Positions 1 to 64,000 of a stretch of 64,000 bases of DNA are shown here, piece after piece (within the stretch, counting starts at the first letter, position 1; each line of letters opens with the position of its first letter). The notes beneath the pieces are model-generated. The model was not told the DNA's origin, ran no database searches, and saw only the letters and a program-made list of their open reading frames with translations. Location of the stretch: assembly GCF_964204865.1 (NCBI RefSeq), contig NC_135252.1, forward strand, positions 11,491,383 to 11,555,382, in the 5' to 3' direction. Position numbers and translations under genes: made by a program. The stretch comes from Styela clava (Eukaryota; Chordata; Ascidiacea; Stolidobranchia; Styelidae).

Positions 1-29
1 TACAGCGGGCCAGGGTTTGGACCACCGTG
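1..29. mobile_element. right end of a hAT-type element cut by the window edge
   Basis: The first bases match the right ends of the GGCCCGC-rich hAT-like elements seen elsewhere in the window: GGGCCAGGGTTTGGACCACC then GTG, compare 11077-11096. The rest of the element lies outside the window, so length and target-site duplication cannot be checked; the next 8 bases (GGTTAGAT) would be the right-hand duplication. Confidence 0.5.
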
Positions 30-905
30 GGTTAGATCAATATCGAATCAGACTAATGTCAGAATGTTGACTAGATGAGATCTGATTTTTTCTGATCTAT
101 TTCGCTGTTAGCACTGCATTAGTTAAATTGTATGAAGTCTCTCATTTTATATTTCAGTAAACAGTGTGCTTTGAGACCTTTTCTACTTTTAATATCTGAA
201 TATTGAAAATGTCTGTCCCATTTTTTAGCAATTTATAGTCGATTGGATTTAGCTGGGAATACAGGAATTGCTATATATGATATCATAGGTATTTTCTATA
301 AATGTGTGAAGTTGTTCGAAGAACTGGCCTGAATGTAACTAACATCCAATGACTTGTGTCAGATTGTCGAATATCTAGAATGTGATGTTTGTTGTCACAT
401 CAATAAAATATGCATGGCCTGTGTTGCTACAGTATTATCATACTGTCAGGTTATTACAGTCACTGTGGTTAGTTGTATCTTTGGGCAGTGGCAAGAAGTC
501 TGGCTAGAGTCACTCCCTTAATACTCCTATTCTATTCAAGAACATATAATTGAATCTAAATTAGCTATTGATTTGTGAGAAAATTCGAAATGTCAGCAAT
601 ATACCAATATCAGTCTTCAAAATTGCAGAACGATGTTACAAATACAACCATAGTACTTGAATTGAACAATGTCACAGTAACAGAAGTTTATTCTTAAAAT
701 GTTTACTAAAATCATTTGCCTTGAATTTTCTTACCTATGGTAACCCAGAACATATCAAATCCTTTTTACCTGCGGTTAGATGCTTTAAATCAGCTGTTCT
801 CTTGAAACGTTTTTGCTCTTAGTTTTGTTCACAGTCACTGGAAAAAGTTTGTTCTATAACTCACAGATTTATTTACTATAGGCTGGAGTACTGTTATTCT
901 GCACT

Positions 906-2163
906 ATGGCCTCTTTAGTTTGGCGTAGACTCCCTCAATATGCTCCACAAATGTGTCGCTTCGCTCATGCTCCATCGCAGCAATCTACTGGTGAGGAATC
1001 GAATATTTTGATTGCATTAATATGGTTACATATGCATTTGGTATATCCTCGCAAACTTTTATGATTTTAATACTATGGTATTTGACTTCAGAAAGAAATA
1101 TAGCTCATTCTTTGGAGTTGTAGAAGGTATAATTACTAAGTATAAATTACAACTGTGAACTAAAATCATTGGTCCTGAAATTCCTTCGGGGTTTGTGTGA
1201 ATTCTTTGTCATTGATTTTCTGAATTTTCGAAGTAATAAAAATTGCACTACTCCGTGTCAGCCTGAATTTATTGGTCTTTCTAAGTACTTATTTTTTCGC
1301 TCTTCTTTAAATTTTGACCTCATTCTAGCTATTAAAAAAACATGATCATGTTACAATTCAAGGTTAATTGCATTTCAGCAAGGATTTACATGTACCCAAA
1401 TAGTATCGAACCTGATTTTTCACCACATTTGGTATCCTGCGTATCTTTCAAATTATGATATTTTACTGGCAATTTTTTTAGCAATGTTCAAATGGATGAC
1501 TTACCTTGGCATCCCAGCAGTTGTGGGCACAACAGCTATTTTTGTTTACAAGCGAGAGCAACAACACCATGCGCATTATCACCGACCAGAATACAAATCG
1601 TATGCACACATGGGACTCAGGTCTAAGGTTTGTTTTAGTTTTTTTGTAAATAAACTGTTGAAGAGTGTAGTCATTTACTATTTCATGTTTGTGTATTCGT
1701 TTTGGAATAAAATGACTGATAGTTCACCTTGTTGTAACATATGAAATATACCCAGCTCTATATTTACTGCAGTAACCTTTTTAAAATGTCAGTAACAACG
1801 TTACAGCTATGATATTAATCAAATAGACAACTGAGGTTGATTCATAAAATGCCCATTTTTTTTCATTGTTAAATCCTGACTTAAATTTTTCTTATCATGT
1901 TATGTTACTCTTACAAAACATATGCACTTTAAATCTATACTTTGACAATTCAAGTTTAGACGTTTTTTAATCATTCATTTAATATATTTTTTCAGATAAT
2001 TGAAATATTTCACTGAAAGCACAATTCCTAGATGTAATAGTGTAACTGAAATTTTTTTATATTTTGTTTTCAGAAATTTCCGTGGGGAGATGGCAACCAC
2101 TCTCTCTTTCACAACCCAAAAACCAACGCTATTCCTGGGGAGGGATATGAAGAAGATCACTAG
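906..2163 (+). CDS. COX6A: cytochrome c oxidase subunit 6A, mitochondrial
   Basis: Nuclear gene for the small single-helix subunit VIa of respiratory complex IV in the mitochondrial inner membrane. Three coding exons, 906-990, 1482-1627 and 2074-2163, join in phases 1 and 0 with GT-AG introns and give 106 aa, the usual family length. Residues 1 to about 28 (start [10 protein letters not shown]) form a basic mitochondrial presequence. A hydrophobic helix follows (around [16 protein letters not shown]), then the conserved tail with RPEY, the block [14 protein letters not shown] and the acidic end GYEEDH, all typical of COX6A. ATG 906 is chosen because it gives the presequence and joins in frame to exon 2. 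An ATTAAA poly(A) signal lies 82 bp past the stop. The family call is firm; assigning a vertebrate-type isoform (A1 or A2) is not meaningful here. Confidence 0.95.
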
Positions 2164-2244
2164 GATAATTCGATCTAATAACACTATTTTATTTGTGTGA
2201 TTTGAAGTTTGAAAAGTTGTTTAATATTATTCTGTTCCCTATCC

Positions 2245-2250
2245 ATTAAA
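2245..2250 (+). promoter_or_regulatory. poly(A) signal of COX6A
   Basis: ATTAAA hexamer 82 bp downstream of the COX6A stop codon, on the same strand. It is the nearest such hexamer and fits a short 3' UTR. Confidence 0.5.
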
Positions 2251-2522
2251 TGAGAGATGATATGATATTAGTGAGAGTTGAACGTTGAACAGGGTTTGGT
2301 CAAAAATTGACGCATTTAGATTATTTGAACTGTTGATTATGTTACTCATTATCTCATTAAGTCATGACTTTAAGAACTGGAATTTTCAATGCCTGATAGT
2401 TTCAATTTTGCATCTGTCTTGTCATTAGGGCCACGGATGTCATCTGATACCACACCTGTTTGTCATCAGGCTGTCTTACACTGCAAAGCTATTGATGGTC
2501 TACTACAGAATAACACACTCTA

Positions 2523-2802
2523 CAGCGGGGTTGTGCAACTTGCGGCCCGCGGAGAAACGCCACTTTTGAATGGTGTGCGGCCCGCGAAACGAGCTTTTAA
2601 TTTCATTTAGTATGTGCGAGTAGTTACAGCCTATATCTGAGCTTGTGCGAAGCGAACAATTCATGTCACAACTCACAAGATTAATAACCAAAATTTTTGT
2701 TTCTACAATTACTAGAAAGCCTATGTTAAGTTAAGGTGTGGCCTCCGGTTTCACCCAGTTATTTGTATCTGGCCCTCCTGTATTAAAATTTGCACACCCC
2801 AG
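2523..2802. mobile_element. degenerate hAT-like miniature element
   Basis: The left end CAGCGGGGTTGTGCAACTTG and the reverse complement of the right end (AGCTGGGGTGTGCAAATTTT) are similar imperfect inverted repeats. GCGGCCCGCG blocks inside the left end are shared with the other hAT-like elements in the window. Flanking ACACTCTA and ACACTATT may be a decayed 8-bp duplication. No transposase is present. Confidence 0.4.
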
Positions 2803-3360
2803 CTCTACACTATTAGTAGCAAGAGGTTGGCAGAAATGGGGCATTCTTCATTTCAGAGATGCATCTAGTGAATGTGGTTTTACTGCGTGGCTTTTGGTCC
2901 ATGGTGGTCTATTCAACTCATCGGTTTACCTTTGGGTTCTTTTGACCAGCATCATTCTTTGTATTTATCAATTACGTCCGAATAATTCACTTGCTTTTTA
3001 CTGGCCAAATGTCGTTTTGTACTTGTCTTCATGTGGGTCCCACAAGGAGACAGCATTGGGCCTATGTGCACCTTCAGCGACGGCCTCGGTTGGGGTGGTC
3101 TCTCTTGAGATTGGAAAATGGGCCTTGTCTACGTTACGTAATTGTGTCCCCGATAGGCCCCATGTTCAAATTCGAAGCATCCGGTTGGACTACCATCTCT
3201 AGGGATTTGACTTTGAATGAGTGAATGGCGTATGTGACTCGAGATGTGTCAGTAACCGTTTGATCGCTTTGTTGTCGATATTATCTCCTTAATGCACCCT
3301 AAAGCACTGATGCGTCTTTGTGTGAGGTGCGGCTGTCGTGCTTGCGTGGGTGCATCTGGG

Positions 3361-3848
3361 CAGTGGCGTAGCATCCACCCCCGCGGTCGTGGGAAGGCCC
3401 ACAGCGCAAATGGGCCCAAGCGGTTAGAATTTAGAAATTTAAGCCGCAAAACCAAAGCTGCATTGAAAAACCAGTAATGCACATCTTATAACGTTGATGT
3501 TAGTTCTGCTCAAATCGTTTTGTTACGTAACAATGCCAGGGAGTCGTCGATTTTCGGCGTTTTGTGGTTTGATCGCACTGGCAAAATTACGACGGCTGTC
3601 AGAATGATGTCGAAAGCAAAACCTCTCAGTGGCGCACAGAAACGCAGAAGAGGAAAAACGTATGAAACAAATTAAAGTAACCAAGATAAACGGCAAATTT
3701 CAGATTACCATTGCCTTTTTATAGCGACATGTTATGCTTTTTGACGAAATAAAAAAAAAGGTTGTTTTAGCTTATGTCCGAGTGTTTTAGGGTCATTTCC
3801 ACGAAATACTTTTGCGGGGGGTCCCACGAGAGTCTTGCTACGCCACTG
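3361..3848. mobile_element. non-autonomous hAT element with perfect 8-bp target duplication
   Basis: Terminal inverted repeats CAGTGGCGTAGCA and, at the right end, TTGCTACGCCACTG. The element is flanked on both sides by the identical 8-bp target-site duplication CATCTGGG (3353-3360 and 3849-3856). It is 488 bp long with no coding capacity for a transposase. The 8-bp duplication and CAG/CTG termini are diagnostic of the hAT superfamily. Confidence 0.85.
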
Positions 3849-3856
3849 CATCTGGG

Positions 3857-5172
3857 ACTTGATTGATTACGGAAGAGAATATCAAAGAGGATACGATTTT
3901 CATATTTATCCAGAGAGTTGAAAGCCTATAAGACGAATATATCACATAACAAGCCATGGCCCTGTGGTTAGCAGTTCATGCCCGGTATGAAAATAGTTGA
4001 CCCTTAATTTGTTTCAGATCGATGGACTTGGTAGTGGAAAATTGATGACTGACCAGCGGCTATTCCCAACGCTGAGCACAATTGGCTATAATATTGTAGG
4101 CGTGCAGGGTGTAGGATCGTTCCCGCCGGCAGGGCGTGTTGCGACTTTTTTCATATATAATATTGTTCATATATATATATATCAGTTTTCTCTATCAGAA
4201 AGAATAAGGATGCACATTGCCAACCTGGCCCCATGCATAGGTAAACCCCAATATATATCATGTACAGCTACCATACGTTTAATAAAAACAAATAGTGGAA
4301 TCATTGTTGATGAAAAAGTGAGTTTATTTCAAAAAATCGTATCACCAAAACATCTCATTCACGTAGTAAATCCATAGCTAAATATCACAATACCAAAACA
4401 TTTTTTTCGATACATTACTTAACCATCTGAAATCGGTTAACCATTTCAAGCCCTACACTCAACATCTTTCCTCGGATTATTGTGATTAATGAGCAAATCA
4501 AAGCAAAGTACGTTATAATTACCGTAATCTCTTTTCTATGCTACTAAAATAAATGCATTTTTTTGGATTTAATTGGAAATATAAAAAGATATCAGAAAGT
4601 CAAATTTGAAGTATTGCCCCAAACATATATGTCACCGAAGCCGGAATTACAATAAAAATTACGTGAATTTTTATGGCACTGGCACTTCCTCCGGGGTTAT
4701 AGTCCACAGGTGTGGGAATATTGACAGGAATTTTCTAAAAAAAAAAATACAATAGAATAAAACTTGGAAAAAAAATACAAATTTAATTTTCTATTTTTGT
4801 TTACGTTGTTATCTGACATATTCGATGTGGGGTATTACGGATTGACTTTTCATTTGTTCAGTTCACAAATTATTAAACTAAAACAATTTGAACTCCAATA
4901 TCTGGACGCTGATGCTATTTACAATTCGCATAAGTGTCTGCGAGCAAATATCAGCTAACTGAGATCCAGCGCGGTCATCTTAATTTAATAAAGGTTGGTG
5001 GACATTTTACCCGAGGAAAATAATAGAGACGAAAGGATATATATACGTATAGTATAACCTTGAGTCAGTCGTATGATGCATTGATTGTATTTTTCTATTA
5101 TTTCGGATTTTTCTTTGCTTAACCAACTCATATACTAAACAGCATTGACATGACTTCGTAGACAAAAATATA
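3857..5172. other. gene-free stretch
   Basis: Intergenic AT-rich DNA between the hAT element and the 3' end of the secreted orphan gene. It holds a short (AT)n run near 4150-4180. No coding exon, structured RNA or clear repeat could be supported. Confidence 0.5.
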
Positions 5173-5178
5173 TTTATT
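5173..5178 (-). promoter_or_regulatory. poly(A) signal of the secreted orphan gene
   Basis: AATAAA on the minus strand, 21 bp beyond the stop codon at 5200-5202, which would give a very short 3' UTR. Confidence 0.5.
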
Positions 5179-5199
5179 CACAATTTTCATCTGGGGCCC

Positions 5200-8100
5200 C
5201 TAAATGTCTACAACTTCGACAGCTAAACCGCCTCTAGTGTTCATTTTAAGGACTGAAATGAATGGATACTTATACAGAACATTAGTGGTAAGAACTACGT
5301 TAGAAATATTGTTTACCGCAGGCTTTAGACTTCTAGGCAAATCCAATTGTCTTGTTTGACACCAATTCTCGTCATAACTTGTCTCTCCATTTTCGAGTTC
5401 TTCCAAAAAAACTCTGAAAATGGTAATAATCTCTGTTCTAATATTATGGAGCGTATTTTTTGAACATATGCAATTTAACTAGTTTGGAAATATGAAAGCA
5501 CGTTAGATTTTAAATATGAAATTCAGATTTAAAATAATTCGTGAGTATGGATTAATTTGCGCGAGACGGTACCCATGCATTCATGATATGTCAAGCTTTT
5601 CCATTTATGGTGATATTTATTGTTCATTTTGTAGAAATATATATATATATATATAAATCCATACGACACTTCCGTTTATATTAGTTGCACAAAGTCCAGG
5701 AATATTTTTTTTAGATTATTTTATGATATGGTTTTAAAGGTTACCTTAACATTGAAGTAATATGAACTACAATATATACATATATAAAGTATTATGTAAC
5801 ATACCTATACCAAAAGGTTACTTGACTTCCTTCGCAAGACTTGCAGTCAAAACTAAACGTCATACTGTCACCCACAGTTGTCGTGCACAATGTTCCGGAG
5901 TCGGAGAAACCTGCCAAAACATATATATGTGATAAATTCTGCAAACTCTGTTATGTTCAGGTGCGTTTTATTCCAATACTTTAGTAGATATGTGTAGTAA
6001 CATCTCAATCTACAAATTGGTGCCATTTAAAACGGTCAACGTCCCATATTTTTGATAAGGATTCAATGCAATACAAAGTGTAGAAAAAATCTCACAGTTT
6101 TTAACGCCACGGTCATTAATGCAAATTGTTCCATCTCCAATATCTAAATTAATCTCAATATGTTTCCCGTTTCCTCCTGTGTCTCCTACGACGACGCATG
6201 ATAGGTCTGAAAGGTAAAGAAATTCAGATATTGAGTGAATATTTCAGGGTGATCCAAACCCAGGCCTGCGGGCCACATTTGATCCACAGCATCATTATCT
6301 GTGGCCCGCGTCACATCTGCTAGTTGTATAGGTACAGGGTTTTGTTTTTTATCAATTCTAAAAAAACATCGTGTTTTAAAACAAGGGCTTTTTTAAATCA
6401 AATTTTTTCTGTATTTTTTATTGAAATACCCCTTGCATCGCCGCGAAACTACGTCAAAACATTGCATTCGGGCAGCTGTACACGCAGTCGGAGTTATAAT
6501 TTTAAAAATGTAAGTAAAAATTTCCATTTTGACGTTTACTTCTATTGCGTACATTTATCGCGACTTTTGTATCTCCACAAAAGTCATTACATTTTAACCT
6601 GAATGTTTATCCGAGATGTCAAAGAGACGTTTTGAGTAAGAAAAATCATGAAAATTAGCTCACATGCCTACTATGAAATCAATTAGAGGAATGGCAGCCT
6701 TCGGCAAAACGAGTGGGTTGCGATAATGAAGAATATGCTTACATCGACGGCGGACGAGACACGCTAGCCTGGCCTATGTTAATTGTAAGAGTTCTCTGAT
6801 GCAAAGACGCCTCAACTAATCTGCTATGACGCCATGATGTGGATTTCGAGTTCATGTATTGACATTTTTCTCATAAAATGAAGGCATTATTACGGTTAAT
6901 ATTGTTCTTAGCAAGCTTTGTTTTTAAGGTTAAAGTGATAGAGTTTTTCAAGATTACACAAACTCAATTATTCGATCGCATTTCAATTTTCGCAAGGTGG
7001 TTTCGTCGCAGCAGGGTCGTTCACGTGATGGCGTTACGTTATCGGTTGCGTCTTACTGCGCCAACCACTGAGCTACAGCTTGAGAAGGTGTGTATGAGCC
7101 TCTATCGTTATTTGTGGAGTTTTGGAGAATTAATTGCAAATAAGAAGCGCTTGGCAAGTTTTTACATCCATTTTTCTTCAACTTATTTAATACAAAAAAA
7201 TCAAATAGTACAGCCATTTTGAACAAAACAGGCAAAAAAACTTGATTTAAAACAATTGTTTTAAAACAATTCTTTTTGAACAAATCCCTATATAGGTAAC
7301 AATTGGTGATATAGGCCTAACAAAACTTTGCATTTGCTGTTGTAGATAGCCTGCCTGACTAAACTGAATTGTTAACTAAACCATGTCAGGTAATCGATTT
7401 CGACATTTTGTACTTCTACAAATTTATTTGGTTTTTTCCTTCGGGAATTATTTGCTTACGATATCCCATTAGGCTTCATAGGCAACTAAAAACCAAATGA
7501 AGAGTTCAGAAATGTTGGTTGGCTATGCCTGCTAATAGCCATTATAGCCTTGAAGAATTGAGGCAATTTTTCTGTCTCGTGCTTTTTCTTCAATAACCTT
7601 TTTTTAAGTTCGTGACTCCTGTAGATCCAATTCCGTATTAAAATCGACCTCAAGATCATCCAATCAACCCACCAAATAACAAGAATAACAAACAATACGA
7701 TTATTTCTATAAACGATCCATAGGTCCACTTCTAGTCCATCGAGGGAAAATGCTCAAACATATGGATGGTCACGCACTGGTATTGGACGCGGATTAAACG
7801 GTGTTACCTTTTAGTGGTAGTAAAACAGCAAAATTCAGATTGGCGTATCAGATTCCCTATTGACTCATTTTATATTGAAAAAAAAAGCAATAGCCTTTTA
7901 GCTACATCCTTCATCCCTCAACTTTAATTAATCACCGAAAAGTTGCTCCATTAGATCTTTCAGTCGAGTATCCCAACAACAACAGGAATTTTGCAAAATA
8001 ACATAAATGTACACATAAATTCATATTACATTAAATCGATGAGTACTAAATTAGATAAACTAACCTGTCGCACCAAATACAGCTGTGGAAACCAAGTATC

Positions 8101-8703
8101 CTAAAGGACGACTTGTGTTTGCATTTGAATCTGATTTAGTGATGTATGTTTGTGAGTATTCTGTAGGATTAATTGGTATCCATATCTGTAAAAAAATATA
8201 ATTAAGATATGTTTTTTATAATGAGAGGATAAAGTGTTTAATTTTGCAATTCTCTCATCATATATCGCGTTTAGACCAAACCTTGCGATAAAAATTGGGC
8301 TCTTATATGGTACCCCCGTAGTGTGTGTGTGTGTACCAAGTTAGGGTTAGGCCATAATTTTATATCGATTTTCCTTATTTCAGTTCTATTGCGAGTTTGA
8401 GGACTGTCTGTGTCAGCCAAGTGAATATACCCCCTGTCTATAGGATTCAGTCCCTTTACACAACTTGATGTGAAGTAGGCGAACAAAATTAGTTACCTCC
8501 ATATTGGTACACATAACTACGGTTTCTCATAGTTATTATGATACATAGTGCAATACAATGAGTGTTTTTTGCGCACTAATTCTTATACCAATTTGAATCA
8601 ATTATCTTAATTCACTTACCGAACAAGCTTGAGATGGTGAAAAGTTGAACGCAATAAAAATAAGAAATCCGAGTATAAAGCGCGTTGAAGTATACAGCAA
8701 CAT
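5200..8703 (-). CDS. secreted orphan protein, 211 aa, five exons
   Basis: Family not recognised. Exons in coding order: 8620-8703, 8065-8185, 6096-6206, 5805-5910 and 5200-5413. Every join keeps frame (phases 0, 1, 1, 2) at consensus GT-AG sites. The first exon encodes MLLYTSTRF followed by a hydrophobic core ending near SPSQACS, a clear signal peptide of about 27 residues. The mature chain has a segment LSCVVVGDTGGNGKHIEI, then six more cysteines in the middle part and one in the last exon; there is no second membrane segment. Cysteine number and short phase-1 exons suggest a compact disulfide-bonded extracellular domain of beta type, which is inference. ATG 8703 starts the signal peptide. 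AATAAA lies 21 bp past the stop. The third intron contains a tRNA-derived SINE-like sequence and a hAT-like terminus lies nearby, so the intron is repeat-rich. Confidence 0.75.
6245..6330. mobile_element. truncated hAT-like terminus
   Basis: Starts CAGGGTGATCCAAACCCAGG and continues with GCGGGCCACATTTGATCC and TGTGGCCCGCG, like the termini of the GGCCCGC hAT group at 10610-11096. No matching right end or target duplication was found downstream, so it is probably a remnant. It sits in intron 2 of the secreted orphan gene. Confidence 0.45.
6870..7085 (-). repeat. tRNA-derived SINE-like repeat
   Basis: On the minus strand, TAGCTCAGTGG (7065-7075) matches the polymerase III A box. GAACGACCC (7014-7022), about 45 bp further on, is a degenerate B box. 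An AT-rich tail follows. The spacing is that of a tRNA head, but the sequence does not fold as an intact tRNA. Limits are approximate. It lies in the second intron of the secreted orphan gene. Confidence 0.45.
7735..7975. repeat. dispersed repeat related to 18170-18440
   Basis: Shares blocks with the region at 18170-18440, including ATGCTCAAA-ATATGGA, AGCAATAGCC-TTTAGC and TTTAAT-AATCACCGAAAA. A piece of the same sequence occurs inside the element at 42354-42782. This indicates an old interspersed family of unknown class. Boundaries are estimated by eye. Confidence 0.4.
8319..8336. repeat. (GT)n microsatellite
   Basis: Short run of GT dinucleotides inside an intergenic or intronic repeat-like sequence that also contains TTAGGGTTAGG at 8341-8351. 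Confidence 0.6.
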
Positions 8704-10601
8704 GTGTCAATATAACTTTCAATATAATAAATAGCTACTCTGAAAACGAACGTGACAGTAATATTGCCTTGTAAAGATTTTGTTTGTTCTAGAGTCCTAG
8801 ACTATAGACGATTTAACTAGAAATGAAAACATCATAATCTGAATATGCATAGTTGTAAGTGACGTATTGTTTGGCCTGGCGATGGCACAAATGCTATGCC
8901 GCCTATATACTTTACAATAGCCTATTTACTACCTCCATTATAGTATAACCGATAGGTTTCTCTAATAGTAACCTTCACTATTTATGTTCCAATAGCAACG
9001 CATAGACATGTCTTTCAGAAGTTACCAAAGACTACATGCCCTGACTCAAACCTATATGGTATAAAATGCACGTCATGGTATCGCCAGAAACAGACATTTT
9101 GTATTTGAAATTGACAGGCTTGTCCATGTGACATATTTTTCTGTCCCCTTCCCATCTCATACCATAGCAATTATACTTGTCCCATCCCATGGGATTCCCA
9201 TTGGAATAAAGTTTATTAAAAATTGTTACCTTTAGGTTTACAAAAATAAGCAATTGGAACTGACATCACTTCCAAATCGGTCACAATTTATTCACAAACA
9301 CTCGAAATGGAACCCAAAAGGCTCATTGACTCTACTCTCTTCTCCTTGTATTTTCTTATGAATTTATTATATTTCAATTTTGACTCAACGTCTTGATGTT
9401 ATATAAGCATATGGCTCAGTCAAGTAAATAATGAACCTAAATAAACATCAAAACTAATTTTCTGTCGTAGTACGAACGATTACTAAAAGCTAACATCCCT
9501 ACTATATGGATGATAAGGGGTTGCTCAATATTTTTAGAACTTAAAGCAATCAATTAAAAATCACCATGTCAACCTAAGTAAGGTATTGCCACGCAGTGAG
9601 ATATATCTTTTGAAATATACAAAATTCTATCTTTGATTGTGTGCCTTTTATGACAGGAAACGTGATTCATGATTTGCTCATGCGTTTTGTATAGTATTTC
9701 AGTCCCACTCAAAAGATTGATCTTATTTCCTGTCTCATTGAATAATTTATATAATATTTCAACTTTAGTTTCATTCAACAATAAAATTATAATATCCCTA
9801 CTCCATATTCGACTCATAATTTAAAGTTTATTTGTGACACAATCCGAATTTTAATTGCATTTCCCAAGCGGATTCTTTTGCGCCCCTTACCTTGAAAACT
9901 GGTAACAATTTTGGTAAAACAATAACATAACATTGATAGTGCAACTGTCCCTGCATTTTCATTACACTCTTACAAAAAATTCCACTCGCTTTCGCATTAG
10001 TTCAATTATTCCCCGTTGACGGCATTATCGTATACTTTCGCATCTCTAGCCTCTTACTTGATATCTTGCTGGTATGTTATTGGCTTCGATGCGTCAATCG
10101 AGCTAGTTTTTGCTGTTTTGAACCAGGTTTATTATGAAGGCAGTCGATAGATGATCCTAGATGTCGTATTAATTAGGCCCCGATCCACGAATCGTGGCCA
10201 CCGCTGCTTTGCATTCACCAAAGATTTCTGAATCTTCGCCTTCGCCCCTGAAGCGTTCATTGTTGGACTATGTGTTGTATTGCTCAGTCAATGTCATCGG
10301 ACTCTTGCTAATGACATTGGCCGGCTTCCATGTTGTAGCCACTCCTTGGTGTGCTACGCGGAGGATTATATCAAATCATTATATCATTTGTCTCTGTCGC
10401 CTAAAACTGTGTTATTTCATGCATGCTACGTGCGATATGAACGCTTAGTTCAGGTAATAATTGTTTCCGGTATTAATTGTTAATTTATCCTTGTCGTCAC
10501 GTTACACAAGCGGGTAATCAGCTAGAAGGACTGCTACTAAAAAAAACGATCGCTCTCACCGGTCGTCTTTCGCAACGGGCATTTCTAACCAGCACTCGTC
10601 T
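8704..10601. other. gene-free stretch with one repeat fragment
   Basis: Upstream of the secreted orphan gene. Apart from the CAGGCTTGTCC fragment at 9115-9216, no exon with splice support, RNA gene or regulatory element could be recognised. An 82-codon open frame on the minus strand (9569-9817) has no family signature. Confidence 0.5.
9115..9216. mobile_element. fragment of the CAGGCTTGTCC hAT family
   Basis: Begins CAGGCTTGTCCATGTGACAT and runs into TTTTTCTGTCCC and CCCATGGGATTCCCATTGGA. This matches the left part of the complete element at 42354-42782. The right end is missing here. Confidence 0.6.
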
Positions 10602-10609
10602 ATCTAACA

Positions 10610-11096
10610 CAGGGTGGTCCAACGTTGTCGGTTCCGCGGGCCACAAAATTATTTTTGCATTGTTCGCGGGCCACAATAGTGCCAAGAATAGGTGGACAGT
10701 GCAATACAAAACAAACACCTTTATTGTGCAATTACATAGTTATCAGGCTTGGTCATTCTAGGCTAATAGAATCCGCATTCGATTTTTAGTTTTCTATGAT
10801 GCCTATATTGTTAGTATATATTCCCGACCAAAAAGTTAGTAATCCAGATAACAATTTAGACTGCCAAGTGCCAAGCACATCATTCAACTTCGCTAGTTTC
10901 CCCAGCTAGCCATAACACTATTAATGACATTGAGTGACATTAGTGATGACAATATGTCAAAAGATTTTTCTGATTAATTTTATGACGAAACAACACGAAA
11001 TGCGATTTTTTGATTACTCTCCGAATGTGACGCGGGCTACAGATAATGAAGCGGCGGGCCACATGTGGCCCGCGGGCCTGGGTTTGGACCACCTTG
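10610..11096. mobile_element. non-autonomous hAT element, GGCCCGC group
   Basis: Inverted termini CAGGGTGGTCCAA and TTTGGACCACCTTG are flanked by a perfect 8-bp duplication ATCTAACA (10602-10609 and 11097-11104). The 487-bp element has GCGGGCCACA blocks near both ends and no transposase. Open frames crossing it are not genes. Confidence 0.85.
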
Positions 11097-11188
11097 ATCT
11101 AACATGTGCATCTTTTATGATATCAGGTAACAACACATTCGTTTATCTGCCTCCGCGTTTATCTCTTTAGCTTTTTCGGACCTCCAAA

Positions 11189-11276
11189 AGTATGTGCACC
11201 AAGATGGCGCCCAACCTGAACATAGTATGTGTACCAGGTTAGAGTTCAGGTTGTGCGCCATCTTGTTGCACATACT
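11189..11276. repeat. long imperfect hairpin, MITE-like
   Basis: Arms of 33 bp (11189-11221 and 11244-11276) are reverse complements with 2 mismatches, separated by 22 bp. The left arm starts AGTATGTGCACCAAGATGGC. Related wording occurs near 14484-14540 (GGACCTCCCGAAGTACGGGT), so this is probably a dispersed palindromic repeat rather than a unique RNA hairpin. Confidence 0.65.
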
Positions 11277-13155
11277 CCGGGTGCGCCCTTTTTTCTGACT
11301 TTTGGCTGCATTTGGGTATCCCATACTTTTAACACTATCGTGGCGACTCAGTTTTTGTAACATATATTACAAATCTGTGGGCAGATTTATAATCAATTTC
11401 CAATTAGGCTAGAGAAATTTGAAATCATTCGAAGGAAAAGACTTTGAATTAAATAATGTACACATCTTATGTAGCTACCTTTCAACCACGTTAAATCATA
11501 CAAATATCCATTGAATTTCACACATTCTGCCACTAGGCGCTACAAAATTTAAAGTTGTCTTTTATTTATGCTCACCCAACATTTAAATTGTTGTTTTGTT
11601 TCATTGCTCATAATTACATCTTATGGCACTGAAACATAACTTCATCTTTTGTTACTATCACATTCTTGTTATTTAAGCAAGTACATTTTTAAAATTTCAA
11701 TTTTTATCTCATTTGCATTTGAAATGTCAATTGCTCATGCTGGCATAAATTTCTATGCTGGGTGCTCTCAATGACGAGTACTTTGCAATTTTCGAGTTTA
11801 TTATGGATAGGCGGGAAACGGATATGGGCGGCGGAATTAAATAAACTTAACTGGTTTGTTATTGTTCTTAATAATCGGCAAAGCGGGCGCTAATTAAGAC
11901 TAAAAATTAGTCTTTCTGGGCGGGATGGTTACTTTAGTCGTTTAGTGATTCGGCGAATGGGCCGTCCTTTGTCTCTATCTATTTCCGCAGGTAATTAAAC
12001 TCAATATCAACATCCATAACTTGGTAGGCCCTTTCAAACCATTGAGATTTTGGTATTTTGAACATAGTAATCGCGACCCATGTGACCAGCCGTCATTTCG
12101 GAGCCTAATATTTTAGGTGTATAAATATTACCTGACATATATATACTAAAAAACAATCAATAAAAAATAAATGCAAATTTTACTACTTTTATTCAATTTA
12201 CTCGTTACAATGTTCATCAACTATTCAAAACAACAAATTGTGTGGACCGGCAAATTGGAGAGATGTAACCAAATTTTAATTAAACAACGTCAAAATGCTT
12301 CCAATATCTAGCTTTGGCATGTGTAATAACTTTATTGAACTCCAAAATTGCATCAATAAACTATATCCAAGATTCAATTCGTTTAAAATAGACGGAATAG
12401 AAAAAAGCATGAATATAATCGATGACTTGAATATATTCTACTGCGTAATATATAACAATTAAAAATGCTTTAATATCGGCATATTACAATATTCGTAAAA
12501 TTTATTACGGGTAATTCTACGCTTCGAAATGTTTCAGTTTAATAAGTAGAAAGTTGGGTTGTTAAATAACCCGAAAAATATGTACAACGCCTAGATATGG
12601 AATAGATTCGAATTGCCGTAAAATAAACAGTAGACGCAAAGCTTAGGATTATTTAATTGTTTACGACCATTGTGTGCAACTTAACATACATTCCAAGAAA
12701 TTTTCGGTAAATTTTGCCTTCATTTTAGGGGTAAAAAATTTAAAAATAAAACTGATCGTTTTATTTATCGTAAACTGATTCACCTACAAATGTCGATGTA
12801 TGAGTCGCGGCGTGGTATGAGTCAATGTTGAGCGCTCACACTGATAAGGGAGAGCAGCCAATCAGACGCTATATTTCAAACGCGTAAATTATCACGCGCT
12901 TTTTTTTGTTGTTGCCTTACTCCTTAATTTGTCCGTTTGATTGACGAGTTCTAGACTTTTGGACTTCGATATGTATACCGTGCGGAAATACACCCGCTAA
13001 GCATCGACGTATGCGCTATTAACGCGACAATAACATATTAAACTCTGTTTCTACTATTATTTTATGATTTCTACGACTTAAGTTGTCCTTCGTACACACA
13101 AAACTACATCTACAATGCTAAGAAAAAAATGATATGTTATCGAGCTCAAAATATC
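11277..13155. other. gene-free AT-rich stretch
   Basis: Region downstream of the second secreted orphan gene. No exon, structured RNA or repeat with recognisable ends was found. Confidence 0.5.
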
Positions 13156-16100
13156 TCAGGGTGCTGCAAAATTCCTAACTCTGCCTGGGGATTGTGGAGG
13201 ACCATCGTCATGGTCATCATTGTTGATGTTTGACGGAGGTGGCAACACCGATCTTCTCCGTGGCACAGGTGCTGCATCAGAAAATTCTACGATCATCAAT
13301 TGCACTGGGGGCATTGCCGTGAAGAATTGAACCGGTTGCACAGTTATGATTGGTTTGCATTCGTAGACGCCTGAATTGACAATATAAGAAATACCATTGG
13401 TATAAACTTCAAACTGACAGATAAAATAAAAATAAAAACTTACCCAGATCACTTGCTATTTCTCGCAGCTTTCTATCAACCTGTCTCTCTTCGTCGAATG
13501 CCAAACTTCCATCCAAGCAAGTTGTCATAAGATAAGAGTCTGCAAATAGATCGATTGAAAAAAAAAACTTCACTACAATTTTACTTTGGTTTCCACAACT
13601 GTTCACCTGATTACTCGAGCTGGGAATTTTTGAATATTTAATGTTTCCAGAATCGAATGGAATATACAGAGTGTCTCATGAGTTAGTATACACTTTTAAT
13701 TTTGATTTGCTTTTCAAGTAGTTATCATAGAGCGTTCACTTCTTTGGAAAATATGGTATGGATAAGTAGTAAAATTCAGGTATTGTTTGCATTTTTTATC
13801 AACTCACAGAATGACAAATAGATGGCCTAAGGAATGGGGTGCAAAATTGCTATTTGGCAAGAAGCATATAAATCAGTAAGGCAAACTCAGAGCCTCATTA
13901 ACAGAGAATTTGGAATTAATTCGGCTCTGAATGTTTTCCTCAGAGCATCCGCTCCCTGGTCTTCCCGATTTTTGAGCAACATCTACAGATTCAGTGTCCA
14001 TTAATTTACAATGATTTGCATAAATTATTCGTCGTGTTATATCCGAATTAATTCCAAATTCTATGTTAAAGATGCGCTGAGTTTGCCTTACTGATTTATA
14101 TGCTTCTTGACAAACAGCAATTTGGCACCTCATTTCTTGGGCTAATGTCTTTATCATTCTGTGGGTTGGTAAAAATGCAAACAATACCTAAATTTTACTA
14201 CTTATTCATACTATGTTTTCTGAAGAAATGAACGCTCTATGACGAGTGCCTGAAAAACAAATCAAAATTAAAAGTGTATACTTATTTTTGAGACACCCTG
14301 TATTGTTCGAATTGAATCTCGAATACTTCAAGATATTCGAAGATATGTAAATGTATGTGATTTTTTGTTGCTATAACTCACTACAGGAGAAAAATGGTCA
14401 TATGTCAGAATTGCATTGCAAAAATATGGCTTCAATAAGGTATGAGGAATTCACTTCGACCTTTGGCGGACAAAAAAACGGACCTCCCGAAGTACGGGTT
14501 CAGGGTATGCGACATCTTGGTGCGCATATTTCAGGAGTAACAAAAAAAACAACATTCGACGGGGATTCGAAATTTCAGTCGTATCCTACTAATTACAATA
14601 TTTTGACGATTAAATTTTGAAAATAAAATTAATTGATTAAAATCATTCTAAAACAAATAGCGTTTTGTTTTTCAGGTACTTTTCTAATTTTGTAACATAC
14701 ATATAATCTTAAACCACAAGTTATTGTGCTATTATCTGACAGAAAGTCAAATTATTTTATTATTTTATACACGTACCTGAATCCAAAATCTTATCGGCGA
14801 TTTTTTTCCATTTCTTTTCCAACTGCCAGCGTTTTGTTGTCTCTGACAGTTTTGCCTTGTCTTCCTCTGGTTTATATAAAATACGTAACTGCTCGAACTT
14901 ACTCGAAAAGCATTATTTTAAGTCTAATCTAGTACATAATGTTCTGGCTTAAGGCGTGGGATTACCTGCTGAATATTTACCGCTTGAATACGCAGCGCCT
15001 ACTGATAAATCAATCAGAGTAAAGACAGAACACGTTGTTTGAAAAGAACACTAGGGCTTATTTTGGGGATGATGTCATTTATATTCATTTATTCAAAACA
15101 AAAGTACCAAGCAGAGAGTTACGACATTTTTAAATATACAAAATATGGAAACCGATATCCATTTACTTCTGAATAACACGTTTTTATTAAAAAAAAAAAC
15201 TGGTAAACATAGATTATTCAAAAATTACAAATCATAAAAAAGAGGTAGGGGAGATTTCCTGCTATCGACTGAATAAAAAATATTCGCGCTATCGACTAAG
15301 TCTTATTTTAAGGGGAGGGCTTATATTAAAATCATTTTTAAAATTCCGGCTAGGTCTTATTTTAAGACTAGGTCTTATTTTCGGGAAAACCCAGTAATAG
15401 ACGTTTAATGGATTTTTGTTAATACGGCACAATATTTGATGAGTTGTTATTGCGTGAATATTTAAGCTACGATGAAGACACGTTTAATTATTTCAGCAGT
15501 CCATTACCTGTAAAGGCATCGCTAACGTATGCATCTATCAGCAAAGCATTAAATATTTTTCTGATCTCCTCTTTTCCCAGAATATCTTTAACTGAAATGT
15601 GGAAAGGTTAATGAACGAACATTATTACCTACAATATTACGTGCACCGTACATTATTGATCTGTATTCCAATGGGTGAGTTATCGAATAATTATATCTGT
15701 AATGTTTTTTTTGAAGATTTCATTTCTATCACGCCATTAGCAGTTTCAAGACTATTATCGTGGGTTCAGTACGTACTTTTATTGACTCTTATTTTTTTTT
15801 AAAGCCAGGGCAACTGATGCGATTCTTGGGGGTGGAGTGTGCCAAGTTAGTTAAAAACAAATACCATCTTCTGGTAGATCATGAAGCATGTTGTCTTCGG
15901 TCTTATCATCGTTACAAGCTTGCAGAAGTAATTCTGCGGCAGCTTCTCTATGCTTCCAGATGTTGAGTGGAATAGGATACTGTGTTCCTAGACATTTAAT
16001 TGCATTGTAACAGTTTGAGAATGTTATCACAGACTTGATTCAATGTTAGAAATTTAGGATTCTTTACCTTCGAGGATGTCCCAATATTTCACTGGTGTGA

Positions 16101-17507
16101 GGCGAATGAAAAGATCCAGTTTGCCGTTGCCACCGATACCTGGAGTGTAATATTTAATTTGTATAATTTAACTTTATAAGCGTATTGAGATTTTAGTCAA
16201 CTATCCATCAACTATAAGAAAAAGAAAACTTTTAGATTTTTACTACAGTATTTTACAAATTATTTTGAGTGTGTGGTGGTAGTACTATTAAATACAGCAG
16301 ACGACGATAATTAAATTTGTAATTTGGCCGTTTTCTGGTCCGAATTTTAAATCACCCTACTGAGCTTGATTAAAATTAATTTGAATTTTAAAATGATTCC
16401 AAGTGAAATGTTTCAATCAATTCAACGATGTTTATCAACTTGATTCAATGTTTGTTTCAGTGAAATAAAGATTCAAAATTATAATTACATCAAGAACTCA
16501 GATATGATTTTTCATCTACTTTCTGGTAAATAATAATCGACTAGTCTATAATAAAAGGTGATATGGATTTTATATGATTTTTTGAATACGGTAATTATCG
16601 TTTGGAATACTCGCTTGCTGTGTGCTTTTCCTTTTCGTAGTTGAAATTCAACGATTTCGTGATTTGCAGCTCAATAAATTCTGTTAAATATTGCCAATCC
16701 AGCAATCTATCCATCATATCTTCACTTTCCTTGATTTCCTCCAAGCAGTCGTTTATATTTCTCCAGGCTTCATCTTCTTCGTCATAACTGATTCGTTTCG
16801 TTATTGTTGCCACCGCAAGCGTGTATCTTGCAGCATTGCTGACCATTTTAGCCTGACAATTTAAGATAATTTGCCGAGAAGACTCCTCATTTTCAGAACT
16901 TTTAAATGGTACCCAATTTTCAAATGGTACCTCAAATTCTTCATGTTTTTAATTTACGTGTTCACACACGGTTAAAATGACGAATTGCCACAATTTATTT
17001 ATGATAGTGAATTAAGCTATTTGGGGTAGAACGCGAGAGATAAACTTTGCAAACGATAAATGCGGTTTGCCATCTGATTTATAAAATGATAGAATATTAT
17101 CTTAATGGAATCGGTTAAATAGTTTGGAGAATCCAAATAACAACTTTTCAGCGTTATTGTAGTTTTACAGCATTTAACTGGCTTACCTGTGTACCTCCAT
17201 CGTCAGGTCGAATCAAATATGCCTAGAACAAAGAAACACACAGAAACTGATAGTGACAGTTTAAGCTTTACATTTTACTCAATTTGTCATCAAGGGTAAT
17301 TTACATGAAAAATTTTAAATCACAATTTGACAATAAAAAAATCGTGGCTTTAGAATGTGAAATTTATATTATGCGACAAAATTATTTCCCAGTTCATATA
17401 TTTATGGTCTATTGCTAGGTAGATGATAAAAAAAATTAATACATGCTTACATTGCTACAGATTAAGCAGCCCAGCAGAACCAACGCCCCATACATTGTCG
17501 ATATCAT
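13156..17507 (-). CDS. secreted orphan protein, about 258 aa, eight exons
   Basis: Family not recognised. Exons in coding order: 17451-17507, 17187-17222, 16726-16852 (3' end uncertain), 16068-16139, 15508-15591, 14777-14866, 13444-13539 and 13156-13370. The first exon encodes MISTMYGALVLLGCLICSN, a signal peptide. The middle is charged and helical-looking (e.g. KLSETTKRWQLEKKWKKIAD). The last exon is Pro/Asp-rich (RRRSVLPPPSNINNDD) and ends in FAAP. Five successive introns are phase 1, so the small exons are symmetric, a pattern that allows exon duplication or skipping. Weak point: exon 3 stays open to 16595, and the only in-phase GT donors are A|GTGAAG at 16725 and a weaker one upstream. 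An extra small exon or a non-GT donor could exist there. The other junctions have good consensus and keep one frame. Confidence 0.65.
13667..14300 (-). mobile_element. mariner/Tc1-type element remnant with long inverted repeats
   Basis: Flanked by TA on both sides (13665-13666 and 14301-14302). Termini CAGAGTGTCTCA and TGAGACACCCTG lead into long inverted arms of over 230 bp each (AAGTGTATAC-like blocks at both ends). A minus-strand frame at 13873-14184 contains SVRQTQRIFNIEFG and, further on, KSGRPGSGCSEENI. This resembles the N-terminal helix-turn-helix region (DUF4817 type) found ahead of mariner-like transposases. The catalytic DDE part is absent, so the copy cannot move by itself. It lies in the last-but-two intron of the secreted orphan gene. 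The element is described only; it is clearly broken. Confidence 0.65.
15051..15392. repeat. interspersed repeat with AGGTCTTATTTT motifs
   Basis: Begins CTAGGGCTTATTTTGGGG and ends with repeated GGTCTTATTTTAAGACTAGG and TCTTATTTTCGGG. Terminal sequence repetition and position inside an intron suggest a miniature DNA element, class unknown. Confidence 0.4.
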
Positions 17508-20496
17508 CAAATTGAAATATTTCAGAATATTATACACTCTCTAACTGACTGACTGAATGATCCGATGAAGTAATGGAATGGAAGTAATGGAGTAATGTAA
17601 ATATATATAAAGTACTTCATGACATAATGTTTATTGTTCTTCATTTACTCATATACCAATCAGGCCATCTATATATTTTAACGTTGCCTGGCTTCCCATG
17701 GAAATGAAGTGTCCCACTATTACAAATATGTGTCCACGGATTAGAACATTACGTAAAATGGACAATGGTCGACAAGGGAATGAATCGTTGTCAAACTCGC
17801 TACCATGCGACTCGTGGTACCCGCGTAGTATCCATCGACTGGACTATCAATTGCCAAGACGACTAATTGATGCGATACGGTACTATTTCCCAAAATATGT
17901 TCTAAATAACATGATACAATAGCCACTTAGTAAGTCGTATATTCAAAAACATTCTTCCTATGAGAATGCTAATAGTTATTAAAATAATTTTTCGTGTCAA
18001 TTTTGGACCCCTTAACACGCAACTGTACAGTTATGATACGCTTCGTCAAAATTCGATGTTTAAATTTTAACGGAGTTGCCGCCACGAAGTAATGAAATAT
18101 GAACCTTTAAGAACTTCATTTCAAAGTCTAGCGCAGTAGATCACTATTACCAAATATTTCCTAAAACAACAAGAGAGCTATGCTCAAATATATGGACACG
18201 TAGCGCCACATAATTTTGATGACTTCATAACAAAAAATAAAAGTGATAGCCCTCTAGCAAAAAGTATATTCTTTAATACGTAGCGCCACATAATTTTGAT
18301 GACTTCATAACAAAAAATAAAAGTGATAGCCCTCTAGCAAAAAGTATATTCTTTAATCACTGAAAATTTCAAAGCAATTGGTCCAGTAATCAAAGAGAAA
18401 AGCGATTTCTTTATTTTGATACAAAGAACAACATAATAACAAAACGATCGTTATGTCCACTACGTGTCCAATAAACAAAAATACGCTGAGTTTTATCTTC
18501 AAGTTGTCCTGAACCTGTTCGAGCACACTAAGCGTAGGTTAGAGTTTGATAGTGGCCAATCTTTCTTTTACTTATTACGTACAACCACAACCATGTCTGA
18601 AATAAATCCACAATACAGTTTGTAATCAAAAGAATTAATTCAATTATCAAGTACTTAATGACGCTCGTAAATTGATTGTGAATTGAATTTATATTTAGTT
18701 ATTTTTATATGACTTTGAACTAGAATTTTGGTTTTGCTATGCTCATATATAAAAATACAAAAAAATGACTAACATCTTGCTGTGGTAGCAGAGTCCAATA
18801 TTGGAACGTATCAATAATAACATCGGTACGGGAGCCAAATCGACGTTATGATCGCATGATTTTTGTAAATTACTGATTATTTTTTTTGACGTAAAGTAAT
18901 TTTGATTTTCAAATCAATTTGTCTAATTAGCAAACAATAAATTGAAACGTCGGTATAGTGCACAAGTTCAATGCGCATTGAATTAGATTTTTCAATTAGC
19001 ATTCATTAGAGGCAGAGGTAATACAATTAACGTCGATTTACGTAATTAGTGTTAATAGTCACAATAACACATTCATACATGTTTTGAAACAATTAGTATT
19101 CACAATCTAACACACATTGCCGATATAGAAACCTATATTCCCATTCGAGCCAATACGTTAACCATATTAATTATTATATTAGCTCTGTTCCTTAATTCTT
19201 CTCCTTATACATATAGGTGGAAATTTAAACGCAGTTGAGACGTTGATGCCACACCACAAAAAGTGCTAATGATTGTAGGCTACTATAATAATTTCAGTAT
19301 ATCATCTATACTAAATTGTTCATAGTCATTTTATTTGAGTCTTGTCAGAAATGAATTGAAAATGCAAACGCACACAATGTTAATGAGTGTGGTGCTAATA
19401 GATTTCTGTATAATAACATGAGAAATTCTCAAATATATAGAGACAAGGATCTCGATTCGGTACAAGTACGGAATAAAAATATTCCCATTCAATCAGCAAA
19501 ATTTCTGGTGAAATATCGTCTCCTATATCAAATTTTAAAAAGGCACTAAAAGCTCCCATCTTTTTACCCACAAAGCATGGGTTGGACATATTTCTGCGAT
19601 TTTTGTACATTATCGTAGGATGTGATTCAAAAAATGGGGCGAGATAACGCAAGCGGATAGAAATAATTATTTCAGAATGTTGTATTTCTTAGTCTCACGA
19701 GTTTTTCTTTCTACACAAAGTCACCGCTGCTGATTTAACCCGGCTGGAAATGAATGTCCCCAAAAATGAACAGACAACAATGAGGAACCAACATGCTATC
19801 GCAATTTAGAAAAAAAATGCCAAACTAAATATAAACTTACATTACGATACATAAGTCACACCTTTACAAGAATATATCTTTATTTATAAAAATAGAATCG
19901 ATATTTGAATAATTTCTACCATCGTATATTACATGATATTGCAATGTACTTGTTTCAAGTATAAACCGTTCTAATGTTAAAACGAGTACAAGTCTACAAA
20001 AGTTGAATGTATTGCAGATCACCCTACTTGAATGTATATTAAAACTTGAGAGTAACCTCCTGGATGGACACAAGGCGTAATAAAAAGAATGAGGTTATGC
20101 TTGAAATAAACAGGCAACCGTTATGAATTTTGGTTTCATTATTTGAAGCCATATTATAGATATAATACCATAACAGTTATTTTTTATCTAATTCAGGAAA
20201 GAGGGAATTTTAAGAAGGAAAAAATCTCATTTACCCAAAACAATGGGATTTCAAAAGAAAAGTAGTCCAAATTATTGTTAAAATCAACACTACTATTTAA
20301 ATATGACAAATTTAACACTGGTATTCAGCAGGAGTAGCATTACCTATTACATTCATAATAATAGAGAGGGTGTTTGAATGTCAATAACATTTACAACTGT
20401 TAATCAAATTAACTTATAGCAATAAACATTCAGTTGGTCCATCAAACATCCCAGATCAAGCCAATCTAGAGTACTCAATCCTTATACAGTGTAGAG
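17508..20496. other. gene-free stretch with a short tandem duplication
   Basis: About 3 kb between the secreted orphan gene and the moonraker tail. It contains the repeat at 18170-18440. Open frames at 17698-17926, 19395-19652 and 19864-20073 have no splice or family support. Confidence 0.5.
18198..18357. repeat. perfect 80-bp tandem duplication
   Basis: Two back-to-back identical 80-bp units, 18198-18277 and 18278-18357, each starting ACGTAGCGCCACATAATTTT. They lie within a dispersed repeat also seen at 7735-7975. Identity over 80 bp points to a recent event. Confidence 0.9.
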
Positions 20497-20965
20497 CAGG
20501 GGTTCTCAACCTGGGGTTCGCGAAGTTTTTGTATGTTGCTGTTTTTTAATATCCTTAATTACTACCATGGGAAAATGCGTGCCCATTGAAACTAGACGCC
20601 AATTGAAACATAGATTTTCCCTGATCTTGCATTGTTGTGATTATGACGCATTAATGTGAAATTCAAGGCTTTGTGTACAAATTGTGAAATCTCTAAAGAC
20701 AGCGAACTGCGAGCATTGGACGGGTGATTATGCTTATTGTAACTTGGGAGAGATTTTAAGAATTCATTAGTTATGCAGACGACAAGGGCAATAATATCAA
20801 CAAGAGGATTCAATTTAGTTACATATGGTCAATAAATTGGTATTGCAACAAATAGTTAATATATCAGTATATCACAACTTTGTTCGGTGTCTGATTACCG
20901 GGGGTTCGCGTTGATTGTATCGTGACTCGGGGGGTACTTGACAGAAAAAAGGTTGAGAACCCCTG
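20497..20965. mobile_element. non-autonomous hAT element
   Basis: Inverted termini CAGGGGTTCTCAACCT and AGGTTGAGAACCCCTG. The flanks GTGTAGAG and GGGTAGAG (the latter overlapping the last G) look like an 8-bp duplication with one change. It is 469 bp long, has no transposase, and sits about 120 bp past the moonraker stop codon. Confidence 0.75.
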
Positions 20966-21085
20966 GGTAGAGCTTTGAACCTTAGGTGCAACGGAGACAG
21001 GTATGCTCCATCATCTATCTGTACTTGACATAGACTTTCAAATCAGCTTGGCATTTATGATGCAATATATATGAACATTGAGAAA

Positions 21086-24000
21086 TCAAGGTTTATGCAA
21101 TGTTGATTCAGAAGTTAATAGAGATGATGAGTTGTCTGACATGAGTAGAGAAGATTCATTGGATTGCGAAGCATTGGCAAATTCTCTCTGAAACATATCA
21201 TTTGCATATACTTCACACATTCCATTTACCTCATGCGTGACAGAGGTTATCACCTCGTCCAAAACTTTGTCAGATAACCTGTATAAAGCAAATTTAGGAA
21301 ACGTCATCAGTAAAAGTAAAAGCTTCCTTCTGGATTTTCTTTCCAAAAATATAGATGAATCAAAATTTGAAAAAAAAACAAATTTGCTCAGACTTATCCC
21401 GAGTTCTCTAAGACCTGCATGATATTCAGGCAATTTTTTGTAGATACAATCTTCAATTAGTGACATAGAAATAATTTTATAAAAATACATTAGAAAGCAT
21501 TAAAATAATATAGGTTTCAAGACACCATAGTCAATACATTATTTTAAAATTTTTTTTTAGATACAAATTTTTTCAATATCTATGATCATGGGTGGCTTAC
21601 CACTTTTAAATTAATTAATAATGTAAACATACTCTTCTACAAGTTTCCATGGATCAAAATTTCCTCTGGGTTCGTGAAATGTGAATTTCAAATGTCGTTC
21701 ATACTGTTGTTTGCATCTGTTCACAGCATTTATGGTCGAATCCGGAAGGATCAAGGTTCTGCCAGTGAATGGACGACTTTTATTTGTCGCCTGTTGAAAA
21801 AAATAAAAAATTATACTATAATTTTAATATATATTGAAAGTTGAACAATTTCTTTTAGGGGTCGAAGTGATATTTTAAACATACCAGTTCACGCTGAAGA
21901 TGCCTTACTGTTGGTTCATGTCGAATTTCAGCAGAGTCTTCTTGAGGTAGAAAATTGACAATTCTGAAAGCAAGAGCATATTTTTCATTGTTTGAAGAGG
22001 AAAATAAATTTCTAATAAGAACAGTTCGATTGTATTGGATTAATAAATATTCTTGTGCATCATAATTTTCATCATTTAATTTTTATATGGTCTTCTCTCA
22101 AACTCATGCTTGAGCAGATCTAGAAATATGTGATGACACTCCAGTTAGTCATTGTAATTATTCGACCCTAACCTTTTGTTGACTGATATGTCTGGCATAA
22201 GCTTGAAAAAAATCTTTGTAAGAATTAGACTAAACTGTTAATATAGCAAACACCTTAATATATTATGATTGAAGCATTCGATTGTTTCAGCAAATATCTG
22301 CACCACTGCAATATATATAGGGATACAATTGAGAGGGCATGTTCATTAGAAAACCAAACAGCAATAAGAAAAGTTTTTAGAAAAACAAATAACAATAGAA
22401 CTGTGACTATGTAAATATATAATTGTGAAAATATGACTTCCAGGGTGAATTCAATATATATTGGCAAGTATATTTTTATGCATTTACACTCTTGAATGTT
22501 GAATCCTACAACAAAGTTGCCAACTATACTTCTAATATATCTTAGACAATTCCCCCAAAAAATTTCTACACACCTCTTTGGGGGATCACTAGCAGTTGAA
22601 GTTAATGTTTTTGTGAAGTTGATTGGCTGTGGGCTGGTAGGTGCTGAATCCTTAACATATGTTGATGGTGTGTGATCTTCTGGTTTCATATCAAGGTAGT
22701 TGATCTAAAAATGCAATAAATTGCTGAGAAGCATTCACTAATGATTAAATATTCCAAAACATTCAAGAGAAAATGAGCCAAGAATTAATACCAACTAAAT
22801 CAGTAAAATTTTGTCTATCGATCGCATATCAAGGCATAGATGAGTTCTCTTGATATCAGTAACTAACTAAAATTAAATGCTGAAGTAAGAAATAAACCAA
22901 ATAAAACATACTTCCTGCCATCTTCTTCTGATTGCCTCCTCCTCTTTCCCTATCGCGTCAAGTCTCATCAACAATGATTCAATGGAAGGACCCTGATATA
23001 AATCAACTGCTTCCTTCTCTACCTCTTGTTGTCGATAAAAACTACAGAGTCAAAAGATTTCAAAATATTAACAAATAATTTTAAATTAAACGCTGAATGA
23101 AGCAGTTTACTAAAATTAAGAATACTGAAAATAAAAAATAAATAAGAATAAATTAGCATGGAAACAATGGGGTCAGTATAATTTACAATTGTCAATTCAA
23201 AAGCTACGAAACCTTAAAAACTAATTTTCAACAATGCAAAATTACTTTTTCATTTCCTTTCGTGTTTCATCAATAATATCACGAACTTGACTTTCTAAAT
23301 TGTCTTCTTCTGCAGTTTTACATTGTACTTTGGATGTATCTTTATTTGCTGATTTTGCCAATTTTTCGACCTAGAATTTAACACAAGCTTTGAAAAAGAG
23401 TCAAAATTTTACCCATGAAATCACTACAATACAATGTCTAAAACACTTTTGCAGAATCTAGTTCATGCTACATCCTACATCTCAATCCTCAGTGAGATAG
23501 TGAAACGCATATTTTCAAATAAGTGAGGATGAAATAAGTTACTAGTGTCAACCTCAAACTAATTAACATTGGTTTCATGGGTAAAATGTCTGATAAGTAT
23601 TCAGCTTTTATATCGAGCATGGACACTATATAGATCAGGGGTTCCCAAACAGTGGGGCACGCCCAACAAGGGGGGCGTAAACAATTTTTTGAGGGAGCGT
23701 GAAGCAAATTAAAAATAAAAATATTTATTAAATTTCATCTTGCCCGCCTTATTTTGGATATCAACATTTACATTTATTTCATTGTTTAAGTTCCATCCAC
23801 TTATTTTTAACGTATTTTTTGAATAAAATTTACTTTTGCTTTTCTATCTGTTGATCATAGCTAAATGTTAGCTAGTTATTTTTGAGGTGTGGCACGAGAC
23901 TTGAAAAATTCTAAAAAGGGGGTGCGGCTTAAAAAGTTTAAGAACCACTGGTATAGATCAGGGGTGTGCAATCTTTTTTATTGGCGGGCCAAATACAAGT

Positions 24001-27000
24001 AACTGGGTGCGGGCCGCACCTTTATTTAATTTAGGCTTTCTGGTAGTTGCAAGCACAAAAATTGCCTATATTTGCTCTTGATCTTACGGCATTATTAGGG
24101 GGTTCTTGCAGGAATAGTAGATTTAAAACGCATAAACTTCTGAAGAAACTGCTATTTAAATTTTTTGTCACACCGACTTCAAACGAATGCAGTGAGAAAC
24201 ACGTTTTTGTAATATAAATCGTGTATTTTGCAACAGAATTTTGCTAGCTTGTTTTGCTAATATGACTGGTATGGGCTTTGCGACGAGAAAGAATAAATAC
24301 TCGTTTTGCGGGTACACCATTCGAAATTGTTATTTCTCCGCGGGCCGCACAGCTTCTTCTTGCGGGCCGCATTTGGCCCGCGGGCCGCAGTTTGCACACC
24401 CCTGGTATAGATCATAGGCTCCATGCATATTTCACCAAATTGTCATATCAGATAGAGATAAAGACACAAGAAGTAATGTAGAAGAAAGTGTAGGAAGCTT
24501 ACTATGACCGATACCTTTTGTAGCAATGGGTTAATTCTGTTTCTCAATTCCATCTCCAATTCAGAAGCGAGTTTATTTTTCAATGTTCTCAAATCTCTAG
24601 GTGATTCTACTGAGTGTGTATCTGCCAAAAAATTATTGGTCAAAATTGTGAAAAAATAGTAATAGTTAGATGAAGTTATCATCACTGAAACAATGTCACA
24701 CACTGTTTTAATTGTAATGTAGTCTCAATTAGTAAAACTAGATGATTATATTGCGAATAATGTATTTTTCATTTTTCAAAGCACATTACTTCAATCAACA
24801 CAATAGAATTCCCAGGCATTTCCATTGAGCAAAGAAATATAAATTTATAACTGAATATCCATAGTACAAGGTGCCTGAATTATATTTTCAGAACATGTTT
24901 GGAATAAATTTATGAAATCACTAAAATTTGGTGAAAGATATATAAAAATGCAGATAAAAATTATATACCAATGTCATGTTCGATGGATGACCCTCGAGGT
25001 GTACTGTGGAATTTGACTTGTTTTATTGGATGTGACCTGAATCCTTTTGAGGGAGCAGGACTTTCAAGTAGGGGTGTCAAAGGAGGAGGACCCACTTCTT
25101 TATAGGGAGAATTTGGAGGAGGAATCCATTCAGGACGATCAAATATGTCAGTCATTTGTGGACGAGTAGAATCCATAGCTGAAATAAGTGTTGTGTATTT
25201 ACCGTTTTATATAGTTACTCATGTATGTAGAGTATATGGAATCCAGGAGAGTTTGGGAGAGTCAAGTGTTGTTTATTAAAATTACGAAATAAAAGCAGAG
25301 AATGCCAGTGATATAAAATATATCAGTTCATGATCAATGTCAGAGCTGCGAGGTCTGAGTTTGAATTAGCATTTTTCGAATTCCCCGAGTCAGGGAGTCA
25401 AAATCAAAATTTTGAATTGTCCATGAAGAAGTCTGAAAATTAGACAGAAACACAAAAAGCATGAAGTAAACTAAGAATGCTTAAAAGACAATTAATAAAA
25501 GCTTGCATTCGTTGGAAGTTCTTGTTATCAAAATTTGATTATCAGGAGTTTAGAGCTGAAGTCAAAAAGTTTCTTGAAATAGAGTCAGGGAGTTTGTTGT
25601 AAATTTTGCCCGAATTCACAGCTCATTTATTGTATCTTTTTTCTATACAATTTAAACTAGTAATTAAAATAAATTAGCTATTTGAATTTGGATATCTTTC
25701 CTTTCCTTAATTGATATATCCCACTCAAGAGAGACAACAGATTTAGGTTCATCACTGTATTAAACTGGATACATCTCATTAATTTCTAATTCACTGCACA
25801 ATTTAACTATTTGAAACATACAGAAACTTAATTTTTGTAAAGCATGATATTATTCAAATATGTATGACACTTTGTTCAGGAGCAGAATCAATTTGCATCA
25901 TTGTTATAACCTACCTCTGTTAGGCTGTTGAATGACTTTGGAAGGAGTTCTTTGTTTATGTGGACTCCGCATGTGTGTGTTTCGTGACTGTTTAGGCTGG
26001 ACATAACTTTTCTTCACCATTATAACTTCTTTTGATTTAAATGATCTTTGAGGTGTTTTGGTTTGTTTGGCAGATGATTTCAAACGATGATCTGTAGGTA
26101 CGGTAGGTCTTAGATAATTGTTTGAATTCAGAAAAATATAAACTTAGTCACCGTTATCGATAGAATAGTATTGTAATAAGACCATATAGTACGTTAATTA
26201 ACCCACTGTTTAATGGCTGGATTGTATAGAAATAATATTGAATTGAAACATGAACATTAAAATAATTTCACACTATACTATGTACACGAATTTAATAAAA
26301 CCTTGATATTTTGTAACACATATTTGGCTCTGAATAAGACACCAGTGCAATATAACAGACCGTCTGTGCCAATGTTTTGATATTAATTGAAAGTGACAAA
26401 CAAATAAACATACCGTACCTACTTAAAAGTGACAAACAAATAAACATAGGCCTACCTAGTTTAGGGCTAGCTGGTTTGGGAATATATTTTGGTTCCATAT
26501 CCTTGAGCAAATCTGAAATTTTTTCAACTTCTTCAATGTTTGCTAGATCAAGTTGCAAAGAACACAACGACAATTCTCTAAAAATCAAACATGAAACTGA
26601 GAGAATACAATTTCACTAATTATTAGCACTTTATATAAAATATTGATTCCAGTATCTCAAAAGCTTTGGATAATAAATGTCCTTTAGAACAGAATTGATA
26701 TAAGCTTATTAAGGTTTGTTGAGCAGTGCATACTAAATCATTTTTGTGATTCATTGCTGGATCAAGAGACATATTCAATAACATATGCTAATCTAAATCA
26801 AAATACTTAGAATAGAATATAGAATAGAATATTATTGATTGACTGTATTGTGATTTTAAAAGCAAGTGCTTTCTATAGGTATCATATCATTCTAAGCTGT
26901 CTTATTTCCATTTAAGAAACATGAGTTAACTTAACAGCCTAGCCTAACATAATTCTTACTTGATGAGTCTCGACACTTCTTGATACAAAGCATTGATAGC

Positions 27001-29313
27001 TACAAAATTATCATCAAACATTAAATGTTCAGGAATTTGTGTGCAGTAAACTTGCATCAATCTAACTGTGCCTCTGTGAACAGCAGCAAGTCGGCTATAT
27101 ATTCTTTCCTGATAAAAAATTATCAAAACATGTCAGCATTCTAATTTCAGGAGCAGAAAACCTCCATATTTTTGACAGGATGATTTGACGAAAATAGTTT
27201 CATAAGCATGAAATCATATCAGACACTCAGTATTGAATTAAATACCTGTACAGTACACATGTTCTTTAATTTTATATATTCTGACTTAATTGGAGTGTGT
27301 CTTATCACACTTTATTTATGTTATGTTTTGATGCACATAGGGAGAGATTTCAAAAAAATGACACATCACAGATGATAATGTTTTTTGAATGCATTGAATT
27401 GGTTTCAATGGTGTAGTTTGTTTTCATTTAGAGATATTTAGTCAAGATCAGGAACAATTTATGATACATACCTTTTTTACATTAGGTGTTCTATCTGCTT
27501 TATTGCTTCGGCTAAGATCTCCCTTGACAATCTGAACTTGTTGCTGAAGTGCATAAACTGTTCTTGAAGATTTTCTCATCTTCGGGAATTGAATAAAAAT
27601 AAATGTCAATTTGATCAGAAAAATATCACTTTTCTTTGTTTATTCAGCATTGGTTGCAAATGTATCACAAACTGTAGGGGCAGCAACCATGGTTGAAAAT
27701 TACCTCTGACTAGGCAAAAAAATTTCAATGCTTCTTTAGAAAGAATGTTAGGTATTTATAATTTTAATCTTTTAGTTAACTATGTCGAAATTTGGTTTAC
27801 ATTAATTAATTCTAATTACATTACCGTACATGAATTCTACAAACTGGGTTCTTTTGAATTAACAATCCAAAATTCATCTTAACTGTATTGTTAAAAATCA
27901 GAAGTTTCTATCTAGTACAAATTATGACATTTGTGACATATACATTGTCATGATCCATGAACATCGGCCATTAGTATATGTTTTTTAATTTGTAACCTGT
28001 TCAAGATGGCGAACTATCAATCTCTGTTCTTCTTCTTGATCCAAAGAAAGAAGTTTTTGTTGAAACAAAACATCACGATCTGCAAAATATTTGTTTTCAT
28101 TTTTCAGAACTGTCAACATCATATCTCTCATAAAACTTTGTATAGGCTATTAATATTTAGCTTTAACATATATCTGAAACCATATAACTACCGTAGTTAT
28201 TACTGTCAATAGCCTATTTTTCATTTTCTGATCTTTGAAGTCTTATTGAAATTTGTGTGGCTTGATAATAAGTTGATATACCAGCAATAAGAACCATTTA
28301 TTTGAAAATCTCGGAATAAGATAATTTGACATAGTTTCTTTTGATATCTCCATCAAATGCACACAAATAGAAAAAAGTTATTGGAGTATTTGGTTGCATT
28401 AAGTATTAGGTTGTATTAAGTAAGGCCGCAAAATTAAATTACTAGAATAATATGGGATTGCTGGAATAAATCATGAAACTCAAAAGCAACCGGATTCAGG
28501 TCCATGCTTCCGAAAACAAATCACTGGGTAATTCCATCTAACTAACCGAATGAGAGGCCGTGGTTCGCCATATGATTAGACCATATTATAGCCTTTTCTC
28601 TCCCCTGGGATAAATTTGTAAATCCTATCCTAATACCGTAAAACCCAAAATCGAAAAAAAACAATAATGAGGTTGAAAACACAGAAACATAGTACGGTAC
28701 CAAGTGTACCAAATGCTCACAAATTAGGGAAATCAAATAAATGAATGACAAAATGATATTACATCACATAACCTTGCATATTTTTGTCCATTGAAAAAAT
28801 ATGTTGCCTCAGATCTAGTCGCAATCTCTTAATATCAAGCATTTCTTGTTCATATTTGGAAGGTTTTGATACTGAAATTCCATTCAACTGACGATTTGGT
28901 GACTGTTTTCTTCCTTTTGGAACAGTCTTCTTTTTGTGTGTTTGAGTGTGATTGGACGATAACGGTAAATTGACTCCTTTTTTTGGTTTTGAATTAACGT
29001 TAGCATCTTTCTCAGAGTCTGTTGATATATACAGTTCATTTTCTTTAGCAAAAGCTTGAACAGCTTTTCTTCGCCTGGCAGATTTTAAGTCTTGTTTGGC
29101 AAGTTGAAGTGCTTTTGAAAGTCTATCATTGGACAGAACTGAAAGTCTTATTGGACTACCAGATCTTTTTTGATGGACTCTTTTGGATGGCCTGTGTCCC
29201 GCAGGAAGGATTCTTTCAAAAATGATTGCGCTTGGGCTAGCAAAATCAGTCTGCAGATTTTCTGGATCCACGGGCACGTCTAAATTAAACTGTAGTTGAT
29301 TCGCATGCAACAT
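21086..29313 (-). CDS. KIAA0753: moonraker (KIAA0753/OFIP), centriolar satellite protein
   Basis: Fourteen exons in coding order: 28773-29313, 27997-28079, 27472-27579, 26960-27108, 26456-26577, 25915-26091, 24969-25178, 24515-24621, 23246-23370, 22912-23041, 22574-22704, 21885-21963, 21633-21790, 21086-21278. All keep frame through GT-AG junctions and give 770 aa (human protein 967 aa). In vertebrates the protein acts at centrioles and centriolar satellites with OFD1 and FOR20 in centriole duplication and ciliogenesis. Diagnostic blocks in order: NQLQFN at residues 5-10; a basic Q-rich region with VYALQQQVQ; LAAVHRGTVRLMQ; ELSLCSLQLD (about 295-304); PEWIPPPNSP (about 409-418); ELRNRINPLLQK; IESLLMRLDAI; and the C-terminal motif LSDKVLDEV with MCEVYANDMFQREF (about 708-740). 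ATG 29313 is the first in-frame ATG after a stop at 29371-29373. The vertebrate N-terminus is longer, so an upstream exon is possible. The intron at 23371-24514 holds two hAT elements. Confidence 0.9.
23636..23950. mobile_element. non-autonomous hAT element A in a moonraker intron
   Basis: Termini CAGGGGTTCCCAAAC and GTTTAAGAACCACTG. The left flank ATATAGAT (23628-23635) and right flank GTATAGAT (23951-23958) match at 7 of 8 positions. It is 315 bp long with no coding content. It lies directly beside element B, sharing the central 8-mer. Confidence 0.8.
23959..24404. mobile_element. non-autonomous hAT element B in a moonraker intron
   Basis: Termini CAGGGGTGTGCAA and TTTGCACACCCCTG are flanked by the perfect duplication GTATAGAT (23951-23958 and 24405-24412). 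Subterminal GGCGGGCC and GCGGGCCGCA blocks place it in the GGCCCGC group. It is 446 bp long with no transposase. Confidence 0.9.
26388..26448. repeat. short direct repeat at a moonraker splice donor
   Basis: The unit AAGTGACAAACAAATAAACA occurs twice, about 38 bp apart, immediately downstream (in gene orientation) of the exon 5 donor at 26455. It is probably a small local duplication. Confidence 0.7.
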
Positions 29314-30658
29314 TGTGAACTTATCCAAAAATAAACAGTGAAATGCTTGTAAAGAAACCTTCTACACAAATTCAACAGAAAAGATAATTTATCGGCACAA
29401 ATTTTATTTCAAGCGTTTGTATTGACTGCTTTGTTCCGGGTCATCGAATGTTGCTGTAGTGATTTCGCCCTGAGGTATTTTAAACCTTTGACATCTATAT
29501 TAAATCTGTTGTCATCAGCCATTTATTGGGTAAATGTACTTTATTAGCTGAAAGAGGCTAGATAAGTAGTTCTGAACTGAAATTTATTTAAATTTTTATC
29601 ATAACGATATAACAACCGCCTTATAAGCTTTGCCCTTACATTAAATAGGTATGATATTTACATGGTCGTATCGCTTCTCCGGGCTCATACCAAAAACTAT
29701 ATTTATTATTATTGTATTGTGTATTGTAATACGGATATTTGTTTCAGAAAGTTCATTCTGTATTATGAGAGTTATAAGCTGGAAATTGGTATAGCTTAAA
29801 ACGACCGTCTGCATTTCAGAAAAACGAGCGTTCAAAGTACCAGTACGTAAATGCAGTAATACTCCTAGGCAACTTTCCATCGATGTTTTAAAATTTAAGT
29901 ACTATAGATTTATATCTGATAAGATCATAGAATCTCACGGAACTAATAGTTAAATGTATTGAATTATATGATACATTTGAAACTCATAAATATTCACTTT
30001 AGAAGCAGCCGACATTTTGAACAAAATTGCTCATAACTCAATGTCGGAAAGCATGTATAATGAATGAGTTCAATATATTCAAAGTCACAGATATATATGT
30101 ATGAGATTTATTTCTCAATAAAACCTAAGATTGAAATTAATATTTTAATTGGTTAAAACATAGACAAAACAGCACTAAGGGGTGTAGGCACATGTAGCCT
30201 AATTATTGTCATCTGTTACATAAGTACATCTCTTACTACTTTTTGTTTATTATTCAGGGTCACAATTTTGAATTGTGAACGTTGTGTATAACTTTTATGA
30301 TTACGTTTACGTGACTGCAATTGACTTTATTGATTGTTCAATATGTTGGTAAATATATGTATGACTGGACCAAAATATAGGCAGTTTGGGAGACAATTTA
30401 CCTTTATCCCTACATTAAAAATTAAAAAAAAGTTGCTCACGCTTTTGGTGGAATATATTTTATGTGAATAAATTTATTTCAACTGATAGAAAAACCTTTA
30501 AAAAATTTTGTTTATCGTTGTTTCTTACTGGTGAACTGAACGTTACACGTTGCAGGTTTCATGCCCAAACGCAGCAGACCATCTAGCCTATACAGGAGGG
30601 GATAATTTTAAGTGAACGTGATTAATCAATTCTTGTTAATTGCTAGTAATTAGTCGGA
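29314..30658. other. shared upstream region of two divergent genes
   Basis: 1.35 kb between the divergent starts of moonraker (minus) and the membrane protein (plus). It should hold both promoters. No TATA box in a convincing position, CpG-rich block or repeat could be assigned. The minus-strand open frame at 29641-29880 lacks support. Confidence 0.4.
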
Positions 30659-31720
30659 ATGAGTGTAGCTCAAATGCGTTCACAAAATGCCCATTTATCG
30701 ACTTTAGATCGCAAGGTAGTGATCATAGACGTTGTTTTGCGCAGGCGAATGTATATGCTAAATTTCACTGCGTCGTCATCTAATAAGCATACTGTGGTAT
30801 ATGAAGAATCGACCGAATCTGATGAAGGTTTCATGGTGCCCGCATGGAGCTTGGGAGTGACGTTTGTTTCAACTGTATTATGCTGTCTAATCATTTTAGC
30901 CGTTAGTGTTCGGTATCGCAAAAATAGACGCAATCGGAAGTTTTTACATAGATATACACAAAATGGGGGCCGAGTGACGATCGGCAAAAGGCGATTAAAT
31001 GAAGCAGCTAAGACAGATAAATACCACAATGGGATTGAAATACAAAGAAATATACCGGACATACGAATTGGTGGTTCAACTTGTAGCGCGTCGACGATGC
31101 AAAGCTGCCCTGATTATTGCGACAATGCTAAGCTTGGCGTCAAGCTTGATATTCCGCTTTCGAGCAATATATCTATGGCTTCTGGTGTGTATGCTCAAAT
31201 GAATACGACGCAAGATGCATTGAATGTCGGAGACGGTTCTTTATTTACACCCTCAAACAGCTTGAATCCAAATAATAGCGCTGCAGGATCACATTCCAAT
31301 TCGAGCATGTTTGGTGAAGGAAGCTATTTCACTCCGGTATTTCGACAACGGCCATATTCAACCGAGCAACGTGAATTTCCTACCCCAGGTATCATCAATT
31401 TTTCCAAAAGTGTTAGAAAGCATTTGACTTCGACGATATCAGCTATTGGAGGGGGCAGCGTTGGTACAGATAACGAAACAACAACAGTTGCCTGTTCCGT
31501 GTATAAAAACAGATTGGAAATATCAGATAATCAAATTCGACCACATCCATCAGTGACTTCGCTTCACGAAGTAATCGATAACACCGAAGCAACAAACAAC
31601 AACTGTACCTACCTAACATTTAACGATATATCTGCTCTAAACACTCCACCTGTCAGTTCCATACATCATAACCAACTCCACCGTCTGTCGTCTGAATTCA
31701 AACAGCAGACGTCAACTTAA
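30659..31720 (+). CDS. uncharacterised single-pass membrane protein, 353 aa
   Basis: Longest uninterrupted reading frame in the window. No family recognised. Residues 1-60 carry an N-glycosylation sequon (NFT, 35-37) and an acidic stretch (YEESTESDEG). Residues about 61-84 are a transmembrane helix (WSLGVTFVSTVLCCLIILAV), followed at once by the basic stop-transfer segment RYRKNRRNRK. This predicts a short outside segment and a tail of about 265 residues inside. The tail is rich in Ser, Thr and Asn with short motifs such as YLTFNDISALNTPPVSS. There is no N-terminal signal peptide, so it is either a signal-anchor (type III) protein or the last exon of a longer gene. An in-frame TAA at 30647-30649 argues for ATG 30659, but TTAG just after it could serve as a splice acceptor. 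ATTAAA (31914) and AATAAA (31938) follow the stop. Confidence 0.7.
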   Translation: MSVAQMRSQNAHLSTLDRKVVIIDVVLRRRMYMLNFTASSSNKHTVVYEESTESDEGFMVPAWSLGVTFVSTVLCCLIILAVSVRYRKNRRNRKFLHRYTQNGGRVTIGKRRLNEAAKTDKYHNGIEIQRNIPDIRIGGSTCSASTMQSCPDYCDNAKLGVKLDIPLSSNISMASGVYAQMNTTQDALNVGDGSLFTPSNSLNPNNSAAGSHSNSSMFGEGSYFTPVFRQRPYSTEQREFPTPGIINFSKSVRKHLTSTISAIGGGSVGTDNETTTVACSVYKNRLEISDNQIRPHPSVTSLHEVIDNTEATNNNCTYLTFNDISALNTPPVSSIHHNQLHRLSSEFKQQTST

Positions 31721-31903
31721 ATCTGGTCATAAGGACACTGAATGGCTGCTGATGGATATACTATCAGTTGTTCTTAACTTGGCATTTTGAAACAATATTT
31801 CATTACGTTATGTACCATGGTATTAATATATTTTCTTATTCTTTGATTTAACACTGAATGCCCTGGATGAAGAAGTTCGTTAAGTCTTCTGATTAATCTG
31901 ATA

Positions 31904-31909
31904 TTTATT
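31904..31909 (-). promoter_or_regulatory. candidate poly(A) signal of LPMO gene 1
   Basis: AATAAA on the minus strand, 84 bp beyond the LPMO stop at 31993-31995. It lies between the convergent gene's stop and that gene's own poly(A) hexamer at 31938, so the two 3' UTRs probably overlap. Confidence 0.4.
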
Positions 31910-31937
31910 GATTGAATTAAAATTTCTTTCAAAAACA

Positions 31938-31943
31938 AATAAA
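31938..31943 (+). promoter_or_regulatory. candidate poly(A) signal of the membrane protein gene
   Basis: AATAAA 218 bp past the stop codon at 31718-31720, with an ATTAAA at 31914-31919 as an alternative. Confidence 0.4.
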
Positions 31944-31992
31944 TTATAAATTGACCAGATTTATATTATGTATATTTTGTAGAATATCTTCT

Positions 31993-34900
31993 TCATGTGG
32001 TTTTTGTCTGAAAATAAAAATAAAATCATAATATAGCCCATGTGTTTAACTACGACTATTGTAGAACAAAACCTTCATATTGCTGAAATCAAAGTTTGAG
32101 TCGAGATGTCTCAACAGGAATGTAATCTTGTATACTTTCGTAATCCTGTTGTTTACAGGTTGGTTCAAATTACAATGACGTCGATATTTGGATACGTTTG
32201 AATGTCTCGATTTCAAGCCACCATGCTCTCCTTCACTTGTTCAGAGTTTGAAGAGGTTCATTGATGAATCTCTACACATTTTCTGAACAAGTCTATTAGG
32301 AGTAAGTGTGAGTCAGTTAGGCTACTCGAAGTACGTCATAAATTTGGCACATCCACCTCGACGAAAAATTCGAAACGATACAATATGGTTTGCCAAACTA
32401 GTGTGCTATAGCTATATTGAAGCGTGGTGAAATATCCGTATCTACATTTCAGAAAAAAAAAATATTAAGAACTTACTCCACATGGAGGCGGTGAATTGAA
32501 AGAATAGTCGCATAAACTTGATTCTTCATTGAAAACAGTACCGGGAGGACAGTTGTATATCACTTGATTTGATCCGTCACAAATGTAGAATGACTCGCAA
32601 GTATACAAGTACTGTTTCCCAGGTTCTCCTCCCTTTGTAAGCAAAAATATATTTATAATCGATGATCTAGGGCAGGTTACAAAATTCTCCCGAGCTGAAA
32701 GTTAGGATTGAATAAACTTGCGCAATTTCAGAAACGATCATGACCCATAGCAAGCAAAGATTGATAAAAATAAATTTAATAAAAGCAATTGGGTATTAAT
32801 CTATGGCAGTGATTTTCAACCTGAGGCCTGACAAACCTATGTATGACAAATCAGTATGGTCTGTAAGATGTCGCAAGTTCAATAATAGTACCAAACCTAA
32901 CAGATAATTGATTATATATATTATTTAAATGGATTTGGATGGATACTTGCGGAAACCCCGGACTGTAATGGCGGAAACATATTATAGTGAATCGGAACTC
33001 TGAATAAAAAACAGTGGTTCACAGTCTAGAAATAAATGTTATCAAGTTTTGCATCATGGTGTTTAGCGACTTTTTTAAAACTCTATCTTACAGGACAAGC
33101 TCCTGATGTAGAACCGTCATCAGTTGCGACTATTGGACTCGCAGTGGTCAGTGCGGCTGTTGTTGTTGTTGTTGTTGTTGTTAGTATTGACTGAGTAGTA
33201 GTGCTTGGATTCTTTGTTGTTGTAGTCTTAGCAGTTTGAGTAGAATTCTGCATTCACATTTAGAAAAAAAGTTTGTAAGTGTTTTATTAACTTTTTGGGA
33301 AGCGTAACAATCAGATCTTACCAAAATCGCTAAGAATCTATTTTAACGGCGTAAATGACTAGTGTAATGTCCATTTTTCTTATATGATGTGAACCATCTA
33401 CTTTTTTCACGCATCCTAAACTAATTTTGGTTTTCACAACGTTTCTCAATGTTATTGTATTCTTATATCCACAAAAAGTCAGCAGATGTTTGGATTCTCG
33501 ACAATCGTGTCTAAATTATTCCAGAAATAAATCCCAATCCTCAAATCGTGGACAAGCCTATAATCTAATCTATTATACCGTGAATCCAGGAGGAGGAAAA
33601 GTGGCCCCTGTTCCAATAGCTATGTCAGCACAGCCATAAAATTCTTCTTGTGGTCCACATCCTGAACAACATTCGCCGTCACTATCGCAATTCCAGGTGT
33701 TCCCTGTACATTGGAAGAGATATAATGTGTTAATGTTTAAAACGTCAGCGAATGAAAATGTTTACAAGAATGAATTTATATATATATTTTGTAAACATTC
33801 TGTCAACTTATTCGACGTATCATATATATATATATATCTTTTTTTCTTCATAAATTTGTTGTAAAAAGTAGTTTTACAATGGTCGTGCTGTGTAGGTGAT
33901 TATCGCGCTACCGGGTTTCACGACTGGAAAATTTTTTTTTTTATGATTTTGTTATTATGAACCCATCTTTTATAACCCATTCTTGGTGGTAATTTTTAAA
34001 AATTATAATTGATTGAAATAACCTGCTTTGTACTTCCACTGTAGAACGCACTGGTCGCATTCGATTTCCTCCGGTAACTTCAGCGTAACATCAAAGTATT
34101 GCGAACTGCCACCTGTAGAAGTTGGAACCATCCATTGAGTACTACCTTTATTATTTGCCAAGACATACCTGTTAGAATATTGAAATATCGATTTTTGAAT
34201 TAGGCAACGGTAATGCTGGTCTACTGAAATCGTTCTCGAGAATATTATGTCAACGCCAGACTTTTCTTTTGCAAACTTTCCGTTGATAATCTGATAAACA
34301 AAAATATTTGGCCAATGCTCTAATCCCAATACCACCACAACCAAACAATCTAATTCTAGCAAAATTAATATTTAAATATAGAGCTTTCCCGTTGAGGATT
34401 CAAATAATTATGCATATAAACGAATCTTTGTTTCGAATATGGGACTAATACATCAGACAGTTTATAACATTTAAAATTAATATTTAGGCTCGTTTCGTAG
34501 GGTTATTGCAGGAAATGATTAGGCGTCTTGTTGGAATACCATGACTAAATGGAAAATGATGTAATGTATTGAATGTCAATATTTTTCAAGATTACTTCGT
34601 GCTGCGACCCAGTGTGTACATTGTATAATATCACAATCTATTTATAGGCATCTCCTTACCCATGTTTGGGAACCACACAGATGTAAGGTCTGAGGTTTTG
34701 CGTTAGGCGCTAGTTCATCCCAATATAGACCAAAGGTAAAGTGATCTGTTTGCCTTTAGATAAACCTTGCTCTCTAAGAATAAAATTTGTTAAACAGTCA
34801 TTCCAAAATATTGCAAATTCACTTGAATATAGTCTAAGTTCATATGAATATTTTGATATTGAACTCACTGATCTAAGCATTCATGTGTAATAGGTACAGC

Positions 34901-36265
34901 TACATTGTTCCATGGACAAAGCCTAAATTCAAAATATCCCTTGTGATGTGCAGTCAGTTCCACGGTCACTGTGAACCAGCTACCTAAAAAGAACACGTTT
35001 CTGTTGATTTAAATCTATTATCGTCATTTTCTTTTTTGCGTTCTTTGATGTTTCAGTAATAAGATTGTCAGACGCATCAATTTAGTAATTAATTAACGCG
35101 TAATGTTATATGGGTATCAAAGTTTACTGTGCTTTGTTTGCTGTGTTCTTAATAAATATAATTTACAAAGACTGATAGAGGCATTCAATTCCGTCATTAT
35201 ATATGTGTTTGGTGCGCAAGTAATGATGCGAATAACTTTCTCAGTCCAACTGCAGTGAATTATTTAAACATCTATTATGATTTACCCGGAGTGTATTGTT
35301 CAACTATTATCCCTTTGGCATATTTTCCCCCGGCTTCATTTTCTTTTACATCAGCATCCCACGGATCTCCACAAACACCACATTTTCCACCTAAGTTTTG
35401 TTGGTACTGGAAAGGAACATTACAAGTTGATTTGTTAAAGTTACGCATTTTTTGAAAAGGAGTTTTCAAATATAAAATGATGTTCCGGATTTTCCAGACC
35501 CTGGATTCGAAAAAAAATAATCACTTGAATGTGGGTGGCTCATACAATTCCAGAACTTACAAATCAATTCCATATGCGTCATCCCAGTGTAACGCGTATC
35601 ATGTTGGTTCTAATATTTGTGTAAATAACAGTGATTAACAACGTCCATCTTTTATCTGAGGTATGATAAATTGCATAGGACTTAAAAATCTGAGCAATTC
35701 CAGTTTGTTCAATTCACTGTCTTTAAATGTTTAAATAAAACCTCAGATAATAAAAAACAGAAACAAGAGCTTAGAGTAAAATCCCTTCTTACCATGAAGC
35801 CGCCACAAAATAGCTCATTATCGTTGAAGTTTTCTTCTACGATGTCCAAGTATGGTTTGATAGCCGGATCGTCAGGATATCTCCACATTGTAGACCTGCT
35901 GTGTGGAACTCGAAGTCGACCATGGCCATGTACATGCGCCACCAGTACAAGCATACACCAAGCTATAAAACATTTTTGCGTCCATGGTTAGATTATTAAA
36001 TTCAGCTAAACTGGGAAGTGTCGAATATGAATTGAAGAAAAAATGAACTTTTTTCTTTGCTTGTTCCATTTGCGAAATAAATGATCATGCTACGTTTAAT
36101 ATGAAGGAACCATCGGTAATGGATTGTGTAACATATTGTTGATTAACCTTCGCACAAACCATCAAAAGTACGTATTTAATCCTGTTGAAAACTCAAAAAA
36201 ATATCTTGCTCGACATTAACAAATAAGTAATACTTACATGTCAACAAAACGCTTAAACGCCCCAT
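31993..36265 (-). CDS. AA15 lytic polysaccharide monooxygenase with CBM14 domain (gene 1)
   Basis: Predicted secreted copper enzyme that oxidatively cleaves chitin or cellulose. Nine exons in coding order: 36238-36265, 35793-35962, 35286-35406, 34869-34983, 34023-34168, 33579-33703, 33092-33247, 32477-32632 and 31993-32007; 343 aa. The signal peptide ends near VHG-22, so the mature chain starts HGRL with His23 as the N-terminal copper ligand. The second ligand is His120 in TAHHKGYFEFRLCPWN; Phe215 in CGPQEEFYGCADI is in the axial position. Other AA15 marks are NELFCGG, KCGVCGDPW and CDQCVLQWKY. A Thr-rich linker (residues 236-285, with eight Thr in a row) leads to a CBM14/peritrophin-A domain whose six cysteines are 286, 299, 305, 315, 328 and 338. 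The last exon encodes TKTT and the stop; reading through the exon 8 donor would instead end VSS. The paralogue's matching TKGV exon supports the splice. Confidence 0.92.
33158..33181. repeat. (TGT)8 trinucleotide tract coding for polythreonine
   Basis: Eight TGT units on the plus strand read as ACA (Thr) codons in exon 7 of LPMO gene 1, in the linker between catalytic and chitin-binding domains. Repeat slippage here would change linker length without shifting the frame. Confidence 0.85.
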
Positions 36266-36774
36266 ACTTTTGTGAGCTCTGGAAGATGTTCGACGTTGAC
36301 GTGCTTCCCGAATATATACTGTTGATGTGCGATAACAGTCTTAAATAGTTCCAACGCATTGTTTGTGTTCTATATTAAACTATTTAAACTTATATCTAGG
36401 AATGACGCCAAGTTTGATAACTTAATTTCAGTTTAAGATAGTATTTAAAATTTTACATAGTGGATATTTTGAGCTTGGAATATTGTTATGAAGTATGTTC
36501 TAATAAAGGCCGCGAGAACTAATTCACAAAAAATATATATTACTCTATTATATATACTGTAATAAATATACAGTTTATAATTATATAGAGGACTTGCACC
36601 GGTCACGTGACTTTGTTTACTGGTATGACAAACTACTGTTATTGCCTTGTGTAAGGAATTAATCATCAATTGCCATAAGGTACCGGTATTGTTTCCCTAG
36701 TTAGCAGGTAATCTATTAGTAAGTGTGAAAAGTTGAATAGATAACTAAAGTTTAACGCCACTGCTCATGCAAAT

Positions 36775-36960
36775 AATAACCAGAATTCAATTGAATTCGC
36801 CATCTAGGAATACGCTCGCCACCGCATCTCTGATCACCCTGGTAGTTTCACAGGTTCCAATCCCATGCGGGGATAGTTATGTGCGAGAGGATTGCAGCTC
36901 TCCTCCCACTGAGGGTGGTTCACACGACCGCTGGTCGATTAAAAATTTTAGGTAAAAGAC
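36775..36960 (+). repeat. tRNA-derived SINE-like sequence (copy 1)
   Basis: Contains CAGGTTCCAATCCCATGCGG, close to a polymerase III B box (GGTTCGANTCC). GAATACGCTCGCCACCGC lies upstream where the tRNA head would be, and TGAGGGTGGTTCACACGACC downstream. Start and end are approximate. A second copy lies at 38606-38791 inside the tandem duplicate. Confidence 0.45.
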
Positions 36961-38002
36961 CATTGTAGTTTTGAATGTTATGAACTGCGCGCGATGTATA
37001 AAATCCCGTCGTAATCCAAGAAGTGCACTACCTAAGTGCACTTGGATTTTAAATATTCATAATCAGATTTTGCTACACTACTCAGCCACGATTTCAATTT
37101 TATTTAAAACTTAAATATTGCCATTAGATTTAAAAGCATCACATAATTTTTTTACATCAATGATAAGTCTAACTGATTCGTATTTTCGAATCTTGCCATT
37201 AGACAGAACAATTATATCTGAAAAATGTGAAACCACTGAATGTCATTCTTGAAAAAGAAGGCAGACGACTTTATCTATTATTGAATAATGTCCTTTTTCG
37301 TTCATTGTAGCTTATATTTTTTACCAAAAGTCAACAGACTGAAGTTCGGTATTCGTCTGTCTAAAGGCGTCTGGAATTGTCAGTGCTGACTATCTTAGTA
37401 GTGATGAAGTAGGGAAGCCACTTAGTTGGGCAATTATTTGAAAGTACCAATTTTTTCTGGTATCGCAGGAATGTCTTTTAGCACGGTCGAGCATCAGGGC
37501 CAGATGATAGCCTTTAGAGGTCAAGAGCACTTAAGACTTCAGTACCCCATATATAAAAAAAATATTAATAATAAGAATGTAGCTACGATTCCGTGTTATC
37601 TGAAATCGAAGAGGCAGGTTTCAGTATTCCTTACTGATTGAAGGCCGATTTATATTTAATTTACCTTATTTTTTTTCAAATAGTTGTCATAACTACAAAC
37701 ATTTATGAGGTTTAAGTGACACGAGCAAGAAAAACAAGCAAAATTCATTTCAACCGGGCCAATATTGAGGTCTAAATCATCTGACCGATCATTTCATTAA
37801 AACACTGGGGTATTATTGAAAACTTGGTCATGAACATTTCTGTGGTGCCCTCCCTTCCTTAGTGCCCTAAGGTCCCTTTATGGTCAATTCAGCTCTGGCT
37901 ACAACACCTTTGCATTATTATACGCCTACAAATTCGTCAGCCTAATAGTAATAGAGCAAGACTAAATGGAGTTTTAACCCAAACTCATACTTTCAGTAGT
38001 AG

Positions 38003-38186
38003 CGATGAAATGCCATTTAAATGTGTAACGACGGACGCTCTCTAATAGTATTGGGGTCACAGTGAAATTCTATTTAAACGTTCAACGACTGACGCTTTTT
38101 AATAGGGTTGAAGTAACGGCGAAATGCTACTTGAAACATTTAACGACTGACGCTTTTTAACAGTATTGAAGTTGCGGTGAAACGCC
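38003..38186. repeat. 57-bp minisatellite, three units (copy 1)
   Basis: Three degenerate units of 57-58 bp, each with AACGACTGACGCTTTTTAA or a close variant and a GTGAAAT-like start. The same units recur in the second duplicate copy near 39830-40012, and relatives occur at about 54075-54165. Confidence 0.75.
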
Positions 38187-38261
38187 AAACCATCACGAAT
38201 TTTTTCATTAAACACTGGATCGCCATTGGAAAATCGACTATGGAAATTTCTGTGGTGTCCC

Positions 38262-40085
38262 GTTTAAGATAGTATTTAAAATTTTACATAGTGGATATTT
38301 TGAGCTTGGAATATTGTTATGAAGTATGTTCTAATAAAGGCCGCGAGAACTAATTCACAAAAAATATATATTACTCTATTATATATACTGTAATAAATAT
38401 ACAGTTTATAATTATATAGAGGACTTGCACCGGTCACGTGACTTTGTTTACTGGTATGACAAACTACTGTTATTGCCTTGTGTAAGGAATTAATCATCAA
38501 TTGCCATAAGGTACCGGTATTGTTTCCCTAGTTAGCAGGTAATCTATTAGTAAGTGTGAAAAGTTGAATAGATAACTAAAGTTTAACGCCACTGCTCATG
38601 CAAATAATAACCAGAATTCAATTGAATTCGCCATCTAGGAATACGCTCGCCACCGCATCTCTGATCACCCTGGTGGTTTCACAGGTTCCAATCCCATGCG
38701 GGGATAGTTATGTGCGAGAGGATTGCAGCTCTCCTCCCACTGAGGGTGGTTCACACGACCGCTGGTCGATTAAAAATTTTAGGTAAAAGACCATTGTAGT
38801 TTTGAATGTTATGAACTGCGCGCGATGTATAAAATCCCGTCGTAATCCAAGAAGTGCACTACCTAGGTGCACTTGGATTTTAAATATTCATAATCAGATT
38901 TTGCTACACTACTCAGCCACGATTCCAATTTTATTTAAAACTTAAATATTGCCATTAGATTTAAAAGCATCACATAATTTTTTTACATTAATGATAAGTC
39001 TAACTGGTTCGTATTTTCGAATCTTGCCATTAGACAGAACAATTATATCTGAAAAATGTGAAACCACTGAATGTCATTCTTGAAAAAGAAGGCAGACGAC
39101 TTTATCTATTATCGAATAATGTCCTTTTTCGTTCATTGTAGCTTATATTTTTTACCAAAAGTCAACAGACTGAAGTTCGGTATTCGTCTGTCTAAAGGCG
39201 TCTGGAATTGTCAGTGCTCACTATCTTAGTAGTGATGAAGTAGGGAAGCCACTTAGTTGGGCAATTATTTGAAAGTACCAATTTTTTCTGGTATCGCAAG
39301 AATGTCTTTTAGCACGGTCGAGCATCAGGGTCAGATCATAGCCTTTAGAGGTCAAGAGCACTTAAGACTTCAGTACCCCATATATAAAAAAATATTAATA
39401 ATAAGAATGTAGCTACGATTCCGTGTTATCTGAAATCGAAGAGGCAGGTTTCAGTATTCCTTACTGATTGAAGGCCGATTTATATTTAATTTACCTTATT
39501 TTTTTTCAAATAGTTGTCATAACTACAAACATTTATGAGGTTTAAGTGACACGAGCAAGAAAAACAAGCAAAATTCATTTCAACCGGGCCAATATAGAGG
39601 TCTAAATCATCTGACCGATCATTTCATTAAAACACTGGGGTATTATTGAAAACTTGGTCATGAACATTTCTGTGGTGCCCTCCCTTCCTTAGTGCCCTAA
39701 GGTCCCTTTATGGTCAATTCAGCTCTGGCTACAACACCTTTGCATTATTATACGCCTACAAATTCGTCAGCCTAATAGAGCAAGACTAAATGGAGTTTTA
39801 ACCCAAACTCATACTTTCAGTAGTAGCGATGAAATGCCATTTAAATGTGTAACGACGGACGCTCTCTAATAGTATTGGGGTCACAGTGAAATTCTATTTA
39901 AACGTTCAACGACTGACGCTTTTTAATAGGGTTGAAGTAACGGCGAAATGCTACTTGAAACATTTAACGACTGACGCTTTTTAACAGTATTGAAGTTGCG
40001 GTGAAACGCCAAACCATCACGGATTTTTTCATTAAACACTGGATCGCCATTGGAAAATCGACTATGGAAATTTCTGTGGTGTCCC
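38262..40085. repeat. 1.83-kb direct tandem duplication, copy 2
   Basis: Second copy of 36431-38261. It differs by scattered single-base changes and two small deletions: 6 bp at the CCTAATAG site and 1 A in a poly-A run, which explain its 7-bp shorter length. Open frames in both copies are identical non-coding by-products. Confidence 0.95.
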
Positions 40086-41116
40086 GTTTCCTTGGTGCCC
40101 TTTGCACGTGCTTTTTTGCTTTTAGTCAATCCAGCCCTGCCCGGCATTCACACTCACCAAGCTAATTCGGCTAGCAAACTACAAGCAAAGTTTGGTGCAT
40201 CTCGCTCTGGGTTCGGCGGGATAGCAACAGTTATACTGCTTACTATTATATCAGTAATAAGATAAACACCCTGACTTGTCACATATTTTTGATACTAGTC
40301 ATTGCAAATATATATCACAAAGATTCGCCTGAAACCGTTGGCCCGGTAGACTATAAAATATAAAGTCTCCGGTGTACCGTGTATGGCAACTGGCCTACAA
40401 ACTAGACATTTGTCACCATGGCGAAGAAATAATATCTATTTACAATCACGACGGTAACAGCACAAACACTCTGACCTGATATTGTTGCATAAGTATTTTT
40501 CCAGAAATTTCGTAGCCATGGGGCCGTTCATCCGACAATAGACGAATGCCCAGCATATCACAAAGTTTGGCGTGACTCGCTCTGTGTTGGATAAATGAGT
40601 AATTCTTACTTATACCTTGTCCGCTGTTTTATTAGCTCAAAGCAGCTGGCCTAGAAGGCTACTAATCCGAGTCTTTTGCTCTTAAGTCCGAGAAAAAATA
40701 TGAATTAAAACTGAAATAATATTATATCTATAGTCTGTGAATGTGTTTTGATCGAACTTGTAAACGTCATCGTGTAAACTGTAATACAAATGAAGAATAT
40801 CTGATAACACGCACATTCAATTTTATGTTCCATGTTTTATTATAGTTTTCTTTCCTCATTGAGTTTTCTAAAAAATTCAATCTAGTCGTTTCATATAAAA
40901 CGACAACTTGACATTCTTATGAAGTTTAGAATTTTATTTACAAGGTTTGACGTGTACGTCATGTAAAACTAAAGATAGTGTAAAAGGAGAACATTGATAT
41001 GAATTATCAAGAAAATTGCATTGAATAATTAATGGAAAATACGTAATATTATGTCATAGCGTCATGATGTCTATCCTGTACAATTTATCGAACAGACATT
41101 CATTCCAGTGACCAGT
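40086..41116. other. gene-free stretch
   Basis: Intergenic DNA between the tandem duplication and the last exon of LPMO gene 2. The start repeats the TTTCTGTGGTG-CCC wording of the duplicated unit. No gene or RNA was found. Confidence 0.45.
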
Positions 41117-44100
41117 TTACACACCCTTTGTCTGCAAAAAGAGATTTATCGTGCAGTTAGTATCATGCAACAAAATGTTTTGTACCCGAGTAAATAATAA
41201 CTATTTGAAATATTTGGTGGATATTCAATTCATCAAAATTACAAATGTATTTATAGCATTTACTCTAGCTTATTTTCATACGCTCATTCGATGGAAAATC
41301 TTAATATGCTAAGCTATATGGTACTAACCCCACAATCAGGAGGTACGTTGTACGGGTGATCGCATGCTTGCCTCTCTTGGTTCCAGACAGTCCCTAAAGA
41401 ACATTTATATTCATAGGCTACTCCTCCCGAGCAAGTATAGAACGAAGTGCAGTCTTTCATTTTTCGTCCAGTTTCGTTAGTCTGTCAACGCAAAGAAAGT
41501 TCTTGTTTTGCTGTTTCTGATAAACCGTACTAAATATTTCACAGAGAGTCATAGGTTGTCAACATAAGGGTTTAGGAATTGCAAAAGTTTGGTAATAAAT
41601 GTTTCACTGCATGATAAGTACATGCACAACTGGAGAAAAGCAAGGATATAGTTTTGCAAATATCGAATATCTGAACAAACGAACTGCATTCAGGAGTTGA
41701 ATAACTGTATCTGTATTTACAAGAAAATGTCTGATAGCAGCTCATAGTTTCAACTTAAATTTGTTGGAACTAAACTAAAATTAGTTGTTATATCAAACTT
41801 TCAACTACTTGATAGGCTAGGATTTTTTTAAAACGATAAGGTAAAAATTTAATGAAGCCTGATACCAAATTTATTCTGGACATTTGCGCGTAGCTGCACA
41901 AATAGAAGTCTTCTCAGGAAGGGACGTATTGTCATTCAATGGTAACATTTTACAATCTTGAAAATCGGCGCTCACCCCACATATAGCCTCACTTGAACTA
42001 ACTGTTGTTGTAGTCTTAGTTGTTGTAGTAGTTGGCGTTGTTGTAGTACTCATGATAGAAGACAGCAAAGGCGATCTCGTTGTAACAGTCTTGAATAAGG
42101 AAAAAAGTAAAGATTCTACGAACAATAGTCCAAATTGAATGAAATTAATTCTCAAGTACCGATAGTATAAATTTTGATATAACGGCGTCATATGCTGCTA
42201 CATGCCTAGGCAAACTCGAAACAACATGGGAGCATCTCCGGGTATCCATTCAATTATGTTTATAAAATTGTCCACTTGAATGGCAAAAATGGCTCTGGTG
42301 AGCACTCATAACTGTTGTAAATTTGGTACATTGTCAACTATAAGAGTAATCTCCAAGCTTGTCCATGGGACATATTTTTCTGTCCCATTCCCATCCCATC
42401 CCATGGGATTCCCATTGGAAATTCAATAAAAAATATCAAATTTAGGTTTAGCAACTACCAAATAAGACTACATGTACGAATAGACATGCAAAACAACAAA
42501 ATTTACGGACTTGGTTAACTTCGTATTCATAACTATTATACATGTGCCCATCAGTCCTTTCACGAAGTATATTGTTAATGCCGAATATATTCTGCTCTTT
42601 ATAACTAACAAGAGAACTATGCACAATATATGGGCACGAGGTCCATAACAAAATGTTTTACCATAATTTCCCCCAAAATCATACGGTTTTCGTGCCCCAC
42701 GTGTCCCATGGGAAATAAAAAGAGTGCTGTCCCATCCCATTAGACGTTTCCCATGGAAATCCTATTCCCATGGACAAGCCTGGTTATCTCACTTTAGCAG
42801 TCGAAGAGACTTCAATTGAACTAGCTCCAATAGAGATATCGGCACATCCATAAAATTCTTCCTGATCTCCGCAACCAACGCAGCAGGCGCCATTGTTATC
42901 ACATCCCCAAGAATTTCCTGTTTTATTATTCAACATTCTTATCACTTAATTAGGCTAATACTTTAAAATGGATTCTATCTCAAAACATATTACTCACAAA
43001 ATGAATATGTTTCCTCCATATTCTAACCATTTTAGTCAAAAATATTTATACGAATACGTTCGTAAATATAAGCTTTTTAAGTAAATATTACTTTTTAATA
43101 AACATTATTTTAAACTGAGTTGGAGCATAATAGTTGCCGATAAAAACATCATTTTATCTCCAGAGAATAAAAAGGTTTGTTCTACTGCTTTCATCGTGCG
43201 CATTTTATACTGTTTCAAACTGTAACTACAGTTATTTACCAGTGTGATATCTCCACTGCAACACACATTGATTACATTCCACGCCATCAGGAAGTTTTAT
43301 AGGGACACTGTAAATTTGATTTCCGTTTTCTGGGAGAATCCATCTGGTATCTTCTGGACTTGCAGTATGAAGCAGGTACCTTAAAATATCTTTGAAGTTA
43401 TGTTACTATAAAATCGGGGTAGAAAGTTCATAAAATCCGATCATGGTGTTTAGATGCAGTAGCGTATCTAAGGTATGACAACCGTGGCCTGTGCCATGGG
43501 CGCCGTTAGGATAGGAGCAAAAGGTTTTAATCGTAAAATATTTGATAGGTATGTGATACTATATTATAACAAGCGTGTCATACGTAACACAAAAATAATT
43601 ACGTTTTGTAGTAAAACCCTTTACGGAAAATGTAATTCAAAATTTTCTTGTCTGGTACTCGATTGCTCATTGTTATTTTTTATTAACACAATACATACCT
43701 CAACTTCTTTTTTAATTCAATGAAGTAGTTCAATGAACTATTAACAAATGGAATTGTATATTAAAATCAATACTACACATTTGAAATTATTCTCACCAGT
43801 TCTTACAAGTCGCGACTGAAACGGATGGTTTGTCCCATGGACACAGACGAAATTCGAAATATCCTTTGTGATGAGCAGTTATTTGGACTTGTGCTGTAAC
43901 CCATTCACCTGTCGAAATGAGTTGGCATTGGCTAGAAATATTTGGCTGAAATAACGTTCAGAATTTATATCAACTATCAAATATTACTGTTGAGTTAACT
44001 AAATGTTTCTAGAATAGTAACAAGAGCATGAATGCCTGAATTTTGGTAATGTTGTGTTATGATTCCTTTCGCATATTTTCCTCCAGCTTCATTTTCTTTA

Positions 44101-44881
44101 ATTGCTGCATCATATGGATCACCACATATCCCGCATGTCATGTGAAGTGATTGTTGATGCTGAATATATAGTTATATATAGAATATATATAATATAATAT
44201 ATATATTATTATATAGAATGTCTATTCAAATTATTCTGGTCGTTTTAGGACGAAAAACATTTTTACAACCCATTGAATTTACTGTAGTGCATACGTTATG
44301 ATTCAAATAACCATTATATTTAATTTTATCTATAATTTCTCAAGGCATATAAGTTAAACAAATCATAATTACCAACTTACCGTGCTTTTATATAGTTTAC
44401 TAACCAAAAACATATTTGGCACACAATGACTGCTTTCAGTGTTGTTATACGACTTTGCTTGTAATGAATAATTTGATACAAAATCACACTTACAGCAAAT
44501 CCACCACAAAACAATTCATTATCCTGATAATTTTCTTCAACTAATTCCCTTTGTGATTTAGTAAGACCTAACTCATCTTGGAATCTCCATATTGTAGAAC
44601 GTGATACCGGTTCAATCAGACGTCCATGTCCTTCAACCAGAGAAAACAAAAATAGGACACACATCACTGCAATAAAAATGAATTTTCTTGGTTAAAACTA
44701 TCCATAAATTTTTAAAAACTAATTTTGTAGTCATATAATTTTTAATTTCCGATTTTGTATAACTCTAAATTGAGTCCGAGAAAAGTCAGTAATAAAAATA
44801 AAATATTGAATTGTAAATATTAAATTTTCTTTGTATAAGCGTAAAATTATTCTTACTTGAAGTAATGATCAATTTCGTCAT
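41117..44881 (-). CDS. AA15 lytic polysaccharide monooxygenase with CBM14 domain (gene 2)
   Basis: Tandem paralogue of gene 1, also predicted to be a secreted copper oxidase of chitin or cellulose. Exons in coding order: 44857-44881, 44494-44666, 44036-44159, 43797-43908, 43240-43379, 42793-42917, 41976-42089, 41329-41481 and 41117-41131; 326 aa. The signal peptide ends near VEG-21 and the mature chain begins HGRL (His22, copper ligand). The second ligand is His121 in TAHHKGYFEFRLCPWD, with Phe213 axial in CGDQEEFYGCADI. NELFCGG, TCGICGDPY and CNQCVLQWRY are conserved. A Thr-rich linker (TTTTPTTTTTKTTTT) precedes CBM14 with cysteines 270, 282, 288, 298, 311 and 321. The last 15-nt exon encodes TKGV. 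Exon order and intron phases equal those of gene 1. Exon 3 appears to end at a G|GCATTC site, a GC-type donor. A hAT element sits in the intron after exon 6. Confidence 0.9.
42354..42782. mobile_element. non-autonomous hAT element (CAGGCTTGTCC family) in an LPMO intron
   Basis: Inverted termini CAAGCTTGTCCATGGGA and TCCCATGGACAAGCCTG. Flanks GTAATCTC (42346-42353) and GTTATCTC (42783-42790) match at 7 of 8. Internal CCCATCCCATGGG runs recur at the other end. The right flank duplication ends two bases from exon 6 of LPMO gene 2, so it covers positions +3 to +10 of the intron. A fragment of the same family is at 9115-9216. Confidence 0.85.
44160..44220. repeat. AT-rich palindromic tract
   Basis: Runs of ATATAT, partly self-complementary, directly upstream of exon 3 of LPMO gene 2. 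Low complexity only. Confidence 0.6.
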
Positions 44882-46762
44882 TGTGAACTGTGAAGTATAT
44901 CTTTTACCCCAGTAAAAATGTATGATTTCTACAAAGGTATCTAGCTAACTGATCTATATTGAGCTTGTAGCAGGAATGTGTGTTCCACAGGAAAAAGAAA
45001 TGTGGAGTTTTGAAGTTTTAAACAAAGTGCTTAACCTCGGACCGACATTCTGTTAGTTCTTTATGTTTATAAGTTAGCTTATAGGCGTATCACTCCTTCA
45101 ATAATCATTTCATTTTAAATAAAATTCGGTTATGAAAGAAAGGTCAACAAGTGGATATTTATGATTGATTCTATAGAAAAAAGGCAAACAGCTTGAACTG
45201 ACACATTTATGATTAAAAATTGAGAAATAACAATTTTGCTGTGGGTTGCTCTAAAGTATATGATGACCAACAAATAAATGTGTGGAAGCATGAATATTTT
45301 TCACTGTCACGCATATTCATTTTTTATTGAGATTAATTGCACAGATAATACATTTATTCGTATATATATGTATATACTGTTATCATTGTGCATATATTGG
45401 ATTAGATAACTGGATTCCGCCATTGGTCAGAGAACAAATTTGTTTTGCTAATTCCCAGGAAACGTACTTCGATAGAAATTTGTAAATTAAACAAAATTTA
45501 TTTCAGGACATTAATCTTATGACTGTAAACAGTCATACCAGCGATAAGTTTGCTAAGATTTAGGCTGCAATTATGGTAAAATATAGTCTGTAAATGGATT
45601 TCACCGCTTCTGAGTTCTACGTACCAAAACCGAATAAATTTGAATTACCGCAAGCATATTGTTCTGAAATATAATTGTTTGAAACTGCTACTTCGAAATC
45701 GCTATTTTTTTGCCACAGTTTTCTTATTAAAAAGTTACACGCGCATATATCAAGTTTTGACTTTCATTCTGATTTTATGCCTTTCTATATAAATAAAAAA
45801 TTGCCGGAAACGTTAAAGTTATAGCGATAAATCGTAATATATTTTTTTCTATTTTCTCATTCTGATGAAATTGTATTCCGACTTTCCGTAGAGGTTGTTG
45901 TGATGTAGTGGACGTACAATATCGAATATGGTATAAATGCCACAGGTAAATACATTATTTGCAGTGCTGTTAGAGAGTTTTCTTGTGAAATACAGTGTTT
46001 TCACAACAAAGTCGGGCAGCCTTTTTATCTTGTTAATACTTGTTATTCAAAACGAGCAAATCAATACTGTACAAATAAAAAAAATAAATTGGATTAAAAG
46101 TTACGATCTTCCAATGCCAAAAAAATGAAGTGAAATTTTCAAAATTTGAAAAAAACAATTAAAAAAAATCTTTGTCATATTTTGGGTTTTTAAAATACTT
46201 AGTACTATATGACACAATTTATAAAGAGGCGTCATTTATACTTTTTTTTATTATTTATAATCATTTCATTGCTGATAAAGCAAATGCGGAATTCACGTTT
46301 AAATCAGATAATTTATATTGTTTATTTAGTAACAATCTAAGCACATAATAACCATGCTTCTAAATAAACGTGCGGCAATTGTGATAATTGTTTCACTTCG
46401 CTGTCACGCGAGCTCGTAATTTTCGCTGATTTGTTGAATAAATACCATCATTATTTATTTTTCGCTTTTTCATATATTGTATTTGGTATCGCAATCACCC
46501 AATTGGACAGAGAGTAAATATGTTTGGTGATCCGTCATTGATGAAAGCTTATAAACCGTATCATATATATCCACAAGTATTTCTCAAGTAAGCGTTTAAA
46601 CCCGATTTAAAAGAATTAATCCTAAAACGAAATTGAGGATATTCTCAATAATGTAGATATATCAATGACTCTTTCACACACCATTTGATTTTTTGACGTG
46701 TTTATAAGCATCCAAATTAATTGTTGAATTGTAACTAATTTATTGTAGCTGCTACATCAACG
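44882..46762. other. gene-free stretch upstream of LPMO gene 2
   Basis: AT-rich DNA that should include the LPMO gene 2 promoter. No convincing core promoter, exon or repeat with defined ends was recognised. Confidence 0.45.
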
Positions 46763-46770
46763 CCTTATAT

Positions 46771-48007
46771 CAGTGTTTCCCAACCCCTTTTGGTCGCGGA
46801 CTATTTTCTCACCCGCGAAAACCTTTGCGGACTCAAAGTGCGTTTATTGCAACCTGTGCGAAGAAGCAATAAAATCAAATACAACAGAATTATAACGAAT
46901 TTCAAAATCGAAAATTCGCCGCAATTACGCGTTCGTTAAAAAGAGCCGACGTTTTTAGTGTATGATTGGCTTTCTGTTGCACAATATTCAATCCAATGTC
47001 TTTATTAATTTAATTGTGTTCATGGTTGCGTCGACTTACGACAAGGTGAAAGCATATCTTCTTTAAAATGCCAATCGGCAATCTGTGAACATAATAATGT
47101 GAGACTATATTGCCCGATTATATTTAGTTTTGTTACATATTTTTGCGATTTTGCAAACTTGTTATCGTCGTTAGAAAAATCTCACTATCTGTTATAAATT
47201 TCCAGAAAGTACAACTTGATTCAGTACTTAATAAAAATATATTTTATTCTGTGATTGTGTTGGCGAAATAAAAGCAATACTACAGAAAATATCATGACAA
47301 TCCATGGACACAAAAATGCGTGGTAAAGGGCCCGATTATATTTTGTTTTGATTCCTATTTTTGTGAATTCAACAAATCTGAGCTGTTCGTACAACACTTA
47401 CTATAGTACTGTACGGCGTATCAATGTTGATGCAGTAAAGCAAACAATCCTGAGGGAGGATGCCCTGGTATACGAATACTACGGTAGCACCCGAAATTTT
47501 GCGATTTGCAATGTCTAAAAAAGCGTTTTTAATCAGTCGCGGACCATCATAAAACGAAACTTATGGTGTTCTCCGTTTTGTATTGCCGCTTTTCAATTTG
47601 GAAAATTCGGGTCGCCACTATTTATCGACGCGTGTGCCGACTTGTGTGTTTTCGTCGAAAATTCGTGAGTGAGTTGTGAAATCCAATCGTTTGATTAGGG
47701 GACGTGCACAAGTGCAAGTGACCTGTCGCGTCACCTGTTACCAAATTTTCGAATATTAAATTGCTATTCTAATAGTTGAATATATGCCCAGCCCTACTCA
47801 GTAACCAGTAATTATTGACTTGATTAATGTTATGTGAATAAACTTGCTTTTTATGTTTTATGTAAATTCCAACGTAAATCGTAATTTGGCTGATAGTTAA
47901 GTTCCGCAAAATCGTTTGCGGCTCGCACGAATTTCTGGCTCGTTGCGGACTCATTCAAACGCTCCGCGGACTCATTTGACACCGCGGACTCGGGTTGGGA
48001 AACACTG
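46771..48007. mobile_element. hAT element, 1.24 kb, non-autonomous
   Basis: Near-perfect termini CAGTGTTTCCCAACCC and GGGTTGGGAAACACTG with a perfect 8-bp duplication CCTTATAT (46763-46770 and 48008-48015). Both ends carry several GCGGACT motifs, a probable transposase-binding array. The interior has no transposase reading frame. Confidence 0.93.
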
Positions 48008-48015
48008 CCTTATAT

Positions 48016-48902
48016 CAACGCTATATTACGTCTTGATGGTCGGACTACATATATCGAACCTCGACAAATCTAGGTTATTAATAGACTTGGAAATTTTTGT
48101 ACTGCAATCCTTGGATTTTCTTCTACTTTGAGCTATACGAATGTATAGTACTGAACCAAAGGCTATTGATACTGATATAAATAAATATAGAAGTTTGTTT
48201 CGATTGTGTTATAATATTTTGCACTGAGGTCGTGTTTCCTCATGCATTACCGATCAATAAAAAGACGCAAACAAACAAACAAAGAATTGACACTTTTCAA
48301 CGTAGCAGGGAATGTGAAAGAAACCAAGGCAGCACCTAAGGCCAATACAAAAATAAGAGCAAAGAAGTGACTGGAAGCATTTGGCGCCCATCAACAGCCT
48401 AAACCTTAAAAAAACTTGACATTTTTCAACGTAGCAGTGAATCGATCCAATTTATTTGGAACAAATCGACGTCATTCTAATTATGATTTCATTTATCTTA
48501 TGCAATTTCACGACCAGAACAAGGTATTGAAATATATGTATTTTAATTCGGACCACCTATATGTATATATACACTATCATAACTCATTGCGCTTTAACAA
48601 TTTTAGCTTAGAGTAATAACGCGTTTACAATGTGAACGAACATTTTGTTTTAACTTCCATGTGAACGGAGAACTTTTAGTATCATTTTGATATTATGTTA
48701 AAAAAAACAGATAAAATATCTGGTGTAAATTTTCAAATTACACCCTGTCGAGTTTACTGATAATTATGCGGGCCCGGAGCGTTTGTTATTTGTGCGCAGA
48801 GAACGCTAGCCTTCTCGGTCTAATGAAATATGATATAAGGATTCAGGTTTATCTCTCAAAAATTAAAATGCAAACTGAATTTTATGTTCATTGAAATTTA
48901 TT
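48016..48902. other. gene-free stretch
   Basis: Between the 1.24-kb hAT element and the 3' end of the lectin-like gene. No exon or RNA supported. A near-repeat of TTGACA-TTTTCAACGTAGCAG occurs at 48286-48309 and 48415-48437. Confidence 0.4.
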
Positions 48903-48908
48903 TTTATT
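48903..48908 (-). promoter_or_regulatory. poly(A) signal of the lectin-like gene
   Basis: AATAAA on the minus strand, about 97 bp beyond the stop codon at 49005-49007, within a TTTATTTTTATT block that offers two overlapping hexamers. Confidence 0.45.
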
Positions 48909-49004
48909 AATTTTTGAGCCTGCAAAAAATAGACAATAATGTGTTTTTCTTCAATTGCTCCAAAATCACATAAATTCTTTCCTGGTTGCATGAACACTGA
49001 GCAT

Positions 49005-50439
49005 TTATTTCTGGCACAACACTCCGTTCTGAGATGTTGTTGGATCAATGGAATAAATTCCGTCTGAACCATAGAAGTTGTCGATACGAATACCCATCTT
49101 GGTCCCAGATTTTTCAGGAGTCGTAGCATCTGGGTGATATTTTGTGAATGCAGCTGCGGTGCCACTGGAAAGATGAACAGACTTATCCTGTAAAAAGGTC
49201 ACAATAAAGATACATGTTGAGCGAATTAATAATCCATTTGCGCGCATTTTCAAAAGTGTTCCAAATGTATAAAATTCATATAATTTTTTTCTACGTTTCT
49301 CCAACAACAATCGATTTATTTTTATATATTTATACCATATATAAAAATCTGGCTTTGTTGTACATTCGGACACGTATAGCGTAAGAACGATGTGTGGAAA
49401 AATTGTATCAACAAACATATACGGTAATTGAAAATCTGACATCGTCTATTTTGTTATATTAGTACACACCAAAAGTCCAACACTGTACATACCGAGGGAT
49501 TATAAATCATCCCTGTCCAAATCTTGAAAGAGGTTGTTGACATGATTGATCGGACATATCCAACAACCATGCTGTAAAGATTTGAATCTACGATATCTGC
49601 TGTTTTTCCGGACTTCTTTCTGCATGTTTCAACTCCTTTGTCGAACGTTATTGCATCTTGATCCCCCGTTATAACGGCCCAGTAGCATACTCCGCGGTAG
49701 ATAAAACCTCCACAAGTCACTGTAGCAAAAAGTAACTCGTCACATTGCGGTTGTGTAAAACTACTAGTGAAACATGTATAGTAATGACATAGGTTTTAAC
49801 ACATTAACAATTTTATTTTTCAGCATTATACATACACCTTTTCTTGGATGGTTTTTACAAATATCTTTCATATACTTTATAAAGGTTTACCTTCGTCTAA
49901 TTTTGCCATTATTCTTTGATCCATTTCTTCTAATTTTTTTGCAACTAGATGAAAAAAAATTAAATTCTAAATGAGTATAAAAACCGTCACATCAAGCATG
50001 TATCAAAACGGTTAATTTCAATATGGAGTTTTTCAGTTGTCAAAAAATCTATATAATATATGAAGATATCTGTCAGCAAATTACTCGTTCTTTGATACTT
50101 GTTAAAATTCATATCAATAACATAAAATAGTATTCAAAAGCATATCACATCGGCAATTTACAAAATACTTCAGATGTTCGGACGTTTGAAAAGTTTCATT
50201 AAATATGTTTGCATGTGTAAAATCCGATAGCTATTACTGTTATCTTCACTTATCAGTATGAAATTTTGGATTTATAACACTTGGAATATCGTTATTCTAT
50301 ACACATGGACGTGATATAATTTACCTGATTCCATCGAATCCTCCATTCTATTATGAGTGAGCGAACAAATTCCTTTGCGAGCATTTACATTGCCGTATGC
50401 AGATAACAACAACAGTATAGTCAAATAAACTCGAGTCAT
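49005..50439 (-). CDS. secreted C-type-lectin-like protein, 192 aa
   Basis: Exons in coding order: 50325-50439, 49891-49944, 49493-49719 and 49005-49187, joined in phases 1, 1, 0. ATG 50439 opens a signal peptide (MTRVYLTILLLLSAYGNVNA). The short second exon encodes AKKLEEMDQRIMAKLDE, a likely coiled-coil that could assemble oligomers. The rest fits a C-type-lectin-like domain: the long-form N-terminal cysteine pair (Cys59, Cys68), the first helix with ETCRKKSG (Cys89), the core IWTGMIYNPS, and the final NGVLCQK (Cys190). The inner disulfide pair of classical domains and the EPN, QPD or WND calcium/sugar motifs are absent. Carbohydrate binding of the classical type is therefore doubtful, and protein or other ligand binding is possible. 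A role in immunity or matrix recognition would be inference. Confidence 0.82.
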
Positions 50440-51429
50440 ATTGTTTGCTGTCAAAATTGAAATAAAATTTTGAGTGTGTTATGGGAACGCTATCTTCCAT
50501 TTAGAACCCAGCGTTTATTTTCGTTTTTTTTACTCAAAAGGACGCGATCTGCAAATACATCAAATTAAAAGCTTCTCTATAAATGAAATGATAACTAAAT
50601 CGACAAAAAAGCACAATATTCATTTGTAACATGTGATTGGAAAATGAAAAATGTTCAAACATTCAACGCCAAATGTATTATTTATTTGTATAATTTTTTC
50701 TTTAATAAATGGAAAGATACAGATTATTTTGTCCCCAATTGCAATTCGAGTAACTTCATTCACAATAAATCCAAAAAGCATGATTTGACAAAGTTAGTGT
50801 TAAAGTTCGAGGCAGATTAGATTCACAGTAAACGCCTAAATCAGATTGAAGCATCGTTAAAGTTTACTCAGATTTAGGGAAAAATTTAAGAGAATACTAC
50901 TTTTCAAGTTTGATATAGTAATCCAACACACACCGTTTTGTGATATCGAAATAATTTTCAACGTTATCAAATATTTGATTGCTCACCTGACCAATATTTT
51001 AGCACATTCGCTTTTTGCAAAGTCTACTGCAAAATGTCTATTACATTGTTAAGCTACGTCTATTTATAAAATTTCATGCAAAAATTGATAATTTTTTGTT
51101 GTTTTCGAAATACCATGATTGAGCACCAAATCATGCTAAAAATAAGATACTATTTAAAAAGGCATACGTGACTAAATTCACATATCGCTTGAGCACGTGA
51201 TTCAATCTCTTAGAACTTGTATTATAATCCTATTTTCTGTGAAAATGCACTCGTGCTAATTGCACGTCACGGTGTGAAAAAACATGTTGAAATCAGTGCT
51301 GCAAAAATAAGAGCTACGTTTTTGTTATTGGGTTTAAAACTTATCTAAATCTGCGGTTGCGTCGGTAAATGGTTATTGTGAATCCATCATGAAATTAACT
51401 ATTATCAACAATAAATTCTCCATAAAACA
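50440..51429. other. gene-free stretch upstream of the lectin-like gene
   Basis: AT-rich; includes the presumed promoter of the lectin-like gene. Nothing else recognised. Confidence 0.4.
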
Positions 51430-52722
51430 AATAAATAAAATAAGGAACTGCACCCTCTCGCGTCACGAATTATTCACAATCTACCAAAATCATATTCTAA
51501 ACGAACCACCATTACTCTCATTGCAGAACTACCAACAAAGATATTTTATAAACGAAGTGAATTGAGCGCATATACCAAATATCGAAAATGTACTATATTC
51601 CTAAATATGTGTCAACAATTTTCAACGAAGGTTACCGATTAATATTTTCGTTCAATCCACTGCGCGTGCGTCTGCGAATATCTTTTTTCGACCTTTGCTC
51701 GGACTGTTCCCAATTTTGTATCAGGCATTTGGGACCCTTCCAAATAAATGTGAACATTTTTACAAATTCAAGTAAAAATACGACTGCTGTTTAGGTTTTG
51801 TTCACGTTTGACTTTTATTTTTATTACCTCAAGTCATGTTTATACAACGGGGACAATTTAAATCCATATTACTTGTCATGGGAAGCGAGATCATGGTGAC
51901 AGCGCGTATCGGCTGATTGACGTCCCTTGCGTGGAAGTGCTGCCTATGTGTGTTCTCTGGGCGCGCTGTTTTACCCAAAATGTTGTAAATTTAGGGCACC
52001 ACGCGATTTTTCGGATGCGACGGTTGCATATGGGTCAGGTAAATACAGACCAAACAAAGTATGTACAGGGTACAGTGCATGCGCAAATATGTACATCATT
52101 GTTGCACCTTCAAGTTCACCTTCTATTATTATATTGCAAATACATGAACATATTTGGGCTGTTTTATTCGAATATTCTCCACGTCGTTTCATCTCTCTCC
52201 TCAATTGGATTTCTTTTTCCATGTTTGCAACAACAAAAAATCATTTGCAGGAACTCCGTTACATTATCTTGCACCCAAAACATTTGCACATGTATACTTT
52301 AGGACCAACAAACATTGGCACCTATACGTTTGCATCGACATGTTTTAGCACCCACATATAAATTGCACCCACAGATATTGCACCTAATCCACATACATTT
52401 GCACTCGTGTATATTTGGACCCACCAACATTTTCACCCACGTACGTTTGCACCCATATCACGTACATTCGCACCCGTGTATAATTTCATTCATAGAAATT
52501 TGCACCTAGTACATTGCACCCACGGACATTTGCACCCACGTAAATTTGCATCGAGGTCCAATTGCACCAGCGTACTTTTTCACCTATAGACATTTGCACC
52601 CCTGTCTTTGAATTAAAATGGGTTACATTGCCATTTGGGACGTAGAACGGACATATCGATGTGGCAAATACCAGTGATTACAAAATTTACGCAAACCCGC
52701 ACGCGATTAATTTGAATTTTTG
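51430..52722. repeat. tandem duplication, full-length copy
   Basis: A 1293-bp unit whose first 256 bp (51430-51685) and last 263 bp (52460-52722) recur in order in the next 519 bp. It contains the 20-bp array at 52240-52610. Open frames here come from the repeated units and are not considered genes. Confidence 0.9.
52240..52610 (+). repeat. degenerate minisatellite with units of about 20 bp
   Basis: Roughly eighteen variable units close to ACGTACATTTGCACCC. Unit length and sequence drift. The reverse-complement version of the same unit is found at 54180-54435. Confidence 0.85.
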
Positions 52723-53241
52723 AATAAATAAAATAAGGAACTGCACCCTCTCGCGTAACGAATTATTCACAATCTACCAAAATCATATTCTAAACGAACC
52801 ACCATTACTCTCATTGCAGAACTACCAACAAAGATATTTTATAAACGAAGTGAATTGAGCGCATATACCAAATATCGAAAATGTACTATATTCCTAAATA
52901 TGTGTCAACAATTTTCAACGAAGGTTACCGATTAATATTTTCGTTCAATCCACTGCGCGTGCGTCTGCGAATATCTTTACGTACATTCGCACCCGTGTAT
53001 AATTTCATTCATAGAAATTTGCACCTAGTACATTGCACCCACGGACATTTGCACCCACGTAAATTTGCATCGAGGTCCAATTGCACCAGCGTACTTTTTC
53101 ACCTATAGACATTTGCACCCCTGTCTTTGAATTAAAATGGGTTACATTGCCATTTGGGACGTAGAACGGACATATCGATGTGGCAAATACCAGTGATTAC
53201 AAAATTTACGCAAACCCGCACGCGATTAATTTGAATTTTTG
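52723..53241. repeat. tandem duplication, copy with a 774-bp internal deletion
   Basis: 52723-52978 equals 51430-51685 and 52979-53241 equals 52460-52722 with very few differences. The piece corresponding to 51686-52459 is missing. The order shows duplication followed or accompanied by an internal deletion. Confidence 0.9.
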
Positions 53242-54179
53242 AACACGACGTTGACCTTTGGATCGTTTTGTTATTATGATTATTTGTTGTTGTTAGTATT
53301 TCATTTCTTCTTGTTGTAAAACAATTTATTTTCCTTTTAATTACTGTACCAATTGCTTTGAAATTTTCTGTGGTTAAAGAATATTGTTGCCGCTGGATGT
53401 TTAATACTTTTTTCACTTCGACGTTTTGTGTGGTGACGTAAACAAAATTAAAAATAAAATTTCTGTAGCGTTCCGCGACCGCATGCCTGTTGATTTCTTG
53501 CTACGCAGTGTCGAGAGTTTATTTTTACCCCACCGTACAGTAGACTAGGTAAGATGTGATAGGCTACTGTGAAAGACATGATAATTGAATAATTTGGTAT
53601 TTCGATTCACGTTGAGACTAGATGCATGAATCATCATCGTCACAAGATCTATTTAAGCTGAGACAATCCGGGTACCGGTGCTGGTAAGCTACGGTACCAG
53701 TAGCTGTTCCACAGTTTCAGCTTTTTTTATAATATGTTTTTAAGGGTAACTGTGAGTAACCTATTTCGATTTGGCTTTCGTGTCAATATGTTTAAGCCTT
53801 GTATTTACTATTTACAGTCAACTGTTTACGCAATGAACGCGTATGGCATGGAACACTTGTGTGTCTGAATCTCGCAGTAGATTCTATATATCTGCGATGG
53901 CAATTAGCGGTCAAAATTGATCTGTGAACATCACCAATACCGGGTTACCCTTTCAAAAGAGTATATTATTGTGAAATATTAGGGCTGCACACCTTAAAAA
54001 TCTGCGCTTGAGAAAAATCGATAAAATCGTATTAAACTGTATTACAGTTACTGCGTGCAGCATGATTTAGGTCAGATTGAAATCACGGGTAAATGCTACT
54101 TGAACATTGTTATTGAATTTACGATAAAATGCTACTCAAACATTAAAAGACTGATGCTTTTTACCAGTCAACGTGTTAA
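53242..54179. other. spacer between inverted minisatellite arms
   Basis: About 0.94 kb without gene features. Near 54075-54165 it carries sequence related to the 57-bp minisatellite (AAATGCTACTTGAA, GACTGATGCTTTTTA). Confidence 0.45.
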
Positions 54180-54435
54180 CGTCTATAAGTGCAAATGTAC
54201 GTGGAAGCAATGATCTGTGGATACAAATGTCCATGGCTGCAAATGTAGGCGGTTGCAAAAATCCATGGGTTCAATCTATATGCGGGTGGGAATGTACGGG
54301 TTCTCATTCATGTGGTTGAAAATATATGGGTCCAAATTTATGTGGGTCCAATATCGATGAGTGCAAAAGTATGCATGTGTAAATGTCCTCGGTGCGGTTT
54401 ACGGGTGCAAATGTACGTGGGTGCAAATGTGCTGT
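54180..54435 (-). repeat. degenerate minisatellite, inverted relative to 52240-52610
   Basis: Units resembling GGGTGCAAATGTACGT, the reverse complement of the unit at 52240-52610. Two clear consecutive units end the array near 54430. The opposite orientation makes the pair foldback-like. Confidence 0.8.
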
Positions 54436-57400
54436 CACCAAGAAGCTCCATTAAAAGCAGAATCCTAAAATTTTGTCATTGCTCTGTTTCCGTATATATA
54501 TTGCTTCAAAGCTATAGACTGTGTGTTGCAAACAACAGTGGAATTGAAACGATGAATACATCTGTTCAGCTTAATCTTTTTACAATTTCACCCGATAATC
54601 CAGATCACCTGTTTCTATAACTCGTAGTATACTGAGACGTTTATTAATCATTTAGTGCAGAATTCATTTATTGTTCTGCTAATCCACGGCTGTTAAAACT
54701 TCATTGCAAACGGTATAAATATTGTAGTGCGAGCATAAGCGGCAACAAAATTTGTCATATGTCTCATGAGCGATTTCCAAGAATTTTTCTAACAAGAAAA
54801 CTAAAATTCAGTGATAGTTTATGATCTTCGAAGCGCGTCATCTTTTTGTTTAAAAATAATTTATTACCTCTGTGATGCGTGTGCCTCTCACTCAGTTGCC
54901 GTATCTCATGAGATCGATGTTGGATGAGTTTATGGCATGTCACCAATGATCTCGTGCGTTATATATCAGAGTTCTGGATTTCATTCTGTAGTCACGCCGT
55001 AAATATATGTCACGCACATTTAACATAACATACAATGCGCTAGTGAGTTCAGTATCTTTATTATTAGATATAAATAAAAAATGAGAGAGGTAAACTATAG
55101 ATCTTTAATAGAAAGCCCTGTCACTATTTAAAAAATGTGAGATTTGAGAGGACACCCTGCCACGTTTCAAGTACTGCAGGTTGCGCTCGCCAAGTTAGCG
55201 GCGGCGGGACTGTTGTTTTGAGCGGCTTTATACGAAAGATCCTTTGAACTGAACAAATTACACCAGATATCATTGGCACCATAATTGCAATCAGCACAAA
55301 TCGATTTTCCCATCTACACAAGTGCATACCGTCTTACTTATTGCAAATGACTAACCTGGGATAACAGTATGATGGTCAATTGATCATAGCTGAACCCACA
55401 GCATAAACACGAATAATATACAATATTACAAATTAAAGTTCGGCGCAATATAATACTCTAATTATAAACGACACTATGACCATATGACGACAGAACTGCG
55501 ATTTTCAACAATAGTGTATATAACGCGTGTAAGACATTCTAAGGAAATGCCATTTACATCATGTAAATGTCTTTACAGCTTTGCATCCAAATGCATATTC
55601 AATTGATTACCATGAAATTTGTCGTAACAATTCGGTAATTCGACGACCGTAAATGCTTCCGAATGGTCTGCCACAAAACCTACCTCATAACCCAATAAAT
55701 AACTTCTACGTGACATTGACTATTTTACTTACCCCTTGTCTGATCGACTAAATTATAACTAATGGTATGCTATTTGAAGGAAAAAAAGCTGAAGCAGTTG
55801 GCAGTGACAAACAATATCGCGTCTAATATATTTCAGCTACACGTGATAAATTCGCTACTTATGGAAACAATACAGAATTTATTTTCTTATCAACTTGGTA
55901 ATTTGAATTCACAGTTTGCCTATAACAAAACACAATCACCAATAATAAACGGATAGCATTTGAAAGTTTCCAATTCCAACTTCATTGTCGCTACTCAGCG
56001 CAATTGGTTCTTTATAGCTTCATAATGAATAAAAAACGGTGCCATCAATTTTTAGTATGCCCTTCTTATAATTAGAGGATTTAAAAATATACAACGGCAT
56101 CCGGTGGATTTGCAATTAGTAGCATCTTACGTCGATAGCGTGAACTTGGGACCTTTTTATTGCCTTCATGTTACACACGTTTCTCACTTATGCTGAACTT
56201 TATGTCTTAGGTATTTAACAAGTTTACAACAGTGTTTTTATTTTTATTATCGGCGTTCACACGAAATACATAAACATTTATGGAAACTAATTTGTTCGAA
56301 CAAGTTTATTTGACAACTGTTATTGAGAATTTAATATATCGCATTCTTGATAGTGGCACAATGTCAAGTAAGAGTTAGATGATTTAATATAACAGATGAC
56401 ATCAGTAATTCACAAAGAACTATTCACTGATTTCAACTTAAGAGATACCGTCAAGTCACCTATGCAGTTGATTGATGTTGGAAACGCCCTTTCCCAACGA
56501 ACTCACTATTAACACAATATATTCCAGTTAAATAATTATTTGAATATGTTGAAATGTTAGAGTAATTACTTAAAAAAAATAACGAGATAGCGATCGGAGA
56601 CCGCCGACTTATCGATTTAGCGGCGTGTATCCTTCCCTTTGACTCAATAGCGAGACCGCGTGTCCCATCACTAATTAATCAATACCTTGCTAATTATACG
56701 ATAATTCATCCAAAATCAATAGGCTTCTGGTCCGAGATGTGATGAATGCTCATGCACAATTTGGATCAGATTCAACCTCGCTTTCGTGAGATATCGCGTG
56801 TATATAACAGACAAACAAACAGACAGACAAGTACCTATCAACATACTTACCAATCAAGATCGATAAGTAACAATAAAACATGATTAAAAAAATGATATCT
56901 CCAACCAAATAGTGTGCGAGAATGAAACAAAATGATTTCCATCTAACGCTCGCCAGCTCGATTATGAAATGTTATCATTGGTGATTATTACAGATTTCCA
57001 ATACGAGTTGCTGATAAATATCACATCTGAACAGCATAATCTTACACGAAAAATCTTTGGGAGAACTAGAAAATAGCGCGTGTATATACGTGAAATTATC
57101 AACAACAAAAATCGACCAACCAGTGCGTATACTATAATCCAAATGTATTTGACACATGTTATAAATGTTTCTTAACAACTGTTAGTGAACCACACAGAGT
57201 AACTTTTTCCCATAGGGGTTACCTTGAGCGATGATCGTAACGTAAATATGGTAATGGTTTCGGAGCAAATGTTTGCTGATAATCGGATTATGATACTATT
57301 TCAAATCAATTCAAATTCTGATTCATCATTATACATATACAATTTAACAAACAATGTACTCAACGGTAGCTAGTGGAAATAAAATGGCTTCGTTTTTGCG

Positions 57401-60400
57401 TGTGGAAAATGTAGAAACACACGAAAATCAAAACTCACAACCACGTCAATAATCAAAATCTTAACTTAGTTAAGAAAAAATAACTATATATAAATTATAT
57501 TACTTCTTCAATGTTGTTGCATTAGCATACTACTGCCACACGTAGGCGACTTTATCTGCAGTCCATTCACATACTAAAATAAAATAAATAGCTGCAAGAC
57601 CTATCTGTATAATACGATATACAAAGACATAAAATGTATTTATATCTACATGGAGATGCGAAAGCAGAACTTCGAAAAATTAGTAAAAGAGTTCTACTAT
57701 TGTGAAAGGCCACATATTTGTTGGTATATAGTATATAATATTATAAAATAATATTATTAATATTGTTTTCCAATATCATCAAATATGTTGTCCAAGAACA
57801 TTAAATAGGTCTTTTCTGCATTTATTTTCATTTGCGATACTTGGAATTTTGTTTCAAGCTTGCACATTGCCACACCACAAACATATTTTCGTAGAGTTTT
57901 AAAATATTCCACATTTTCACATAGGCACTCGGTTGACTGATCGCTCTGGGATTTTTCTTTGTCGTTTGCAATAGATGTGGCAATAAACAATGAACATAAA
58001 CGAGGGAAACTTCAGCAGTAAGTGCGTACAGTTGTTTAGCGCTCCGCCCCCAGGGTAATTTTTAACTTGGTGACTTAGGAATAATTCCGAATTTCCAAGA
58101 TTAACACCGATAGCATGACAATTTAAAATCCGATGTCGCTTGGCTCCATGTTGTCTTTATTGTTGTGGACTGGAGGCAAGCGGATTACGAACCTGTTGCA
58201 GATCTTAGAAAAGGCTATTTGTTGCACATGTAGATTATAAGAATTAGAGCGGCACGTTAAGTTGTAATCTCGATATTTAGAAACAAAAAAACTAGGGATC
58301 GATTCGATATCATTACGTGAAGTCTTGTAAGATGACCTTACCAACCTGTTCACTTTACAAAGTTCACTAGCTTGTACAAAGTAGCATGTGAAACACTTTT
58401 TAAAAAAAAATAACTTTAAAAATGATGTTACCGAGATTTTTATTACTGAGTTTCTCTGTTAAAAAAAATTCCTGTTGATAAAAATGAAGAACGCATCAAC
58501 ATACTAATTAATCGTAAAGGAAATACGATTTACCGGTGGTTTCAAATAGTTACTTCTCCAATATTTTTCATTCGTTAATTTTAAACTGTTTTCAACAAAC
58601 TTTCAATTTCTCAGTGATACACCGGTAAAAATTTTGGTTTACTAAAATATCGTTCTTCCTGATAGTTTTATAATAGATTGTAAAATGTATTACAGTGGGC
58701 GTGAGCGTGTCGTTAACTTTAAAAACATATTTATGGGTAGAAAATTCGTCTACTTTTCCCTTGTAAAAAAATATCATGATGTGTATATGTCTTAGTTAAG
58801 CGATACATCGATTCGCTTACTTCGTGGTGAAGCAACAAGTTCGTTACACTGTTTCTTAATAGGTATACTCAAGGCGCATTACAAAGGGCATTGAGTAGCC
58901 GATGATGAAAAGCTCCTTGTATACATGTTATATAGGATTTTACGGGAAGTTAGACAGAACTCGTGTGCAAATAAACAAGTAATTTGTCTTAATTCGATTA
59001 TGTTAGAAATAGTAATTAGTCAGACACGCTTTTAGGTAAAGACCGTCGTGATATGTACAGTGTCAAATAACAGCAAAGTTGTTTATAGCTATATTTGATT
59101 AGAATAATAGTAAAGTGTAAAGAATGTAAATACACAAACACAATGTAAACATACTTTTTGTTTGCAATCAGATTACTGCATTGTTACATAAATTTTCCGG
59201 TTTTTAATAATTGTAGCAGAGAAAATACCTCTTAGTGAATGTGTATTCAGTGAATTGTAGCGTATACTTTTCAGAGAATGTTTCACAGAGCAAAGCCAAA
59301 CTCGTTTGAGTTTAGTTTGGTTCACCATTAAGTTAGATAGGGAGCGACTATTCACTTAGTGGTTACTTTGCAAAAAAACAATCGTGGGTAAAAGTAATAT
59401 TTAGTTACCAGGGCGAAAGTAAAGGAATTATGTCGACTATCAGATGATAATTTAAAGTTATTCCGTCTCATAGTGGTTGGCCTTGATATTCCGACCCGGT
59501 CTTTATTTTCTATCACAAAGTAACAATCGTTTATCACCGTTTCCTAATTATCAGTGAAAGTTCCTCATTAAGCAATAAATGGCTTTAATTATATTTCAAT
59601 GGTGATGTTATTGTATTGCTTTCAAAATGATACTCGCACGCCAATCATTAAGAATTGCATTAATTGTTGCCTTGTTTTCATTTGATTACACCATGTTATC
59701 TTGCTATTACGAAATGTAATTCTCTCCCAGGATCATGTAATGAAATTTTAGAAATATTACATACGTCTTCAAGATATTTCCAATCAGACAAAATCGGTTA
59801 GCCAGTTGATTTGCTGGTCTACAAGAATCGAAGATAAGAAGGCCAAGCAGTATTTAAGAACAAACATCGATATGTTATAGGGATAAGTAATAATAACTAA
59901 AGCAGATTTCCAATCGACAATTACAAAAAAAGTCAAGTCATCGATTATTTTTATGTAAGTTTTATATTAATTGGATGAACTTGTGTCAATTAAAAATTAA
60001 ATTCGCGGACCTATGTGAAACTTATAGTTATATTGTTTCAATAGCTTAATATATAGGATATGGATGACAAAAATTGCAAGCGGATTGCATGAAGTCGACT
60101 TTTGAACAAAGTATATGATGATTCAACGTGAATTGTTAAAGCAATGAGAGGCCATCTAGAATAACATTTGATGCCAAAGTATCTATAATTGTGCAATTGT
60201 GCATGTTATTACATGCAATTGTATCAATTATCTAAGATATAAAAAGAACACGTAGTGAATGTGAAGTATGATATTGATGAGGAACGTGTACAGAGGTAAA
60301 ATCCAGTAGCCTACAAGTGGAATTTATGACGAATCTAATTAATGACACTACTATTGATTTTTAATCAGATTAATTTGAAATTGAAACAAATCTATTCTCG

Positions 60401-62290
60401 AATTCTTTTCCGAGTATTCGCCAAATAGTAAGACATGGAAAATGATTGCTGTGAGAACCGAGCTAATGTCTGCTACTTGGCTTTTTTCATTGTACCTTGA
60501 GCAGATTGTCCACTCTGTAATATATAGGCCCAACAACAGCAGTAACAGCTTTGCTATAGACTGTAATGAATATTTTGAGGTACGGCATATATGAACTTCT
60601 TTAGAATGCTTTCATACCCACTTTTATTTATAGCAATTGGGAATCAAAACAGACTAGTGTTACAGGAGATTACAGTAGAAGAAGGAGTGAATTAATAATG
60701 CGAGTTAAAATTAATTGTATATCGTAGCAACTGACGTGATTGCACAATTCTGCCTACATATATAATATGTATGTATAAATGAAGTTTCAAGTTCAGTTTT
60801 ATTCGAATAATAGAGTGAGCAAAATGAATTTTTGAAAGAAAGGTATTTTCCAGAGTTAGTTCTTGGAAACTCGATGTAAATTTTATTCATTCATCAGGGA
60901 TAAAAACCTTACTAAAGTGAAGCATATGTATTTGTATGCTTCATTTGAGTAAGATTTTTATCCTTGATGAATGACTCAAATTTGCATCAAGTGAACTTTG
61001 CGATGTAGAGTCGAAATGCCTGGAGGGTAATTCCGACCCTAATCTCTCACAGTGTTGAGGGAAATAACGAAACATTCCGGGGATTAACGCTGTATATCTT
61101 CCGGAAAGTTAAACGTCAACTTTGTTGGATCCATCCTGTTCTTTGTTGTGTATTCATTTAGAAAGGATTACGATAGGTGGTGTAAAAACTGAGATCAGTG
61201 TATAATGAGAAACTGAGGTTATTTGCCGAGATTTCGAATAACCCATAATTATACCAGGTGTAAGGATACAGACTTGCCATGAAAATATATATATTTCTTG
61301 TCTAGACATCGTTTGTGGCTGTGGTATTTAAACCGTCATCATTTTAGTAACTCTCATCCTAGTTTGTTGAGTCAAATTAGTTTAATGGTACTCATGGCTA
61401 GATGCCTCCGCAAAATAATAGGACAGTTTACCAGTGCTCGGAAATGTTTGTGTGCCGAGTATTTCCACCGGTACACTGAGCGAAAAATAACAGCTGCTAT
61501 TCAAATAACAAGGTGAAATTGTAACAAGAGGGCATCTAAGAGTTTAAGAGCAATTCCCCGAACTCAATTAGAGATTTGGATCGGCTAAAAAAACAGTGGA
61601 AATTGGTATGAAGTGAGCCGCATGGTCGATTTATTCTGTCGCCAAGATGAAGTCTAAGGATCCCACGCGGAATCAATAACGTTATGTATTGAAAACGTAC
61701 GCGGCGTTTCAGGTGTTGCATACTAGTTAGTATTAGATATGGAAACAGTTTTCTAGTCATACACAATTATTACATCCACAACTTTGTCATTCACGCCACC
61801 AGTTAATCAAGTAATCATTACGATGTTCTCGAAATCCCGTTGTTGACAACACGGAACAGCCTTTTGTTGTGTGTTTGTGGAGGAACGTGTATCACGAGAA
61901 GTCGCTGGCGAAAAAGTGGATGTCTTTGCAGTTTATTGGGATGGACGAAGTGAAGTGAAGTTACAGTTGCAGTTAATGAATATTATAATTATGATGTAAT
62001 ATGGTATTAAGTATATATAAACTGTTGCGGTGTCCAGGGTCTATTCCTGCTTAACAGACACCAACAATTCTGGATATCTCAGTCTCTATCATACATATTA
62101 TATTAGACTCAAAAATTTCAGTTTAGTTTGATATGACGTTAGCCTGAATCTAGTCCGAAATGTTCTGCCTCAGCTATTTTTAATTAATCAATGTTCCATT
62201 TTTTACAGATCCGTCGGTTATAATAATCTAAAGTAGCCACCGTCGTAGGCCTAGTTTTAGTAGCATTACGAATTCGCTCCCAGTGCCGAG
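54436..62290. other. long stretch without a resolvable gene
   Basis: About 7.9 kb. Minus-strand open frames at 55124-55327, 57757-57990, 58123-58353 and 58592-58777 look partly protein-like, with cysteines and plausible acceptor sites, but could not be joined in phase into a gene model. One long hairpin occurs at 60871-60990. No transposon termini with target duplications were recognised. Confidence 0.4.
60871..60990. ncRNA. long near-perfect hairpin, miRNA-precursor-like or MITE
   Basis: Two 56-nt arms (60871-60926 and 60935-60990) are reverse complements with roughly eight to ten differences and an 8-nt loop. Some of the differences become G:U pairs if transcribed on the plus strand. The arm includes CATTCATCAGGGATAAAAAC. 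No other copy is in the window. The stem is longer than a typical animal miRNA precursor, so a small palindromic transposon is an equal possibility. Confidence 0.45.
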
Positions 62291-63848
62291 ATGTTTTCAC
62301 AACAAAATACTGTTCTACTAGTGATTCTTGCTCTTCTGGCTACAGCGATTATCGCAGGTAAGGTGATGAGTATATATATAATGTGGCTAAATATGACTAT
62401 AAGTTCTTACAATCACGAACATCATTGCCGTACAGTACATAAGATGGATTGCCTATTACATTTTTTTAAGTAAATGAGCAATTAATTCGTGGTATTATAC
62501 ACACCTTCGACGTGAGCTCGTGTAAAAATGTGCGTTTTATTTTGTTTAAATATAATAACCTACTCTTTGTGTATTATTTTCCACTTGAGTTGTTTATAAA
62601 GGGTATAATCCTACGTAAAATACGTGTAGTAAAGTATTTCAAGTGTAATTGAAAGACTATCGTAGTGTTCTTGTATATATATAATGCATGGGCGCGGTTT
62701 TTCGCTTGCTCTTGTGATACTTTATTTTGGAGAGATCTTTGTTCTTGGCTGTTTCTTCAGAATTCCACCGACTCGGTCGTCATAAAACTGGTCTAACGCA
62801 ATCGTAAGCTGCCGAAAAAATTAAAGCGTCCCATTTCGTTTAGGCAGATAAAGACCGGCAATGTACCCAATATGGTGTGCCGTTTCCCACATTTCGAATG
62901 TTCAAATTCCTCACCTGCTCTGCTCATAAATAGTAATCTGTTTTAATACATAATTTTTCTCACGCTCTACCATGACGATAAAAATTTTATTGCTAATTAG
63001 TTTGGAAACGTCTGTTTAGGTAATTTTAAAAATTCTCATTCTTGCTAAAGAATTTCTTATTTAGTAGGAAGTAGGAGTGTATGAATTGTTTCTTGATACG
63101 TTTACACACCATACAAAAATTGCTTGTAAAATGTTAAAACTTCTTCTATAGCCTGCATCAAGATATCGCTACATGTGCAAATTAGTTGTGTTGAAGTATA
63201 TATATTGTTATCGCAAAATGCTGAAATCGAGAAACATGTATCTGGTCAATTACAATTTATAGAAATATAGATTTTTCTCGCTATCAGGAACAATATCAGT
63301 TGATGGCCACGTATACACATATTTAAATATATTCTTGTGTGGACTAACAACTTCCATGTTGGTATTTTATCAGACGCAAAGCCTAGCAAGAACAACAAGT
63401 CCAACAATCCTGATTCCAGTGATGATAAGAAACACAAGTCGACAAATGATGGCACTTTCACGGCAAAGACGGGAGTGCAAAACTATGTGGCCAAGTGTTG
63501 GATGTATTGTCTTCGCAAAAACCTGTATACCTTCTATCTGAGGTGCCAAAATGTACAAGATAAAAGTGAGTTGTGAAATCTTCAATTTCGTAGATAAAAT
63601 GATTTGGGTCGACTCAGCATCTTCAAGTGAAGAGACTTGTGAATAGTTGTGATGCTGGCTGTTTGTGGCAACTGTGTGTAAATGTGCCACTGAAAGATTG
63701 TTTTACGTACCCTATGTACTTGTGCACCCTCCGCAACACTTAAGAGACCATATAACTTAAGACCTAATGATGCACAATTTCTTTTTCAGCTACGTGCATG
63801 TATTGCAGATATTGGTTGAGATGTCCAAGCGGCTATGGGTATTTTTGA
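62291..63848 (+). CDS. small secreted cysteine-rich peptide, 105 aa
   Basis: Three exons, 62291-62357, 63374-63565 and 63790-63848, joined in phase 1 with consensus GT-AG sites. The first exon encodes MFSQQNTVLLVILALLATAI, a clean signal peptide. A hydrophilic Lys/Asn/Ser/Asp-rich segment follows (about residues 24-55, KPSKNNKSNNPDSSDDKK), which could be a propeptide. The C-terminal 45 residues hold all six cysteines in the pattern C-x3-C, then C, then C-x2-C, then C (CWMYC ... YLRC ... TCMYC ... WLRC), with many aromatic and basic residues. This architecture is that of secreted disulfide-rich peptides in general (host-defence or signalling peptides, among others). No specific family is recognised and no activity can be asserted. 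Confidence 0.75.
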
Positions 63849-63882
63849 GAGGTCAGTATTTGCTTTTACTAATTATTTAAAT

Positions 63883-64000
63883 CAGTGGTTCTCATTTTCT
63901 GTTAAATTCCTCCCTTAGCCTATTTTGGAACTATTCCTTCTTCCCTGTGAATATACCTACTTTATTAGTTTAATCTTCAATGGATCCTTTGCTAGTTCTA
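63883..64000. mobile_element. left end of a hAT-like element cut by the window edge
   Basis: Begins CAGTGGTTCTCATTTTCTGT, similar to the terminus of hAT element A (reverse complement CAGTGGTTCTTAAAC). The remainder lies beyond the window, so this is provisional. Confidence 0.5.

Follow-up and report, generated by a model that had tools for sequence, protein, structure and literature searches.

Two neighbouring AA15 LPMO-CBM14 genes in a tunicate genome, predicted to encode secreted chitin-active enzymes

The window, a stretch of 64,000 nucleotides from the Styela clava genome, harbors two neighbouring genes on the minus strand, A and B, for which spliced models of nine exons each were read from the DNA alone. 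The pair is bounded by the first coding base of A (44881) and, at the other end, by the final coding base of B (31993). The features of the two genes are as follows.

41117..44881, minus strand: gene A, AA15 LPMO with CBM14, 326 aa, nine exons, spliced model
44881-44857, 44666-44494, 44159-44036, 43908-43797, 43379-43240, minus strand: gene A, exons 1-5
42917-42793, 42089-41976, 41481-41329, 41131-41117, minus strand: gene A, exons 6-9
44494..44666, minus strand: A exon 2, end of the signal peptide and N-terminal His22, predicted first copper ligand
44030..44035, minus strand: donor of A intron 3, a GC site (gcattc, preceded by CAG) and the sole non-GT donor in A and B
43797..43908, minus strand: A exon 4, His121 (AHHKG), predicted second copper ligand
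42793..42917, minus strand: A exon 6, Trp195 (site of Tyr166 in TdAA15A) and axial Phe213
41976..42089, minus strand: A exon 7, Thr-rich linker
41329..41481, minus strand: A exon 8, CBM14 (CBM_14, E 3.3e-10)
31993..36265, minus strand: gene B, AA15 LPMO with CBM14, 343 aa, nine exons, spliced model
36265-36238, 35962-35793, 35406-35286, 34983-34869, 34168-34023, minus strand: gene B, exons 1-5
33703-33579, 33247-33092, 32632-32477, 32007-31993, minus strand: gene B, exons 6-9
35793..35962, minus strand: B exon 2, end of the signal peptide and N-terminal His23
34869..34983, minus strand: B exon 4, His120, predicted second copper ligand
33579..33703, minus strand: B exon 6, Trp197 and axial Phe215
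33092..33247, minus strand: B exon 7, Thr-rich linker
32477..32632, minus strand: B exon 8, CBM14 (CBM_14, E 4.5e-8)

Both models run from a hydrophobic leader through an AA15 catalytic domain and a Thr-rich linker to a CBM14, with intron phases of 1, 0, 1, 2, 1, 0, 0 and 0 after exons 1 to 8 in each gene (8/8 junctions agree). The first-pass annotation had proposed this architecture in nine exons with the same phase at every junction, and the spliced models, the match to structure 5msz and the Pfam results confirm it. Agreement in phase is expected between homologous genes and is therefore not independent evidence for the models. Between A and B lie two head-to-tail copies of about 1.83 kb (36431..40089) that are 98.97% identical and wholly intergenic.

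The weakest parts of the models are exon 1, which is short and whose start, donor and leader were chosen by eye, and the 15-nt exon 9, which was chosen among five candidate acceptors in A, eight in B and eight in C, a paralogue on another contig. The choice of exon 9 was based on the match in length, phase and start between A (TKGV*), B (TKTT*) and C (TRLQ*); the acceptor chosen in A and C is not the one with the longest pyrimidine tract among the candidates. An eight-exon model ending in GVSS* or GVSTI* was replaced on the basis of a GTAAGT donor at the same site in C and in a further paralogue, D, and of a 15-nt last exon in C. The structure match and Pfam results were computed on these earlier eight-exon models, from which the final models differ only at the last few residues. 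A last exon was also looked for in D and not found, and exon 1 in the model of D is an upstream frame without an intron, so that the first junction of D is not evidence.

Intron 3 of A requires a weak GC-AG junction (CAG|gcattc). An alternative junction between exons 3 and 4, with a GT donor (CTT|GTTACT) and an upstream acceptor, was weighed by eye, and the GC-AG junction was retained because the alternative adds residues absent from B, C, D and 5msz. The need for this weak donor, together with a clearly degenerate AA15 piece near D on contig C19, would fit A and/or B being decaying or unexpressed copies. We consider this very improbable, since the frames are open across nine exons with intact ligands, a GC donor is also used by D (GAG|gcaagt), and a dN of 0.37 between A and B stands against saturated silent sites (pS 0.88). 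Across the six pairs of paralogues dN ranges from 0.18 to 0.48, with silent sites saturated or nearly so. This low protein divergence relative to silent divergence suggests that A and B are both retained under selection.

The nearest solved structure is that of TdAA15A from Thermobia domestica (PDB 5msz; E 2.5e-41 for B and 3.4e-37 for A), and the match covers residues 1-193 (B) and 1-195 (A) of 5msz_A, that is, the whole catalytic domain, at 46.0% (B) and 44.6% (A) identity. Additionally, Pfam LPMO_10, a family broader than CAZy AA15, and CBM_14 scored above cut-offs in both genes, the latter with 40.4 bits (A) and 33.5 bits (B) against a cut-off of 22.1. The copper-site residues His22/His121/Phe213 in A and His23/His120/Phe215 in B are exactly as first numbered, and the equivalent of Ala89 of TdAA15A is conserved in both. 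Hydrophobic leaders of 21 aa (A) and 22 aa (B) directly precede the N-terminal histidine, and signal peptide cleavage would leave that histidine at the mature N terminus. The splicing, secretion and copper binding of both proteins are predicted properties. Nine of the ten cysteines of 5msz occupy the same column in each of A, B and C, with the tenth one column off. In D eight are in column, one is shifted and one is lost, and not every copy need therefore be active.

A and B differ from TdAA15A at two active-site positions, as its Tyr166 is replaced by Trp and its axial Tyr184 by Phe (W195/F213 in A, W197/F215 in B); both replacements occur in 4/4 paralogues. They also carry a CBM14, whereas the T. 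domestica sequences are described as catalytic domain only (PMC5823890). TdAA15B shares the axial Phe and, by that paper's statement, has no CBM; this enzyme was compared by description only. It cuts alpha- and beta-chitin and not PASC or Avicel, whereas TdAA15A, with its axial Tyr, cuts cellulose and beta-chitin, so that both characterised Thermobia enzymes are reported as chitin-active (PMC5823890). The same combination of Trp and Phe is reported for insect LPMO15-1 (TcLPMO15-1), which is needed for efficient turnover of chitinous cuticle and which differs in having C-terminal six-cysteine repeats unrelated to CBM14 (PMC9156745).

The genes C and D, both AA15-CBM14 genes on other contigs, bring the family to four. 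A whole-profile genome search with PF03067 gave zero matches, probably owing to short exons, since protein queries did recover AA15 exons. The closest paralogue of A is C (72.5%) and not its neighbour B (57.4%), and the A+C split received support of 97.6/96 in a tree that covered A to D and 5msz. The description of A and B as a tandem pair thus stands for their position on the minus strand and not as a recent local duplication. The suggestion that A and B differ in targeting is not supported. The CBM14 modules (25/57 columns alike) are less alike than the catalytic domains (57.4%), but both keep six cysteines, as do those of C and D, and nothing points to different ligands. A CBM14 is present in 4/4 paralogues. 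A CBM14 mediates the binding of Ciona VCBP-C to chitin beads (PMC6109156).

Tunicate LPMOs and AA15-CBM14 fusions are already published, and A and B are further members of a known enzyme family. Compared by description only, the orthogroup ENOG5028N9R likewise contains LPMO genes in tunicates (PMC8704543), and AA15-GH18 fusions are reported from tunicates (PMC5823890), in place of which A to D carry CBM14. The presence of GH18 exons in the genome speaks for chitin-active enzymes; that none of the 13 matches listed adjoins or lies near the AA15 genes speaks against this reading.

In the genome, GH6 comes directly after a frame for cellulose synthase, an arrangement which identifies the host as a tunicate, a possibility raised in the first-pass annotation, and which also makes tunic cellulose a candidate substrate. 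A and B might then loosen the animal's own tunicin in growth or tunic remodelling, and TdAA15A of the same family cleaves cellulose besides chitin (PMC5823890). We regard cellulose as an unlikely main substrate, since the appended module is a CBM14 rather than a cellulose-binding one and the axial Phe and the Trp at the Tyr166 site are those of chitin-type AA15s. Nevertheless, the axial residue is a loose predictor of substrate, drawn from assays of two AA15s, and cellulose is intermingled with the predominant chitin nanofibres in the gut envelope membranes of Ciona (PMC6109156).

Four features, namely the axial Phe, the Trp, the CBM14 module and the chitin synthases of the animal itself, narrow the earlier question of whether the substrate is tunic cellulose, gut chitin or food towards chitin. 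A and B are probably secreted, chitin-active tunicate AA15 LPMOs acting on the animal's own gut-membrane chitin or on dietary chitin. Once the signal peptide has been cleaved off, the N-terminal histidine and the second histidine would coordinate a single copper ion, with Phe in the axial position, and the catalytic domain would oxidatively cleave crystalline chitin. A flexible Thr-rich linker, probably O-glycosylated, would join this domain to the CBM14, which would hold the enzyme on chitin fibrils and so help to open them for chitinases. The substrate, the tissue and the partner chitinases are all predictions here.

Sequence does not separate own from food chitin. A and B could be digestive or defence enzymes acting on chitin of crustacean plankton, fungi or algae rather than remodellers of the animal's own matrix; this special case shares all the domain evidence, and for a midgut-specific group of insect AA15s a role in digestion and/or on the chitin of the peritrophic matrix has been discussed (PMC9156745). 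We hold it to be possible but doubtful, as at least 11 chitin-synthase places in the genome suggest much endogenous chitin. In Ciona, blocking chitin synthesis disrupts the gut membrane, lets microbes reach the epithelium and lowers survival (PMC6109156).

A tunicate produces both cellulose and chitin, and its LPMOs can therefore show how, of two crystalline polymers that an animal makes itself, one is singled out for oxidative attack. Residue signature and CBM14 together yield a concrete and testable prediction, chitin, and A and B offer two natural variants for comparing targeting. More speculatively, this chordate may possess a dedicated oxidative chitin-remodelling kit, in which AA15-CBM14 enzymes, as many as four of them and divergent in their CBM14s, act with an expanded chitin synthase family in building, thinning and shedding the gut barrier of chitin, and perhaps chitin at other sites, beside a separate cellulose system. 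Finally, if these enzymes do remodel the gut membrane, they would be relevant to how gut barriers arose in chordates, in view of the membrane disruption described in Ciona (PMC6109156).

The two neighbouring AA15 LPMO genes with a CBM14 module, A and B, are arranged head to tail. Both proteins were used to search the genome (376.6 Mb, 379 contigs; the window is C3:11491383-11555382). With E allowed up to 10, each query matched at least 21 exons, namely those of the pair itself, of two paralogues, C and D, and of a further fragment.

44881..41117, minus strand: gene A, nine exons, spliced protein of 326 aa
36265..31993, minus strand: gene B, nine exons, spliced protein of 343 aa
C10:14.377-14.380 Mb: gene C
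C19:3.8957-3.8973 Mb: gene D, catalytic exons
C19:3866759-3866893 and L024:9241-9396 (extracted locus), strand opposite to D: AA15-CBM14 piece, apparently degenerate

The predicted exon models of A and B share the phases 1,0,1,2,1,0,0,0. Acceptors are AG throughout and donors GT, except for a GC donor at intron 3 of A (CAG/gcattc; window 44030-44035); GC-AG introns thus occur in two of the four paralogues at different positions, the other being intron 6 of D (GAG/gcaagt; locus L023). In the protein alignment of A, B and C, the introns after exons 1-5 and exon 8 occupy identical columns, the intron after exon 6 shifts by up to eight columns within a gappy linker, and that after exon 7 coincides between A and B, with C offset by three columns. 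Introns 2-5 and 7 of D are column-matched to its paralogues, and the first junction of the D model is no real intron.

An initial model of A and B stopped in exon 8, and the nine-exon model was adopted later. A 15-nt exon 9 is possible in A, B and C (TKGV, TKTT and TRLQ, each followed by a stop), with acceptors picked for mutual agreement among five, eight and eight listed candidates, respectively; the chosen acceptor ranks top in B, not in A or C. Exon 9 of D was not found. On the basis of these agreeing exons and of GTAAGT occurring also in C and D one codon past the last CBM14 cysteine, the nine exons proposed by the first-pass annotation are supported, as a prediction, in three of the four genes (A, B and C).

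Catalytic-domain identity is 72.5% for A-C, 60.3% for B-C, 57.4% for A-B and 51.0-54.1% for D against the other three, and 44.1-47.6% for each against 5msz, the structure of Thermobia domestica TdAA15A and the closest solved structure to A and B. In a tree of these five sequences, A and C split from B, D and 5msz (SH-aLRT/UFBoot 97.6/96). The tandem neighbours are therefore not mutual closest relatives, and an older duplication was probably followed by relocation of a copy. Across the six pairs of A-D, silent sites are saturated or nearly so (pS 0.71-0.88) and dN is 0.18-0.48 (A-B, 0.37); dN this low against such silent sites suggests long purifying selection. The piece at C19:3.8668 Mb, about 23-30 kb from D, looks like a degenerate copy, since its AA15 match contains an internal stop and the CBM14-like match about 3.5 kb beyond it has lost two cysteines.

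Other features of the window were as follows.

36431-40089, between A and B: head-to-tail repeat, 1.83 kb, 98.97% identical
28762-29361, minus strand: open frame with a Pfam hit to Protein moonraker (MNR, PF15718; E 2.3e-12)
30650-31717, plus strand: 356-codon open frame, one membrane-like hydrophobic stretch by eye
49457-49795, minus strand: C-type-lectin-like region by eye

The repeat holds an inner repeat with a 57 bp shift and is either younger than the LPMO genes or an assembly artefact. The 356-codon frame lies tail to tail with B, their ends about 270 bp apart; neither this frame nor the lectin-like region had a Pfam match at E 0.01.

LPMO_10 and CBM_14 exceed the Pfam cut-off in all four genes (A and B as the earlier eight-exon models). 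The copper-site residues lie at His22, His121 and Phe213 in A and His23, His120 and Phe215 in B, exactly as numbered previously from sequence. The TdAA15A sites Tyr24/Ala89/His91/Tyr166/Tyr184 correspond to Tyr/Ala/His/Trp/Phe in all paralogues but B, which has Phe/Ala/His/Trp/Phe. Of the ten 5msz cysteines, A, B and C share nine columns, with the tenth one column off, whereas D misses one. In exon 6, D (L023 4850-4747) has lost the GCG cysteine, and the CC pair of A, B and C is gone as well; its copper ligands and axial Phe are kept. The CBM14 regions are divergent (25 of 57 columns identical for A-B, 31 of 54 for A-C), yet all have six cysteines, and the different targeting of A and B suggested by the first-pass annotation was not supported.

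Regarding the substrate, PMC5823890 reports C1-oxidised products from alpha- and beta-chitin, and none from PASC or Avicel, for TdAA15B (axial Phe), and from both cellulose and beta-chitin for TdAA15A (axial Tyr). Insect LPMO15-1 proteins are described as carrying Trp in place of Tyr166 of TdAA15A and Phe in place of its Tyr184 (PMC9156745), and A-D share this pair, which together with CBM14 favours chitin as their substrate. Candidate chitin synthases are also encoded in the genome.

C4:18.04-18.21 Mb; C4:2.33, 2.80 and 3.28 Mb; C5:2.15 Mb; C9:14.70 Mb: 11 places with a match to a chitin-synthase exon (L032-L042)

These match at E up to 0.001, and nine lie on C4; LDGDVDF is present in all 11 extracted loci and EDR[WY]L in nine. 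The C4 loci at 2.33, 2.80 and 3.28 Mb share 96.7-98.0% identity across about 4 kb and so would be either recent copies or assembly duplicates. More than one chitin-synthase copy is given as the rule, with Ciona intestinalis as an exception, in PMC3942024; a lineage expansion in this tunicate is possible, and a literature search found no publication with such a title.

A cellulose-synthase locus identifies the host as a tunicate, with high confidence. A GH6 match exceeds the cut-off at C9:16.18 Mb, and an open frame 5' of it on the same strand matches Glyco_trans_2_3 (E 1.9e-16) and Cellulose_synt (E 8.6e-7). This frame contains TED and QRSRW motifs. It is followed by the GH6 exon (E 9.9e-11), and the two regions may belong to one transcript. 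A C-terminal GH6-like domain is attributed to CesA of tunicates and not to cellulose synthases elsewhere (PMC7464555), and CesA to every tunicate genome and no other animal genome (PMC6523144). The gut envelope membrane of Ciona is described as chiefly chitin nanofibre with cellulose intermingled (PMC6109156). Considering the residue pair, CBM14, the chitin-synthase loci and this chitinous membrane, chitin is ranked well ahead of tunic cellulose as the predicted substrate. Foreign chitin, as opposed to the animal's own, is a sub-case of this reading with rather low probability; the two are indistinguishable from sequence.

According to PMC5823890, the distribution of AA15 spans animals and further groups, fusions of AA15 to CBM14 are known in general, and tunicate AA15-GH18 fusions are reported; its architecture figure may already include tunicate CBM14 fusions. 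An LPMO orthogroup is noted in all tunicates examined (PMC8704543). Tunicate AA15-CBM14 enzymes appeared in no title or abstract opening found by a search that omitted most subscription papers. Genes A-D add members to an already known enzyme type, for which the prediction of chitin is sharper than the substrate question posed by the first-pass annotation.
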